The position numbers and the translations under genes are program-made. The notes under the pieces were generated by a model. The model had not been told where the DNA came from, made no database searches, and saw only the letters and a program-made list of their open reading frames with translations. 64,000 nucleotides of DNA from contig NZ_LT607755.1 of NCBI RefSeq assembly GCF_900090275.1, positions 1,736,001 through 1,800,000 of the forward strand. The letters are read 5' to 3'. Each line of letters begins with the position of its first letter. Position 1 is the first letter of the stretch. Below are positions 1 to 64,000 of this stretch, one piece after another. The DNA is from Micromonospora zamorensis. GTDB taxonomy: Bacteria; Actinomycetota; Actinomycetes; Mycobacteriales; Micromonosporaceae.

Positions 1-1
1 G

Positions 2-799
2 CCGCTGCCGGACTTCCTGATCATCGGCACCAAGCGGGGTGGCACCACCTCCCTGTGGAACTACCTCATCCAGCACCCGCTGGTGCCGCGCCTCTTTCCC
101 GCGTGGAACACCAAGTCGGCGCACTACTTCGAGGAGCACTGGGCTCGCGGCGAGTCCTGGTACCGCTCGCACTTCCCGACCGAGCGGCAGCGGGACGCGC
201 TGGCCAAGCGGCACGGCGGGCCGGTCCGGGTCGGTGAGGCAGCCCCGCTGTACATGTTCCACCCCCTCGCCGCGCAGCGGGTCGCCGCGCTGATGCCGAC
301 GGTCAAGCTGATCGTCCTGCTGCGGGATCCGGTGGAGCGGGCGTACTCGCACTGGAAGGAACGCCGCACCCACGGCATCGAGCCGTTGGACTTCCCCGAT
401 GCGCTGGCCGCCGAGCCGGAGCGCACGGCGGGGGAGCGGGAGCGGCTGATCGCCGAGCCGGAGTCGTTCAGCGAGGCGTACGACTGGTACACGTACCGGG
501 CCCGGGGGCGCTACCTGGAACACCTGGAGCCGTGGTTGGAGCGCTTCGACCGGCAGCAGATCCTCTTCCTGCCCAGCGAGGACCTCTACCGCGACTCCCG
601 CGCGACCTACCGGCGCACGCTCGACTTCCTCGGGCTGCCGGCGTACGACCTGCCCAACTTCAAGGTCTACAACGACCGGCGCTCGTCGCCGTTGGAGCCG
701 GCGGTGCGCGCGGAGCTGACCGACTACTACCGGCCGTACAACGACGCGTTGCGTCAGCGGCTCGGGCTGGACCTCGACTGGTCGGACCGTCCGGCGTGA
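2..799 (+). CDS. Sulfotransferase family protein (5' end outside window)
   Basis: Transfers sulfate from PAPS to an acceptor, here probably a sugar of a surface polysaccharide (inferred from neighbours). The start lies upstream of the window; 265 residues are visible. Near the visible N-terminus IIGTKRGGTTSLW is the 5'-phosphosulfate loop, and LLRDPVERAYSHW at about nt 317-355 is the 3'-phosphate binding motif. These are the two hallmarks of the family. The stop overlaps the next start in a GTGA quartet, so the two genes are probably translationally coupled. The acceptor cannot be told from sequence. Confidence 0.88.
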   Translation, partial: PLPDFLIIGTKRGGTTSLWNYLIQHPLVPRLFPAWNTKSAHYFEEHWARGESWYRSHFPTERQRDALAKRHGGPVRVGEAAPLYMFHPLAAQRVAALMPTVKLIVLLRDPVERAYSHWKERRTHGIEPLDFPDALAAEPERTAGERERLIAEPESFSEAYDWYTYRARGRYLEHLEPWLERFDRQQILFLPSEDLYRDSRATYRRTLDFLGLPAYDLPNFKVYNDRRSSPLEPAVRAELTDYYRPYNDALRQRLGLDLDWSDRPA

Positions 800-2058
800 C
801 GACGAGGGTGGGCCCGACCACGGACCCGCGCTCGCGGGTGGACGGTCTGGGCTGGGTGAGCCGCGCGGTCTTCCCGGACGACCGGGTCGGCCTGACCGTG
901 GGCGGTGCCCTGCCGGCCGGCCACCAGGCGGTGGCCCGGTACGCGGTCGTGCCCTCGGTCGCCCGGGCGAGGTTCCTGGTGCCGCTGGGCTCATCCCGGG
1001 CCGGAGCGGCGTCGCTGCTGGCGTACAACGCCCTCCGGCCACCGAAGGTGCGCGCGCTACGGGCGGTGCTGGGCGGCCTGGCACGGTTCGGTCAGGTGGG
1101 CCTCGCGCCCTTTCCGACGCTGACCGTCTCGGTGCCCGCCGGAGCGTCGGCGGCCGAACTGCTGCTGACCGAGCGGCTCGCCGCGGATCTGGGCGGCGCG
1201 CCGCTGCTGGCCGCCTGCGGGGTGCGGCCACCCGACCCGAACGCCAAGCCGACCCTGCAACTCTTCACCGCCGATGGTCGTCCGCGCGGGTACGCGAAGA
1301 TCGGTTGGAACGACGCGACCCGCGCGCTGGTCACCGCAGAGGCGGCGGCGCTGCGGGCGTTGCGCGCGGTGACCGGCGTGCCGGATCATCCGACGCCGCC
1401 GGGGCTGCTCACCGAGACGGCGTGGGCGGGTCAGGTGGTCGCGGTGATCGAGCCGTTGCCACCAGGCGTACGCGGTGTGCCGGTCGACGATCCGCCACGG
1501 ATCGCGGCGCTGCTCGCGGTCGCCCGACGCGGCGGCCCGGCGGGTACGCCCCGACCACTGGCCGGCTCCACCTTCCTGACCCGGTTGGCCGGGCTGGCCG
1601 ATCGGGCCGCCGCGGTCGAGCCGGCCGGTGCGCGGGCGGTAGCCGCGGTTTCCGCGCTGGGCCGCCGGCATGGCGACACCCGTGTCGAGTTCGGCCACTG
1701 GCATGGTGACTGGGTGCCATGGAACCTGGGCTGGCATGGCGGCCAGTTGGTCGCCTGGGACTGGGAGCACAGCGGTCCGGACGTGCCGGTCGGGTTCGAC
1801 CTGGCGCACGACGCGTTCCAACGGGCGCTGGTGCTGCGGGGGGAGTCGGCCGACGCGGCGGCATCGGCCGTCGACGGGCACCTGGGCCGGCACGGCGACC
1901 GACTCGGCCTCGACGCGGCGCAGCGTCGGCTGGTCGCGGACGCGTACCTGGTGGAGATGTGGTTGCGCACGTGGCGACTGGCCGACGCGGGCGCGGGCTG
2001 GAACGTCGCGCTGCATCCCGCACTGCTGGACGTCATAGAGAAAAGACATAGCGGCTGA
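796..2058 (+). CDS. APH/choline-kinase-like phosphotransferase
   Basis: A 420-residue protein starting at a GTG that overlaps the preceding stop by 4 bp. The first half is poorly conserved. Around nt 1695-1810 is the catalytic block of aminoglycoside phosphotransferase-like kinases: HWHGDWVPWN (catalytic Asp and Mg-binding Asn) followed by AWDWEHSG (the D-x-D/E metal site). The substrate is unknown. Coupling to a sulfotransferase and glycosyltransferases suggests a polysaccharide precursor or glycan rather than an antibiotic. The next 214 bp, 2059-2272, hold no gene or clear signal. Confidence 0.7.
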   Translation: MTTRVGPTTDPRSRVDGLGWVSRAVFPDDRVGLTVGGALPAGHQAVARYAVVPSVARARFLVPLGSSRAGAASLLAYNALRPPKVRALRAVLGGLARFGQVGLAPFPTLTVSVPAGASAAELLLTERLAADLGGAPLLAACGVRPPDPNAKPTLQLFTADGRPRGYAKIGWNDATRALVTAEAAALRALRAVTGVPDHPTPPGLLTETAWAGQVVAVIEPLPPGVRGVPVDDPPRIAALLAVARRGGPAGTPRPLAGSTFLTRLAGLADRAAAVEPAGARAVAAVSALGRRHGDTRVEFGHWHGDWVPWNLGWHGGQLVAWDWEHSGPDVPVGFDLAHDAFQRALVLRGESADAAASAVDGHLGRHGDRLGLDAAQRRLVADAYLVEMWLRTWRLADAGAGWNVALHPALLDVIEKRHSG

Positions 2059-2272
2059 TCCGGGGAATCGCGGCGTCGAGGATGCGGCGCAGAGTGACGA
2101 CAAACTCGCAGGTGGTGATGACGGTCGATGGGTCCTCGGGCGATCGGTGCGCCGGACAGCCCGATGTGGAGATCGACATCTCGTCCGGTCGCGCTATTCA
2201 AGGACCGGGGAACGTGTGATCTGCTTCTGCGTGGCGTGAACTGAAATTCCAAGCGAACTTGTGGGGAGTCGC

Positions 2273-2752
2273 GTGGACACGAAGAACGATGACGGTACGG
2301 CGCCGGTGCTGCTGCTGGTCGGATCCAGCGGCGGACACCTGGCCCAACTACTCGCCCTGCGGCCCTGGTACGAACAGTGGCAGCGCTGCTGGGTCACCTT
2401 TGACACCCCGGAGGCGCTGTCCCTGCTCAACGGTGAGGATCTGGTGCCCGCGCACCACCCGACCACCCGCAACGTGCCGAACCTGCTGCGCAACGCGCTG
2501 CTGGCCTGGCGGGTCCTGCGGGCCCGGCGGGTCGCCGCGGTGGTCACCACCGGTGCCGGCGTGGCGGTGCCGTTCGTGGTGCTGGCCCGGCTGCGGCGCA
2601 TCCCGACCGTCTACATCGAGGTGTACGACCGGATCGACACCCCGACGCTGACCGCCCGGCTCTGCCGCCCGTTCCTGTCCGCGATGCTCGTGCAGTGGGA
2701 CGAGCAGCGCCGGCAGTACCCCGAGGCGACCGTCGTCGGGACGCTGCTGTGA
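2273..2752 (+). CDS. Alg14/PssD-type glycosyltransferase subunit
   Basis: A 159-residue membrane-associated partner of a two-part GT28-like glycosyltransferase. The LLVGSSGGHLAQLL motif near the N-terminus is the nucleotide-sugar transferase loop of the EpsE/PssD/Alg14 family. A hydrophobic stretch about residues 85-105 probably anchors it and recruits the catalytic partner. I chose the GTG at 2273 because GGGGAG lies 4 bp upstream; an in-frame GTG at 2261 adds four residues. The stop overlaps the GTG of the next gene by 4 bp, as expected for subunits made together. Confidence 0.8.
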   Translation: MDTKNDDGTAPVLLLVGSSGGHLAQLLALRPWYEQWQRCWVTFDTPEALSLLNGEDLVPAHHPTTRNVPNLLRNALLAWRVLRARRVAAVVTTGAGVAVPFVVLARLRRIPTVYIEVYDRIDTPTLTARLCRPFLSAMLVQWDEQRRQYPEATVVGTLL

Positions 2753-3435
2753 CCGGGGAGACGGGCACCGCCCGGCGTCCGCAGCCGCAGCCGCAGCCGC
2801 AGCCGACAGTGGAGTCGTCCCGCCTGCCGCGTCAGCGCGACAGCGCGTCGACGGCTGAACTCAAGCTGCTGGTGGCGGTCGGCACCGACAAGCACCCCTT
2901 CGACCGGCTCGTGGACTGGCTGACGCAGTGGCACGCGCAGGTCACCGCCCCAGTCGGGCTGACCGTGCAGCACGGGCACACGAACGCGCCGTCGCTGCCC
3001 GGCGCGGTGCCGTTCCTCGGCCACGACGAGCTGCAGCAGGCGATGGTCCACGCCGACCTGGTGGTCTGCCACGGCGGCCCGGCGACCATCCTGGAGGCCC
3101 GCCGGCACGGCCACCTGCCCATCGTGGTTCCCCGGGACCCGACGCGCGGTGAGCACGTCGACGACCACCAGCTCCTCTTCGCCCGCCGCCTCGGCGCGGC
3201 CGGGCTGGTGGCGCTCTGCGAGACCCGGGAGGCGCTGCACGACGCGTTGACGACCGGGCTGGCCGACCCTTCCCGGTACGCGGTGGCCGCCGACCCCGAC
3301 GCACACGAGGCGCGACGGGCGGCGGTGGCCCGGGTCGGGCGGATCGTCGACGACCTGGTTGCCGGTTCGACCCCGCGCCCATCCCGGTGGCGGGTCCGGT
3401 CCCGGCCACGTCCGGGCACGAAGGAGACCCGATGA
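2749..3435 (+). CDS. Alg13/PssE-type glycosyltransferase subunit
   Basis: A 228-residue partner of the upstream gene that should bind the UDP-sugar. It has the GT28 C-terminal half: VAVGTDKHPFDRL at the start of the domain and VCHGGPATILEARRHG in the donor-binding region. The first ~40 residues are a PQPQPQ-rich low-complexity tail unlike other family members. Start is the GTG in the GTGA overlap. Known pairs of this kind (Alg13/Alg14, PssD/PssE, EpsE/EpsF) add one sugar to a lipid-linked acceptor. The sugar here is unknown. Confidence 0.8.
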   Translation: MTGETGTARRPQPQPQPQPTVESSRLPRQRDSASTAELKLLVAVGTDKHPFDRLVDWLTQWHAQVTAPVGLTVQHGHTNAPSLPGAVPFLGHDELQQAMVHADLVVCHGGPATILEARRHGHLPIVVPRDPTRGEHVDDHQLLFARRLGAAGLVALCETREALHDALTTGLADPSRYAVAADPDAHEARRAAVARVGRIVDDLVAGSTPRPSRWRVRSRPRPGTKETR

Positions 3436-4355
3436 CCCAGCAGCCCAGCATCAGCGTCGTGGTACCCACCCGGGACCGTCCCGAACTGCTGCGGGCAGCG
3501 GTGCGCGCGATCCTGGCCCAGGAATACCCAGGCTCGATCGAGGCCGTGGTGGTGTTCGACCAGTCCGCGTCGGACGAGTCGCTGACCGAGCTGGCGACCG
3601 GCCCGGACCGCGCGGTGCGGGTGATCCACAACTCCCGTACGCCCGGGTTGGCTGGTGCGCGCAACAGCGGGACCGTCGCGTCCGGCGGTGAGCTGGTCGC
3701 GTTCTGCGACGACGACGACGAGTGGCTGCCCGGCAAGCTGGCCGCCCAGGTCGACGCGCTGGCCGCCCACCCGGAATCCGAGTTCGTCTGCTGCGGCATC
3801 CGCGTCAGCTACGACGGGCACACCGTCGACCGGGTGCTCGACAAGGACCGGATCACCCTGGACGACCTGCTGCGCGACCGGATGACGGAGCTGCACCCGT
3901 CGACCTTCCTGATCCGCGCCAGCGCGCTGCGCGACGGCTTCGGCCTGGTCGACGAGGAGATCCCGGGCAGCTACGCGGAGGACTACGAGTTCCTGCTCCG
4001 GGCCGCGCGCAGCGCGCCGCTGATCAACCTGCGTACGCCGTCGGTGCTGGTTCGCTGGCACAAACGCTCGTACTTCGCGCAGCGCTGGGACACCATCTCC
4101 GAGGCGCTGCAATGGCTGCTGCAGCGCTACCCGGAGTTCGCCAGCCAACCGGCCGGTGAGGCCCGGGTGGCCGGGCAGATCGCGTTCGCCCAGGCCGCCT
4201 CCGGCGACCGCCGGGGCGCGCTGCGCTGGGCCCGACGTACCCTGCGGAGCAATCCCCGCGAGCCGCGGGCCTACCTGGCCCTGGCCGTCGCCGGTCGGGT
4301 GGTCAGGGCCGACGCGGTGCTGCGCACCCTGCACAAGCGCGGTCGGGGGATCTGA
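3432..4355 (+). CDS. Family 2 glycosyltransferase
   Basis: A 307-residue GT-A fold glycosyltransferase with the GT2 N-terminal signature ISVVVPTRDRPELLRAAV and an acidic donor/metal motif FCDDDDEWLPG near residue 100. The C-terminal ~60 residues are helical and alanine-rich (QAASGDRRGALRWARRTL). Start is the ATG in an ATGA overlap with the preceding gene, completing a chain of overlapping genes: sulfotransferase-kinase, then Alg14/13 and this enzyme. It probably extends the same polysaccharide unit. No transmembrane segment is obvious, so it is likely cytosolic or peripheral. Confidence 0.85.
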   Translation: MTQQPSISVVVPTRDRPELLRAAVRAILAQEYPGSIEAVVVFDQSASDESLTELATGPDRAVRVIHNSRTPGLAGARNSGTVASGGELVAFCDDDDEWLPGKLAAQVDALAAHPESEFVCCGIRVSYDGHTVDRVLDKDRITLDDLLRDRMTELHPSTFLIRASALRDGFGLVDEEIPGSYAEDYEFLLRAARSAPLINLRTPSVLVRWHKRSYFAQRWDTISEALQWLLQRYPEFASQPAGEARVAGQIAFAQAASGDRRGALRWARRTLRSNPREPRAYLALAVAGRVVRADAVLRTLHKRGRGI

Positions 4356-4491
4356 ACCGGTGCACGACGGAGCTGATCGATCCACTCCTGCCGCCTCGAA
4401 GCTGAGTATCCCTCGGTCCATTGCAAGTCGAATTGACCCAAGGGCATCCAGGCTGAGAAGAATTCAAAGGGGCTGCAGCGCTGGCGAAACA

Positions 4492-4953
4492 GTGACGTCC
4501 AGTGGGGAGTTGCGAACTAGGGAACTGCGTTCACCCGAGCAGCCGTACAAGGTCGGGCTCCTGCTCGTTCTCGCCGTTGCCTCTGCCGCGTCGGTGGTGA
4601 CCGCTGAGGGCGCACCGGATAAGGCGCTGGGTGTCGGGGCCGGCATCGTTCTCGTACTGCTGGCGTGGCGGGCGGCCGTCGTCAGGGTTTCCATCACCGA
4701 CTCCTCGGTCACCGATGTCCGGCTCTTCGTGCGGCGCACGTACGAGCGAACGGAGGTGGCCGAGGTGCATCTCGGCCGGCCTGGTGGCTTCCTCGAAGGT
4801 CACTGTCTGGTCCTGACGCTCCGGGACGGACGGGAGGCGCCGCTGACCGCGTCCCGCGTGTACTCGTGGTTTCCCATCGCGGTGCACGTGATTCGGCTGC
4901 GAGAACTGCTGGCCGACGTACGGCGTTGGCAGGAACAGGCGGGGTCCCGGTGA
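4492..4953 (+). CDS. Small membrane protein, PH-like (hypothetical)
   Basis: A 153-residue protein with two hydrophobic segments near residues 20-60, then a beta-rich domain of about 90 residues ([25 protein letters not shown]) resembling bacterial PH-type domains. The GTG at 4492 is the best start, but its ribosome site is weak and the boundary is uncertain. The upstream gap 4356-4491 is visibly richer in A and T than its surroundings and holds nothing recognised. Function unknown; it sits between the polysaccharide genes and aroC without clear operon linkage. Confidence 0.6.
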
Positions 4954-5038
4954 CCGCCCTGCGGACGTCCGCGTCCGCAGGGCGGGACGCGCCGGGCGGC
5001 ACGGCGGGGCGGCCACCGGCCGTGACAGACTGACCGAC

Positions 5039-6217
5039 GTGTTGCGCTGGCTGACTGCAGGTGAATCGCACGGTCCCGCCCTCGTCGCGATGATGGAGGG
5101 GGTGCCGGCCGGCATCGAGGTGACCACCACCGTGATCGCCGACGAGCTGGCCCGCCGGCGGCTGGGCTACGGCCGTGGCGCCCGGATGTCGTTCGAACGC
5201 GACGAGGTCGAGCTGCTCGGCGGCCTGCGGCACGGCGTCACCCTGGGCAGCCCGGTGGCCATCCGGGTCGGCAACTCCGAGTGGCCGAAGTGGCAGACCG
5301 TGATGGCCGCCGACCCGGTCGACCCCGACGAGCTGGCCCGGCAGGCCCGCAACGCCCCGCTGACCCGCCCCCGGCCGGGCCACGCCGACCTGGCCGGCAT
5401 GCAGAAGTACGGCCACACCGACGCCCGGCCGATCCTGGAACGCGCCAGCGCCCGGGAGACCGCCGCCCGGGTCGCCGTCGGCGCGGTCGCCAAGGCGCTG
5501 ATCCGTCAGGCGCTCGGCATCGAGATCGTCTCGCACGTCGTCGAGCTGGGCCCGGTGGCCGCGAAGCCCGGTCTGCGCCCCACCCCGTCCGACGCCGCCC
5601 GCATCGACGCCGACCCGCTGCGCTGCCTCGACGCGGAGGCCAGCGCCCTGATGGTCGCCGAGGTCGACGCCGCGAAGAAGGCCGCCGACACCCTCGGTGG
5701 CGTGGTCGAGGTCCTGGCGTACGGGGTGCCGCCGGGGCTGGGCAGCCACGTGCAGTGGGACCGCAAGCTCGACGCCCGACTGGCCACCGCGCTGATGTCC
5801 ATCCAGGCGATCAAGGGCGTGGAGATCGGTGACGGCTGGCAGCAGGCCCGATCCCGTGGCTCGCAGGCGCACGACGAGATCATTCCGTCGGCCACCGGCG
5901 TCCGCCGGGTCACCGACCGCGCCGGCGGGCTGGAGGGCGGCATCACCACCGGTGAGCCGCTGCGGGTCCGCGCCGCGATGAAGCCGATCTCGTCGCTCAA
6001 CCGGGCGCTGGCCACCGTGGACGTCACGACCGGCGAGCCGGCCACCGCGATCAACCAGCGGTCCGACGTGTGCGCGGTGCCCGCCGCGGCGGTCGTCGCC
6101 GAGGCGATGGTGGCGCTGGTGCTCGCCGAGGCGGCCACCGAGAAGTTCGGTGGGGACTCGATCGCCGAGATGCGCCGCAACCTGGCCGGATACCTCGACG
6201 CACTGGTCATCCGCTGA
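5039..6217 (+). CDS. aroC: Chorismate synthase
   Basis: Converts EPSP to chorismate, the last step of the shikimate pathway, using reduced FMN. It has 392 residues, full length for the family. It starts [14 protein letters not shown], the first family signature with the catalytic His, and carries [14 protein letters not shown] and the C-terminal [17 protein letters not shown] motif. GTG start at 5039 with no ribosome site visible; a CAGACT box 7 nt upstream would fit a leaderless mRNA. The stop overlaps the aroK ATG by one base (TGATG), so the two are co-translated. Confidence 0.98.
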
Positions 6218-6720
6218 TGGCCCCGCTCGTCGTGCTGGTCGGCGCGCCCGGCTGCGGCAAGACCACCGTCGGGCGGGCGCTCGCCGACGCCCTCAGGGTG
6301 GAGTTCCGCGACACCGACACCGACATCGAGCAGATGGCCGGTAAGCCGATCCCGGAGATCTTCATCGACGAGGGTGAGGCGCACTTCCGTACCCTCGAGC
6401 GGGCCGCGGTGGCCGCGGCGCTGGCTGCCGGCACGGGCGTGCTCGCCCTCGGCGGCGGCGCGGTGCTGGCCGAGGAGACCCGGGCCGCCCTGGTGGGGCA
6501 CCGGGTGGTGCACCTCTCGGTCGAGTTGCCTGACGCGGTGAAGCGGGTCGGGCTCGGCACCGGCCGGCCGCTGTTGGCGCTCAACCCGCGGGCCACCCTC
6601 AAGCACCTGATGGACCAGCGCCGGCCGCTCTACGCCGAGGTCGCCACCGCGACGGTGACCACCGACGGGCGGCCCCCGGCGGCGATCGTCGACGAGATCA
6701 CCGCCCTGCTGCCCCGCTGA
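6217..6720 (+). CDS. aroK: Shikimate kinase
   Basis: Phosphorylates shikimate with ATP. 167 residues. The P-loop [14 protein letters not shown] is at residues 9-22, the shikimate-binding DTDTDIE follows, then the GGGAV loop ([14 protein letters not shown]) and the lid RRPLYAEVA. Start is the ATG in TGATG after aroC; internal and upstream alternatives are not needed. In related actinobacteria aroK is usually followed directly by aroB; here a divergent hydrolase/regulator pair intervenes and a strong hairpin follows the stop. Confidence 0.97.
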
Positions 6721-6756
6721 CGTCGGCCCGGCCGGTGAGCTACCGGCCGGGCGACG
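6721..6756. terminator. Bidirectional hairpin between aroK and hydrolase gene
   Basis: A near-perfect inverted repeat: CGTCGGCCCGGCCGGT pairs with ACCGGCCGGGCGACG with one bulged G and a 5-nt loop. It starts right after the aroK stop and precedes the convergent hydrolase stop. There is no U-run, as is common in this phylum. Confidence 0.6.
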
Positions 6757-6777
6757 GCGCCCTTCCCGAGGCAGCGC

Positions 6778-7506
6778 TCAGCCTCGGGCCGCGGCGTCGA
6801 GCACGTCGGCCAGGGCCTTCGGCTCGCTGAGCATCGGCCAGTGGCAGGTGGGCAGTGCGAACAGCTGACCACCGGCCAACCCGGTGAAGTACGGGTGGCC
6901 CTCGCTGATCATCTGCTCCACCACCGCCAGCGGAAAGGTGCAGGCGACCAGCGCGGTCGGCACCGGACGCCCGCCGGTGCGCCGCACCGGGTCGGTGGCG
7001 GCCCGCAGCGGCTGCGGGGTGGCCCGGGCGCGGAGCAGGGCCAGCGTCGGCTCGTCCAGGCCGGCCAGGTTGGTCGGGTCGGCGGCCGGATCCCAGGCCG
7101 GCGGCGGCAGCAGGTGCCCGTCGCCGATCGCGGTCCGCAGGTGCTGCTGCTCGTCCGGGGGCACTGTGTCGAACTGCGCGGTGCCGTCGGGCAGCGGACC
7201 ACTCTCCACGTAGACCACCCGGGCGATGCGGTCCGGGATGCGGTCCGCCGCCTGGGCGACCGGCATGCCGCCGCCGGAGTGCCCGACCAGCAGCACGTCG
7301 CGCAGGTCCTCGACCTCGATCAGCCGGACGATGTCGCGGGTGTGGGTCTCCAGGCTCACCTCCGGCCCGGCCAGGTGGTCGCGCTCGGCCAGCCCGGTCA
7401 GCGTCATCGGGTGCACGTCGTGACCCTGCGCGCGCAGGGTCGCGGTCACCTCCCGCCACGCCCAGGCGCCCAACCAGAAGCCCGGCACCAGTACGAACGT
7501 CGCCAT
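6778..7506 (-). CDS. Alpha/beta hydrolase
   Basis: A 242-residue alpha/beta-hydrolase of the small esterase type. It starts MATFVLVPGFWLGAWAW, giving the oxyanion-hole region, and has the nucleophile elbow GHSGGG with Ser77 and a C-terminal CHWPMLSEP that supplies the likely catalytic His. No signal peptide, so cytosolic. An AGGAG lies just upstream of the ATG. It is divergent from a WYL regulator 79 bp away, which probably controls it (inferred). Substrate unknown. Found between aroK and aroB, two genes normally adjacent. Confidence 0.85.
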   Translation of the reverse strand: MATFVLVPGFWLGAWAWREVTATLRAQGHDVHPMTLTGLAERDHLAGPEVSLETHTRDIVRLIEVEDLRDVLLVGHSGGGMPVAQAADRIPDRIARVVYVESGPLPDGTAQFDTVPPDEQQHLRTAIGDGHLLPPPAWDPAADPTNLAGLDEPTLALLRARATPQPLRAATDPVRRTGGRPVPTALVACTFPLAVVEQMISEGHPYFTGLAGGQLFALPTCHWPMLSEPKALADVLDAAARG

Positions 7507-7585
7507 CTGTCGCTCCTTCTCTCGGTTACCGACAGACCGTACGATCGAATCCGGACAGGATCCGCCCGGTTTGAAGGAGTGGCCC

Positions 7586-8584
7586 GTGTCACATCCCGCC
7601 GGTCGGGTGCTGGCTCTGCTGGAGTTGCTCCAGGCCCGGCACCGCGCGACCGCCGCCGAGTTGGCCGCGCGGCTCGGCGTCGACGAGCGGACCGTGCGCC
7701 GGTACGCGGCCACCCTGGTCGAGTTGGGCATCCCGGTCACCGCCGACCGGGGCCGCCACGGCGGCTTCCGGCTGCACCCGGGCTACAAGCTGCCACCGCT
7801 GATGCTCACCGACGACGAGGCGGTGGCGGTGCTGCTCGGCCTGGTCGTCGCCGAGCGGGTCGGGCTGGCCACCGAGCAGCCCGCCACGGCCACGGCACTC
7901 GCGAAGATCCGCCGGGTGCTGCCGGCGGCGCTCGCCGACCGACTCGCGGCCGTGCAGGAGCACCTCGGCTTCACCCTGCGACGCCCCGAGCCGGAGCTGC
8001 GGCCGACGTCGGGCACCCTGCTCGCCCTGGCCTCGGCCGCCCGGCACCGGCAGCGGGTGGCACTGGACTACCGCTCCTGGCGCGGTGAGCAGTCGCACCG
8101 GGAGCTCGACCCGTACGGTCTGGTCTTCCACTCCGGCCGGTGGTACGTCACCGGCCACGACCACCGGCGTGGCGAGGTCCGCACGTTCCGGTTGGACCGC
8201 ATCGGCACCGTGACGCCGGGCGGGGCGACGTTCACCGTCCCGGAGGGCTTCGACCCGGTTGCCCGGGTGACCCGGTCACTGGCCGGTGTGCCATACACAC
8301 ACGAGGTCGAGGTGCTGCTGGAGACCGACCTGGTCACCGCCCGTCGCCGCATCCCGCCCAGCGTGGCCGAGCTGACCGCCGCCACCGACGGGGTGCTGCT
8401 GCGGGCCCGGGCGGAGAGCCTGCCGGGTATGGCCGCGCTGCTCGCCGGCCTGGGCTGCCCGTTCACGGTGCGACACCCGGACGCGCTGCGCGCCGAGGTG
8501 GCCGAGCACGCCCGACTGCTCGCCGACTGGGCGACCCGGCCAGCAGGTGGGCAGCCGCCCGCACCACGTCGTCCGCTCGACTAG
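7586..8584 (+). CDS. HTH/WYL-domain transcriptional regulator (YafY type)
   Basis: A 332-residue regulator. Residues 1-60 form a DeoR-type winged helix ([33 protein letters not shown]), and the C-terminal half is a WYL ligand domain with [23 protein letters not shown] 7586 is chosen because AAGGAG sits 6 bp upstream. The family senses small ligands or nucleic acids and often controls its divergent neighbour, here the hydrolase. The stop codon TAG at 8582-8584 is also part of the likely -10 box for aroB. Confidence 0.88.
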
Positions 8585-8587
8585 GCT
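8582..8587 (+). promoter_or_regulatory. Likely -10 box of a leaderless aroB transcript
   Basis: TAGGCT matches the TANNNT -10 pattern and lies exactly 7 nt before the aroB ATG, the spacing expected of a leaderless mRNA. There is no ribosome binding site in the 10-bp gap. No -35 match was found. Confidence 0.4.
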
Positions 8588-8594
8588 GCCGGCG

Positions 8595-9674
8595 ATGGAC
8601 GAGGTGACCCGGATTCCGGTCGGCGGCGAGCGGCCGTACGACGTGTTGGTGGGGCGTGACCTGCTGGGCGCGCTGCCCGGCCTGCTGCCCGGCGCGAGCC
8701 GTGCGGCGGTGCTGCACGCGCCCCCGCTCAAGGCCCTGGCGGACGCGCTCGGCGAGCGGCTGCGCGCCGCCGGCATCGAGCCGCTGCCGATCGAGGTGCC
8801 CGACGCCGAGTCGGGCAAGCAGATCGACGTGGCCGCCTCCTGCTGGGACCGGCTCGGGGCCGCCGGCTTCACCCGTACCGACGCTGTCGTCGGGGTGGGC
8901 GGTGGCGCGGTGACCGATCTGGCCGGGTTCGTCGCGGCCTGCTGGTTGCGCGGGGTGCGCTGGGTTCCGGTGGCGACCTCGCTGCTGGGCATGGTCGACG
9001 CCGCCGTCGGCGGCAAGACGGGCATCAACACGGCCGCCGGCAAGAACCTGGTGGGCGCGTTCCACCCGCCGGTCGGTGTGCTGGCCGACCTGGCCACCCT
9101 GGACAGTCTGCCCGCTGTCGACCTGGCGGCCGGGCTCGCCGAGGTGGTCAAGTGCGGGTTCATCGCCGACCCGGCGATCCTGGACCTCGTCGAGCGCGAC
9201 CCGGAGGCGGCCACCGACGCACGCGGCCCGGTGACGCGGGAGCTGATCGAGCGGGCGATCCGGGTCAAGGCCGACGTGGTCGCCGGTGACCTGCGCGAGT
9301 CGGGCGTGCGGGAGGTGCTCAACTACGGTCACACCCTCGCCCACGCGATCGAGCAGAACGAGGGCTATCGCTGGCGGCACGGTCACGCCGTCGCCGTCGG
9401 TCTGGTGTACGCCGCCGCGCTGGCCCGGCTCGCCGGCCGGCTCGACGCCCCGACCGCCGACCGGCACCGGGTCACCCTGACCGCGCTCGATCTGCCGGTG
9501 AGCTACCCGGCCGACGCCTGGCCGCAGCTGCTGGCCGCGATGAGGGTGGACAAGAAGGCCCGGGGCAGTCGGTTGCGCTTCGTGGTGCTGGACGGGCTGG
9601 CCCGCCCGGCGATGCTGGAGGGCCCGGACGACGCGCTGCTGGAGGCCGCCTACCGGGAGGTGGCAACGCCGTGA
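8595..9674 (+). CDS. aroB: 3-Dehydroquinate synthase
   Basis: Second step of the shikimate pathway: closes DAHP to 3-dehydroquinate with NAD and a divalent metal. 359 residues. Motifs: [18 protein letters not shown] (NAD binding), [13 protein letters not shown], and the metal-binding region [11 protein letters not shown] plus [11 protein letters not shown]. The ATG at 8595 is preferred because conserved sequence begins at once and a TAGGCT box lies 7 nt upstream. The stop overlaps the aroQ GTG by 4 bp. Confidence 0.97.
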
Positions 9675-10102
9675 AGGTCTATGTTTTGAACGGGCCGAAC
9701 CTGGGCCGGTTGGGCACCCGCGAGCCCGAGGTGTACGGCGCGACCACCTACGCCGACCTGGTGGCGCTCTGCGAGCGCACCGGAGAGCAACTGGGGTTGG
9801 ACGTGACGGTCCGGCAGACCGACGCCGAGCACGAACTGCTCGGCTGGCTGCACGCCGCCGCCGACGAGGCTGCCGCGGTGGTGCTCAACCCGGCCGCCTG
9901 GTCGCACTACTCGTACGCGGTGCGCGACGCGTGCGCCATGCTGCGTGGGCCGTTGGTGGAGGTGCACCTGTCCAACATCCACGCCCGTGAGGGGTTCCGG
10001 CACCATTCGGTGGTGTCCGCGGTGGCGACCGGGGTGATCTGCGGTCTCGGCATCGACGGTTATCGCCTCGCACTGCACCACCTGGCCACCCGAGCCGCCT
10101 GA
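9671..10102 (+). CDS. aroQ: 3-Dehydroquinate dehydratase, type II
   Basis: Third shikimate step, dehydration of 3-dehydroquinate. 143 residues, standard for the dodecameric type II enzyme. The N-terminal [19 protein letters not shown] has the mobile loop Arg and catalytic Tyr, and [18 protein letters not shown] has the catalytic His. GTG start in the 4-bp overlap with aroB. The coding strand ends at 10102; the next gene (efp) is 434 bp away, separated by a repeat element. Confidence 0.97.
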
Positions 10103-10246
10103 CCGGCGGCTTCCCGCCCGCCGCACCCGACCTTTCACCGTCTTTCGCGCCGGTCTGTGGCAAATCACCGATTGTGATCGCCAACTCTCGTCGGCGAGCG
10201 TCACTCCGCGTCCCCCGCCCGACGCTAGGGCACCTGCCTGCTCGCT

Positions 10247-10373
10247 CCCTTTGCTCTGCACCTGCGGATGCGACAGGGCGGTGAGCTGCGAATATGCGAG
10301 CCGCGTTGCCGTAGGTGCGACAGCCTGCCGGTACGGTGCGTGACTGTCGCATATAGGTATGCAAAGCAAAGGG
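10247..10373. repeat. 127-bp element with terminal inverted repeats (copy 1)
   Basis: The left end CCCTTTGCTCTGCACC and right end GGTATGCAAAGCAAAGGG are near-perfect inverted repeats. An inner pair ATGCGACA (10268-10275) and TGTCGCAT (10345-10352) extends the symmetry. The same ends bound another element at 20805-20978. No coding capacity is seen. The rest of the 434-bp gap 10103-10536 holds only the probable efp promoter. It looks like a miniature non-autonomous or REP-like element. Confidence 0.6.
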
Positions 10374-10492
10374 GGTCGACCAGGGGAGGGGTGCCTCCCT
10401 GAAAGGTCGCTCTGCGTTATCTCCGTGGGTGTCGATGCCCAAGGGGTGGCCCGCGCCGAAGTAGGGCGGTCAGCGAGTCTCGGCGCAGCTAG

Positions 10493-10498
10493 TAGACT
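10493..10498 (+). promoter_or_regulatory. Probable efp -10 box
   Basis: TAGACT in GTAGACTCG context, 38 nt before the efp ATG, fits TANNNT. The same hexamer occurs before metK, def and pheS. No convincing -35. Confidence 0.4.
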
Positions 10499-10536
10499 CG
10501 TAAGGTCTGTCCGCCAATTGATGATCAAGGCAGGAA

Positions 10537-11094
10537 ATGGCCTCCACCAACGACCTCAAAAACGGCCTGGTTCTCAACCTGGACGGCGAGCTCTGGGCCG
10601 TCGTCGAGTTCCAGCACGTCAAGCCCGGTAAGGGTGGTGCCTTCGTGCGCACCACGCTGAAGAACGTGCTGTCCGGGAAGGTGGTCGACAAGACCTTCAA
10701 CGCGGGCACCAAGGTCGAAACCGCGACCGTTGACAAGCGCACGATGCAATACCTCTACGCCGACGGCGAAGACTTCGTCTTCATGGATCTGGAGACCTTC
10801 GACCAGATCACCGTGCCCGGTGGCACCGTCGGTGAGGCAGCCAACTACCTGCTGCCCGAGGCGGAGGCGACCGTCGCCCAGCACGAGGGGGTGCCGCTCT
10901 ACATCGAGCTGCCCACCAGTGTCGTGCTGGAGGTCACCTACACCGAGCCGGGCCTGCAGGGCGACCGTTCGACCGGTGGCACCAAGCCGGCGACCGTGGA
11001 GACCGGTGCCACAGTGCCGGTTCCGCTGTTCATCACCACCGGTGAGAAGATCAAGGTCGACACCCGCGACGGCCGTTACCTCGGCCGCGCCTGA
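10537..11094 (+). CDS. efp: Elongation factor P
   Basis: Binds stalled ribosomes between the P and E sites and rescues polyproline synthesis. 185 residues in three beta-barrel domains. The KOW-like N-terminal domain ends with [13 protein letters not shown], whose loop Lys contacts the P-site tRNA; the C-terminal signature [10 protein letters not shown] closes the protein. ATG 10537 gives the conserved N-terminus [10 protein letters not shown]. No modification enzyme gene (earP, epmA) is nearby. One-base overlap (TGATG) with nusB indicates co-translation. Confidence 0.97.
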
Positions 11095-11528
11095 TGGCTG
11101 AGGGTTCCAAGCAGCAGATGCCGGCGCGCCGCAAGGCGCGCAAGCGGGCGCTGGATGTCCTCTACGAGTCCGACCTACGAGACAAGCCTCCGGTGGAGGT
11201 GCTCGCCGGCTACGTGCAGCGGATCGAGCAGCCCCGACCGGAGCACCTGGGCTACGCGGTGGGCCTGGTCGAGGGTGTCGCCGAGCACCTTGACCGGATC
11301 GACGAGCTCATCGCCAGTTACGCCGAGGGATGGACGCTGGAGCGGATGCCGGTCGTCGACCGGAATCTGGCCCGGATCGCCGTCTACGAGCTGCTCTACG
11401 TCGACGAGATCGACGACGCGGTGGCGATCAGCGAGGCCGTTGAGCTGGCCCGGCAGATGTCCACCGACGATTCGCCGCGCTTCCTCAACGGGGTGCTCGG
11501 CCGGATCGCCGAGTACGCCACCCGCTGA
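11094..11528 (+). CDS. nusB: Transcription antitermination factor NusB
   Basis: All-helical RNA-binding factor that acts with NusE (S10) at rRNA boxA. 144 residues, starting after a basic N-terminal tail (MPARRKARKRALDVLYE). Conserved features are WTLERMPVVDRNLARIAVYELL and DDSPRFLNGVLGRIAEY. Starts at the ATG that overlaps the efp stop. A strong hairpin terminator follows 27 bp after the stop, between this gene and convergent bldD. Confidence 0.95.
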   Translation: MAEGSKQQMPARRKARKRALDVLYESDLRDKPPVEVLAGYVQRIEQPRPEHLGYAVGLVEGVAEHLDRIDELIASYAEGWTLERMPVVDRNLARIAVYELLYVDEIDDAVAISEAVELARQMSTDDSPRFLNGVLGRIAEYATR

Positions 11529-11554
11529 GCGTCGCACCGACGAACGCCGCAACG

Positions 11555-11590
11555 CGAAAGGGCCCGTGCCATCCGGCACGGGCCCTTTCG
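11555..11590. terminator. Bidirectional terminator between nusB and bldD
   Basis: Perfect 16-bp stem: CGAAAGGGCCCGTGCC, loop ATCC, then GGCACGGGCCCTTTCG. It lies between two convergent stops (11528 and 11621) and so should end both transcripts. Confidence 0.85.
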
Positions 11591-11620
11591 GTGAAGCCGC
11601 AGATCAGGTGAAGCGACAGC

Positions 11621-12109
11621 TCAGGAGGCGAAGAACGCCCGGGGGTCGGCCACCAGCACACCGTGCTCGGTGAGCCGCTCGATCAGGCCCGACGGTGAGG
11701 CGTCGTACACGATCGCGAGTGCCCGCAGGTCGTCGGCGCGGATGGAGAGCACCCGGCCGTTGTAGTCGCCGCGCTGCTGCTGGATGGCGCGGGCGTAGCG
11801 CGCGACGTAGGCCAGGTCCTCGGAGGCCTCGTCGTAGAGCCGCTCCAGGTCCAGGACGATCTTGCTGGTGGGCTCGTGACGGACGCCGCTGCCGTCAGGC
11901 AGCAGCTCCGAGACGGGGACACGGTAGAACTCGGCCAGCTCGGCCAGACGGGACACCGTCACGGCCCGGTCGCCACGCTCATACGAGCCGACCACCACGG
12001 CCTTCCACCGCCCGTTCGACTTCTCCTCCACACCCTGCAGGGAAAGACCCTGCTGTTGGCGGATGGAGCGCAGGCGGGCGCCCAGAGACTTGGCGTATTC
12101 AGAGGGCAT
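11621..12109 (-). CDS. bldD: Developmental master regulator BldD
   Basis: Represses sporulation genes during vegetative growth in filamentous actinobacteria; DNA binding requires a cyclic-di-GMP tetramer. 162 residues. N-terminal Xre-type helix-turn-helix (RLRSIRQQQGLSLQGVEEKS, YERGDRAVTVSRLAEL). The C-terminal c-di-GMP motif is RGD, eight residues, then RADD; Streptomyces has RQDD, so the Gln is Ala here while the charged residues remain. Promoter and a candidate operator lie upstream. Divergent from pyrR across 288 bp; convergent with nusB. Confidence 0.95.
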   Translation of the reverse strand: MPSEYAKSLGARLRSIRQQQGLSLQGVEEKSNGRWKAVVVGSYERGDRAVTVSRLAELAEFYRVPVSELLPDGSGVRHEPTSKIVLDLERLYDEASEDLAYVARYARAIQQQRGDYNGRVLSIRADDLRALAIVYDASPSGLIERLTEHGVLVADPRAFFAS

Positions 12110-12162
12110 TCGGACACTCCCAGTGCTGCTCGGGGTTCTCCCGTCGATCGCTACGGAGCGTG

Positions 12163-12191
12163 ACGGTACGGGGAATGGGACACGTGGTCAA
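12163..12191 (-). promoter_or_regulatory. bldD promoter
   Basis: Read on the minus strand: -35 TTGACC (12191-12186), exactly 17 bp, then -10 TACCGT (12168-12163). Both match sigma-70-type consensus well. Transcription would start about 47-50 nt before the bldD ATG. Confidence 0.6.
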
Positions 12192-12203
12192 GTGGTCGTG
12201 ACC
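12186..12203. promoter_or_regulatory. Candidate BldD autoregulatory operator
   Basis: Inverted repeat GGTCA-N8-TGACC covers the -35 box of bldD. Known BldD sites are imperfect palindromes built from GTGA/TCAC half-sites, and bldD is autoregulated in Streptomyces. The match is plausible but short. Confidence 0.35.
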
Positions 12204-12365
12204 CTACCGTTGGGGAGCGTCTGGGAAGTTATCCCCTTTCGTGGTGCTGATCCGGTGGTCAGTGGCCGCCGTCCATCGGCCCGGTGACCACTGGTAACGT
12301 GGCGTGAAGCCCCGGCTCAGGAGCGCTCTGCGGTCCGGCCGGAGGTGCCCGACATCCTTTAACGA

Positions 12366-12383
12366 CCCGTCCAGTGAGGCGGG
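12366..12383 (+). promoter_or_regulatory. PyrR-binding loop over the pyrR ribosome site
   Basis: CCCGTCCAGTGAGGCGGG forms a small stem-loop containing UCCAGUGAGG, which fits the PyrR RNA consensus UCCNGNGAGG. It ends 2 nt before the AAGGAGG Shine-Dalgarno of pyrR. In mycobacteria PyrR represses translation through such a loop (established). Here I infer uridine-nucleotide feedback on the whole operon. Confidence 0.6.
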
Positions 12384-12397
12384 GAAGGAGGTCCGCC

Positions 12398-12982
12398 GTG
12401 GCATACCCACCGGCTGCCCGCTCGTCACCACCGCGACAACCCTCGGTGAAGGTGATCCTCGCCAGCGCCGACGTGCAACGCGTGGTCGACCGCATCGCCC
12501 ACCAGATCCTGGAGAAGACCCAGGGCGCCGCCAACACGGTGCTTCTTGGGATTCCCACCAGAGGAACCCCCCTCGCTCGGCGGCTCGCCGACCGCATCAG
12601 CACCTTCGAGGACGTCGCCGTTCCGGTCGGTGTGCTCGACATCACCCTCTACCGCGACGACCTGCGCCGGCACGCCACCCGCGCGATCGGCCCGACCGAG
12701 CTGCCGCCCGGCGGCATCGACGGCAAGCGGGTCATCCTCGTCGACGACGTGCTGTTCTCCGGCCGCACCGTCCGGGCCGCGCTCGACGCGCTCAACGACG
12801 TGGGCCGCCCAGCGTCCGTGCAGCTCGCCGTCCTGGTCGATCGCGGCCACCGGGAGCTGCCGATCCGCGCCGACTACGTCGGCAAGAACATCCCGACCTC
12901 GCTCGCCGAGAGCGTGAAGGTGACGCTCGCCGAGACCGACGGGACGGACGAGGTCAAGCTCTACGGGGGACCCACCTCATGA
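12398..12982 (+). CDS. pyrR: Bifunctional pyr operon regulator / uracil phosphoribosyltransferase PyrR
   Basis: Senses UMP/UTP and binds pyr mRNA; also has weak uracil phosphoribosyltransferase activity. 194 residues. PRPP-binding motif [13 protein letters not shown], the family [15 protein letters not shown] segment and [21 protein letters not shown] are all present. GTG 12398 is chosen because AAGGAGG lies 6 bp upstream; an earlier in-frame ATG at 12374 would bury that site. First gene of the pyrimidine operon, overlapping pyrB by 4 bp. Confidence 0.95.
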
Positions 12983-13905
12983 TCAAGCATCTGCTCTCCG
13001 GCGCCGACCTGGACGCCGCGACCGCCACCGAGATCCTGGACACCGCCGCCGAGATGGCCACCGTCGCCGGCCGGGAGATCAAGAAACTGCCCGCGCTGCG
13101 CGGCCGGACCGTAGTGAACCTCTTCTACGAGGACTCCACCCGCACCCGGATCTCCTTCGAGGCGGCGGCGAAGCGGCTCAGCGCCGACGTGATCAACTTT
13201 TCCGCGAAGGGGTCCAGCGTCACCAAGGGCGAGAGCCTGAAGGACACCGCGCTGACCCTGCAGGCCATGGGCGCCGACGCCGTGGTCGTCCGGCACCCGG
13301 CCTCCGGCGCGCCGCACCGACTGGCCAACTGGGTCGACGGGTCGGTCGTCAACGCCGGCGACGGCACGCACGAGCACCCCACCCAGGCGCTGCTGGACGC
13401 GTACACCATGCGGTCCCGGCTGGGCCGGTTGGCCGGCCTGTCGGTGGCGGTCGTCGGGGACGTCCTGCACTCCCGGGTCGCCCGCTCCAACGTGCTGCTG
13501 CTCTCCACCCTCGGCGCCAAGGTCACCCTGGTCGGCCCGCCCACCCTCATCCCGGTCGACATCGCCGGAGCCCTCGCCCCCGCCACCGACGTCTCCTACG
13601 ACCTGGACTCGGTGCTGCCGAATGTCGACGTGGTGATGATGCTGCGGGTGCAGCGGGAACGGATGAACGACTCCTACTTCCCCTCCGCGCGTGAGTACGC
13701 CCGCCGCTACGGGCTGGACGGCCCGCGGATGCGCCGGCTGCCGGAGCACGCGATCGTCATGCACCCCGGCCCGATGAACCGGGGGATGGAGATCACCCCC
13801 GAGGTCGCCGACTCACCCCGCTCCACCATCGTCGAACAGGTCACCAACGGGGTCTCCGTGCGGATGGCTGTCCTTTACCTGCTGCTCGGAGGGAACAACC
13901 GGTGA
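12979..13905 (+). CDS. pyrB: Aspartate carbamoyltransferase catalytic subunit
   Basis: Condenses aspartate and carbamoyl phosphate, the committed pyrimidine step. 308 residues. Carbamoyl-phosphate loop [13 protein letters not shown], and [16 protein letters not shown] and [11 protein letters not shown] are diagnostic. ATG in the ATGA overlap with pyrR. No pyrI-type regulatory subunit is present, so control is probably through PyrR. Overlaps pyrC by 4 bp. Confidence 0.97.
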
Positions 13906-15179
13906 GCGCGTACCTGATCACCAGCGTGAGCGTCGTCGGCGGCCCGCCGACCGATCTGCTGATCCGCGACGGCGTGGTGGCCGAGGTCGGCGCCGGCCTG
14001 TCCGCGCCGGACGCAGGAGTTGTCGACGGCACCGGGCTGGTCGCCCTGCCCGGCCTCGTCGACCTGCACACCCACCTCCGCGAGCCCGGCCGGGAGGACG
14101 CCGAGACCGTCGAGTCCGGGTCCCGCGCGGCGGCGATGGGGGGCTACACGGCGGTCTGCGCGATGGCCAACACCTCCCCGGTCGCGGACACCGCCGGCGT
14201 GGTCGAGCAGGTCTGGCGGCTCGGCCGCGAGGCCGGGCTGGTCGACGTGCAGCCGATCGGCGCGGTCACCGTCGGGCTCGCCGGCGAGCGGCTGGCCGAG
14301 CTGGGCGCTATGGCCGACTCCGCGGCCCGGGTGCGGATCTTCTCCGACGACGGGCACTGCGTCGCCGACCCGTTGCTGATGCGCCGGGCCCTGGAGTACG
14401 TCAAGGCGTTCGACGGGATCATCGCCCAGCACGCCGAGGAGCCCCGGCTCACCGAGGGTGCCCAGATGCACGAGGGTGAGGTCTCCACCCGGCTCGGGCT
14501 GATCGGCTGGCCGGCGGTCGCCGAGGAGGCGATCATCGCCCGCGACGTGCTGCTCACCGAACACGTCGGCAGCCGACTGCACGTTTGCCACGTCTCCACC
14601 GCCGGCAGCGTCGAGGTGCTGCGCCAGGCAAAGGCACGCGGCGTACGCGTCACCGCCGAGGTCACCCCGCACCACCTGCTGCTCACCGACGAGCGTGCGG
14701 AGAGCTACGACCCGGTCTTCAAGGTCAACCCGCCGCTGCGGACGGCCGCGGACATCGCCGCGCTGCGCGCCGCGCTCGCCGACGGTGTGATCGACGTGAT
14801 CGCCACCGACCACGCCCCGCACGCCGTGGAGGACAAGGAGTGCGAGTGGGCGTACGCCCGGCCGGGGATGCTCGGCCTGGAGACCGCCCTGTCCATCGCG
14901 CTCGACGTGCTCGGTCCCGAGTGGGACCTGATCGCCGAGCGGATGTCGCGCACCCCAGCCCGGATCGCGGGGCTGACCGGGCACGGCATCGACCCGGCAC
15001 CCGGCGTGCCGGCCAACCTGACCCTGATCGACCCGGCCGCCCACCGCACCATCGAGCCGGCGGAGCTGGCCAGTCGCAGTCGCAACACCCCGTACGCCCG
15101 CATGACGCTGCCGGGTCGCATCGTGGCGACCTTCCTGCGTGGCGAGCCGACGGTCCTGGACGGAAAGGCTGTCAAGTAA
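13902..15179 (+). CDS. pyrC: Dihydroorotase (class I)
   Basis: Zinc amidohydrolase that cyclises carbamoyl aspartate to dihydroorotate. 425 residues, class I length. Metal ligands in [10 protein letters not shown] near residue 50, further His in QHAEEP and HVSTAGS, and the catalytic Asp in [12 protein letters not shown] start overlapping pyrB by 4 bp. The stop TAA shares one base with the carA ATG (TAATG). Confidence 0.97.
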
Positions 15180-16334
15180 TGGTCAAGCGCAGACCCGCAA
15201 TCCTGGTCCTAGAGGACGGGCGCACGTTCCCCGGTGAGGCGTACGGCAGCGTCGGGGAGACCTTCGGCGAGGCGGTCTTCAACACCGGCATGACCGGCTA
15301 CCAGGAGACACTCACCGACCCGTCGTACCACCGGCAGGTGGTGGTGCAGACCGCGCCGCACATCGGCAACACCGGAGTCAACGGCGAGGACGACGAGTCC
15401 GGCCGGATCTGGGTGGCCGGTTACGTCGTACGCGACCCGGCCCGGATCGGCTCGAACTGGCGCGCCACCGGCGGCCTGGAGGACCGGCTCGCCACCGAGG
15501 GTGTGGTGGGCATCAGCGGGGTGGACACCCGGGCGCTGACCCGGCACCTGCGCGAGCGTGGCGCCATGCGGGTGGGCATCTCCAGCGTCGACAACGACCC
15601 GCAGAGCCTCCTGACCCGCGTCCGCCAGGCACCGCAGATGGTCGGCGCGGACCTGTCCGCCGAGGTGACCACCGCCCAGCCGTACGTCGTCGAGGCTATC
15701 GGCGAGCACCGGTTCACCGTGGCGGCCCTCGACCTGGGCATCAAGCGCAACGTGCCGCGGCGACTCGCCACCCGTGGGGTGACCACCCACGTGCTGCCGG
15801 CCTCGTCGAGCATCGACGACCTGCTCGCCACCGGCGCCGACGCGATCTTCCTGTCGCCCGGTCCGGGCGACCCGGCCACCGCCGACGCCCCGGTGGCGCT
15901 GGCCCGGGAGGCGCTGCGGCGGGAGGTGCCGCTGTTCGGCATCTGCTTCGGCAGCCAGATCCTCGGCCGGGCGCTCGGCTTCGGCACCTACAAGCTGGGC
16001 TACGGCCACCGGGGGATCAACCAGCCGGTGCTCGACCGGGTCACCGGCAAGGTCGAGGTGACCAGCCACAACCACGGCTTCGCGGTCAAGGTGCCGGGCG
16101 CGGGTGCTGGCGCGGTGGTCCCCGACCAGGTGATCGACACCGACTTCGGCGGCGTCCAGGTGTCGCACGTCTGCCTCAATGACAACGTGGTCGAGGGGCT
16201 GCGGGCCGTGGACGTGCCCGCGTTCACGGTGCAGTACCACCCGGAGGCGGCGGCCGGCCCGCACGACGCGGACTACCTCTTCGACCGATTCGCCGACTTG
16301 ATCGAGGGTCGGAACCACAGCAGGGGGCGCAGCA

Positions 16335-16342
<8 letters not shown>
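15179..16342 (+). CDS. carA: Carbamoyl phosphate synthase small subunit
   Basis: Glutaminase subunit that feeds ammonia to CarB. 387 residues. N-terminal half has the CarA-specific fold ([22 protein letters not shown]). The C-terminal class I amidotransferase has LSPGPGDP and the nucleophile Cys in [15 protein letters not shown], with the catalytic His-Glu in [13 protein letters not shown] overlaps the pyrC stop; its own stop overlaps carB by 8 bp. Confidence 0.97.
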
Positions 16343-19678
<3,336 letters not shown>

Positions 19679-19682
<4 letters not shown>

Positions 19683-20725
19683 CCCTGTTCGAGCGGGTGG
19701 TACGCCCCCAGTTGTTCCGGCTCGGCGGTGGGGACGCCGAGGTGGCGCACGAGTGGACACTGCGGCGGTTGAGCGCGCTGTCGCGGAGTCCGGTGGCCCT
19801 CGCCGCGCTGCGGGCCCGGTACGCGGTCAACGCGCCGCGCACCGTGTTCGGCGTGCGGTTCCCCAACCCGGTCGGGCTGGCCGCCGGCATGGACAAGGAC
19901 GGCGCGGCGCTGCCGGCCTGGCCGGCGCTCGGCTTCGGTTTCGTCGAGGTCGGCACTGTCACCGCGCACGCCCAGCCGGGCAACCCACGGCCGCGGCTGT
20001 TCCGCCTGCCGGCCAGCGAGGCCGTGGTCAACCGGATGGGCTTCAACAACGCCGGGGCCGCCGCGCTGGCCACCCGGCTGGCGGCGCTGCCGCGCCCGCT
20101 CCGGGTCCCGCTGGGCATCTCGCTGGGCAAGTCCAAGGTGACCCCACTCGACGAGGCGGTCGAGGACTACCTCGCCTCGTACCGGGCGCTGCGCGGGCAC
20201 GGCGACTACTTCGCCGTGAACGTGTCCTCACCGAACACGCCGGGGCTGCGCTCGTTGCAGGACCGCGCCCACCTGGACGCGCTGCTCGGCGCCCTGGTGG
20301 GAGAGAAACCGGTGCTGGTCAAGATCGCGCCGGACCTGACCGAGGCGGCGATCGCCGAGCTGCTGGAGGTGTGCCTGGCCCGGGGCGCCGCCGGGGTGAT
20401 CGCCACCAACACCACCCTGGCCCGTACCGGTCTGGCCACTGTGGACGCCGAGCGCGGCGCCCAGGCGGGTGGTCTGTCCGGTCGGCCCCTGACCACGCGG
20501 GCCCGCGACGTCGTCGCCTTCGTGCACTCCGAAACCGGCGGCCGGCTGCCGATCGTCGGCGTCGGCGGGGTGCTCGACCCGGACGACGCGGCACGGATGT
20601 TCGACGCCGGCGCGTCCCTGGTGCAGCTCTACACGGGCTTCATCTACCGGGGCCCGGCCCTGGTGCGCGCCGCCGCCCGCGCGACGGCCGCAACCGTGGC
20701 ACCGGAACCGGTCGCCGGTCGGTGA
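19679..20725 (+). CDS. pyrD: Dihydroorotate dehydrogenase (quinone), class 2
   Basis: Membrane-associated FMN enzyme oxidising dihydroorotate with quinone. 348 residues, with the N-terminal helical extension of class 2 ([24 protein letters not shown]) that binds membrane and quinone. [28 protein letters not shown] with the catalytic Ser, and [15 protein letters not shown] (FMN phosphate) are conserved. GTG start overlaps carB. Normally pyrF follows; here a repeat element and bioA intervene. Confidence 0.96.
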
Positions 20726-20804
20726 CCGCCCCCGGTCCGGTGCTGGCCCGGCGCAACCGGGCGCCGAGCCCGCTGCGCGCCGAGGAGCCCACCCCCGCTG
20801 TTGC

Positions 20805-20978
20805 CCCTTTGCTCTGCACCCGTGAATGCACCACCCGGAGCGCGACACCCGGCCACCGGGTGTCGCGTCCCCGAGTGTCGCGTCCCCGAGTGTCGCGTCC
20901 CCGAGTGTCGCGTCCCCGAGTGTCGCGTCCCCGGGTGTCGCGTCCGTGGGTGTCGCGTCCGTGGGTGCAGAGCAAAGG
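20805..20978. repeat. 174-bp element with terminal inverted repeats (copy 2)
   Basis: A perfect 15-bp inverted repeat, CCTTTGCTCTGCACC (20806-20820) and GGTGCAGAGCAAAGG (20964-20978), encloses a 12-bp hairpin (CGCGACACCCGG at 20841-20852 with its complement at 20856-20867) and a tandem array. The ends match the element at 10247-10373. It fills most of the 358-bp gap 20726-21083; the remainder shows only the bioA ribosome site. Confidence 0.7.
20860..20964. repeat. Seven 15-bp tandem repeats
   Basis: Unit GTGTCGCGTCCCCGA, seven copies: four identical, one with a final G, two with the variant ending CGTGG. It lies inside the inverted-repeat element. There are no spacers, so it is not CRISPR. 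Copy number probably varies between strains. Confidence 0.85.
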
Positions 20979-21083
20979 CAGCGGACATGGGAGCGGCGGC
21001 GGCGCGGGAGGCGGCGACGGCGAGGTTCGACCCGGCCGCAGGACGTCCGCCGTCCGGGCCGCCTGAGGCACGAAGGAGTACGC

Positions 21084-22358
21084 GTGACACCCGAGGAGAT
21101 CCTGGCTGCTGACCGGGCGCACGTCTGGCACCCGTACGCCGCGCTGCCGCCGACGAACCCGCCCTACGTGGTGCGGAGCGCCGAGGGGGTACGACTGCGG
21201 CTGGCCGACGGGCGGGAGCTGGTGGACGGGATGTCGTCCTGGTGGGCGGCGATCCACGGGTACCGGCACCCGGTGCTGGACGCGGCGGCGACCGACCAGC
21301 TCGGCCGGATGAGTCACGTGATGTTCGGCGGGCTCACCCACGAGCCCGCCGTGCAGCTCGCCCGGACCCTGGTCGAGCTGACCCCGGAGGGCCTGGAGCA
21401 CGTGTTCCTGGCCGACTCCGGCTCCGTCAGCGTGGAGGTGGCGGTGAAGATGTGCCTGCAGTACCAGCGGGCCGTCGGGCAGCCGCAGCGACGCCGGCTG
21501 GCGACCTGGCGGGGCGGCTACCACGGCGACACGTTCCACCCGATGAGCGTCTGCGACCCGGAGGGCGGCATGCACCACCTCTGGGGCGACGTGCTGCCCC
21601 GGCAGGTGTTCGCGCCGGTTCCGCCGGGCGGCTTCGACGACCCGCCCGACGACGCGTACGTGGCGGCGTTGGTGGAGACCGTCGAGCGGTACGCCGACGA
21701 ACTGGCCGCGGTGATCGTCGAACCCGTCGTCCAGGGCGCCGGCGGGATGCGTTTCCACCACCCGGGTTACCTGCGGGTGCTGCGCGAGGTGACCCGCGCC
21801 CACGGGGTGCTGCTGATCTTCGACGAGATCGCCACCGGGTTCGGCCGTACCGGTGCGATGTTCGCGGCCGAGCACGCCGGGGTGACCCCGGACGTGCTGT
21901 GCGTGGGCAAGGCACTCACCGGGGGCTACCTGACGCTCGCGGCGACGCTCTGCACCCCTGAGGTCGCCCGTGGCATCTCCGCCGCCGGCGTGCTGGCGCA
22001 CGGGCCCACGTTCATGGGCAACCCGTTGGCCTGCGCGGTGGCCAACGCCTCCATCGGGCTGCTGCGGGCCGGGGACTGGGCAGGGCAGGTCGCCAGGGTC
22101 GGCGCCGGTCTGCGTGCCGGTCTGGAGCCCCTGCGCGGCACGTCGGGCGTCGCCGACGTGCGGGTGCTCGGCGCGATCGGGGTGGTGCAGCTCGATCACG
22201 AGGTCGACCTCGGCGCGGCCACCAGGGCCGCGGTCGAGCAGGGGGTGTGGTTGCGCCCGTTCCGCGACCTGGTCTACACGATGCCGCCGTACGTCACCGA
22301 CGACGTCGACCTGGCTCGGATCGCGGCTGGCGTCGCGGCGGCGGTGGCGGCCGGCTGA
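21084..22358 (+). CDS. bioA: Adenosylmethionine-8-amino-7-oxononanoate aminotransferase
   Basis: PLP enzyme that converts KAPA to DAPA in biotin synthesis using SAM as amino donor. 424 residues. Early WHPYAALPP and [14 protein letters not shown] are BioA signatures. [13 protein letters not shown] holds the PLP Asp, and the Schiff-base Lys is in [14 protein letters not shown] 21084 is chosen because GAAGGAG is 5 bp upstream. No other biotin gene is visible. It interrupts the usual pyrD-pyrF neighbourhood. Confidence 0.93.
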
Positions 22359-22426
22359 ATCGGTAGTGGTCGACGGGTACCCGGGAGGCGGTCCGCCGCC
22401 CGGCAGGAGGAGAGAGGGAGTACCGG

Positions 22427-23263
22427 ATGGAGAGCTTCGGAAGCCGGCTGCACCGGGCGGTCGACGAGCGGGGGCCGCTCTGTGTGGGCATCGACCCGCA
22501 TCCCGGTCTACTGGCCCGTTGGGGTCTCGCCGACGACCTTCAGGGTCTTGACCGCTTCACCCAAACCGTCGTGGAAGCCCTCGGTGACCGGGTTGCGGTG
22601 GTCAAGCCTCAGTCGGCCTTTTTCGAGCGATTCGGGTCCCAGGGCGTGGCGATTCTTGAGTCAACTATCCGACAGTTACGGGATGCTGGCTCGCTCGTTC
22701 TCCTTGACGTCAAGCGCGGCGACATCGGCTCGACGGTGAGCGCGTACGCCTCCGCGTACCTTGATCCATCCAGCCCGCTGTATGTCGACGCGGTCACCGC
22801 GAGCCCCTACCTCGGGGTCGGTTCGCTGGCGCCGATGTTCGAGCTGGCCGCCCAGCACGGCGGCGGGGTGTTCGTGCTCGCCCTCACCTCCAACCCCGAG
22901 GGCGCGGCCGTGCAGCGGGCCCGTACGGCCGACGGCCGCACCGTCGCGCAGACCGTCATCGACGAGATTTCCCAGCTCAACAGGGGTGCGACACCACTCG
23001 GGAGCTTCGGTCTGGTGGTCGGGGCGACCATCGGCGACACCGGTCACGACCTCTCCGGCGTGGGGGGTCCACTGCTCGCCCCGGGCCTCGGCGCGCAGGG
23101 TGCCGGGGCAGCCGATCTGCGTACCGTCTTCGGCTCGAGCCTGGGCTCGGTGCTCCCGTCGTACTCCCGGGAGGTGCTCTCGGCGGGCCCCGACGTCGCT
23201 GCCCTGCGGGCCGCCGCGGACCGGGTTCTGGCCGACTGCCGGGCCGTATTGCCTGCCCGGTGA
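22427..23263 (+). CDS. pyrF: Orotidine 5'-phosphate decarboxylase
   Basis: Final step to UMP. 278 residues, the longer actinobacterial/type 2 form. The catalytic Lys-Asp network is in VLLDVKRGDIGST; CVGIDPHPGLLARWGL and AVTASPYLG are family features. ATG with GGAGGAGAG upstream. Separated from pyrD by the element and bioA; it probably still receives operon read-through. Bases 22540-22770 are less GC-rich and use more A/T-ending codons than neighbours. Confidence 0.95.
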   Translation: MESFGSRLHRAVDERGPLCVGIDPHPGLLARWGLADDLQGLDRFTQTVVEALGDRVAVVKPQSAFFERFGSQGVAILESTIRQLRDAGSLVLLDVKRGDIGSTVSAYASAYLDPSSPLYVDAVTASPYLGVGSLAPMFELAAQHGGGVFVLALTSNPEGAAVQRARTADGRTVAQTVIDEISQLNRGATPLGSFGLVVGATIGDTGHDLSGVGGPLLAPGLGAQGAGAADLRTVFGSSLGSVLPSYSREVLSAGPDVAALRAAADRVLADCRAVLPAR

Positions 23264-23441
23264 CTGACTGACGGGTCGGTCACTGTGCGTTGATCATGGG
23301 CCCCCCACGTTGCCGAAAGCTCCGTTGACCGCTAGTTTTCCCCGCGCTGGGAACCACGGACCCCTTGGTTCACAGCGACACCACGTTTCACAGATGCGGC
23401 GGTGCGCCCCGCCCGCCGCGATAGGGACCTGAGGAGAACTG

Positions 23442-23759
23442 GTGCCGCTCCCGTCACTGACCCCCGAACAACGCGCTGCCGCGCTCGAGAAGGCCGCGGA
23501 GATCCGCAAGGCCCGTGCTCAGCTGAAGGAGCAGCTCAAGCAGGGCAAGACCACCCTCGGTGCTGTCCTCGAGCGCGCCGAGAGCGACGACGTCGTCGGC
23601 AAGCTCAAGGTTTCGGCCGTCCTGCAGGCCATGCCGGGTATCGGCAAGATCCGGGCGACCCAGATCATGGAGAAGCTCAAGATCGCCGACAGCCGTCGCC
23701 TGCGTGGCCTCGGCGAGCAGCAGCGCAAGGCACTGCTTGGAGAGTTCGCTGCCAACTGA
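23442..23759 (+). CDS. mihF: Actinobacterial integration host factor
   Basis: Small nucleoid-associated DNA-bending protein of actinobacteria (mIHF/sIHF). 105 residues. Long N-terminal helix (LTPEQRAAALEKAAEIRKAR), then a helix-two-turn-helix with a lid (MPGIGKIRATQIMEKLKI, RRLRGLGEQQRKALL). GTG start with GAGGAGAAC just upstream. Followed 25 bp later by the gmk-locus gene, the standard actinobacterial order. The 178-bp gap before it has a TTGACC at 23325 but no matching -10. Confidence 0.95.
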   Translation: MPLPSLTPEQRAAALEKAAEIRKARAQLKEQLKQGKTTLGAVLERAESDDVVGKLKVSAVLQAMPGIGKIRATQIMEKLKIADSRRLRGLGEQQRKALLGEFAAN

Positions 23760-23784
23760 ACCTGGCAGCGTGTAGAAACAAGCA

Positions 23785-24318
23785 GTGAGCACGGATGACG
23801 AGGCGCGCCCGGCGGCTCGGCTCACTGTCCTGGCTGGACCTTCGGGTTCCGGCAGGGAGAGTGTCGTCGAGCTCGTCCGGGCGCGTTCTCCGTCCGTGTG
23901 GTTGCCGGTGCCGGCGACCACACGGCCGCGCCGGGAGTCGGAAATCGACGGCGTTGACCGCGTCTTCCTTGCCCCCGCCGAGTTCGATCGCCGACTCGTC
24001 GCCGGCGAGCTGCTGGAATGGTCCCGGATCGGCTCGTACCGCCGGGGCACCCCGTACCAACCGCTGCGCGCCCGGCTCGATGCCGGGCAGCCGGTGCTTC
24101 TTTCGCTCGACCTGCCCGGCGCCCCGCTGGTGCGCGCGCGCCTGCCCGATTCGCGGCTGGTGCTGCTGAGCCCACCCGGGTATCACCCCGACGCCGTGGT
24201 GGCGGCCGCCTTCGAGCACACGCTGACCCACGACCTCACCGAGCGGGTGGCCGACGAGCTGGTAGGCTTACTCGGTTCTTCTTATCCGGATCCGACCTGG
24301 TCGCGAGTGCGCGGCTGA
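23785..24318 (+). CDS. Degenerate guanylate kinase-like protein
   Basis: It lies where actinobacteria carry gmk (mihF-gmk-rpoZ-coaBC). 177 residues, against 190-210 usually. Recognisable parts: [53 protein letters not shown]. The P-loop Lys is Arg (GSGRES; codon AGG). The GMP-binding Tyr in the usual DYHF is replaced (DRVF). The Arg-rich lid between the fourth and fifth strands is missing. It may be a pseudoenzyme or a nucleotide sensor. If active it must work without key residues. GTG start. Confidence 0.75.
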   Translation: MSTDDEARPAARLTVLAGPSGSGRESVVELVRARSPSVWLPVPATTRPRRESEIDGVDRVFLAPAEFDRRLVAGELLEWSRIGSYRRGTPYQPLRARLDAGQPVLLSLDLPGAPLVRARLPDSRLVLLSPPGYHPDAVVAAAFEHTLTHDLTERVADELVGLLGSSYPDPTWSRVRG

Positions 24319-24382
24319 CGGTCGGCCGCTGTTGAGACTCAGCACCGCGTCCGCGCGGCTCGAAAGACGCAGAGGTTAATTC

Positions 24383-24646
24383 GTGGGATCCATCGCCAAC
24401 CCCGAAGGCATCACCAACCCGCCGATCGACGAGCTCCTCGAGAAGACGACGTCGAAGTACGCGCTGGTCATCTTCGCCGCCAAGCGCGCGCGCCAGGTCA
24501 ACGCCTACTACAGCCAGCTCGGTGAGGGTCTGCTGGAGTACGTCGGCCCGCTCGTCGAGACCACCCCGCAGGAGAAGCCCCTCTCCATCGCCATGCGCGA
24601 GATCAACTCGGGCCTGCTCACCGCCGAGCCGACCGACCAGCCGTAA
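24383..24646 (+). CDS. rpoZ: RNA polymerase omega subunit
   Basis: Chaperone-like subunit that wraps the beta-prime C-terminus. 87 residues. [29 protein letters not shown] is the conserved core; [11 protein letters not shown] follows. GTG start at 24383, giving the usual N-terminus [14 protein letters not shown]. It is followed after 14 bp by coaBC, as in most actinobacteria. Confidence 0.96.
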
Positions 24647-24660
24647 GCACTCGCCGGCCG

Positions 24661-25869
24661 ATGTCCGCCTCGATCGTCCTCGGGGTTGGCGGCGGCATCG
24701 CCGCCTACAAGGCGTGTGAGCTGCTGCGACTCTTCACCGAATCAGGTCACCGGGTCCGTGTCGTGCCGACCGCGTCGGCGCTCCGGTTCGTCGGGGCGCC
24801 GACCTGGGCGGCACTCTCCGGCCAGCCGGTCGCCGACGACGTCTGGACCGACGTCCACGAGGTGCCGCACGTCCGACTCGGTAAGCAGGCCGACCTGGTG
24901 GTGGTCGCGCCGACCACCACCGACCTGCTCGCCAAGGCCGCGCACGGGCTCGCCGACGATCTGCTGACCAACACCCTGCTGACCGCCCGCTGCCCGGTGC
25001 TGCTGGCCCCCGCCATGCACACCGAGATGTGGGAGCACCCGGCGACCGTCGCCAACGTCGCCACGCTGCGCTCCCGGGGCGTCCGGGTCATCGAGCCCGC
25101 CGTCGGCCGGCTCACCGGCGTCGACACCGGCAAGGGGCGACTGCCCGACCCGGCGGAGATCTTCGCCATCGCCCGTCAGGTGCTGGCCCGGGGCGACGTC
25201 GCCCCCGCCGACCTGGCCGGCCGTCGGGTGGTCGTCACCGCGGGTGGCACCCGGGAGCCACTGGACCCGGTCCGTTTCCTGGGCAACCGCTCCTCGGGCA
25301 AGCAGGGTTACGCGTTCGCCCGCGCCGCCGTGGCCCGGGGCGCCCGGGTCACCCTGATCGCGGCGAACGTCTCCCTGCCCGACCCCGCCGGCGTCGACCT
25401 GATCCGGGTGGGCACCACCGCCGAGCTGCGGGAGGCGACGGTGAAGGCCGCCGTCGACGCCGACGCGGTGGTGATGGCGGCGGCTCCGGCCGATTTCCGC
25501 CCGGCGACGTACGCGGCTGGCAAAATCAAGAAGTCGGACGATGGTGTCGCGCCCACCATCGAGCTCGTCACGAACCCCGACATCGCAGCGGAGCTCGGCC
25601 AGCGCAAGCGACCGGAGCAGCTGCTGGTGGTGTTCGCCGCCGAGACCGGCGACGCCGAGACCAACGGCAGAGCAAAACTCGCCCGGAAGCGGGCCGACCT
25701 GATCGTGATCAACGAGGTCGGCCCCGACAAGGTGTTCGGCGCCGACACCAACACGGTGACGGTCATCGGGGCGGACGGCTCGGTCAGCCGGCTTCCCGAG
25801 CAGGCCAAGGAGGCCGTGGCCGACACCGTCTGGGATCTCGTCGTGGCGCGGCTGCCCGGCAGTTCCTGA
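24661..25869 (+). CDS. coaBC: Bifunctional phosphopantothenoylcysteine decarboxylase/synthetase
   Basis: Two consecutive coenzyme A steps: CoaB joins cysteine to phosphopantothenate (CTP) and CoaC decarboxylates it (FMN). 402 residues. CoaC at residues 1-185 has the substrate motif APAMHTEMW; CoaB at 190-402 has GGTREPLDPVRFLGNRSSGKQG and the lysine-rich KIKKSDDG. ATG start, tightly linked to rpoZ. Confidence 0.96.
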   Translation: MSASIVLGVGGGIAAYKACELLRLFTESGHRVRVVPTASALRFVGAPTWAALSGQPVADDVWTDVHEVPHVRLGKQADLVVVAPTTTDLLAKAAHGLADDLLTNTLLTARCPVLLAPAMHTEMWEHPATVANVATLRSRGVRVIEPAVGRLTGVDTGKGRLPDPAEIFAIARQVLARGDVAPADLAGRRVVVTAGGTREPLDPVRFLGNRSSGKQGYAFARAAVARGARVTLIAANVSLPDPAGVDLIRVGTTAELREATVKAAVDADAVVMAAAPADFRPATYAAGKIKKSDDGVAPTIELVTNPDIAAELGQRKRPEQLLVVFAAETGDAETNGRAKLARKRADLIVINEVGPDKVFGADTNTVTVIGADGSVSRLPEQAKEAVADTVWDLVVARLPGSS

Positions 25870-25917
25870 CGAGTGGTAAACGGCGCGACCGATCCCGACA
25901 CCGGCCGCAGTGGTGAT

Positions 25918-25923
25918 TAGACT
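25918..25923 (+). promoter_or_regulatory. Probable metK -10 box
   Basis: TAGACT 34 nt before the metK GTG. No good -35 and no SAM-riboswitch fold was seen in the 87-bp gap. Confidence 0.35.
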
Positions 25924-25956
25924 GCCGCGGAACGACCTCACACGCTTAGGAGTGCC

Positions 25957-27150
<1,194 letters not shown>

Positions 27151-27209
27151 CCGCCACCAGGCACAGCGACCGGCGACCCGCGGATGGGTCGCCGGTCGCG
27201 CGCGTCTGC

Positions 27210-29126
27210 GTGGATGTCCCGCTGGCACACCTGGACCGCCCGTTCGACTACCTGGTGCCCGCCGAGCTGGACGAGGTGGCGGTGCCCGGTACCCGGGTGA
27301 AGGTGCGATTCGCCGGGCAGCTCGTCGACGGGTGGTTGCTGTCCCGTGCCGACGACTCCGGGCACACCGGCCGGCTCGCGTACCTGGAGAAGGTGGTCTC
27401 GCCGGAACCGGTGCTGGCGCCCGAGGTCGCCCGGCTGGCCCGGGCGGTCGCCGACCGGTACGCGGGCAACCTCGCCGACGTGCTCCGGCTCGCCGTGCCG
27501 CCCCGGCACGCGCGGGTGGAGAAGGAGGCCCGCGACGACGAACCCGGCCCGACGGCCGTCGCCGAGGCCGCAGCGGTTGACCCTCGTGGATGGCGGGACT
27601 ACCCGAGCGGCCCCGCGCTGCTGCGCGCGCTCACCGACGGCCGCGCACCGCGGGCGGTCTGGTCGGCGCTGCCCGGCGAGGACTGGGCGGCCCGCTACGC
27701 CGACGCGGTGGCCGCCACCGTCGCCGGGGGGCGCGGCGCGGTCGTCGTGGTGCCCGACGCCCGTGATCTCGACCGGCTGGACGCCGCGCTCACCAGCGTG
27801 CTCGGTCCGGGACGGCACGTCAGCCTCTCCGCCGCGCTCGGGCCGGCCCGGCGTTACCGGGCGTTCCTCGCCGCCCGCCGCGGCCAGGTGCCGGTGGTGA
27901 TCGGCACCCGGGCGGCGATGTTCGCCCCGGTGGACCGGCTCGGCCTGGTCGCCATCTGGGACGACGGCGACGACCTGCACTCCGAACCCCGGGCCCCCTA
28001 CCCGCACGCCCGTGACGTGCTGCTCACCCGCGTCCAGCTCGCCGAGGCCGGGGCGCTGGTCGGTGGGTACGCCCGGACCTCCGAGGCGCAACTGCTGCTG
28101 GAGACCGGCTGGGCGCGGGAGGTGGTCGCCGACCGGGCGACCGTGCGGGCCCGTATCCCGGCCATCGCGCCGACCGGTGACGACCCCCAACTGGCCCGCG
28201 ACCCCGGGGCCGCCACCGCCCGGCTGCCCAGCCTGGCCTGGACGGCCGCCCGCGACGCCCTCCGGCAGGACCATCCGGTGCTGGTGCAGGTGCCCCGGCG
28301 CGGCTACCTGCCGTCGATCTCCTGCGAGGACTGCCGTACCCCGGCGCGCTGCGCGCACTGCGCCGGCCCGCTCGCGCTGCCCTCGGCCGGCGGCACCCCG
28401 GCCTGCCGGTGGTGTGCGCGGGTGGCCGCCGCGTACGCCTGCCCGGAGTGCGGTGGGCGGCGGCTGCGGGCCGCGGTGACCGGTGCCCGGCGGACCGCCG
28501 AGGAACTGGGCCGGGCGTTTCCCGATGTCCCGGTGCGCACCTCGGGGCGCGAGGAGGTGCTGACCGACGTGCCCGGCGGCGCGGCCCTGGTGGTGGCCAC
28601 TCCGGGTGCGGAGCCGGTCGCCGAGGGCGGCTACGGCGCGGTGCTGCTGCTCGACTCGTGGGCCCTGCTGACCCGGGCCGACCTGCGGGCCGGGGAGGAG
28701 GCGCTCCGGCGCTGGCTGGCCGCTGCGGCGCTGGCCCGCCCGGCGCCGGCCGGCCGGGTGGTGGTGGTCGCCGACGGCGCGCTCGCCCCGGTGCAGGCGT
28801 TGCTGCGCTGGGACGCGGCCTGGTTCGCCGGCCGGGAGTTGGCCGAGCGCCGGGAGCTGGGCTTCCCGCCGGCGGTACGGATGGCGAGCGTCACCGGCCC
28901 GGCCGAGGCGGTGGCGGACCTGCTCACCGCTGCCCGGCTGCCCGCGGACGCCGAGGTGCTCGGGCCGGTGCCGGCCGAGGAGGGCCGGGAGCGGATGCTG
29001 GTCCGGGTGCCCCGGGCCCGAGCTGCCGCGCTCGCCGAGGCGCTGCACTCGGCTGCCGGTGTTCGTGCCGCCCGCAAGGCCGCCGACCCGGTCCGTCTCC
29101 AGGTCGATCCGTTGAGCCTCTTCTGA
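27210..29126 (+). CDS. priA: Primosomal protein N' (PriA-like, helicase motifs absent)
   Basis: Replication-restart factor. 638 residues from GTG 27210. N-terminal 3'-DNA-binding domain (VDVPLAHLDRPFDYLVPAEL) and the zinc cluster CEDCRTPARCAHC / CRWC / CPECGG are present. The Walker A and DEAH helicase motifs are lost, as is known for actinobacterial PriA, so it is probably a loader rather than a helicase. The start is uncertain: conserved sequence may begin a few residues earlier, and a CTG at 27147 overlapping the metK stop (CTGA) is in frame. Confidence 0.85.
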   Translation: MDVPLAHLDRPFDYLVPAELDEVAVPGTRVKVRFAGQLVDGWLLSRADDSGHTGRLAYLEKVVSPEPVLAPEVARLARAVADRYAGNLADVLRLAVPPRHARVEKEARDDEPGPTAVAEAAAVDPRGWRDYPSGPALLRALTDGRAPRAVWSALPGEDWAARYADAVAATVAGGRGAVVVVPDARDLDRLDAALTSVLGPGRHVSLSAALGPARRYRAFLAARRGQVPVVIGTRAAMFAPVDRLGLVAIWDDGDDLHSEPRAPYPHARDVLLTRVQLAEAGALVGGYARTSEAQLLLETGWAREVVADRATVRARIPAIAPTGDDPQLARDPGAATARLPSLAWTAARDALRQDHPVLVQVPRRGYLPSISCEDCRTPARCAHCAGPLALPSAGGTPACRWCARVAAAYACPECGGRRLRAAVTGARRTAEELGRAFPDVPVRTSGREEVLTDVPGGAALVVATPGAEPVAEGGYGAVLLLDSWALLTRADLRAGEEALRRWLAAAALARPAPAGRVVVVADGALAPVQALLRWDAAWFAGRELAERRELGFPPAVRMASVTGPAEAVADLLTAARLPADAEVLGPVPAEEGRERMLVRVPRARAAALAEALHSAAGVRAARKAADPVRLQVDPLSLF

Positions 29127-29381
29127 GAAGTTTCCGCCGGTGCCGGCGGTGCCGCAGCCCGTCCGTCGGGTGGTCGCCCGCACACCGCGTCCGGCAGGGC
29201 GGTGGCGTCAGAGTGGTAGCATCGCCCGTCATGCCGAGGCGTACGGCGGCTCCAGGTCGCGACGGAGCGTCGGACGCGCCGAGTCGGGGCCGCCGCAGGA
29301 TGGCGCGACAATGGCGGTAACGCGTTGCTCGGGCGCGATGTCGATGATGTCAATGATCCGGTGATCAGGGGTGGACCAGTC

Positions 29382-30365
29382 GTGACCGTTGGACAATCGA
29401 TCGTCTTCAACGGCGACCTCGGCAGCGGCAAGAGCACCGTGTCGGTCGAGATCGCCAAGCGGCTCGGCATGCGCCGGGTCAGTGTGGGGGACCTCTACCG
29501 GGAGATGGCGCAGCAGCGGCAGATGACCGCGTTGCAGCTCAACCTGCACGCCGAGCTCGACCAGGCTGTCGACGGCTACGTCGACCAGCTCCAGCGGGAC
29601 ATCGCCGCCTCCGGTGAGCGCCTGGTCATGGACTCCCGGCTGGCCTGGCACTTCTTCACTGACGCGCTCAAGGTCCACATGATCACCGAGCCGGGCGAGG
29701 CGGCCCGTCGGGTGCTCGCCCGACCGTCCGGCCCGGCGGAGAGCTACGCCTCCCTGGAGGAGGCCAAGGCCAAGCTTCGTGAGCGCAGCGTGAGCGAGCG
29801 CAGCCGGTTCATCATCCGATACGGCGTGGACAAGGCCCGGCTGCGCAACTACGACCTGATCTGCGACACCACCCGGGCGTCCGCCACCGAGGTGATCGAG
29901 CACATCGTCGCCGCGTACGAGGGGAAGCTCGGCGCCGAGGTGCTGCGTGACGGCCCGCCGCTGCTGCTGCTGGACCCGGCCCGCGTCTACCCGACCGAGG
30001 ACATCGCCACGCTGCGCGGTCTGTGGGACACCGACTTCGTCGGCGACGTGGCCGAGGCCGGCGACGAGGCCCTCGAACCCCTGAAGATCGGGTTCACCGG
30101 CGAGTACTTCTTCGTCGTCGACGGTCACCGCCGCCTCAGCGCCGCCCTCCAGAACGGGTTCTCCATGGTCCCCGCCCAGCTGGTCGCCGAGGTCGACGAG
30201 CCGGTCGTGGGTGGGATGACGGCGATCGACTACTTCGCCGCCCAGGTCCGCCCCGGCCTGATCTACGACTGGGAGGCGGCTCACAAGATCCAGCTGCCGC
30301 TGCCTGAGCCCGCGCTGCTCCGCGGTGACGCGGTGCTCGCCGGGGACCCGGCCGCCAGCGCCTGA
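29382..30365 (+). CDS. Cytidylate-kinase-like P-loop domain fused to ParB-like domain
   Basis: A 327-residue cytosolic protein. Residues 1-190 resemble (d)CMP/AAA_18-type kinases: P-loop NGDLGSGKST at 10-19, RRVSVGDLYREMA, VMDSRLAWHF, and a lid-like RERSVSERSRFIIRYG. Residues about 205-320 look like a ParB/Srx fold, with FFVVDGHRRLSAALQNG near 244-260 (the Gly-His-Arg-Arg box). GTG 29382 has AGGGGTGG upstream; an in-frame GTG at 29361 is an alternative. No such gene fusion is standard. Role unknown. A 255-bp gap precedes it, with a possible TAGCAT -10 at 29217. Confidence 0.7.
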   Translation: MTVGQSIVFNGDLGSGKSTVSVEIAKRLGMRRVSVGDLYREMAQQRQMTALQLNLHAELDQAVDGYVDQLQRDIAASGERLVMDSRLAWHFFTDALKVHMITEPGEAARRVLARPSGPAESYASLEEAKAKLRERSVSERSRFIIRYGVDKARLRNYDLICDTTRASATEVIEHIVAAYEGKLGAEVLRDGPPLLLLDPARVYPTEDIATLRGLWDTDFVGDVAEAGDEALEPLKIGFTGEYFFVVDGHRRLSAALQNGFSMVPAQLVAEVDEPVVGGMTAIDYFAAQVRPGLIYDWEAAHKIQLPLPEPALLRGDAVLAGDPAASA

Positions 30366-30493
30366 GCTCTGGGCGCCGGCGCCTGAGTCGTCGGCGCCTG
30401 TGCTCGACGTCGACTGCACGGCGCCGAGGGCTGCCGGATGGCGGCCGCACCGGGATGATGGAACCTCCGACGCATCGACGGGGGAGGCCAGCC

Positions 30494-31762
30494 ATGGAGG
30501 CTGCCGAAGCGCTCACACTGCTCATGTCGCCGCAGGGACGCGTCGACCCGTACCCGACGTACGAGCGGCTGCGCGCCCATGGGCCGGTGGTGCAGGCGAT
30601 GCCGGGCATGTACGTGGTGACCGGCTACCCGGAGGCCGACGAGCTGCTGCGCGACCCCCGCCTCGGGGTGCTCGACGACCCGCTGCGCGACGAGGTCTGG
30701 CCGAACTGGCGGGACAGCCCCGCCGTGTCGTCGATCGCCCGGTCCATGCTGCGCACCAACCCGCCGGACCACAGCCGGATGCGTCGGCTGGCCGCCGGGG
30801 CGTTCAGCCCCCGCCGGATCGCCGGGATGCGCGACGTGGTGCGGGCGCAGGCCGAGGAACTGCTCGACGCGATCGTCTCCCGGGCCGAGGACGGCGCTCC
30901 GGTCGACGTGCTGGCCGACTTCGCGTACCCGCTGCCGGTCGGGGTGATCTGCGAGCTGCTCGGCGTACCCGCCGCCGACCGGCCGCTGTTCCGCCGTTGG
31001 GCCGGTGACCTGACCGGGGTGCTGGAGCCGGAGATAACCCCCGAGGAGTTGACGGTCGCCGACGCGGGCGCCTCCGAGCTGCGCGACTACTTCGTCGAGC
31101 TGATCGTCGCCCGGCGGCGGGCACCGGCCGACGACCTGACCACCGCGCTGGTCCAGGTGCACGACGCCGACGGCGACCGGCTCACCGGCGACGAACTGCT
31201 GGCCAACCTGGTGGTGCTGCTGGTGGCCGGCTTCGAGACCACCACCAACCTGCTCGGCAACGGTCTCGTCGTGCTGCTGGACCACCCGGCCGCCGCCGCC
31301 GAGCTGCGCGCCGATCCCGCGCTCGCCCCGGCGTACGTCGAGGAGCTGCTGCGCTACGACTCGCCGGTGCAGCTGACGACCCGGACCAGTACGGCGCCGG
31401 TGCGCTGCGGCGGGCTCGACCTCCCGGCCGGCAGCACGACGCTGCTGCTGCTCGGCGCGGCGAACCGGGACCCGCGCCGGTTTCCCGACCCACAGCGCTT
31501 CGACCCGACCCGTGCCCAGGCGCACCCGCTGTCCTTCGGCGCCGGCCCGCACTACTGCCTCGGCGCCGGCTTGGCCCGGCTGGAGGCGCAACTGGCCTTC
31601 CCGATGCTGCTGCGCCGCCTCCCCGAGCTGGCACTGGCCGAGCAGCCCCGGCACCGGACCCGACTCACCCTGCGTGGCTACGAGAGCCTGCTGGTGACAC
31701 TGGGCACACCGGCCGTCGCCGATCGAGGTACGCCGGCCGGCACGTGGCGGGGCACTCCGTAG
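30494..31762 (+). CDS. Cytochrome P450
   Basis: A 422-residue soluble bacterial P450. I-helix oxygen motif AGFETTTN; K-helix EELLRYDSP; haem loop FGAGPHYCLGAGLARLE with the ligand Cys near residue 355. ATG with GGGGAGG 6 bp upstream. No ferredoxin or ferredoxin reductase gene is adjacent, so it must use partners from elsewhere. It looks like a CYP107-type enzyme, but the substrate is unknown. No biosynthetic cluster surrounds it. Confidence 0.92.
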   Translation: MEAAEALTLLMSPQGRVDPYPTYERLRAHGPVVQAMPGMYVVTGYPEADELLRDPRLGVLDDPLRDEVWPNWRDSPAVSSIARSMLRTNPPDHSRMRRLAAGAFSPRRIAGMRDVVRAQAEELLDAIVSRAEDGAPVDVLADFAYPLPVGVICELLGVPAADRPLFRRWAGDLTGVLEPEITPEELTVADAGASELRDYFVELIVARRRAPADDLTTALVQVHDADGDRLTGDELLANLVVLLVAGFETTTNLLGNGLVVLLDHPAAAAELRADPALAPAYVEELLRYDSPVQLTTRTSTAPVRCGGLDLPAGSTTLLLLGAANRDPRRFPDPQRFDPTRAQAHPLSFGAGPHYCLGAGLARLEAQLAFPMLLRRLPELALAEQPRHRTRLTLRGYESLLVTLGTPAVADRGTPAGTWRGTP

Positions 31763-31806
31763 ACTGGTACGGCATCCCCGTCCGACCCATGAAGGAGCCA
31801 CCCCGC

Positions 31807-32364
31807 GTGACCGTCCAGCCCATCCGTCTGTTTGGGGATCCGGTGCTGCGCACGCCGGCCGATCCGGTGGTCGACTTCGACGCCGAGCTGCGTCGGCTCG
31901 TCGCCGACCTCACCGACACGATGCGTGAGCAGAACGGCGCCGGCCTGGCCGCCCCGCAGCTCGGTGTGAGCCTGCGGGTGTTCGCCTTCGACGTCGACGA
32001 CGTGCTCGGGCACCTGGTCAACCCCGTCCTCGAGTTCCCCGACGAGGAGGAGCAGGACGGCCCGGAGGGCTGCCTGTCCATCCCCGGGCTCTACTTCGAC
32101 ACCAAGCGCCGCCAGAACGTCATCGCCAAGGGCTTCAGCTCGTTCGGCGACCCGATGCAGATCGTCGGCAGCGGCCTGATGGCCCGCTGTGTGCAGCACG
32201 AGACCGACCACCTCGACGGTGTGCTCTTCCTCGACCGGCTGGACGCCGCCGGGCGCAAGGAGGCCATGAAGGCGATCCGCCAGGCCGAGTGGTACGACGC
32301 GGCGGCCCCGCCCACGGTGAAGCTCAGCCCGCACCTCAGCGACCCGTTCGGTCTGGGTCGGTGA
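31807..32364 (+). CDS. def: Peptide deformylase
   Basis: Removes the formyl group from new proteins. 185 residues. Motif 1 GAGLAAPQ (44-51), motif 2 EGCLS (87-91, metal Cys), motif 3 HETDH (131-135, two metal His and catalytic Glu). GTG 31807 is chosen because AAGGAG is 9 bp upstream; an ATG at 31789 would overlap that site. TAGACT at 31761 may be its -10 box. Operon with fmt and rsmB. Confidence 0.95.
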
Positions 32365-32368
32365 CCGG

Positions 32369-33295
32369 ATGCGCGTGATCTTCGCCGGCACGCCGGCCGT
32401 CGCCGTTCCCGCCCTGGCCGCCGTCGCCGCCTCCCGGCACGAGCTGGTCGCCGTGGTCACCCGGCCCGACGCGCCCGCCGGCCGCGGGCGTGGCCTGTCC
32501 CGGTCCCCGGTCGGCGAGTGGGCCGACGAGCACGGCGTCGAGGTGCTCACGCCGGCCCGTCCCCGCGACCCCGAGTTCCTCGACCGGCTCCGCGCGCTCG
32601 CGCCGGACTGCGTGCCGGTGGTGGCCTACGGCGCGTTGGTGCCGCCGGCCGCCCTGGAGATCCCCCGGCACGGCTGGATCAACCTGCACTTCTCGCTGCT
32701 GCCCGCGTGGCGGGGTGCCGCACCGGTGCAGCACGCCGTGCTGCACGGCGACGAGCTGACCGGTGCCAGCGTCTTCCAGTTGGAGGAGGGCCTGGACACC
32801 GGCCCGGTCTACGGCACCCTGACCGACGAGATCCGGGCCGCCGACACCTCCGGCGACCTGCTGGAGCGGCTCGCCGACTCCGGGGCCGGTCTGCTGGTGG
32901 CGGTGCTCGACGCGATCGCCGACGGCACCGCCCGGGCCGAGCCGCAGCCCGCCGACGGGGTGTCGTTGGCGCCGAAGCTGACTGTGGACGACGCCCGGGT
33001 GCGCTGGAGCGATCCGGCCTTCGCCGTGGACCGTCGGATCCGGGCCTGCACCCCGGCCCCGGGCAGCTGGACCACCTTCCGGGGCGAGCGGGTGAAGCTC
33101 GGCCCGGTCGTGCCGGTGCCCGACGGCCCAGAGTTGAAGCCGGGGGAGTTGCTGGTGGAGAAGTCCCGGGTGCTGAGCGGCACGGCGACAGTGCCGGTGC
33201 GCCTCGGCGAGGTCCGCGCCGCGGGCAAGCGGGCAATGGGCGCGACCGACTGGGCGCGCGGCGTCCGCGTCGGCACTGGAGAGGACTTCGCGTGA
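32369..33295 (+). CDS. fmt: Methionyl-tRNA formyltransferase
   Basis: Formylates initiator Met-tRNA using 10-formyl-THF. 308 residues. Catalytic Asn-His in [19 protein letters not shown]; the folate-side Asp lies in the [12 protein letters not shown] segment. ATG 4 bp after the def stop. The stop overlaps the next GTG by 4 bp. Confidence 0.96.
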
Positions 33296-34728
33296 CAGCC
33301 CCCGAGGGCACCCGCCCCACCCGCTCCGGCCCGCCCGCGGGTCGTGGCGGGGACCGCCGGCCGGTCCGGCCACCACTGGACCGACCGCGTCGTGCGGCGT
33401 ACGAGGCGGTTGCCGCGGTGCACCGCGACGACGCGTTCGCCAACCTGGTTCTGCCCATGATCCTGCGGGAGGAGGGGCTGTTCGGTCGGGACGCGGCCTT
33501 CGCCACCGAACTGACCTACGGCACCCTGCGCCACCTCGGCACGTTGGACGCGATCCTGACCGACGCGGCCGGCCGGGACGTGGCCCGGATCGACCCGCCG
33601 GTGCGTGACGCGCTGCGTCTCGGGGCGTACCAGCTGCTGCACACCCGGGTGCCGGCGCACGCCGCCGTCTCGTCGACAGTGGACCTGGTCCGCTCGGTCG
33701 CACCGGGTGCCACCGGCTTCGCCAACGCGGTGCTGCGCGAGGTGTCCACCCGGGACGCGGACGCCTGGGTGGCGAAGCTCGCCCCGCCGAGGGAGACCGA
33801 CCCGGTCGGGCACCTCGCACTGGCGTACAGCCACCCGCAGTGGATCGTGCGGGCGTTCTCCGAGGCGCTCGACGGTGATCTGGGTGAGACCGAGCGCCTG
33901 CTGATCGAGGACAATGAGCGCCCGCCGGTGCACCTGTGCGCGCGGCCGGGGCTGATCGACCCGGTCGAGTTGGCCGACCAGGTCGGCGGAGCGCCCGGTG
34001 CCTTCTCGCCGTACGCCGTCTATCTGCCCGGCGGAGCGCCGGGCGACATCCCGGCGGTGGTCGACGGTCGGGCCCACGTCCAGGACGAGGGCTCCCAGCT
34101 GGTGGCCGCCGCACTCGCCGACGCGCCGCTGGACGGCCCGGACGGGCGTTGGCTGGACCTGTGCGCCGGCCCGGGTGGCAAGGCCGGGCTGCTCGGCGCG
34201 CTGGCCGCGCAACGTGGTGCCCGGGTGACAGCGGTGGAGGTGGCCGAGCACCGTGCCCGGCTGGTCTCCCTGGCGACCCGGGACCTGCCGGTGGCCGTGC
34301 TGACCATGGACGGCCGTGAGGTCGGCGGCGACCCGAAGCTGCCGGAGCAGCACTTCGACCGGGTGCTGGTCGACGCCCCGTGCACCGGGCTGGGGTCGCT
34401 GCGCCGCCGGCCGGAGTCGCGTTGGCGTCGCCAGCCGTCCGACCTGCCGCCGCTGACCCGGCTGCAACGGGAGTTGCTCGGCGCGGCGCTGCGGGCGGTC
34501 CGCCCAGGTGGGCTGGTCGCCTACGTCACCTGCTCGCCGCACACTGTCGAGACACACGTGACGGTGACCGAGGCGGCCCGCCGTAGCGGGGTCGCTGTGG
34601 ACTTCGTGGACGCCCGGCCGCTGCTGCCGGCCGGCATGCCCGGTCTGGGCGACGGGCCGACCGTGCAGCTCTGGCCGCACCGCCACGGCACCGACGCGAT
34701 GTTCCTCGCCGTCCTGCGCCGAGGCTGA
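33292..34728 (+). CDS. rsmB: 16S rRNA (cytosine-C5)-methyltransferase (RsmB/Fmu type)
   Basis: SAM-dependent methyltransferase, probably for C967 of 16S rRNA. 478 residues. N-terminal NusB-like RNA-binding domain ([21 protein letters not shown]), then a Rossmann domain: [18 protein letters not shown] (SAM), [17 protein letters not shown] with one conserved Cys and AYVTCSPH with the catalytic Cys. GTG start overlaps fmt by 4 bp. A strong hairpin follows. Confidence 0.94.
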
Positions 34729-34750
34729 GTCGCACCGACACCCGACGCGC

Positions 34751-34780
34751 GAAGGAAGGGCCCCTCGGGGCCCTTCCTTC
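34751..34780. terminator. Bidirectional terminator after rsmB
   Basis: Perfect 14-bp stem GAAGGAAGGGCCCC with loop TC and its complement, between the convergent stops at 34728 and 34794. Confidence 0.85.
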
Positions 34781-34793
34781 AGCTCAGGGGCGC

Positions 34794-35684
34794 TCAGGTG
34801 ACCGGGAGGCCCTTGTTGCCGGCGTTCTTCATCGAGCGGGTGAGGTTGCGGTCGGAGATCCAGAGGAAGCACTGCACGCCACGGTTGCCGTTCTTCCACT
34901 CCTCCTCGTACGGCTGGTAGTAGATCGTCCCGGCGCGGAAGTCGAGCTGGGAGTTGTCCGGCACCTTCGCGTACTTGGCGATCATCGACTGGCAGGCACG
35001 GTGGGTGCGCTTGATGGTGCGGGAGAACTCGGCGTAGGTGACGTCCGGCGCCTGCCAGACCCCGACGAACTCGGCGTGGTGCTTGGCGGTGCAGGACACC
35101 GGCACCATCTCGTCGACGTCGTCCTTGACCAGCTTCGGGTTGAAGCAGCGGTACGCCAGTGGCGCCGCGCCGGACAGTGCGCCCCGGAGGCTGCCGGTGC
35201 GCAGGTCGACGGCGGTGTCGTCGATGCTGGCGATCTCGGTGACGTCGCAGCGGTACCAGCGGGCCCCGCCCGACCACGCCTGCGGCGAGGGCAGCACGAC
35301 TGTCACGCCGAGTCGCCCGGACCGCCAGTCGGCGCCCAGCGCCTTGTTGACCTCGGTGTCGCAGGCGCTCTGCGCGGCCCGCATGCCCACCGACCCGGCC
35401 TGCGGCGGTGCGTCGCGCTCGGCGCCCGGGCCGGTGAGGGTGCCGACGTGCATGGTTTCCACCCGGTGGGCCTCGGTGCACGGCATCGGGTTGTAACCGC
35501 TCAGGAAGCCGACCTGCTGGGAGGAGTGGTGGCAGACGTCGGCGGCGGGAACGAACTGCTGCGCCGCGACGGGCGCCGGCCAGTCGTCGATGAGGTCAGT
35601 GTCGACTCCGGCGGGTGCGCCGCACCCGGCCAGTGCCAGGGTCAGGGCCGCACCCCCGGCGAACGCCGCCAACCACCGTCGCAT
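34794..35684 (-). CDS. Septum-formation-domain lipoprotein, paralogue 1
   Basis: A 296-residue exported lipoprotein: MRRW start, hydrophobic stretch, lipobox ALAGC with Cys21. The mature part has paired cysteines in two similar blocks, CTEAHRVETMHVG and CTAKHHAEFVGVW, typical of the actinobacterial septum-formation family (Cys-x-x-x-H...E...VG). ATG with GGGAGG upstream. Function of the family is poorly known. The next minus-strand gene is an equally long paralogue, so this is a tandem duplication. Confidence 0.8.
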   Translation of the reverse strand: MRRWLAAFAGGAALTLALAGCGAPAGVDTDLIDDWPAPVAAQQFVPAADVCHHSSQQVGFLSGYNPMPCTEAHRVETMHVGTLTGPGAERDAPPQAGSVGMRAAQSACDTEVNKALGADWRSGRLGVTVVLPSPQAWSGGARWYRCDVTEIASIDDTAVDLRTGSLRGALSGAAPLAYRCFNPKLVKDDVDEMVPVSCTAKHHAEFVGVWQAPDVTYAEFSRTIKRTHRACQSMIAKYAKVPDNSQLDFRAGTIYYQPYEEEWKNGNRGVQCFLWISDRNLTRSMKNAGNKGLPVT

Positions 35685-35767
35685 CCCCGACCTCCCGCCG
35701 CTGGTGGCCTCCGGCCGGACCTCGCCGGTCGGTAGCGCCACGGCGCAGCAGCATACGGCACCGATGT

Positions 35768-36658
35768 TCAGATCGCCGGTAGTCCCTCCGGGCCGGCACC
35801 CCGCATCGAGCGGGTGAGTTTGCGGTCGTCGCTCCACAGGAAACACCGAACGCCCCGGTCACCCTCCTCCCACTCGCGTTGCGACGGTGGGTAGTAGATG
35901 GACCCGGCCCGGTACGGCAGGTCGCTGTTGTTCGGCACGGACGCGAACTCGGCGATCAACTGCATGCAGCGTTGGTGCGCCTGCGCGGGCGACTTCTTGA
36001 AGTCGGCCCAGCTCATGTCCCGCTCCTCGTAGACGCCCACGAACTCGGCGCGGTGCGGTTCGGTGCAGAGCACCGGCGCCATGTAGTTGAGGTTGTCGCC
36101 GATCAGCTTCGGGTCGAAGCAGCGGTGCGTCAGCGGGTTGTCGCCGATCAACGCGCCGCGCAGGCTGCCGGTGCGGTTGACCGGGCGGGTGTTGTCGATG
36201 CTGCCGGTCTCGCTGAGGTCGCAGCGGAACCAGCGCGCGCCGCCGGACCAGGCGGGTGCGGACGGCAACGCGAGCGACAGCGCCAGCCGGGCGGTGTGCC
36301 AGTCGCCGCCGAGCACCTCCCGGGCCCGCTGGTCGCACTCGGCGCGGGCGGTGCGCAGCGCCGGCGACCCGGGCTCGGGCCGGGCCTCGGTCAGCGCGTC
36401 GGGCCCAACGAACGTGCCGACGTGGATGGTCTCGGCCAGGTGGCTGCGCGCGCAGTCCACCGTCTCGTAGGTGCTGGCCTGCACGACCGGGATGATCCGG
36501 GGCAGGCAGGTGTCGGCGGCGGGAGCGAACGGCTTCGGGACCCGTAGCGCCGGCCAGTCGTCGGTGAGATCACCGTCCGCGCCTCGCGCCGGCGCGCAGC
36601 CGGCCAGCAGCATCGTGGTGACGCCGGCCAGCGCCAGCGCTGGAAGCCACCGTCGCAT
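35768..36658 (-). CDS. Septum-formation-domain lipoprotein, paralogue 2
   Basis: 296 residues, exactly as long as its neighbour and aligning end to end with it (MRRW start, lipobox LLAGC with Cys21, [17 protein letters not shown] and [15 protein letters not shown], conserved C-terminus DDRKLTRSM). Located 83 bp upstream of paralogue 1 in the same direction; probably co-transcribed. The two have diverged widely between the Cys blocks, so the duplication is not recent. Confidence 0.8.
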
Positions 36659-36900
36659 CGTCCGCCCTTCCGGGAGCTGGCGGCCGGTCACCGCGCCCCG
36701 CGGCGAGACCCCGGCGGGCGTGCAGCCTACGGCACAGTCCCGGTTGGAGTGTCGTCGCCTTTCCGTCGATCGGCCAGCCAATGACGTCTGTTCGTCCGGA
36801 ATCGGCGGTCCGGAGCGACCAATTCTGCACCACTGGTCACTGCTGGGTCACAGCGCGTCCCTGTTGGTGCCGCGATGCGGGTTGCGGGCCGCAACGTTCG

Positions 36901-36906
36901 TACACT
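36901..36906 (+). promoter_or_regulatory. Likely -10 box of a leaderless rpe transcript
   Basis: TACACT ends 6 nt before the rpe GTG, so the transcript would begin at or next to the start codon. No ribosome site is present. Confidence 0.4.
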
Positions 36907-36912
36907 GACCAC

Positions 36913-37593
36913 GTGACCGTACCGCCGCCGATCGTCGCGCCGAGCATTCTGGCCGCCGATTTCGCCCGCCTCGCCGAAGAAGTCCGTGCCGTCGAGGACG
37001 CTGCGGACTGGTTGCACGTCGATGTGATGGACAACCACTTCGTGCCGAACCTGACCATCGGGCTGCCCGTCGTGCAGAGCCTGCGGGCTGTCACCGCGAT
37101 GCCGTTCGACGTGCACCTGATGATCGAGGATCCGCGCCGCTGGGCTCCCGGTTACGCGGACGCCGGGGCGTACAACGTCACCTTCCACGCCGAGGCGTCC
37201 GACGACCCGGTGGCGCTGGCCAAGGACCTGCGCTCGGCCGGTGCGAAGGCTGGCCTGGCCATCGACCGGGACACCCCGATCGAGCCGTACCTCGACCTGC
37301 TGCCCAGCTTCGACACCCTGCTGATCATGACGATCAAGGCCGGCTTCGGCGGGCAGCGGTTCATCCCGCAACTGCTGGACAAGGTTCGTACCGCCCGCCG
37401 GCACATCTCGGCCGGGCACCTGGAACTGCGCATCGAGGTGGACGGCGGCATCGCCGCCGACACCATCGAGCAGGCCGCCGCCGCGGGCGCCGACGCGTTC
37501 GTGGCCGGCACCGCCGTGTACGGCGCCGCCGACCCGGCGGAGGCCGTACGGCACCTGCGGGCACTGGCGGCACGCGCGGCTCCAGGCGCCTGA
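36913..37593 (+). CDS. rpe: Ribulose-phosphate 3-epimerase
   Basis: Interconverts ribulose 5-phosphate and xylulose 5-phosphate in the pentose phosphate pathway. 226 residues, TIM barrel. [32 protein letters not shown], the metal His-Asp pairs (VHLMIEDP) and [12 protein letters not shown] are signatures. GTG 36913 gives the conserved N-terminus. Ribulose 5-phosphate is also a riboflavin precursor, and the riboflavin operon lies downstream. Confidence 0.96.
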
Positions 37594-37594
37594 G

Positions 37595-38551
37595 GTGGAC
37601 TCCGACGACGACCGTAAGGACATCATCCTCGTCGTCGACGACGACGAGGACATCGCTCGTTTCGTCGAGTTCAACCTGCGGCTGCACGGCTTCGAGGTGA
37701 TCCACGCCAGCGACGGTCAGGAGGCGCTCGAGGTCATCGAACGCCAGCGTCCGGACCTGGCGGTGATCGACCTGATGATGCCCCGGATCGACGGGTTGGA
37801 GCTGACCCGGCGGCTGCGCGCCGACCCGATGACCTCCGCCATTCCGGTGATCATGTTGACCGCCAAGGGCATGACGGTGGACAAGGTGCACGGTCTCAGC
37901 GCCGGCGCCGACGACTACCTGGTCAAACCGTTCGACACCGCCGAGCTGGTGGCCCGGGTCTCGTCCACGTTGCGCCGCAACAAGGAGTTCCGGGAGGTCT
38001 CCCCGCTGACCGGGCTGCCCGGCAACAGCCGGATCCGTCGGGAGATCAGCGACCGGGTCCGCCACGGTGTCGACTACGCGGTCGGCTACATCGACATCGA
38101 CCGGTTCAAGAGCGTCAACGACCGGTACGGCTTCGTCCGCGGCGACGACTTCATCTCCGCGCTGGCCCGCAGCCTGCACCGGGCGGTGGTGGCGGTGGGG
38201 CTGCCACCGGCCTTCCTCGGTCACGTCGGTGGCGACGACTTCGTCATCGTCTGCGCCCCGGACCAGGTGCGCCCGCTGACGTCCCGTGCGGTTGTCGACT
38301 TCGAGAAGTCGGCCGACACGCTCTACGACGCGACCGACCGTGAGCGCGGCTTCGTAGAGCTGAAGGACCGGCGCGGCAACATCCGGCGCGCCGCCCTGGT
38401 CACGCTCTCCATCGGGGTGTCCCTCTCCGACGCCGGCAAGCGGTTCACCGACCCCCTCGAAGCGATCGCGGTGGCCTCGGAGATGAAGACGGTCGCCAAG
38501 AGCCAGCCGGGCTCGTACGTGGCAGTGGACCGGCGTCGCGGCGTCACCTGA
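37595..38551 (+). CDS. Receiver-GGDEF protein (PleD-like, GGDDF active site)
   Basis: A 318-residue two-domain cytosolic protein. CheY-type receiver at residues 10-125 with phospho-acceptor Asp59 (VIDLMMP), acidic pocket DDDED and Lys111 (LVKPF). GGDEF domain at 135-310 (PLTGLPGNSRIRREI, YIDIDRFKSVNDRYG), but the catalytic loop is GGDDF at 212-216 rather than GGDEF/GGEEF, and no RxxD inhibitory site precedes it. It may have reduced or no diguanylate cyclase activity. GTG start one base after rpe. It relates functionally to the c-di-GMP sensor BldD. Confidence 0.88.
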   Translation: MDSDDDRKDIILVVDDDEDIARFVEFNLRLHGFEVIHASDGQEALEVIERQRPDLAVIDLMMPRIDGLELTRRLRADPMTSAIPVIMLTAKGMTVDKVHGLSAGADDYLVKPFDTAELVARVSSTLRRNKEFREVSPLTGLPGNSRIRREISDRVRHGVDYAVGYIDIDRFKSVNDRYGFVRGDDFISALARSLHRAVVAVGLPPAFLGHVGGDDFVIVCAPDQVRPLTSRAVVDFEKSADTLYDATDRERGFVELKDRRGNIRRAALVTLSIGVSLSDAGKRFTDPLEAIAVASEMKTVAKSQPGSYVAVDRRRGVT

Positions 38552-38620
38552 CGCGTGATCCCGCTGTGAAGTACCTCGCCTAGGTGGCGGCGCACCCGCA
38601 TCGGCGTGTAAGACTGCCCG

Positions 38621-38626
38621 TATAAC
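38621..38626 (+). promoter_or_regulatory. Probable -10 box of the riboflavin operon
   Basis: TATAAC, about 11 nt before the first riboswitch stem, so transcription would begin at the riboswitch edge. No clear -35 match. Confidence 0.5.
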
Positions 38627-38636
38627 CCACCACGCG

Positions 38637-38803
38637 CTGGCGGGACTCGGTGAAATTCCGAACCGGCGGTGATCCACGGTCCAACCGTGGTCAGCCCGCG
38701 ACCCGGACGGCTCTGGCCGCCCGGTGGACCTGGTGAAAATCCGGGGCCGACGGTTGGGGGCGGTTCGTCCGCGCCCAGACAGTCCGGATGGGAGACAGCG
38801 CGC
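38637..38803 (+). ncRNA. FMN riboswitch (RFN element)
   Basis: Conserved blocks of the FMN aptamer are present in order: CGGGACTCGGTGAAATTCCG, ACCGGCGGTGATCC, GTCAGCCCGCGACCCG, CTGGTGAAAATCCGGGGCCG and AGTCCGGATGGGAGA. A long stem P3 lies between. It sits in the 419-bp leader 38552-38970 of ribD. The downstream platform (about 38804-38960) is GC-rich with several alternative hairpins and no U-run, so control may act on translation or Rho access rather than on an intrinsic terminator. Confidence 0.93.
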
Positions 38804-38970
38804 GGGACGGACGGGTCCGAGCCGGCCGCTGGCTTCAGCGTGCCGTGCCGAGCCCCCCGGGGCGGCTGTGCCGTTCCCGGACTCCGTCTCCGCCTGCCCG
38901 CGGCCCCATGGCCGCAGCCTCCCTGACCGCCAGCGCGCGGACCGGCGAGTGAGAGGGCAGGGGCAGCGCG

Positions 38971-40032
38971 ATGGCCAGCGTCTCCGTCGATGAGGCGATG
39001 CGGCGTGCGATCGAGTTGGCGGCGCGCGGGCTCGGCACGACCAGCCCCAATCCGGTGGTCGGTTGCGTGCTGCTCGACGACGACGGCCAGGTCGTGGGTG
39101 AGGGCTTCCACGCGTACGCCGGCGGGCCGCACGCCGAGATCGTCGCCCTCGCGCAGGCCGGGCAGCGGGCCAAGGGCGGCACCGCCGTCGTCACTCTGGA
39201 ACCCTGCGATCACACCGGCCGCACCGGCCCCTGCAGTTCCGCGCTCGTCCAGGCCGGGGTCGCCCGGGTGGTCATCGCCGTGCCCGACCCCAACCCGGTC
39301 GCGTCCGGCGGCGCCGCCACCCTGCGCGCCGCCGGGGTCCGTGTCGACCTGGGGGTACGCGGCGAGGAGGCCGAGGCCGGCAACGTCGCCTGGCTGACCT
39401 CGATGCGCCGGGGCTGGCCGTACGTCATCTGGAAGTACGCCGCCACCGTCGACGGGCGCTCCGCCGCGCTCGACGGCACCAGCATGTGGATCACCTCGGA
39501 GGCGGCCCGGATCGACGTGCACGCCCTGCGTGGCACTGTCGACGCGGTGCTCGCCGGGGTGGGCACCGTTCTCGCCGACGACCCCCGGTTGACCGCTCGC
39601 AACCTTCGTGACGGCAGCCTGGCCATCCGGCAGCCGCTGCGGGTGGTGGTGGACAGCTCGGGGCGTACCCCGGCTGACGCCCGGGTCCGCGACGGCGCCG
39701 CGCGGACGTGGATCGCGACCGCCGCCGAGGTGGGCGCCGACCCGGACGGCCGGGTCGACCTGACGGCGCTGCTCGCGGCGCTGCACCAGCGCGGGGTCCG
39801 CGCGGTGCTGCTGGAGGGCGGCCCCCGGCTGGCCGGCGCGTTCCTGCGGGCCGGCCTGGTCGACAAGATCGTCGGGTACGTCGCGCCCCGGTTGCTCGGC
39901 GCCGGCCCGACCGCCCTGGTCGACGCCGGAGTGAGCACCATCGCTGAGGCCATCGATCTGGAGTTCGTCGACGTTACGCAGATCGGTCCGGATCTCCGGA
40001 TCACCGCTTTGCCCCGCAAAAGGGAGGGCTGA
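38971..40032 (+). CDS. ribD: Bifunctional diaminohydroxyphosphoribosylaminopyrimidine deaminase / reductase
   Basis: Second and third steps of riboflavin synthesis. 353 residues. Zinc deaminase domain 1-145 with HAE at 54-56 and the PCDHTGRTGPC motif (Cys79, Cys88). Reductase domain from about 150 (YVIWKYAATVDGRSA, VLLEGGPRLAGAFL). ATG start with an AGGGGC upstream. First gene after the FMN riboswitch; 1 bp separates it from ribE. Confidence 0.96.
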   Translation: MASVSVDEAMRRAIELAARGLGTTSPNPVVGCVLLDDDGQVVGEGFHAYAGGPHAEIVALAQAGQRAKGGTAVVTLEPCDHTGRTGPCSSALVQAGVARVVIAVPDPNPVASGGAATLRAAGVRVDLGVRGEEAEAGNVAWLTSMRRGWPYVIWKYAATVDGRSAALDGTSMWITSEAARIDVHALRGTVDAVLAGVGTVLADDPRLTARNLRDGSLAIRQPLRVVVDSSGRTPADARVRDGAARTWIATAAEVGADPDGRVDLTALLAALHQRGVRAVLLEGGPRLAGAFLRAGLVDKIVGYVAPRLLGAGPTALVDAGVSTIAEAIDLEFVDVTQIGPDLRITALPRKREG

Positions 40033-40033
40033 G

Positions 40034-40678
40034 ATGTTCACCGGCATTATCGAGGAGTTGGGCGAGATCGTCCGGGTCACGCCGACGGCGGGCGATTCGG
40101 CGCTGATCGGCGTACGCGGTCCGCTGGTCACCTCCGACGCCCGGCACGGCGACTCCATCGCGGTCAACGGCGTGTGCCTGACCGTGGTGGAGGTGGCCGA
40201 CGGGGTCTTCACCGCCGACGTGATGGGGGAGACGCTGCGCCGCTCCGCGCTGGGCGCGCTGAACGTCGGCGACCCGGTCAACCTGGAGCGGGCCGCCGCA
40301 CTCGGCAGCCGGCTCGGCGGGCACCTGGTGCAGGGCCACGTGGACGGCGTCGGCGCGGTGCTCTCCCGGGAGCCGGCCGAGCAGTGGGAGACGGTCCGGT
40401 TCCGGCTGCCCGCCGCCCTGTCCCGGTACGTGGTGGAGAAGGGCTCGATCACCATCGACGGTGTCTCGCTGACCGTGGCCCAGGTGGGCGCGGACGAGTT
40501 CGCCGTCGGGTTGATCCCGACCACGCTCAAGCTGACCACGCTCGGCGCGAAGAGCGTCGGCGACCCGGTCAACCTGGAGGTCGACGTGCTGGCCAAGTAC
40601 GTCGAGCGGCTGCTCGGCGACCGGCTCACCGGCACCGATGGCACCGGGGTGGCCCCGATCACCGGCGGGGTGGCCTGA
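40034..40678 (+). CDS. ribE: Riboflavin synthase alpha chain
   Basis: Dismutates two lumazines into riboflavin. 214 residues as two similar barrels: [13 protein letters not shown] and the repeated [13 protein letters not shown] / [13 protein letters not shown], with the catalytic N-terminal Met-Phe-Thr. ATG start. The stop overlaps pnuC by one base (TGATG). Confidence 0.96.
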
Positions 40679-41361
40679 TGGGCCCGCTGAGCTGGCTGCT
40701 GGACGCACAGGTGCAGGTGGGCGGCTCGTCGGTGCTGGCCCGGGAGATCGTCGGCAACGCGTTCGGGCTGGTCTCCGCGCTGCTCGGGCTGCGCCGGCTG
40801 GTCTGGGCGTGGCCGGTCGGCATGGTCGGCAACGCGCTGCTGCTCACCGTCTTCCTCGGCGGGGTGTTCGCCACCCCCCAGGAGCACGACCTGTACGGGC
40901 AGGCCGGCCGACAGGTGTTCTTCTTCGCGGTCAGCGTCTACGGCTGGTGGCGCTGGCAGTCGAACCGCCGCGCCGACGCCGGTCAGGCAGCGGTCGTCCC
41001 GCGCTGGGCCACCGGGCGGGAGCGGCTGATGCTGCTGCTGGCTGCCGTGGTCGGCACCGCCGCCGCGTACCCGGTGCTCAAGGCGCTGGGCTCGTGGGGT
41101 CCGCTGCCCGACGCCTGGATTCTCACCGGCAGCCTGCTGGCCACCTACGGCATGGCACGCGGCTGGGTGGAGTTCTGGCTGCTCTGGATCGCGGTGGACG
41201 CGGTCGGCGTGCCGCTGCTGCTGCGCGGCGGGTTCTACCCGTCGGCGGTCATGTACCTGATCTACGGCGCCCTCTGCGCCTGGGGCTTCGCCGCCTGGTG
41301 GCGCACCTCGCGCGCCGCGGCCCTCGCCCGTACGCCCATCTACCGGGAGGCCGTCGCGTGA
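40678..41361 (+). CDS. pnuC: PnuC-family membrane transporter, probably for riboflavin (PnuX-like)
   Basis: A 227-residue membrane protein with about seven hydrophobic helices. Family features: [14 protein letters not shown] (the W-x-x-x-x-G substrate motif) and SVYGWWRW, plus [11 protein letters not shown] near the end. PnuC proteins carry nicotinamide riboside, but relatives in FMN-riboswitch operons of actinobacteria (PnuX of Corynebacterium) carry riboflavin. Position inside the rib operon supports riboflavin here (inference). ATG overlaps the ribE stop; its stop overlaps ribBA. Confidence 0.88.
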
Positions 41362-42623
41362 CCAGCTTCGGGGATATCGAGCAGGCGGTCGCCGAGATCG
41401 CGGCCGGTCGGCCGGTGGTCGTCGTCGACGACGCCGACCGCGAGAACGAGGGCGACCTGATCTTCGCGGCCGAGCTGGCCACACCGGAGCTGATGGCGTT
41501 CATGGTGCGCTACACCTCCGGGTACGTCTGCGTGGCGTTGACCGAGAGCGAGGCCGACCGCCTCGACCTGCCGCCGATGCACCACACCAACCAGGACCGG
41601 CGCGGCACCGCGTACACGGTGACAGTGGACGCCCGGGAGGGTGTCAGCACCGGCATCTCGGCAGCCGACCGCGCGCACACCAGCCGGCTGCTCGCGGCAG
41701 CGGCGACCGACCCGACCGACCTGGCCCGGCCCGGGCACGTCGTGCCGTTGCGCGCCCGCGAGGGCGGGGTGCTGCGCCGCCCCGGGCACACCGAGGCGGG
41801 GATCGACCTGACCCGGCTGGCCGGGTTGCGCCCGGCCGGCGTGCTCTGCGAGCTGGTCAACGACGACGGCACCATGATGCGGTTGCCGGACCTGGAGAAG
41901 TTCTCCGCCGAGCACGGCCTCACGCTGATCACGATCGCCGACCTGATCGCCTACCGGCGGCGCACCGAGAAGCAGGTCGAGCTTGTCGCCGACGCCCGGA
42001 TGCCCACCCGGCACGGGGTGTTCCGGGCCCTCGGCTACCGCGCGGAGCACGACCCGGCCGAACACATCGCGATGGTGCTGGGCGACCTCGGCGACGGCCA
42101 GGACGTGCTGGTGCGGGTGCACTCCGAGTGCCTTACCGGGGACGTGTTCGGCTCACTGCGCTGCGACTGCGGGCCGCAGCTGGACGCCGCGCTGGCCCGG
42201 GTCGGGCGGGAGGGCCGGGGCGTGGTGCTCTACGTCCGCGGGCACGAGGGGCGCGGCATCGGGCTGCTGCACAAGCTGCAGGCGTACCAGTTGCAGGACT
42301 CCGGCCGCGACACCGTCGACGCCAACCTCGACCTGGGCCTGCCGGCCGACGCCCGCGACTACGGCACCGGCGCGCAGATCCTCTACGACCTGGGCGTGCG
42401 CTCGATGCGACTGCTGACCAACAACCCGGCCAAGCGGGCCGGGTTGGAGGGCTACGGGTTGACCATCACCGGCCGGGAGGGGTTGCCGGCCGGTGCGCAC
42501 CCGGAGAACCTGCGCTACCTGCGCACCAAGCGGGACCGGATGGGTCACCTGCTGGACGAGTTGGACGAGCTGTCCGAGGCGCCGCTGGGGCGCCCGGTCG
42601 CCAACGACGAGATCGGAGCATGA
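41358..42623 (+). CDS. ribBA: 3,4-Dihydroxy-2-butanone-4-phosphate synthase / GTP cyclohydrolase II
   Basis: Makes both precursors of riboflavin. 421 residues. RibB at 1-200: [19 protein letters not shown] and GHTEAGIDL. RibA at 205-421: zinc cysteines in [16 protein letters not shown], the GTP loop [10 protein letters not shown] and [17 protein letters not shown]. Unlike many actinobacterial RibBA proteins that lost RibA activity, all RibA motifs appear here. GTG start overlaps pnuC by 4 bp. Confidence 0.96.
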
Positions 42624-42625
42624 CG

Positions 42626-43126
42626 ATGGCGGGTTTCGGTGAGCCGGGAGTCGACGCGGTGGATGCCGCGGGGCTGACCGTCGGGGTCGTTGCCGCCCGC
42701 TGGCACGGCGACCTCACCGACCACATGCTGGAGCGGGCGTTGGCTGCCGCCGAGGCGTGCGGGGCCCGGTCCGTGGTCGCCCGGGTCGCCGGCTCGGTCG
42801 AGCTTCCGGTGGTCGCCCAGGCCCTCGCGCGCCGGTGTGACGTGGTGGTCGCGCTCGGCGTGGTGGTCCGCGGTTCCACCGCGCACTTCGACTACGTCTG
42901 CCGCTCAGTCACCGACGGGCTGACCCGGGTCGCGCTGGACGAGGGCAAGCCGGTGGCGCACGGGGTGCTGACCGTGGAGACCATCGAGCAGGCCCGGGAC
43001 CGCGCCGGTCTGCCCGGCTCGGCGGAGGACAAGGGCTGGGCCGCGACCGTCGCCGCGCTCGACGCCGCGCTGGCCGTCCGGACCGTCGCCGCCGGCAGCG
43101 CCCAGCGGGTCGGCTTCGGCGGCTGA
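42626..43126 (+). CDS. ribH: 6,7-Dimethyl-8-ribityllumazine synthase
   Basis: Condenses the two riboflavin precursors; forms large shells. 166 residues. TVGVVAARWHGDLTDHMLERAL, VVVRGSTAHFDYVC with the catalytic His, and VLTVETIEQARDRAG are conserved. ATG 42626 is preferred because GGAG (42615-42618) is 7 bp away; the ATG at 42620 overlaps the ribBA stop (ATGA) and is a possible alternative. Last gene of the riboflavin operon, followed by hairpins. Confidence 0.95.
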   Translation: MAGFGEPGVDAVDAAGLTVGVVAARWHGDLTDHMLERALAAAEACGARSVVARVAGSVELPVVAQALARRCDVVVALGVVVRGSTAHFDYVCRSVTDGLTRVALDEGKPVAHGVLTVETIEQARDRAGLPGSAEDKGWAATVAALDAALAVRTVAAGSAQRVGFGG

Positions 43127-43156
43127 GGCATCCTCGCCGGCGGCTGCCCCGCGCTT

Positions 43157-43184
43157 GCCGGCGGCCGGCTTGAGGGCCGCCGGC
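43157..43184 (+). terminator. Hairpin after ribH
   Basis: GCCGGCGGCC and GGCCGCCGGC form a 10-bp stem with an 8-nt loop, 30 bp after the ribH stop. No U-run. Confidence 0.5.
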
Positions 43185-43209
43185 TTGAGATGCCGCCTGC
43201 GTGCGGGGC

Positions 43210-43229
43210 GGCCGGCTTCAGAGCCGGCC
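43210..43229. terminator. Hairpin over the ABC ATPase stop codon
   Basis: GGCCGGCT, four-base loop, AGCCGGCC. It covers the stop of the convergent ABC ATPase gene and lies between converging transcripts. Confidence 0.45.
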
Positions 43230-43961
43230 GGCCTCGATGATCCGGTGCAGGAACTGCCGGGTGCGCGGCTGGGTCGGCTCGCCCAGCACCTGCTCGGGCG
43301 GGCCGCTCTCGACGACCCGACCCTCGTCGAGGAAGCACACCTCGTCGGCGACCTCCCGGGCGAAGCTCATCTCGTGGGTGGCCAGCACCATGGTCATCCC
43401 GTCGGCCTTCAGGTCCCGGATCATCGCCAGCACCTCACCGACGAGTTCCGGGTCCAGCGCGGAGGTCACCTCGTCGAGCAGCATCAGCCGAGGTGAGTTC
43501 GCCAGCGCCCGGACGATCGCCACCCGCTGCTGCTGCCCGCCCGAGAGCCGGTCCGGGTAGGCGTCCGCCCTGGCGCCGAGCCCCACCCGGTCGAGCAGCT
43601 CCCGGGCCTGGGCCTCCGCCTCCGCCCGGGCCCGCCGGTGTACGCGGCGCGGAGCGAGGGTGACGTTCTCCAACACGCTCAGGTGCGGAAAGAGGTTGTA
43701 CGCCTGGAACACCATGCCGATGCGCCGACGGACCCGGTCCGGGTCAACCCGGGGATCGGAGATGTCCTCCCCGTCCAGCTCGATGGTGCCGTCGTCCAGC
43801 TCCTCCAGCAGGTTCACGCACCGCAGCAGCGTCGACTTGCCCGACCCGGAGGCGCCGATCAGCGCCACCACCTGATGCTCGGAGACGGTCAGGTCGAGCT
43901 GGTCGAGCACCACCTGGCCGGCGAACTCCTTGCGCAGACCCCGGCAGCGGAGCAAAGCCAT
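43218..43961 (-). CDS. Polar amino acid ABC transporter ATPase (GlnQ type)
   Basis: ATPase that powers uptake of an amino acid. 247 residues. Walker A GASGSGKST at 36-44, Q-loop VFQAYNLFPHLSV, signature LSGGQQQR, Walker B LMLLDEVTSALDP and H-loop ATHEM. The sequence is typical of GlnQ/HisP. Third gene of a three-gene minus-strand operon (binding protein, permease, ATPase). ATG 2 bp after the permease stop. Confidence 0.93.
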   Translation of the reverse strand: MALLRCRGLRKEFAGQVVLDQLDLTVSEHQVVALIGASGSGKSTLLRCVNLLEELDDGTIELDGEDISDPRVDPDRVRRRIGMVFQAYNLFPHLSVLENVTLAPRRVHRRARAEAEAQARELLDRVGLGARADAYPDRLSGGQQQRVAIVRALANSPRLMLLDEVTSALDPELVGEVLAMIRDLKADGMTMVLATHEMSFAREVADEVCFLDEGRVVESGPPEQVLGEPTQPRTRQFLHRIIEAGRL

Positions 43962-43963
43962 CC

Positions 43964-44809
43964 TCAGCCTCCCGACTGTCGGCGCGCCGCCCGCAGCGTC
44001 ACCCAGTCGGTGACCGCGATCAGTGGGATCGCGAGCAGCACGAAGAGCACCCCCGCCACGACGTACGGCGTGTAGTTGAACGACTGGGCGGTGGCGATCT
44101 GAGCCGCGCGGACCGCGTCGATGGGCCCGGCGAGCGAGACCAGCCCGACGTCCTTCTGCAACGCCACCACGTCGTTGAGCAGGGGCGGCGCCACCCGGCG
44201 GACGGCCTGCGGCAGCACCACGTGGCGCATCGTCTGCCGATAGGTAAGGCCCAGCGAGCGCGCCGCGGCCAGCTGGCTGGGGTGCACCGACTCGATGCCG
44301 GCCCGGAACACCTCGGCGAGATAACCGCTGTAGGTGAGGACCAACGCGGCCCCACCGAGCACGAGCACCGGCGGCATCCCCTGCAGTCGCAGGCCGGGCA
44401 CGCCGAGGGTGAGCAGGTACAGCACGATGATCAGCGGCAGGCCGCGGAAGGTGTAGGTGTAGCCGGCGGCGAGTGCCCGGACCGGGAAGAAGACCGGGCC
44501 GCGCAACGTCCGCAGCACAGCGATCACCAGCCCGAGCAGCAGCGCGCCGACCGCACAGCAGACCAGCAACCGGACGTTGAGCCAGAGCCCGCTCAGCACC
44601 GCCGGCAACGCGTCCCGGGCGATCTCCGGGTCCAGGAACGACTGCCGCACCCGGTCCCAGCCGGGCGCACCGGTCACCGCGACGACCAGCAGCGTGCCGA
44701 GCGCCGCCGTGGAACAGGCCGCGACCATCACGCTGTAGACGGTCTGCCGATGCCGGTACGCCGACCGCCGCCGCTGCGCCTCGGAGGGCACGTGATCCAG
44801 GAGCGTCAC
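43964..44809 (-). CDS. Amino acid ABC transporter permease
   Basis: A 281-residue inner-membrane permease of the His/Glu/Gln family with about five or six helices. The EAA loop is PSQLAAARSLGLTYRQTMRHVVLPQA. A longer cytosolic N-terminus (residues 1-25) precedes the first helix. GTG 44809 overlaps the binding-protein stop. Partner of the ATPase and lipoprotein on either side. Confidence 0.9.
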   Translation of the reverse strand: MTLLDHVPSEAQRRRSAYRHRQTVYSVMVAACSTAALGTLLVVAVTGAPGWDRVRQSFLDPEIARDALPAVLSGLWLNVRLLVCCAVGALLLGLVIAVLRTLRGPVFFPVRALAAGYTYTFRGLPLIIVLYLLTLGVPGLRLQGMPPVLVLGGAALVLTYSGYLAEVFRAGIESVHPSQLAAARSLGLTYRQTMRHVVLPQAVRRVAPPLLNDVVALQKDVGLVSLAGPIDAVRAAQIATAQSFNYTPYVVAGVLFVLLAIPLIAVTDWVTLRAARRQSGG

Positions 44810-45669
44810 CGCAGCTCGGCCGCCCCCGCCGCCTGCGCGAGCCACGTCTGCTCCAACTGCTTCAGCGTGCCGGCCGCGGTGAGCTGACCGACCGCGCCGG
44901 TCACGCAGGAGGTCAGCGGGGAGTTCTTGTCCAGCAGCAACCCGAACGCCTCCGGCGTACCGACCTGCGGCACCTGCCCCACGATCGTCGCGTCGGTGAT
45001 CTCCGCCCCGGTGATGTAGAAGGCGGTCGGCAGGTCCACCACGAGACCGTCCAGCTGCCCGTTCTGCAGGGCCTTCTTGGCGTCGTCGTTGCTGTTGTAG
45101 ACCTGCGGCTTGGCCGACGGCTTGATCACGTCGGTGATCGCCTGGTAGCTGGTGGTGCCCACCTGGGCGCCGAGCCGCGCGTCGCGAAGATCTGCCAGCG
45201 ACGTCTTGCCGGCGATCTTCGAGGACTTCAACGCGACGACGGTCTGCCGCACCAGGTAGTACGGCGCGGAGAAGTCCACCGCCTGCTTGCGCTCCTCGGT
45301 GATGGAGAACTGGTTGATGTCGAAGTCGAAGTCCTTCGGCCCGGGCGCGATCGCGGTGTCGAACTTCACCCGCGTCCAGGTGACGTCCGCGCGGGCGTAG
45401 CCGAGCTTCTCCGCCACCGCGTACGCGACGGCCGACTCGAAGCCCTCGCCGCTCTCCGGCTTGTCCTTCGAGAACCACGGCTCGTACGCGGGCTGGTCGG
45501 TGGCGATGGTGAGCTTGCCCGGCGTACGGGTGGGCAGGCTGTCCTTGGCGCAGGACAGACCCGTGGTGACAGTGGGGGTTGGTAGTTCCTTCTGTGGCGC
45601 GCATCCGGCGGTGGCTACGACGGCGGCACCGGCGAGGGTGAGCGCGAGGAGACGTGAGCTGCTGGCCAT
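44806..45669 (-). CDS. Amino acid ABC transporter substrate-binding lipoprotein
   Basis: A 287-residue exported lipoprotein with lipobox TAGC at Cys23, then a type II periplasmic-binding fold: LTIATDQPAYEPWFSKD, FDFDINQFSITEERKQAVDFSAPYY. The motifs fit a polar amino acid ligand, but the exact one is unclear. First gene of the operon; it is divergent from hisE with 145 bp between the starts. Confidence 0.9.
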   Translation of the reverse strand: MASSSRLLALTLAGAAVVATAGCAPQKELPTPTVTTGLSCAKDSLPTRTPGKLTIATDQPAYEPWFSKDKPESGEGFESAVAYAVAEKLGYARADVTWTRVKFDTAIAPGPKDFDFDINQFSITEERKQAVDFSAPYYLVRQTVVALKSSKIAGKTSLADLRDARLGAQVGTTSYQAITDVIKPSAKPQVYNSNDDAKKALQNGQLDGLVVDLPTAFYITGAEITDATIVGQVPQVGTPEAFGLLLDKNSPLTSCVTGAVGQLTAAGTLKQLEQTWLAQAAGAAELR

Positions 45670-45814
45670 GGCCGACAGCGTAGAGCTCCATGAGCATCGA
45701 TCGAAGGTTGTCCCACCATGTCGATAGGGAATTGCCGCCTCGAAGTCCCGCTGACCGGGTGTTGGCGGACCCGGACGTACGGTGCGAGTCGACCGGCTGG
45801 AAGAATCCTCTCCC

Positions 45815-46078
45815 GTGAAGACGTTCGAGGAGTTGTTCGCCGAGCTGCAGGCCAAGGCCGCCGCCGGCACCCCGGGCTCGGGCACCGTCGCCGCCCTGGA
45901 AAAGGGGGTGCACTTCATCGGCAAGAAGGTCGTCGAGGAGGCGGCCGAGTCGTGGATGGCCGCCGAGCACGAGGGGCCGGAGCGCACCGCCGAGGAGATC
46001 TCCCAACTGCTCTACCAGGTCCAGGTGCTCATGCTCGCCAGTGGTCTCGACCTCAAGGACGTCTACCGACATCTGTGA
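45815..46078 (+). CDS. hisE: Phosphoribosyl-ATP pyrophosphatase
   Basis: Second step of histidine synthesis. 87 residues, all helical. Metal-binding [14 protein letters not shown] and the [18 protein letters not shown] helix match the family. GTG 45815 gives the conserved [10 protein letters not shown] start. hisG follows after 47 bp, a common actinobacterial pair. Confidence 0.95.
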
Positions 46079-46125
46079 GTGCCCCCACCCGTTGATCGCC
46101 ATCCGGATCGAAGGAGCACTCCGTC

Positions 46126-46971
46126 ATGTTGCGTGTCGCCATCCCCAACAAGGGCACCCTGGCCGAGCCGGCCGCCCAGATGCTGCGCGAGGCGGGCTAC
46201 CGCCAGCGCACCGACCCCAAGGACCTCGTCTGCCGGGACGAGGCCAACGACGTCGAATTCTTCTACCTGCGCCCCAAGGACATCGCCACCTACGTCGGCT
46301 CCGGTGACCTCGACCTCGGGATCACCGGCCGGGACCTGCTGATCGACTCGGCCGCGCCGGCGGAAGAGGTCGTCGACCTCGCCTTCGGCCGGGCCACCTT
46401 CCGCTTCGCCGCCCGCCCCGACGACATCGCCTCCGTCCAGGATCTGGGCGGCCACCGGATCGCCACCGCGTACCCCGGGCTGGTCGAGCGGCACCTCGGC
46501 GAGGTGGGAGTCAAGGCCGACGTGATCCGCCTCGACGGTGCGGTGGAGAACGCCGTACGCCTCGGTGTCGCCGACGTGATCGCGGACGTCGTGGAGACCG
46601 GCGCCACCCTGCGCCAGGCGGGCCTCGTCGTGTTCGGGGAGCCGCTGCTGCGCTCCTCGGCGGTGCTGGTCCGGCGTGCCGGCGCGCCCGCGAACGCGCA
46701 GGCCGAGCAGTTGCTGCGCCGTCTGCACGGTGTGCTGGTGGCCCGCCGCTACGTGATGCTCGCCTACGACGTGCCGGCCGGCCTGCTGGATCGCGCCAGC
46801 GGGCTCACCCCGGGCATCGAGTCACCCACCGTCTCGCCGCTGCACCGCGAGGGCTGGGTGGCGGTGCAGGCGATGGTGCTCCGCGACGACGTCCACCGGA
46901 TCATGGACGAGCTGTACGAGTTGGGCGCTCGCGCCATCCTCGTCACCAACATCCACGCCTGTCGCCTCTGA
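46126..46971 (+). CDS. hisG: ATP phosphoribosyltransferase (long form)
   Basis: First and feedback-regulated step of histidine synthesis. 281 residues. The catalytic region has LRVAIPNKGTLAEPA and the PRPP loop DVVETGATLRQAG. The C-terminal ~75 residues (ESPTVSPLHREGWVAVQAMV, GARAILVTNIHACRL) are the ACT-like histidine-binding domain of the long form, so no HisZ is needed. ATG with GAAGGAG upstream. Confidence 0.97.
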   Translation: MLRVAIPNKGTLAEPAAQMLREAGYRQRTDPKDLVCRDEANDVEFFYLRPKDIATYVGSGDLDLGITGRDLLIDSAAPAEEVVDLAFGRATFRFAARPDDIASVQDLGGHRIATAYPGLVERHLGEVGVKADVIRLDGAVENAVRLGVADVIADVVETGATLRQAGLVVFGEPLLRSSAVLVRRAGAPANAQAEQLLRRLHGVLVARRYVMLAYDVPAGLLDRASGLTPGIESPTVSPLHREGWVAVQAMVLRDDVHRIMDELYELGARAILVTNIHACRL

Positions 46972-47000
46972 CCGGTCGTCCGGCGGGCGGCCCGGCGCTT

Positions 47001-47075
47001 GATCAACTCGGGTTCATTGAAACGGGGGTGTCCGCGCGCCAGGGACACCCCCGTTTCACGAAACCCGAGTGGATC
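47001..47075. repeat. Long imperfect palindrome A
   Basis: Two 33-nt arms (47001-47033 and 47043-47075) match at 29 positions, with a 9-nt loop. The core is AAACGGGGGTGTCC with GGACACCCCCGTTT. It starts 30 bp after hisG and could end its transcript, but the shape is that of a dispersed palindromic element. Confidence 0.75.
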
Positions 47076-47084
47076 TGTCGCGCC

Positions 47085-47136
47085 GGCGCGGGTGTGCGGC
47101 GCGGGTGTGAGGCGCGGGTATGCGGCGCGGGTGTGC
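47085..47136. repeat. Four 13-bp tandem repeats
   Basis: Unit GGCGCGGGTGTGC, four copies, two with single-base changes. No coding or regulatory role seen. Confidence 0.75.
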
Positions 47137-47172
47137 GGCGAGGAACCCTCCCGGCGGCCGTGCCCCGACCGG

Positions 47173-47250
47173 GAAGATCGCGCTCGATCATTGAAGTAGT
47201 GGTGTCGATCTCGACGGAGGCCACTTGATCCTGGATCGAGCACGATCTTC
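47173..47250. repeat. Long imperfect palindrome B
   Basis: Arms GAAGATCGCGCTCGATC (47173-47189) and GATCGAGCACGATCTTC (47234-47250) match at 16 of 17 positions. The inner arms pair partly, and the loop holds a small GTCGATCTCGAC stem. Sequence differs from palindromes A and C. Confidence 0.7.
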
Positions 47251-47350
47251 GCGGTGCGGTGCGGTGCGGCGCGGCGCGGCGCGGCGCGGTGCCGTGCCGT
47301 GCGGCGGTGCCGTGCGGTGCGGCGGTGCCGTGCGATGCGGCGGTGCCGTG
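47251..47350. repeat. GCGGT/GCGGC low-complexity array
   Basis: Pentamers GCGGT and GCGGC followed by an irregular 15-mer GCGGCGGTGCCGTGC repeated about three times. With palindromes A and B and the 13-bp repeats it fills the 492-bp gap 46972-47463. Confidence 0.7.
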
Positions 47351-47463
47351 TTGCCCGGTGGCGCGATGTGGTCGTGACCGTGTGGGTGCCCGCATGGCCG
47401 GGCTGAGTGTTCGCTCGGCGGGTGGTGCGGCCCACGGGCGGGTGCGGATGGCAGACTGGTGGG

Positions 47464-47937
47464 GTGAGTGAAACCGAACTGGTCCGCCTGAAGCCCCGCC
47501 GCATCCGCGTGGTCTGCTGGTCGGCGGCGGTTGCGCTGGTGGTGGTGTTCGGTCTGGTCGCCACCTCGCTGAGCGGGCCGACCGGCGACGGTTACGGCAG
47601 CTTCCAGCGCGGCGACCAGATCGCCATGGTCGGCTTGGGCATCTTCGGGGCGCTGGGCTTCCTGCTGTTCACCCGTCCGCGGGTGGAGGCGGACGCGCGT
47701 GGCGTCCGGGTGCGCAACATCATCAGCTCCTACGAGCTGCCCTGGGAGGTTGTCCGGGGAGTCCGGTTCGACCGGGGCGCGCCGTGGGCCAGCCTGGACC
47801 TGCATGACGACGACCTCCTGCCGATGATCGCCCTCCAGGCGGCCGACAAGGAGCTTGCCGTCGACGGGGTCCGCGCGTTGCGACGCCTGCACGAGGCGCA
47901 CCAGGCCCACCTCGCCGAACGCGCCGCCGGCCGCTGA
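47464..47937 (+). CDS. PH-domain membrane protein
   Basis: A 157-residue protein: two hydrophobic helices (about 20-40 and 60-80) followed by a bacterial PH-type domain (VEADARGVRVRNIISSYELPWEVVRGVRF). Such small proteins often follow hisG in actinobacteria, role unknown. GTG start 6 nt after a CAGACT box, so possibly leaderless. Codon use is typical for the genome despite the repeats on both sides. Confidence 0.75.
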   Translation: MSETELVRLKPRRIRVVCWSAAVALVVVFGLVATSLSGPTGDGYGSFQRGDQIAMVGLGIFGALGFLLFTRPRVEADARGVRVRNIISSYELPWEVVRGVRFDRGAPWASLDLHDDDLLPMIALQAADKELAVDGVRALRRLHEAHQAHLAERAAGR

Positions 47938-47950
47938 CCCGCATCCCATC

Positions 47951-48036
47951 GGCAAGATCTGGACAACTTCCCTGAAACTGCTGTCTCAGCGTCGCCGGAG
48001 GCAGCACTTTCAGGGAAACTGCGCGGGATCTTGGCC
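47951..48036. repeat. Long imperfect palindrome C
   Basis: Inner arms TTCCCTGAAACTGCTG (47968-47983) and CAGCACTTTCAGGGAA (48002-48017) match with one mismatch. Outer arms CAAGATC and GATCTTG close the structure. It starts 14 bp after the PH-domain gene stop. The rest of the 500-bp gap 47938-48437 is the infC leader. Confidence 0.7.
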
Positions 48037-48147
48037 GCCGCCGCCCGTCCGACTCGTCCGACTCGCCCGGCACGACCGGCACGACCGGGGCGGGGCGGCC
48101 AGCACGGCCAGCGCGGGCAGGGCCTTGACCCTCAGGTGGTGCCCGGT

Positions 48148-48177
48148 TTGGGGGCGGACGGGGCGCCGGTGTAGTGT
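48148..48177 (+). promoter_or_regulatory. Candidate infC promoter
   Basis: TTGGGG (48148-48153), 18 bp, TAGTGT (48172-48177). A start near 48184 would give a leader of about 255 nt. Confidence 0.4.
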
Positions 48178-48340
48178 TGTCGAGTCGACCAGGCTGTCTC
48201 CGCGTGCGAGCAGACAGCCTTGAAAGCGGAGCGCCTGCTCCCACCCGAGTCGCCGCTACGGTGGCCGGGTCCGGTCACCGGTTCCGGGCATGTCCCGGCG
48301 CCGGATGCGCGATCCTGTGATCGTGCTGACCGGTCGAGCG

Positions 48341-48372
48341 GGCCCTGGCATGCGCCGGGGCCTTCTGCTTTT
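48341..48372 (+). terminator. Attenuator-like hairpin in the infC leader
   Basis: GGCCCTGGC and GCCGGGGCC form a 9-bp stem (one G-U) with loop ATGC, followed by TTCTGCTTTT. A U-rich tail is rare in this sequence, so this is a good intrinsic terminator candidate inside the leader. Confidence 0.55.
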
Positions 48373-48437
48373 CGGGTTGGTTCCCATCCGGGGGCCGCGG
48401 GGGTCGGCACTGAGCAGAAGCGACTCGAGGAGGCCCC

Positions 48438-49106
48438 ATCAGCGTCGAACCACGCGTGAACGAGCAGATCCGGGCACGTGAGGTCCGACTGGTCGGCCCA
48501 GAGGGTGAGCAGGTGGGCATCGTCCCCCTGGAGCGCGCTCTTCAGCTGGCCGCGGACGTCGATCTGGACCTGGTCGAGGTTGCGCCGATGGCGCGCCCGC
48601 CGGTGTGCAAGCTCATGGACTTCGGCAAGTTCAAGTATGAGAGCGCACTCAAGGCGCGCGAAGCGCGGCGTAACCAGCAGCAGACCGTCATCAAGGAAAT
48701 GAAGCTTCGACCGAAGATCGACCCGCACGACTACGAGACCAAAAAGGGTCACGTGGTGCGGTTCCTCAAGGCGGGCGACAAGGTCAAGGTGACGATCATG
48801 TTCCGCGGTCGCGAGCAGAGTCGTCCGGAGCTGGGTTACCGGCTCCTGCGTCGACTCGAATCCGAGATCACGGAACTGGGATACGTCGAGGCCGCTCCGA
48901 AGCAGGACGGCCGAAACATGATCATGGTTCTCGCTCCGCATCGGGCCGTCAAGGCCTCCGCGGTCGCCGCTACGGCGTCCCGCGGTGGACCTCGGGACCG
49001 GGCAGGGGACGAGTCCGCCGCTCCGGAAGCCGATGAGACCGCAGCGGTCGGCGAGACCGCAGCAGCCGGTGACACCGGCCTCGCCGCCGATACCAGCGGC
49101 GAGTAA
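48438..49106 (+). CDS. infC: Translation initiation factor IF-3
   Basis: Keeps ribosomal subunits apart and proofreads the start codon. 222 residues counted from ATC 48438. IF3-N ([23 protein letters not shown]) and IF3-C ([21 protein letters not shown]) domains are intact; an acidic, alanine-rich tail of about 45 residues follows. ATC is chosen as start because GAGGAGG is 4 bp upstream and the ISVEPRVN stretch is conserved in the phylum, while GTG 48456 has no ribosome site. IF-3 genes are known for rare start codons. Operon with rpmI and rplT. Confidence 0.92.
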
Positions 49107-49125
49107 CAGGGGAGAGACGTTCCAC

Positions 49126-49320
49126 ATGCCGAAGATGAAGAGCCACACGGGTATGGGTAAGCGGGTCAAGGTGACCGGCAAGGGCAAGATCGTTGCCCAG
49201 CAGGCCGGCCTCCGTCACAACCTGGAGAAGAAGCCCTCCACCCAGACCCGCCGGCTGACCGGCACGGTCGTGCTGGCCAAGGCCGACGTCAAGCGCATCA
49301 AGAAGCTGCTCGGCCGCTGA
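49126..49320 (+). CDS. rpmI: Ribosomal protein L35
   Basis: 64-residue basic 50S protein: PKMKSHTGMGKRVKVTGKGK and the C-terminal ADVKRIKKLLGR are typical. ATG with GGGGAGAG upstream. Middle gene of infC-rpmI-rplT. Confidence 0.96.
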   Translation: MPKMKSHTGMGKRVKVTGKGKIVAQQAGLRHNLEKKPSTQTRRLTGTVVLAKADVKRIKKLLGR

Positions 49321-49352
49321 CGCGCGCCACCTTTACGTAATAAGGAGTTGAG

Positions 49353-49745
49353 ATGGCACGCGTCAAGCGGGCTGTAAACGCCCAGAAGAAGCGTCGTACC
49401 CTGCTGGAGTCCGCGAGTGGTTACCGCGGTCAGCGCTCCCGGCTGTACCGCAAGGCCAAGGAGCAGGTGCTGCACTCGATGCAGTACGCCTACCGGGACC
49501 GTCGCGACCGCAAGGGCGACTTCCGGCAGCTGTGGATTCAGCGGATCAACGCGGGCGCCCGGGCCAACGGGATGACCTACAACCGCCTGATCCAGGGCAT
49601 GCGTCTGGCCGGCATCGAGGTCGACCGCAAGATCCTGGCCGACATGGCTGTCAACGACGCCGCCTCTTTCGCGGCGATCGTCGAGCTGGCCCGGGCCGCG
49701 GTCACGGCCGAGGGCACCGGCGGCGCGGCGGCTCAGGCCGCCTGA
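49353..49745 (+). CDS. rplT: Ribosomal protein L20
   Basis: 130-residue early-assembly 50S protein with the basic N-terminal extension ([17 protein letters not shown]) and the globular [21 protein letters not shown] domain. In other bacteria L20 represses its own operon by binding the leader; the long infC leader here is compatible. ATG with AAGGAG upstream. Confidence 0.96.
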
Positions 49746-49828
49746 TCCCCACGCACCAGAACGAGGCGTCTCCCGTGTCGGCACCGCCGTCCGGGGGGCG
49801 CCTCAATCGTGCCGGAGGAGCGCACACC

Positions 49829-50626
49829 ATGGCTTTCACCCCGCGTACCCCCAGGGTTGTCGCCGCCCGGCGGTTGCAACGCCGCCGGGACCGCGACGCC
49901 ACCGGCCAGTTCCTGGCCGAGGGCCCACAGGCGGTCCGCGAGGCCCTCGCGCGGCCGGAGGTGGTCACCGAGCTGTTCGGTACGACCGCCGCCCTCGACC
50001 GGCACCCGGATCTGGCCGCCACGGCGGCCCGCGCCGACGTGCCCGTCTCCGAGGTCACCGACGAGGCCCTCGCCGCGCTGACCGAGACCGTCGCCCCGCA
50101 GGGACTGGTCGCCGTCTGCCGGCACCTCGACGTGTCGCTGGAGCAGGCCCTCGCGGGTGCGCCCCGGCTCGTGGCGGTGCTCGCCGAGATCCGTGACCCG
50201 GGCAACGCCGGCACGGTGCTGCGCACCGCCGACGCGGCCGGGGCGGGCGCGGTCGTCTTCGCCGGCGAGGCCGTCGACCCGTACAACGGCAAGTGTGTAC
50301 GCGCCTCCGCCGGCAGCCTCTTCCACCTCGACGTGGTGCGCGCCGCCGACCCCGCCCAGGTGGTCGACGCGCTGCGCGCCGCTGGGCTGTCGATCTTCGC
50401 CACCACGGGGTACGGCGACAGCGACCTGGACGACATGACCGACTACGGTCGGCTCGTCGGGCCCACCGCATGGTTGTTCGGCTCGGAGGCGCACGGCCTG
50501 CCCGAGGAGTTGGCTTCCGCCGCCGACGCCCGCGTGCGGGTGCCGTTGTACGGGCGCGCGGAGAGCCTCAACCTGGCTGCCGCAGCGGCGGTGTGCCTGT
50601 ACGCTTCAGCGAGAGCACAGCGCTGA
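49829..50626 (+). CDS. TrmH/SpoU-family RNA 2'-O-methyltransferase
   Basis: 265-residue SPOUT enzyme. N-terminal substrate-binding domain (FLAEGPQAVREAL), then motif 1 AEIRDPGNAGTVLRTADAAG, motif 2 GPTAWLFGSEAHGLP and motif 3 PLYGRAESLNLAAAAAV, which form the SAM-binding trefoil knot. It is the usual neighbour of rplT and pheS. The target nucleotide is not predictable (23S rRNA or tRNA). ATG with GGAGGAG 8 bp upstream. Confidence 0.92.
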   Translation: MAFTPRTPRVVAARRLQRRRDRDATGQFLAEGPQAVREALARPEVVTELFGTTAALDRHPDLAATAARADVPVSEVTDEALAALTETVAPQGLVAVCRHLDVSLEQALAGAPRLVAVLAEIRDPGNAGTVLRTADAAGAGAVVFAGEAVDPYNGKCVRASAGSLFHLDVVRAADPAQVVDALRAAGLSIFATTGYGDSDLDDMTDYGRLVGPTAWLFGSEAHGLPEELASAADARVRVPLYGRAESLNLAAAAAVCLYASARAQR

Positions 50627-50673
50627 GGGTGATCATGCCCGGCGCGACTGACAGCAGGGGAGAGCGTCCGCCC

Positions 50674-50733
50674 ATGAACGCGCCACGGCGTTCGTTTAGC
50701 CAGCCCGCCGGTGTCGGCGGGCGGCGGGCCTGA
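50674..50733 (+). CDS. Candidate pheS leader peptide (19 residues)
   Basis: ATG at 50674 with GGGGAGAG 9 nt upstream opens a 19-codon frame MNAPRRSFSQPAGVGGRRA ending at TGA 50731-50733. Its single Phe codon is TTT, very rare in this genome. It overlaps a local hairpin (50703-50722) that competes with a 12-bp long-range pairing to 50753-50764. That layout suggests attenuation of pheS, but only one Phe codon is present. Confidence 0.35.
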   Translation: MNAPRRSFSQPAGVGGRRA

Positions 50734-50764
50734 CCTGCTCCCTGCACAACTCCTACCGGCGGGC
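50701..50764 (+). promoter_or_regulatory. Mutually exclusive hairpins upstream of pheS
   Basis: CAGCCCGCCGGT (50701-50712) can pair with ACCGGCGGGCTG (50753-50764) over 12 bp. Part of it also forms a local stem GCCCGCCG/CGGCGGGC (50703-50722). The two are exclusive, as in attenuators. A TAGACT -10-like box at 50786-50791 may alternatively start pheS mRNA downstream of both. Confidence 0.4.
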
Positions 50765-50846
50765 TGCGGCACAGCCGCGCGTCCGTAGACTCGCTTAGCC
50801 GCCCCCGGTGAGGGCTGGCGCCGCCGTGAGGGAGTGCCCGTACGCC

Positions 50847-51914
50847 ATGAGCTACCGCAACGATCCGTACGACCCGAAGCAGGTCGCCCTGCTCGACCCC
50901 GCCGCCCTGGACGAGGCTGTCGCGGACGCCACGAAGGCGTTCACGGCCGCCGCCGACCCGGACGCGTTGACCGCGCTGCGCTCGGTGCATCTCGGTGACC
51001 GGTCACCGGTCTCGCTGGCCCGCCGCGAGATCGGCGCGTTGCCGCCGGCCGCGAAGTCCGACGCCGGCAAGCGGGTCAACGAGGCCCGCCGGGCGATCGA
51101 GACCGCGTACGCCGACCGCGCCGAGGTGCTGGAGCGTGAGCAGGCCCAGCGGGTGTTGGTCGAGGAGCGGGTGGACGTCACCCTGCCCTTCAACCGGCGT
51201 CCCCGGGGCGCCCGACACCCGCTGAGCGTCCTGATGGAGTCGATCAGTGACCTGTTCGTCGGGATGGGCTACGAGGTGGCCGAGGGGCCTGAGGTCGACC
51301 TGGAGTGGGTCAACTTCGACGCGCTGAACATCCCCGCCGACCACCCGGCGCGCGGGTTGATGGACACGTTCCACATCGCACCGGAGGGCTCCGGCCTTGT
51401 GCTGCGTACGCACACCTCGACGGTGCAGACCCGCACCATGCTCAGCCGCAAGCCGCCGATCTACGTGATCGTGCCCGGCCGCGTCTACCGCACCGACGAG
51501 ATCGACGCCACGCACAGCCCGGTGTTCCACCAGGCCGAGGGTCTGGTGGTCGACAAGGGCATCACGATGGCGCACCTGCGGGGCACGCTCGACCACTTCG
51601 CCCGGGCGATGTTCGGGCCGGAGGCGAAGACCCGGTGGCGGCCGCACTACTTCCCGTTCACGGAGCCGTCGGCGGAGTTCGACGTGTGGTTCCCGGAGCA
51701 CCGTGACGGCCCGCAGTGGGTCGAGTGGGGCGGCTGCGGCATGGTCAACCCGCGGGTGCTGCGCGCCTGCGGCGTCGACCCGGAGGTCTACTCCGGATTC
51801 GCCTTCGGCATGGGCATCGACCGGACCCTGATGGTCCGGCACGGGGTCAGCGACATCCGCCACCTCTTCGAGGGCGACGTGCGGTTCAGCCGCGCGCTCG
51901 GGACCGGGGCGTAG
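50847..51914 (+). CDS. pheS: Phenylalanyl-tRNA synthetase alpha subunit
   Basis: Catalytic class II subunit. 355 residues. N-terminal coiled coil (50-110) then the core: [33 protein letters not shown], motif 2 [21 protein letters not shown] and motif 3 [16 protein letters not shown] 50847 with GAGGGAG 12 bp upstream; GTG 50808 upstream is possible but gives an unconserved extension. Followed by pheT after 40 bp. Confidence 0.96.
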
Positions 51915-51954
51915 GCGATGCGGGTACGAGACACGGGAACGGTGGTCTGAAGTC

Positions 51955-54501
51955 ATGCGAGTTTCTGTCAGTTGGCTGCGGGAGTACGTCGACCTCCCCG
52001 CCGACCTGCCCACCGGTGACCTGGAGCAGGCCCTGGTCGACCTCGGCATCGAGGTCGAGTCCGTCGTGGACCTGGCCGCCTCCGTCACCGGTCAGCTCGT
52101 CGTCGGTGAGGTCCGCGAGATCGAGGAGCTCACCGGCTTCAAGAAGCCGATCCGGTTCTGCCGGGTCGACGTGGGTGACGCCAACGGCACCGGGGAGCCG
52201 CAGGAGATCGTCTGCGGGGCGCGCAACTTCGCCGTCGGTGACCGCGTGGTGGTGATCCTGCCCGGCGGTGTGCTGCCCGGCGGGTTCGCGATCGGCGCCC
52301 GCAAGACGTACGGGCACAACTCCGCGGGCATGATCTGCTCGGCGAAGGAGCTGGGTCTCGGCGACGACCACTCCGGCATCATCGTGCTGGGGCCGGACGT
52401 GACGGCCAAGCCGGGCGACGACGCGCGCCCGGTGGTCGGCCTCGACGACGTCGTGCTCGATCTGGAGATCACCCCCGACCGGGGGTACGCGCTGAGCCTG
52501 CGGGGTCTGGCCCGGGAGCTGTCGCACGCGTTCGACGTGCCGCTGCACGACCCGGCCCTGGCCCCCGCGCCGAGCGGCACCGAGACACCCGCCTACCCGG
52601 TGGAGGTCCGCGACACGGTCGGCTGCGACCGGTTCACCGCCCGCCTGGTCCGGGGCGTCGACCCGAGCGCGCCCACCCCGTCGTGGATGCAGCAGCGGCT
52701 GGTCACCGCCGGCATCCGCAGCATCTCGTTGCCGGTGGACATCACCAACTACGTGATGTTGGAGCTGGGCCAGCCGATGCACGCCTTCGACGCCGACCGG
52801 GTCGTCGGGCCGCTGGTGGTCCGCCGCGCCGAGGCGGGGGAGAAGCTGACCACCCTGGACGGTGTCAACCGGGTGCTCACCGCCGACGACATGGTCATCT
52901 GCGACGACACGGGTCCGATCTCCCTCGCGGCCGTGATGGGCGGCGAGACCAGCGAGGTCGTCGCCGACACCACCACCGTGCTCTTCGAGGCGGCGCACTG
53001 GGACCCGGCGATGGTCGGGCGTACGGCCCGCCGGCACAAGCTGTTCAGCGAGGCCGCGAAGCGCTGGGAGCGGGGCGTCGACCCGGCCGTGGCGCTGGTC
53101 GCGTTGGAACGTGCCGTGCGGCTGCTCACCGAGCACGGTGGTGGCACCCCGGGCGCGGAGGTCCTGGACATCGACCACGTCCGTCCGCGTACCCCGATCA
53201 CCCTGCCGGCGGACCTGCCCACCCGGCGGGTCGGCGTGGAGTACCCGCCGGCGCGGGTGGTCGCCCTGCTGGAGCGGGTCGGCTGCACCGTCGCGCAGGG
53301 CGTGGACCGGTTGTCCGAGGACCCGGGCGCGGTCGGCGTGGCCAGCGGCGCCGGGACGGCGCTGAGTGTCACCCCGCCGACCTGGCGGCCCGACCTGACC
53401 GACCCGGCCGACCTGGTCGAGGAGGTGGTCCGCCTCGACGGGTACGACCGGGTGCCGTCGGTGCTGCCGACCGCGCCTCCCGGTCGCGGCCTGACCCCGC
53501 GGCAACGTCGGCGCCGGGCGGTCGCCGGGTCCCTCGCTGAGCGGGGGTACGTGGAGGTGCTCGCGCACCCCTTCGTGTCGCCGGAGCTGGCCGACCAGCT
53601 CGGCCTGGCGGCCGACGACCCGCGTCGCCCCGCGGTGCGGCTGGCCAACCCGTTGTCCGAGGAGGAGCCGCTGCTGCGCACCACGCTGCTCGGCCCGCTG
53701 CTCGGCATCCTCAAGCGCAACCTCGGTCGAGGTCACCGCGACCTCGCCCTCTACGAGATCGGCGCGGTCTTCCACCCGCGCGTCGGTGCCGGCAGCCCGC
53801 CGGCGATGGGCGTGGACCGGCGTCCCACCGACGCGGAGTTCGCGGCCGCCGACGCGGTGGTGCCGGCGCAGCCGGTGCACGTCGCGGTGGTGCTCGCCGG
53901 CGACCTCGACCCCGCCGGTTGGTGGGGTGCGGGTCGACCGGCCGGCTGGGCGGACGCGATCGAGGCGGCCCGTGACGTGCTCGACGCCGCCGGGATTCCC
54001 GGCGAGCGGGTCGAGGTGCGGGCGGCCGAGTACGCGCCGTGGCACCCGGGCCGCTGCGCCGAGCTGCGGGTCGACGGCGCGGTCGTCGGGCACGCCGGTG
54101 AGCTGCACCCGGTGGTCGTCGCGGCGTTGGAGCTGCCCCGACGCACCTGCGCGATGGAGCTGGACCTCGACACGCTGCCACCGACCCCGGTGACGCCCGC
54201 GCCGACGGTGTCCGGCTTCCCACCGGCGCTGATCGACGTGGCCTTGGTGGTGGACGACTCGGTGCCGGCGGAGCAGGTACGCCGGGCGCTGGAGGCGGGC
54301 GCCGGTGAACTGCTGGAGGACGTGCGGCTGTTCGACGTGTACTCCGGCGCGCAACTCGGCGCCGGCCGCCGGTCGTTGGCGTACAAGCTCACCTTCCGGG
54401 CACCGGACCGGACGCTTACCGTCGAGGAGGCGGTCGCGGCACGGGACGCGGCGGTCGCCGTCGCGGCGGAGCGCCTCGGCGCCACCCTGCGCGGCGCCTG
54501 A
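51955..54501 (+). CDS. pheT: Phenylalanyl-tRNA synthetase beta subunit
   Basis: Editing and tRNA-binding subunit, 848 residues. EMAP-like tRNA-binding domain about 40-150 (EIVCGARNFAVGDRVVVILPGG), B3/B4 editing domain about 210-380 (LPVDITNYVMLELGQPMHAFD), B5 domain about 400-480, catalytic-like core, and the FDX-ACB anticodon domain in the last 90 residues (FPPALIDVALVVDDSV). ATG start, weak ribosome site. Three base pairs separate its stop from the S26 peptidase GTG. Confidence 0.97.
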   Translation: MRVSVSWLREYVDLPADLPTGDLEQALVDLGIEVESVVDLAASVTGQLVVGEVREIEELTGFKKPIRFCRVDVGDANGTGEPQEIVCGARNFAVGDRVVVILPGGVLPGGFAIGARKTYGHNSAGMICSAKELGLGDDHSGIIVLGPDVTAKPGDDARPVVGLDDVVLDLEITPDRGYALSLRGLARELSHAFDVPLHDPALAPAPSGTETPAYPVEVRDTVGCDRFTARLVRGVDPSAPTPSWMQQRLVTAGIRSISLPVDITNYVMLELGQPMHAFDADRVVGPLVVRRAEAGEKLTTLDGVNRVLTADDMVICDDTGPISLAAVMGGETSEVVADTTTVLFEAAHWDPAMVGRTARRHKLFSEAAKRWERGVDPAVALVALERAVRLLTEHGGGTPGAEVLDIDHVRPRTPITLPADLPTRRVGVEYPPARVVALLERVGCTVAQGVDRLSEDPGAVGVASGAGTALSVTPPTWRPDLTDPADLVEEVVRLDGYDRVPSVLPTAPPGRGLTPRQRRRRAVAGSLAERGYVEVLAHPFVSPELADQLGLAADDPRRPAVRLANPLSEEEPLLRTTLLGPLLGILKRNLGRGHRDLALYEIGAVFHPRVGAGSPPAMGVDRRPTDAEFAAADAVVPAQPVHVAVVLAGDLDPAGWWGAGRPAGWADAIEAARDVLDAAGIPGERVEVRAAEYAPWHPGRCAELRVDGAVVGHAGELHPVVVAALELPRRTCAMELDLDTLPPTPVTPAPTVSGFPPALIDVALVVDDSVPAEQVRRALEAGAGELLEDVRLFDVYSGAQLGAGRRSLAYKLTFRAPDRTLTVEEAVAARDAAVAVAAERLGATLRGA

Positions 54502-54504
54502 GCG

Positions 54505-54978
54505 GTGCCGGTGCTGGGATGGCTCGCGGTGGCCGCCGTGTTCGCGGTGGCCACCGCCGCCCTGATCTGGGCCCGCCGGCACCTGCTGCTGGTCGCGGTC
54601 GTGGGGCGCAGCATGGAGCCGACGCTGCGCTCCGGTGACCGGGTGCTGGCCCGGCGCGTGCCGCTGGCCCGGATCCGGCCCGGTGACGTCGTCGTGGTGG
54701 TCGCCCCGGCGGAGATGACCGCCGGGCGACCCACCCGCCCCGACGCGACGGGCACGCCCGGCCTGCTGATCAAGCGGGCGTACGCGGTGCCGGGCGACCC
54801 GGTGCCGGTGGACCGGGTGCCGCTGCTGCGCCGTGGTGGCGAGCAGGTGGTGCCGGCCGGCCGGCTGGTGGTGCTCGGCGACAACCCGTCGCAGAGCTAC
54901 GACTCCCGCGAGTGCGGCTACATCCCGGAGCCGGACGTGCTCGGCGTGGTGGTCCGGCCGCGACCGCGCGCGGACTGA
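54505..54978 (+). CDS. S26-family signal peptidase-like protein
   Basis: 157 residues with one N-terminal membrane helix (about 5-23), then the S26 fold: GRSMEPTL with nucleophile Ser36, Lys90 in LLIKRAYAVPGD as general base, and VVLGDNPSQSYDSRECGY. It is short, lacking the large cap domain of LepB, as in specialised S26 enzymes. GTG start 3 bp after pheT, so it may be co-transcribed with it. Adjacent and convergent to the Cys-rich peptide gene, whose leader ends TAAAG; I infer it could cleave that leader. Confidence 0.85.
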   Translation: MPVLGWLAVAAVFAVATAALIWARRHLLLVAVVGRSMEPTLRSGDRVLARRVPLARIRPGDVVVVVAPAEMTAGRPTRPDATGTPGLLIKRAYAVPGDPVPVDRVPLLRRGGEQVVPAGRLVVLGDNPSQSYDSRECGYIPEPDVLGVVVRPRPRAD

Positions 54979-55002
54979 CCGTCGGCGTGGGTGGCATGCG
55001 GA

Positions 55003-55040
55003 ACGGCGTGCCACCCGGCCCGGGCCGGGTGGCACGCCGT
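55003..55040. terminator. Bidirectional terminator between S26 and peptide genes
   Basis: A perfect 18-bp stem (55003-55020 with 55023-55040) of ACGGCGTGCCACCCGGCC and its complement, with a CG loop. It lies between the convergent stops at 54978 and 55048. Confidence 0.85.
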
Positions 55041-55047
55041 CAGCGCC

Positions 55048-55263
55048 TCAGCAGAGAGCGCTCATCGTGCTCGCGCCCGCGCTGCAGTAGTAACCGCAGC
55101 TTCCGCAGGTCGTCTTGCAGGCCAGGTTCGTGCTGCACCGCTTGAAGTAGCACGTCCCACAGAGCGCGCAGTACGGGTCCGGCGGACAGCCGGCGGCTGC
55201 CGTCACCTTGGGTACGAACACGCCGAGCATCCGCTCGCCCAGGTTCTCCAGTCGACGGAACAT
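55048..55263 (-). CDS. Cysteine-rich secreted peptide, candidate RiPP or cystine-rich bacteriocin precursor
   Basis: 71 residues. Residues 1-25 (MFRRLENLGERMLGVFVPKV then TAAAG) form an amphipathic leader, not a classic signal peptide. Residues 26-71 contain ten Cys, at 26, 32, 35, 38, 43, 49, 53, 56, 60 and 71, many in CxxC spacing, and end in Cys. ATG has GGGAGG about 6 bp upstream. It is divergent from a MauE-TlpA-ABC exporter operon and has a SARP-type promoter. I recognise no family. No lanthionine or radical-SAM enzyme is nearby, so disulfides or metal binding are the likely fates. Confidence 0.8.
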   Translation of the reverse strand: MFRRLENLGERMLGVFVPKVTAAAGCPPDPYCALCGTCYFKRCSTNLACKTTCGSCGYYCSAGASTMSALC

Positions 55264-55298
55264 CCGTTCACCTCCCCTCGATACGGATCGTTGCCGGG

Positions 55299-55330
55299 AC
55301 GCTACGGCGGGTCGGTACACCGCCGGTACA
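55299..55330 (-). promoter_or_regulatory. SARP-type promoter of the peptide gene
   Basis: On the minus strand: TGTACCG (55330-55324), 4 bp, TGTACCG (55319-55313), 8 bp, TAGCGT -10 (55304-55299). Two heptamers at 11-bp spacing, the last ending 8 nt before the -10, is the established SARP operator layout. mRNA would start about 29 nt before the ATG. Confidence 0.75.
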
Positions 55331-55357
55331 GCCGAGCCGGAGGTCGGCAACAGTCGA

Positions 55358-55389
55358 TGTATCCGCGATGTATCCGCCACTTCTAGCGT
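55358..55389 (+). promoter_or_regulatory. SARP-type promoter of the MauE-TlpA-ABC operon
   Basis: TGTATCC (55358-55364), 4 bp, TGTATCC (55369-55375), 8 bp, TAGCGT -10 (55384-55389). Same heptamer type, spacing and -10 as the divergent promoter at 55299-55330. The repeated unit is in fact a perfect 11-bp direct repeat, CGATGTATCCG, at 55355-55376. Confidence 0.75.
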
Positions 55390-55419
55390 GGGCCTCCCGG
55401 CAATGGGAGGTGCGTACGG

Positions 55420-55974
55420 ATGCGAGCCCTGGAACTGACCGCACGGCTGCTGCTGGCCCTGGTGTTCCTCGCCGCGGTCGTCGGCAAGCTGCGGACCCGG
55501 GCGGGTTTCGCCGCCTTCGTCGGGTCGGTCGGCCAGTTCGGCGTGCCCGACCGCTGGACCGTGCCCGCTGCCCGCGTCGCGGTGGTCGCCGAGGCCGCCG
55601 TGGTGGTGCTGCTCGCCGTCCCCCGGACCGTGCCCGTCGGGCTGGTGCTCGCCGTCGGGCTGCTCGGTGTGCTCACCGCCGCGATCGTCGGGGCGTTGCG
55701 TCGGGGTGCCCGGCCGGCCTGCCGCTGCTTCGGCGCCGCCGACGCGCCGGTCGGGCCCCGGCACGTCGGGCGCAACCTCGCCCTCGCCGCAGTGGCGCTG
55801 CTCGGCCTGTTCGGCTGGGCCAGCGCCACCGGGCCGCCGCCGTCCGCGTCGGCCGTCCTGGTCGCCGTCGGTGTGGCGGTTCCCCTCGCCGCAGTGGTGG
55901 TCCGGCTCGACGACCTGGTCGCCCTGTTCGCCCCCACGTCGCCGCGGCAGTCCCGTCCGGCCGGTCGGCACTGA
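55420..55974 (+). CDS. MauE/DoxX-family redox-associated membrane protein
   Basis: 184 residues with four predicted membrane helices (about 8-22, 52-68, 72-92, 115-130), then a basic tail. The CRCFG motif at residues 101-105 (Cys101, Cys103) is the conserved loop of MauE-like proteins, thought to pass electrons or disulfides to a thioredoxin partner. ATG with GGGAGG 9 bp upstream. Followed 36 bp later by a TlpA/MauD-like gene, the same pair as mauE-mauD in methylamine dehydrogenase maturation, where they help form six disulfides (established). Confidence 0.85.
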   Translation: MRALELTARLLLALVFLAAVVGKLRTRAGFAAFVGSVGQFGVPDRWTVPAARVAVVAEAAVVVLLAVPRTVPVGLVLAVGLLGVLTAAIVGALRRGARPACRCFGAADAPVGPRHVGRNLALAAVALLGLFGWASATGPPPSASAVLVAVGVAVPLAAVVVRLDDLVALFAPTSPRQSRPAGRH

Positions 55975-56010
55975 CCCCGGTTCGTATCCCCGCACCCCGA
56001 AGGAGCCCTC

Positions 56011-56550
56011 ATGGCGCTGTTGACCGTCGCCGTTGTCCTCGTCGCCGCTCTCGGCCTGCTCAACCTGGTCCTGCTGCTCGGTGTGGTCCGTCGGCTGCGC
56101 GAGCACTCCGACCTGCTCAGCGACCAGCAGGGCCAACCACCGGCGGTGATGCTGGAGGTGGGTTCGATCCCCGGTGACTTCGTGTCAACCACTGTGGACG
56201 GTCGCCTGCTCGCGCGCGCCGATCTGCCGCCGATGACCCTGGTGGCGTTCCTCTCGCCGAGCTGTGAGCACTGCGAGGAGCAGTTGCCGGTGCTCGTCGA
56301 CCGGGCAAGGACGATGCCCGGCGGCGCGGAGCACGTCTGGATCGTGGTGGTCGGGAAGGGTCCGGAGACCCAGCCGTACGCGGAGCGGTTCACCGGCCTG
56401 GCGACCGTCTTCGTGGAGCCGGGCACCGGCGCGCTTCCGCTGGCGTTCGGGGTCAAGGGGTTCCCGGCGTTCGGCCTGCTCGACGAGCGCGGCATCGTGG
56501 CGTCGACGGCGTTCGGCATCGCCCGGTTGGACCTGCCGGTGGCGCGGTGA
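56011..56550 (+). CDS. TlpA/MauD-like membrane-anchored thioredoxin
   Basis: 179 residues: N-terminal anchor helix (about 4-26), then a thioredoxin fold with redox motif CEHC at 85-88 (LSPSCEHCEEQLP) and the conserved cis-Pro region VKGFPAFGLLDERG. The active site faces outside the membrane. With the MauE-like protein it likely forms a disulfide-exchange pair for the Cys-rich peptide (inference). ATG with GAAGGAG upstream. The stop overlaps the ABC gene by 4 bp. Confidence 0.88.
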   Translation: MALLTVAVVLVAALGLLNLVLLLGVVRRLREHSDLLSDQQGQPPAVMLEVGSIPGDFVSTTVDGRLLARADLPPMTLVAFLSPSCEHCEEQLPVLVDRARTMPGGAEHVWIVVVGKGPETQPYAERFTGLATVFVEPGTGALPLAFGVKGFPAFGLLDERGIVASTAFGIARLDLPVAR

Positions 56551-58391
56551 GCGGCCCCCGGCTGGCACCGCGGCAGGCTGCCCGGCACGCCCGGTCGGCA
56601 CTGGGGCTGACCTGGCGGGCCGCCCCGGGGGGCACTACGACGGACCTGCTGCTCGCCGTGCTGGCCGGTTTGACCCCGGTCCTCGTGGCGGCGCTCACCA
56701 AGCTCGTGCTGGACCGGCTCACCGGTGGCGGCTCGGCCGGCGTGCCGCTGACCGCGCTCGCCGCCGGCCTCGCCATGGCCGCCGCGCTCGGCACGGTCCT
56801 GCCGCACCTGCGCACCTACGTGGCGGCGCAGCGGTCGCGGGCGGTGTCGCGGCTGGTGCGCCGCCGCCTCTACGACGCGGTGCAGCGGCTCGTCGGGCTG
56901 GTGCGGTTGGAGGATCCGGAGTTCCAGGACCGGTTGCAGGCCGCCCAGCAGACCGGTCACCTCGGTCCCACCCAGCTGACCGGCAACACGTTCGGCGCTG
57001 TGCAGAGCGCACTGGCGATGACGGGGTTCCTCGGCGTCCTGTTGATGCTCAACCCGCTGATCGGGGCGTTGGTGCTGCTCGCCGCGCTGCCCACACTCTG
57101 GATGCAGCTACGGCTCAACCGGGCCCGCGCGGCGATGGTGCTGCGGATGGAGCACTTCCAACGGCGGGACCTGTTCTTCGCCCAGCTGCTGGTGGGTGTG
57201 CCGGCGGCCAAGGAGGTGCGCCTGTTCGGTCTGGGCCGGTTCTTCGGCGACCGGATGCTCGACGAGCTGCACGACCTGCACCGGGTGGAGCAGAAACTGG
57301 ACCGCCGGGAGGTGCGCGCCCAAGCGGTGCTCGGCCTGCTCGGCGCGACGGTGGCGGGCATCGGGGTGGTCTACACCGTCTCGGTCGCCCGCGCGGGCGG
57401 GCTCAGCCTCGGCGACGTGGTGATCTTCCTGGCCGCGATCCCGGGGGTGCAGGGTGCGCTGGGCAGCCTGGTCGTCCAGCTCGGCGCGATCCACCAGGCG
57501 CTGCTGCTCTTCGAGCACTACGACCAGGTGGCGCACGTCGAGACGGACCTGCCGGTGCCGGCCACCCCCCGGCCGGTGCCACCGCTGACCGAGGGCATCG
57601 AGCTGCGCGATGTGTGGTTCCGCTACTCGCCGCAGCATCCGTGGGTGCTGCGGGGTGTGGACCTGCACCTGCGCGCCGGGGCCACGACGGCTCTGGTGGG
57701 GCTGAACGGCGCCGGCAAGAGCACCCTGGTCAAGCTCCTCTGCCGCTTCTACGACCCGGAGCGCGGCAGCATCCGGTGGGACGGGGTCGACCTGCGCGAG
57801 TTTGATCCAGCGGAGCTGCGCGAGCGGCTGGGGGCGGTGTTCCAGGACTTCATGCCGTACGACCTCAGCGCGGCGGAGAACATCGCGTTGGGTGACCTGG
57901 GCGCGCGCGAGGACCCGGAGCGGCTGCGAACCGCCGCCCGGCATGCGGGCATCGACGACACGTTGACCGCGCTGCCCCGCGGCTACGACACCCTGCTGAC
58001 CCGGATCTTCTTCGACGGCCCGGACCGGGACGACCCGCAGGCCGGGGTGGTGCTCTCCGGCGGTCAGTGGCAACGGGTGGCGCTTGCCCGGGGGTTCCTG
58101 CGGGCCGAGCGGGACCTGCTGATTCTGGACGAGCCCAGCTCCGGCCTGGACGCCGAGGCCGAGCACGACCTGCACCGCCGGTTGGGTGAGCTGCGCCGGG
58201 GTCGGACCAGTCTGCTCATCTCGCACCGGCTCAACGCGGTGCGCGACGCGGACACGATCGTGGTGCTCGCCGACGGTCGGGTCGTCGAGCGGGGTGACCA
58301 CCGGGAGCTGCTCGCCGCCGCAGGCCGGTACGCCCGGCTGTTCGGCCTGCAGGCCCGCGGTTACCGGGAGGACGCCCCGGCACCCGTCTGA
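56547..58391 (+). CDS. Peptide-exporter-type ABC transporter (permease-ATPase fusion)
   Basis: 614 residues. Membrane domain about 1-330 with six helices, then an ATPase: GLNGAGKST (Walker A), FQDFMPYDLSAAENIALGD, LSGGQWQRVALARGF (signature) and LLILDEPSSGLDAE (Walker B). Short segment FFDGPDRDDPQAG just before the signature is typical of lantibiotic exporters. There is no N-terminal C39 peptidase, so a separate protease must remove the leader. GTG overlaps the TlpA stop. The 3' end overlaps the convergent regulator gene by 31 bp. Confidence 0.92.
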   Translation: MSGPRLAPRQAARHARSALGLTWRAAPGGTTTDLLLAVLAGLTPVLVAALTKLVLDRLTGGGSAGVPLTALAAGLAMAAALGTVLPHLRTYVAAQRSRAVSRLVRRRLYDAVQRLVGLVRLEDPEFQDRLQAAQQTGHLGPTQLTGNTFGAVQSALAMTGFLGVLLMLNPLIGALVLLAALPTLWMQLRLNRARAAMVLRMEHFQRRDLFFAQLLVGVPAAKEVRLFGLGRFFGDRMLDELHDLHRVEQKLDRREVRAQAVLGLLGATVAGIGVVYTVSVARAGGLSLGDVVIFLAAIPGVQGALGSLVVQLGAIHQALLLFEHYDQVAHVETDLPVPATPRPVPPLTEGIELRDVWFRYSPQHPWVLRGVDLHLRAGATTALVGLNGAGKSTLVKLLCRFYDPERGSIRWDGVDLREFDPAELRERLGAVFQDFMPYDLSAAENIALGDLGAREDPERLRTAARHAGIDDTLTALPRGYDTLLTRIFFDGPDRDDPQAGVVLSGGQWQRVALARGFLRAERDLLILDEPSSGLDAEAEHDLHRRLGELRRGRTSLLISHRLNAVRDADTIVVLADGRVVERGDHRELLAAAGRYARLFGLQARGYREDAPAPV

Positions 58392-60193
58392 CCGGCCAGG
58401 TCACCGCTCGCCTCGGTGGCGGCGAGTTCGGCGGCGTAGAGCCGGACGAGTTCGCCGATGTGGAACCGGCCCGGTCCGGCCGGCTCGGCGAGCTGCGCGG
58501 CGACCAGCCGGTCCAGTGCCCGCGCCGCGTCCTCGGGCGGAGCCCCGCTCAGCATGGCGGCCAGTTCGGCGGTGACCGGCCCGGGGTGGGCTCGGCCGAG
58601 CCGGAGGAAGACCGGCGCGGCCGACCCGAGCCGGTGGTAGCTGGCGCTGAGCCGGGGCCCGAGACCGGTCTCGGCGAGCCGGTACCGCTCGTCGCGCAGC
58701 AACAGCGCCAACCGCGTCAGCGACCAGTGCGGTCCCTCGGTCAGCCGGCCGGCCGCGGTGCGCAATGCGAGCGGCAGCCGCTCGCAGAGGTTGACCACCG
58801 CCGAGGCCGCCTCCGGCTCCGCGTCCACCGTCCGATCTCCGGCGGTGGCCCGCAGCATCGCCAGCGCGTCGGCGGCGGGAAGCGGGTCGAGCCGCAGGCC
58901 GGGGGCGTCGCCGGTGGTGACCGGGTTGCGGCTGGTGACCAGCAGCGCGCACCCGCCGCGGACCGGCAGCAGGCCGTCGACCTGGGCGGCGTCGGCGGCG
59001 TTGTCGAGCACCAGCAGCACCCGTCGGTCGAACAGCAGGGACCGGACCCGGGCGCGCGCCTCGGCGACGCTGGTCGGCTCCGGTTCGTCGGCGCCCGGGT
59101 ACAGGGCCCGGAGCACCCGGGTGGCGACCTGCAACGGCAGGGGTGGGGCGTCCGCGACCGACCCGCCGAGATCGAGGTGGAGCTGGCCGTCCGGGAAGGC
59201 GTCCAGCGCCGCCGCTGCGGCACGCAGCGCCAGTGCCGACTTGCCGGTGCCCGCCATGCCGTAGACGGCCACGGTGACCGGTTGCCGCCGGGCGTCGACC
59301 AGCGCCTGGCACAGCCGGGCCAGCTCTGCCCGGCGGCCGACGAACGACGCGGCGGGGCAGGGCAGCTCGTGCGGCACCCGCGACGCGACGGCGCGATGCC
59401 GGGGCGGTGTGCCGCCGGGCCGCCGGGTCGGGACCGCCGTCCGGCGCTCCTGGCGGCGCACCGAGCGGTACAGCTCGGTCAGCTCGGGCCCGGGAGCCAC
59501 GCCCAGTTCGCCGTCGAGTGCCCGGCAGGCCGCCTGGTAGGTATGCACCACGCCGGCATGGTCGCCGGCGCGATGCAGCGCGGTCATCAGCAGCGCCCAC
59601 GCCGGCTCGCGCAGCGGGTGCTCCGCGAGGTGCTGGCGCAGCAGGGTCAGCAGCTGCGGTGTGCCCCGGTCGCCCAGGTCCAGGCGGCAGGCCGCGTACG
59701 TCTCCCGGGCGCCGGCGCGCCGCTCCCGCAGCCGGTCGAAGGCGACCGCGGTCGCCGGCCCGTACGCCGGGGGTGGTTCGGTCGGTGACCAGAGCCCGAG
59801 CGCGCGGCTCAGCAGGGTGGTGGCCAGTTCGTGTTCGCCGCTGATGCGGGCAGCGTGGCCGTCGGTGGCGAGTCGTTCGAACTCGGTGGCGTCCAGTTCA
59901 CCCGGTTCGACGCGGAGCAGGTACCCACCGTGCTCGGCGGGCAATCGGGGCAGTTCGTCGGGGGAGTCGAGCAGGTGGCGTAGCTGGCTGGCGTGGCTGC
60001 GCAGGTTGGCCACGGCCGAGGCCGGGGGTCGTCTGCCCCACAGCTCCTCGCGCAGCCGGTCGACCGGGACCGCCAGGCCGGCCTGGAGCAGGAGGGTGAC
60101 CAGAAAGGCTGTGGGCCGGCCGGCCGGCATCCGCAGGGTCTGCCCGTCGCGACGCACCCGGACCGGACCGAGGATCTCGAACGACAGCCCCAC
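58361..60193 (-). CDS. SARP-family transcriptional regulator with NB-ARC domain (AfsR-like)
   Basis: 610 residues. OmpR-type winged helix about 1-95 (LGPVRVRRDGQ, RLREELWGRRPPASAVANLRSH), bacterial transcriptional activator domain 100-250, then an NB-ARC ATPase with P-loop YGMAGTGKSA near 310-320 and LLVLDNAADAAQVDGLLP. It lacks the TPR region of full AfsR. GTG 60193 is chosen because GGAGGA lies 4 bp upstream. Such proteins activate secondary-metabolite clusters. The heptamer repeats at 55299-55389 match its expected sites. Confidence 0.9.
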   Translation of the reverse strand: MGLSFEILGPVRVRRDGQTLRMPAGRPTAFLVTLLLQAGLAVPVDRLREELWGRRPPASAVANLRSHASQLRHLLDSPDELPRLPAEHGGYLLRVEPGELDATEFERLATDGHAARISGEHELATTLLSRALGLWSPTEPPPAYGPATAVAFDRLRERRAGARETYAACRLDLGDRGTPQLLTLLRQHLAEHPLREPAWALLMTALHRAGDHAGVVHTYQAACRALDGELGVAPGPELTELYRSVRRQERRTAVPTRRPGGTPPRHRAVASRVPHELPCPAASFVGRRAELARLCQALVDARRQPVTVAVYGMAGTGKSALALRAAAAALDAFPDGQLHLDLGGSVADAPPLPLQVATRVLRALYPGADEPEPTSVAEARARVRSLLFDRRVLLVLDNAADAAQVDGLLPVRGGCALLVTSRNPVTTGDAPGLRLDPLPAADALAMLRATAGDRTVDAEPEAASAVVNLCERLPLALRTAAGRLTEGPHWSLTRLALLLRDERYRLAETGLGPRLSASYHRLGSAAPVFLRLGRAHPGPVTAELAAMLSGAPPEDAARALDRLVAAQLAEPAGPGRFHIGELVRLYAAELAATEASGDLAGQTGAGASSR

Positions 60194-60340
60194 CGCGTCC
60201 TCCGTCAGGTGCCCCCACGCGGACCGGGCAGGCCGGCCCACCACCGTCAGAAAGTCATGCTAGTCGATTGAATGCCGCCTCAGACGATTTAGCTGAACGT
60301 TGACTCAGGTGTTTCCCCGGCAGCGGCACCGGTACATTGC

Positions 60341-60358
60341 CATGCAGAGGGCTGCATG
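60341..60358. promoter_or_regulatory. Candidate ArgR operator 1
   Basis: Perfect inverted repeat CATGCA-N6-TGCATG, just upstream of the argC promoter. ARG boxes are AT-containing palindromes of this size. Confidence 0.5.
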
Positions 60359-60361
60359 AAC

Positions 60362-60390
60362 TTGCACTCGTGAGTCGCCCTTGTTAATCT
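60362..60390 (+). promoter_or_regulatory. argC promoter
   Basis: TTGCAC (60362-60367), 17 bp, TAATCT (60385-60390). Start near 60397, 21 nt before argC. Operators flank it on both sides. Confidence 0.6.
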
Positions 60391-60392
60391 TT

Positions 60393-60407
60393 TCTGCATA
60401 GTCATGC
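60393..60407. promoter_or_regulatory. Candidate ArgR operator 2
   Basis: GCAT-N4-ATGC (60396-60407) within an AT-rich stretch that covers the likely transcription start. With box 1 it would allow hexameric ArgR to repress argC. Confidence 0.4.
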
Positions 60408-60417
60408 GGAGGTAAGT

Positions 60418-61419
60418 ATGGGGATCCGAGTCGCGGTCGCCGGTGCGAGCGGCTACGCCGGGGGTGAGTTGCTGCGCCTGGTCGCCGGCCACCCGGAGTT
60501 CGACCTGGTCGCCGCCACCGCGCACAGCCAGGCCGGTCACCGCGTCGACGTGGTGCACCCGCAGCTCACCGGGCTCGACCTGGTGCTCGGCCAGACCGAC
60601 CCGGCGACGCTCGCCGACGCGGACCTGGTCTTCCTGGCCCTGCCGCACGGCGAGTCGGCTGCGCTCGCGTCCCAGTTGCCGGCCGAGGTGCGCATCGTCG
60701 ACCTGGGCGCGGACCACCGGCTCGCCGACCCGTACGCCTGGGCGCAGTACTACGGCGGCACGCACGCCGGGCAGTGGACCTACGGCCTGCCCGAGCTGCC
60801 CGGTCAGCGGGAGCTGATCGCCGGCTCCACCCGGGTGGCGAACACCGGCTGCTACGCCGCCGCGATCACCCTGGCGCTCGCGCCGCTGATCGCCGACGGC
60901 GCGGCCAGCCCCGCCGACGTGGTGGTCGTGGCCGCATCCGGCACCTCCGGCGCGGGTCGGGCGGCGAAGCCGCACCTGCTGGCCAGCGAGGTGCTGGGCG
61001 ACCTGTCGCCGTACCGGGTGGGCACCCACCAGCACGTGCCGGAGATCAAGCAGGCATCCGGCGCGACCGGCCTGTCGTTCACGCCCGTCCTGGCGCCGAT
61101 GCCGCGCGGCATTCTGGCCACGGTCACCGCGGTGCCGGCGCGCGGTGTCGACCCGCAGCAGGTGCTGGCGCAGGCGTACGCCGACGCGCCGTTCGTGCAC
61201 GTGCTGCCGGAGGGCCGCTGGCCGCACACGGCCGCCACGCTGGGCTCCAACTCGTGTCACCTGCAGGCCACCGTCGACGTCGACTCGGGCCGCTTGATCG
61301 TGCTCAGCGCGCTGGACAACCTGGGCAAGGGCGCGGCCGGTCAGGCAGTGCAGAACGCCAACCTCATGCTCGGCCTGCCGGAGACGACGGGCCTGTCGAT
61401 CTGGGGAGTCAGCCCATGA
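60418..61419 (+). CDS. argC: N-acetyl-gamma-glutamyl-phosphate reductase
   Basis: Third step of arginine synthesis, NADPH dependent. 333 residues. GASGYAGGELLRLV (NADP), catalytic Cys in NTGCYAAAITLALAPL, and the His in GTHQHVPEI. ATG with GGAGGT upstream. First gene of argC-argJ-argB-argD. The stop overlaps argJ by 4 bp (ATGA). Confidence 0.97.
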   Translation: MGIRVAVAGASGYAGGELLRLVAGHPEFDLVAATAHSQAGHRVDVVHPQLTGLDLVLGQTDPATLADADLVFLALPHGESAALASQLPAEVRIVDLGADHRLADPYAWAQYYGGTHAGQWTYGLPELPGQRELIAGSTRVANTGCYAAAITLALAPLIADGAASPADVVVVAASGTSGAGRAAKPHLLASEVLGDLSPYRVGTHQHVPEIKQASGATGLSFTPVLAPMPRGILATVTAVPARGVDPQQVLAQAYADAPFVHVLPEGRWPHTAATLGSNSCHLQATVDVDSGRLIVLSALDNLGKGAAGQAVQNANLMLGLPETTGLSIWGVSP

Positions 61420-62588
61420 GTGTCACCACCCCTCGGGGGTTCCGCGCGGCCGGAGTGGCCGCGGGCCTCAAGACCAGTGGTGGCGCGGACGTCGCGCTGG
61501 TGGTCAACGACGGCCCGGACGCCGGTGTCGCCGGTGTCTTCACCACCAACCGGGTCAAGGCCGCGCCGGTGCTCTGGAGCCAGCAGGTCGTGCAGGGCGG
61601 TGTGGTCCGCGCGGTGGTGCTCAACTCCGGTGGCGCCAACGCCTGCACCGGCCCGGCCGGCTTCCAGGACACCCACGCCACCGCCGAGCACACCGCCGCC
61701 GCGCTGACCTCGGTCAGCCCACGGTTGATCCTCGGCGCCGGTGAGGTGGCGGTCTGCTCCACCGGGTTGATCGGTGAGCGGCTGCCGATGCCGAAGCTGC
61801 TGCCCGGTGTCCGCTCGGCGATCCGGCGGTTGTCCCGCGACGGCGGCGTGGCCGCCGCCGAGGCGATCATGACCACGGACACCCGGTCGAAGACCACAGT
61901 GGCCCGGGGCAGCGGCTGGACGGTCGGCGGCATGGCCAAGGGCGCCGGGATGCTCGCGCCGGGAATGGCCACCATGCTCTGCGTGCTGACCACCGACGCG
62001 GTGGCCGGGCCGGCGGCGCTGGACGACGCGCTGCGCGCGGCGACCCGGGTAACCTTCGACCGGGTCGACTCCGACGGCTGCATGTCCACCAACGACACCG
62101 TGTTGCTGCTGGCCAGCGGTGCGAGCGGCATCGAACCGACTCCGGCCGAGCTGGTCGCCGCCGTCACCGCGGCCTGTCACGACCTCGCCCAGCAGTTGGT
62201 GGCCGACGCCGAGGGGGCGACCAAGCAGATCGCCATCGACGTGGTGGGCGCCGCCGACGAGGACGACGCGGTCGAGGTGGGCCGTTCGGTGGCCCGCAAC
62301 AACCTGGTCAAGACCGCGCTGTTCGGCAACGACCCCAACTGGGGTCGGATCCTCGCTGCCGTCGGCACCACCGCCGCGGCGTTCGAGCCGGACGAGGTGG
62401 ACGTGGCGGTCAACGGGGTGTGGGTGTGCCGGGGCGGCGCCGCCGCCGAGGACCGCTCGAAGGTCGACCTCACCGGGCGGGACGTGACGATCCGGATCGA
62501 CCTGCACGCGGGCACGTCGGCAGCGACGATCTGGACCAACGATCTGTCCCACGCGTACGTGCACGAGAACTCGGCGTACTCCACGTGA
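61416..62588 (+). CDS. argJ: Bifunctional ornithine acetyltransferase / N-acetylglutamate synthase
   Basis: Recycles the acetyl group from acetylornithine to glutamate. 390 residues. Self-cleaves at the Ala-Thr bond of [13 protein letters not shown], making the nucleophile Thr; KGAGMLAPG precedes it. [13 protein letters not shown] lies in the C-terminal chain. ATG start in the 4-bp overlap with argC. Whether it is mono- or bifunctional cannot be told from sequence. Confidence 0.96.
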
Positions 62589-62643
62589 GCGCGAGGAACG
62601 CAGCGCAGCGGAGTCCCGCAGTCGCGAACGAAAGGCCGGCACG

Positions 62644-63549
62644 GTGAGTCTCAGCAGCGACCTGACTCGCGCCCAGGTCAAGGCGGAGACGCTGATCGAG
62701 GCGCTGCCCTGGTTGGCACGCTTCTCCGGCTCCACGGTCGTGGTCAAGTACGGCGGCAACGCGATGACCGATCCCGAGTTGCAGCGGGCGTTCGCGGCCG
62801 ACATGGTCTTCCTGCGCTACGCGGGCCTGAAGCCGGTGGTGGTGCACGGCGGCGGTCCGCAGATCTCCGCCATGCTGGGCCGGCTCGGCATCGCCAGCGA
62901 GTTCCGGGGTGGCCTGCGGGTGACCACCGCCGAGGCGATGGACGTCGTCCGGATGGTGCTGGTCGGGCAGGTCGGCCGCGAACTGGTCGGGCTGATCAAC
63001 TCGCACGGCCCGTACGCCGTGGGCCTGTCCGGCGAGGACGCCCGGTTGTTCACCGCGGTGCGCCGCCCGGCGTACGTGGACGGGTTGCCGGTCGACGTCG
63101 GCCAGGTCGGTGACGTCGAGTCGGTTGACGTGTCCGCGGTGACCGACCTGATCGAGGCCGGTCGGATCCCGGTGATCTCCACTGTGGCGCCGGACGTGGA
63201 CGGGGTGCTGCACAACCTCAACGCGGACACCGCCGCCGCCGCGCTCGCGATCGCGTTGCGGGCCCGCAAGCTGGTCGTCCTCACCGACGTGGCCGGCCTG
63301 TACGCGGACTGGCCGGACACGACCAGCCTGGTCTCCGAGATCGCCGCGGACGACCTGGCGAAGCTGCTGCCCAGTCTGGAGTCGGGGATGGTGCCGAAGA
63401 TGGAGGCCTGCCTGCGCGCTGTGCGTGGGGGAGTGCCGGCCGCGCACGTCGTCGACGGTCGGGTGGCGCACTCGACGTTGCTTGAGGTTTTCACCTCGGA
63501 AGGGTTCGGAACGATGGTGGTGCCGGAAGACGGGATGGTCGCGTCGTGA
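62644..63549 (+). CDS. argB: Acetylglutamate kinase
   Basis: Second step and feedback point of arginine synthesis. 301 residues. ATP site VVKYGGNAM, substrate loop [16 protein letters not shown], and the N-terminal kinked helix ([19 protein letters not shown]) seen in arginine-inhibited hexameric forms. GTG start. Gap 62589-62643 is a short CGCAGCG-rich spacer. The stop overlaps argD by 4 bp. Confidence 0.97.
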
Positions 63550-64000
63550 GCACGTTGGCGCAGCGCTGGAAGCAGTCCATGATGGACAACTACGGCACGC
63601 CGCCGCTGGCGCTGGTCTCCGGTGCCGGTGCCGTGGTGGTCGACGACGCCGGTCGCGAATACCTCGACCTGGTCGGTGGCATCGCGGTGAACGCCCTCGG
63701 TCACGCCCACCCGGCCGTGGTGGCGGCGGTGTCGAAGCAGGTCGCGACCCTCGGGCACGTTTCCAACCTCTTCGTCGCGGAGCCGCCGGTGGCCCTGGCC
63801 GAGCTGCTGTTGGCGCTCGCCGGCCGGCCCGGCCGGGTCTTCTTCTCCAACTCGGGCGCGGAGGCCAACGAGGCGGCGTTCAAGCTCTCCCGGCGTACCG
63901 GCCGCACGCACGTGGTGGCCACCGGGGGCGGCTTCCACGGCCGCACCATGGGCGCGCTCGCGCTGACCGGTCAGCCGGCCAAGGCCGATCCGTTCCGGCC
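63546..64000 (+). CDS. argD: Acetylornithine aminotransferase (3' end outside window)
   Basis: PLP transaminase of the fourth arginine step. Only the first 151 residues are visible: [54 protein letters not shown] (PLP phosphate) and [20 protein letters not shown] start overlapping the argB stop. The lysine that binds PLP is beyond the window end. Confidence 0.96.

Follow-up and report, generated by a model that had tools for sequence, protein, structure and literature searches.

Between pheT and argC in the genome of Micromonospora zamorensis lies a gene for a 71-residue peptide with ten cysteines, surrounded by genes for a protease, two redox proteins, an ABC exporter, and a regulator. The question raised by this locus is whether these genes form a dedicated route by which the peptide is oxidized, cleaved, and exported, as a preliminary description of the DNA had proposed. 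The window, meaning the whole stretch of DNA that was analyzed, comprises 64,000 nucleotides of contig NZ_LT607755.1 (positions 1,736,001 to 1,800,000; assembly GCF_900090275.1), and coordinates given below are positions within it. The reading that we favor, with a probability of about 0.8, is a RiPP-type system with a leader and a variable core, in which complete disulfide pairing is the signature modification and a dedicated machine oxidizes, cleaves, and exports the product.

Gene content and insertion site of the locus

All six genes of the preliminary description, encoding five neighboring functions and a SARP regulator, were confirmed between pheT (51955 to 54501, plus strand), the left border of the insertion site, and argC (60418 to 61419, plus strand), its right border. 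The first of them starts 3 bases after pheT and encodes an S26 (signal-peptidase-type) protease with an N-terminal membrane anchor (54505 to 54978, plus strand; PF10502, E value of 1.2e-20), which is proposed to be the leader peptidase. The precursor gene (55048 to 55263) is on the minus strand, divergent from the genes for the MauE/DoxX-type membrane redox protein (55420 to 55974, plus strand; PF07291, 1.4e-23), the membrane-anchored TlpA/ResA-like thioredoxin (56011 to 56550, plus strand), and the ABC exporter (56547 to 58391, plus strand). The single operon suggested earlier is therefore replaced by two divergent units and an S26 gene behind pheT. The exporter has fused transmembrane and nucleotide-binding domains (PF00664 and PF00005), and a C39 peptidase domain was not found among its 11 Pfam matches at an E value of 0.1. 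The interval is completed by an AfsR-like SARP with BTAD and NB-ARC domains (58361 to 60244, minus strand; BTAD, 5.7e-26). Several SARP orthologues align only from about position 60193, so the start may be the one at 60193 given in the preliminary description.

The motifs expected of the machinery proteins are well kept across their families. In the S26 family (139 matches), the columns that we take to be the catalytic Ser and Lys are invariant in all 135 members that have a residue at those positions of the alignment. The conserved CxC of MauE (CRCFG in the window protein) is kept in all 109 family members found, and a search for relatives in the PDB by sequence gave none at an E value of 0.1. 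The thioredoxin, which carries a CEHC motif, is weak in Pfam (E value of 0.004, below the cutoff); a profile of nine members matched thioredoxin-family structures, including ResA and DsbF, with a best value of 2.5e-11, and the CxxC is kept in 136 of 138 family members. The window genome also encodes, at another site (G000:C1:433050-433448; L361), a second MauE-family protein with a stronger match (98 bits).

The absence of LanM, LanBC, radical SAM, and YcaO enzymes noted earlier was borne out, as a scan of the six proteins encoded between pheT and argC found none, and on that scan the locus does not resemble the lanthipeptides, sactipeptides, or azole RiPPs. Nor does it resemble bacteriocins with a PCAT exporter and a double-glycine leader, given an exporter without C39 and a leader that ends in AAA.

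Across Micromonospora genomes, pheT and argC flank a variable insertion site. The argC gene was found in each of 15 Micromonospora genomes without a match in the precursor searches, and pheT ends within 200 bp of it in 4 of these (L238, L240, L244, and L251). In ten others, either pheT and argC lie 0.7 to 6.5 kb apart with other genes between them (eight genomes) or pheT is outside the stretch (two genomes); the site is at a contig end in L241. In L255, an S26 gene is the only gene between pheT and argC.

A cassette family with cysteine-rich partners

An initial precursor search was positive in 10 of 61 genomes, the window genome included, and homologs of TlpA, the ABC protein, and S26 surrounded the matches in 10 of 11 loci. 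The eleventh locus, L023, is cut off within MauE by the end of its contig; as that contig lacks the ABC gene, L023 is in none of the locus counts. A search across the phylum found 2 of 396 genomes, again including the window genome, at a strict cutoff that probably underreports. A search with the ABC protein, which is independent of the precursor, covered 298 genomes of the order and gave matches at an E value of 1e-120 or less in 46 of them. Full-length cassette exporters scored 605 to 1,061 bits and an unrelated group scored 417 to 503 bits, with partial matches between; the exporter of L136 is a cassette member despite its 451 bits. Loci L129 to L135 and L137 to L140 make up a separate, related group of ABC exporters (about 417 to 503 bits) that lack the cassette partners in their neighborhood. 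The partial match of L128 (G116; 518 bits, with a weak S26) was kept outside the cassette, control, and exporter-genome groups, and TlpA and a precursor were not seen there.

The 129 distinct loci found through the ABC protein contained a leader-bearing, cysteine-rich precursor in 113 cases, TlpA in 124, S26 in 119, and MauE in 97. With 10 precursor-found loci added, the counts in 139 loci were 123, 134, 129, and 106, respectively; both sets exclude duplicates, which the 144-locus counts below include. Some of the 129 loci are short or at contig ends, which applies to several of the 16 without a precursor (L107 is at a contig end); S26 was absent from 10 and TlpA from 5. The combination of a dedicated protease and an exporter at one locus, which is used to recognize RiPP clusters, is thus present in 119 of the 129 ABC-found loci. 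MauE, absent from 32 of the 129, was rejected as a core gene of the set; its membership, claimed earlier, stands for the 97 loci that carry it, as an optional rather than an essential component. Of 35 MauE-less loci, 21 were inspected by eye, and no common substitute was apparent among them.

The partner encoded in these loci is a leader peptide of about 45 to 80 residues with a variable core. A profile of the short leader recovered a precursor with at least four cysteines in 53 of 59 cassette loci, including 42 of 48 fetched through the ABC protein; 24 of the seeds of this model came from loci that were then counted, and the genome-wide precursor profile was built largely from such loci. Less circular is the set of named public loci, with a precursor in 67 of 80 (the best 80 of at least 585), since the leader profile used none of those records, although 5 of these loci were already present in the first set. 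Leader matches were found at 0 of 11 control loci near other ABC exporters, and TlpA, S26, or MauE were found at 0 of 12. At least four cysteines followed the leader in 62 of 63 leader matches of the first set and in 72 of 73 of the named set. In L114, the leader match is followed by only three cysteines; the L115 precursor was found with another start; and L154 was counted as precursor bearing although only three of its four cysteines are behind the matched leader. Precursor genera in the named set include Streptomyces, Nonomuraea, Actinomadura, Nocardia, Nocardiopsis, Lentzea, Amycolatopsis, Catellatospora, Embleya, and Microbispora. Plasmids of S. clavuligerus and S. atratus carry cassettes as well, and the precursors there bear the annotation "hypothetical protein"; across the sources that gave an annotation, precursors were called only that or "uncharacterized."

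The co-occurrence of peptide and exporter predicted in the preliminary description was also found at the level of whole genomes. Among the 298 genomes, 33 contained a precursor, 35 contained the cassette ABC exporter (the 46 above minus 11 with only other exporters or the partial L128), and 32 contained both (Fisher test, 2e-38). The sole precursor genome without the exporter, G152, has a borderline precursor match (3.7e-4). Exporter genomes without a match to the broad precursor profile are G294, where the exporter is at a contig end, G320, and G250, in which the leader profile did recover a precursor (L109). The proposed dedicated route therefore holds as far as co-occurrence is concerned (32 of 33 genomes, with a precursor in 113 of 129 loci), whereas oxidation, cleavage, and export are steps that we infer.

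Precursor peptides and the proposed maturation route

The window precursor had no Pfam match at an E value of 0.1, no NCBIfam match at an E value of 1, and no relatives in the PDB by sequence at an E value of 1. Its behavior is nevertheless that of a real gene, to judge from cysteine conservation and substitution rates: all ten cysteines are kept in the window precursor and nine syntenic orthologues, and dN/dS is 0.10 for the leader and 0.33 for the core (ten close orthologues), compared with 0.27 for TlpA (nine orthologues). A value of 0.33 indicates that, within the orthologue group, purifying selection acts on the core as it does on ordinary proteins, and because core and TlpA values are similar, positive selection is not indicated at this depth. 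Core variability sits instead between distant members. Distant relatives keep the leader, in the form xLGxRLLxxFVPKxxAxA, and the core changes almost completely; a conserved leader joined to a variable core is the family-level pattern by which RiPP precursors are recognized.

The leader of the window precursor (residues 1 to 24, MFRRLENLGERMLGVFVPKVTAAA; 55192 to 55263, minus strand) ends in AAA before the first cysteine rather than in GG and, by eye, does not look like a Sec signal, being too short and too polar. Cleavage is predicted after A24, at an AxA motif between AAA and GC, and a loose [AGSV]xA pattern is present within residues 18 to 29 in 99 of 106 dissimilar precursors. The predicted mature core would start at G25 (55051 to 55191, minus strand) and comprise 47 residues with ten cysteines, for which five disulfides and an average mass of 4824.5 in the oxidized form are expected. 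The calculated mass is 4834.6 for the reduced peptide and 4767.5 for a 46-residue form.

The parity of the cysteines points to their probable fate, since complete pairing requires an even count. Among 106 precursors sharing less than 50% core identity, 98 have an even number of cysteines (P = 4e-21, binomial test against one half), as do 193 of 202 unique precursors; 14 other residues, counted as a control, were even in 40 to 61 of the 106. Such even counts are strong evidence, at the level of sequence, that the cysteines pair, and the 98 of 106 points to disulfides as the probable modification of the core. The remaining 8 of the 106 have an odd number, and eight odd cases were also listed in an earlier count. 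Six of those eight listed precursors come from loci with two precursors (two each from L020 and L116 and one each from L104 and L234; 7+7 and 9+7 cysteines); as a guess, such pairs may reflect bonds between two peptides. In L151 (G304:C1:3284441), a lone leader-like open reading frame is followed by no cysteines and is possibly a decayed precursor.

In a further correction of the preliminary description, precursors need not lie beside the cassette genes. Genome G186, from the same family and assembled as a single contig of 5.66 Mb, contains one cassette and 19 precursors (E value below 1e-3) around the chromosome, none seen beside the cassette; some are in pairs or threes, and their neighbors look, by eye, unrelated to it. 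All 19 have 4, 6, or 8 cysteines. G703 contains 30 precursors and G704 contains 10, all even, so that 59 of 59 precursors in this one genus, which is probably Stackebrandtia, are even in cysteines and mostly scattered far from the cassette (L268, L291 to L308, L313 to L332, and L341 to L360). G703 is probably Stackebrandtia albiflava, as one of its precursors is identical to one in the named locus L161, and a single precursor (C5:175599; L331) lies next to its cassette. The congeners G705 and G706 had no precursors at an E value below 1e-3. One cassette-grade exporter each was found in G186, G703, G704, and G705 (783 to 805 bits, with other exporters at about 400 or less) and none in G706.

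A short, polar leader that ends in AAA before the first cysteine suggests export by the ABC protein followed by oxidation and S26 trimming outside the cell. In the route that we propose, the leader would direct the precursor to the ABC exporter, and outside the membrane the anchored TlpA-like thioredoxin would introduce or shuffle disulfides; in loci that have MauE, that protein would recycle the electrons of the thioredoxin. Cleavage after AxA by the membrane-anchored S26 protease would next free a compact multidisulfide peptide from its leader, and in the window Micromonospora the neighboring SARP would switch on both divergent units. We infer the order of these steps, the redox direction, the cleavage point, and SARP binding. 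TlpA-family proteins can act as either reductases or oxidases, so the cassette thioredoxin may work in either redox direction.

As to the product, the leading candidate role, at about even odds, is that of a secreted antibacterial or other competition peptide. It is possible, but less probable, that the same route yields a signal or developmental surface peptide: an immunity gene does not stand out, one genus has many precursors per genome, and a BTAD protein is present in 67 of 144 loci. Against a signal stand the diversity of the cores, the patchy distribution, which includes Streptomyces plasmids, and the variable insertion site; such features are seen more commonly with competition peptides. 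Secreted metal-binding peptides of the metallothionein or bufferin kind, with TlpA and MauE keeping cysteines reduced for metal loading, would also account for cysteine-rich cores and for the presence of ResA among the TlpA relatives, and MauE very weakly resembles HvfX of a copper-binding RiPP system (E value of 0.005, far below the cutoff). This reading is improbable, as the even cysteine number in 98 of 106 precursors fits pairing and is not demanded by metal clusters, the cores differ widely, and the six pheT-argC proteins that were scanned include no metallopeptide-modifying enzyme. Maturation of a dehydrogenase-type small subunit, to which the MauE homology and the place of MauE and MauD in methylamine dehydrogenase maturation (PMC7794033) might point, is hardly credible and was rejected, the partner across loci being a variable-core leader peptide of about 45 to 80 residues; the light chain (PF02975) had no match in the window genome, a weak result because the control genomes gave none either.

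Returning to the disulfide-paired RiPP reading, the cassette may, with somewhat better than even support, define a distinct and widespread class of actinobacterial RiPPs whose leaders are of the FVPK-xAxA type, whose trimming is by S26, and whose cores have all their cysteines in disulfides; in one genus, probably Stackebrandtia, a single cassette would serve as many as 30 precursors, most of them scattered. Pediocin-type class II bacteriocins with PedC/PedD likewise combine a precursor, a dedicated thiol-disulfide protein, and an ABC exporter. Their leader is cut by the exporter's own peptidase domain and their disulfides are few, and they are not known to include MauE or S26. TMcin likewise has a dedicated disulfide enzyme (TmcD), a leader protease, and an ABC transporter in its cluster but differs in its membrane-helix product with one disulfide, its S2P-type protease, and its DsbA-type enzyme (PMC13252029). 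Actifensins are also secreted multidisulfide peptides of actinobacteria with degenerate cores and ABC genes but have a defensin-like six-cysteine fold, a GA/GG-type leader site, and a subtilisin-like protease; the words "thioredoxin" and "peptidase" do not occur in the main text of that report (PMC6989792). The scattered repertoires resemble the prochlorosins, in which one promiscuous machine, a solitary ProcM, serves many precursors, the difference being that those are lanthipeptides made by ProcM rather than disulfide peptides (PMC10783134).

The earlier statement that no described system has such a composition was too strong. The composition had already been glimpsed in 2020, when decRiPPter flagged three candidate families in Streptomyces, among 42, all with mauE and a precursor containing eight or more cysteines and one of them also with mauD; the clusters had been filtered for a transporter, a peptidase, and a regulator, and the authors suggest a role in RiPP precursor modification (PMC7794033). 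The parts of that paper covered here come without the leader motif, the S26 site, cysteine parity, the wide distribution, or scattered precursors. Streptomyces viridosporus T7A is named there (PMC7794033), and S. viridosporus NRRL 2414 carries the cassette (L204) with a precursor of six cysteines, fewer than the minimum of eight in the decRiPPter families, with which it may not be identical. No description of this family's leader, S26 trimming, optional MauE, even-cysteine rule, breadth, or scattered repertoires was found among open PMC papers.

If the proposed system is real, it would supply folded multidisulfide peptides of bacterial origin in large numbers. The leader and the dedicated oxidation-and-export machine seem to tolerate very different cores, which makes the family a place to look for new bioactive peptides and possibly a means of producing disulfide-rich ones. 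The scattered repertoires would be a disulfide counterpart of the prochlorosins, and they make the question of one machine and dozens of cores directly testable.

SARP-type boxes between the divergent units

The 156 bp between the precursor and MauE contain two divergent copies of the pattern TGTA-N7-TGTA-N11-TAGNNT, one facing each transcription unit: TGTACCG-N4-TGTACCG-N8-TAGCGT on the precursor side (55299 to 55330, minus strand) and TGTATCC-N4-TGTATCC-N8-TAGCGT on the MauE-TlpA-ABC side (55358 to 55389, plus strand). Each consists of heptamers with 4-nucleotide spacers (an 11-nucleotide period) followed at 8 nucleotides by the -10-like element TAGCGT. As a rule, SARP sites lie at a distance of 8 nucleotides from the -10 element. 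Heptamers with a 4-nucleotide spacer are the classical SARP site (PMC5930380; PMC10972967), and heptamer repeats with an 11-nucleotide period before the target promoters, as found here, are characteristic of SARP-controlled clusters.

The pattern, which was drawn from the precursor-MauE region before being searched, occurs exactly twice in the whole 7.1-Mb genome, both copies being those described here; a reversed control pattern had no match in the 7.1 Mb, and 0 of 100 shuffles of the window contained the pattern. Each box is full in 8 of 10 orthologous regions (own included), the MauE-side box having one mismatch in L013 and L015 and the precursor-side box being absent from L083 and L084. 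A SARP homolog was present in all eight orthologous loci tested. Across the family, a BTAD protein is present in 67 of 144 cassette loci, compared with 0 of 12 controls, and in 59 of 136 loci when the group of the window locus is left out. Outside that group the box layout is rare, occurring in 2 of 73 dissimilar upstream regions (shuffles, mean of 0.05), a set in which the group was represented by L013, without a perfect repeat. The SARP control implied by the preliminary description is supported for the window locus, by its two genome-unique boxes, and rejected as a rule for the family.

That the repeats arose by chance and the SARP regulates something else is doubtful. The rarity of the layout in dissimilar regions and the absence of the precursor-side box from 2 of 10 orthologues would agree with chance. 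Against it stand the exact layout, which occurs once for each divergent unit and nowhere else in the 7.1 Mb, the full boxes in 8 of 10 orthologous regions per side, and the SARP homolog in 8 of 8 loci. A similar box, TGTATCG-N4-TATATCG-N8-TAACGT, is found upstream of a Catellatospora methionotrophica precursor (L179 9352).
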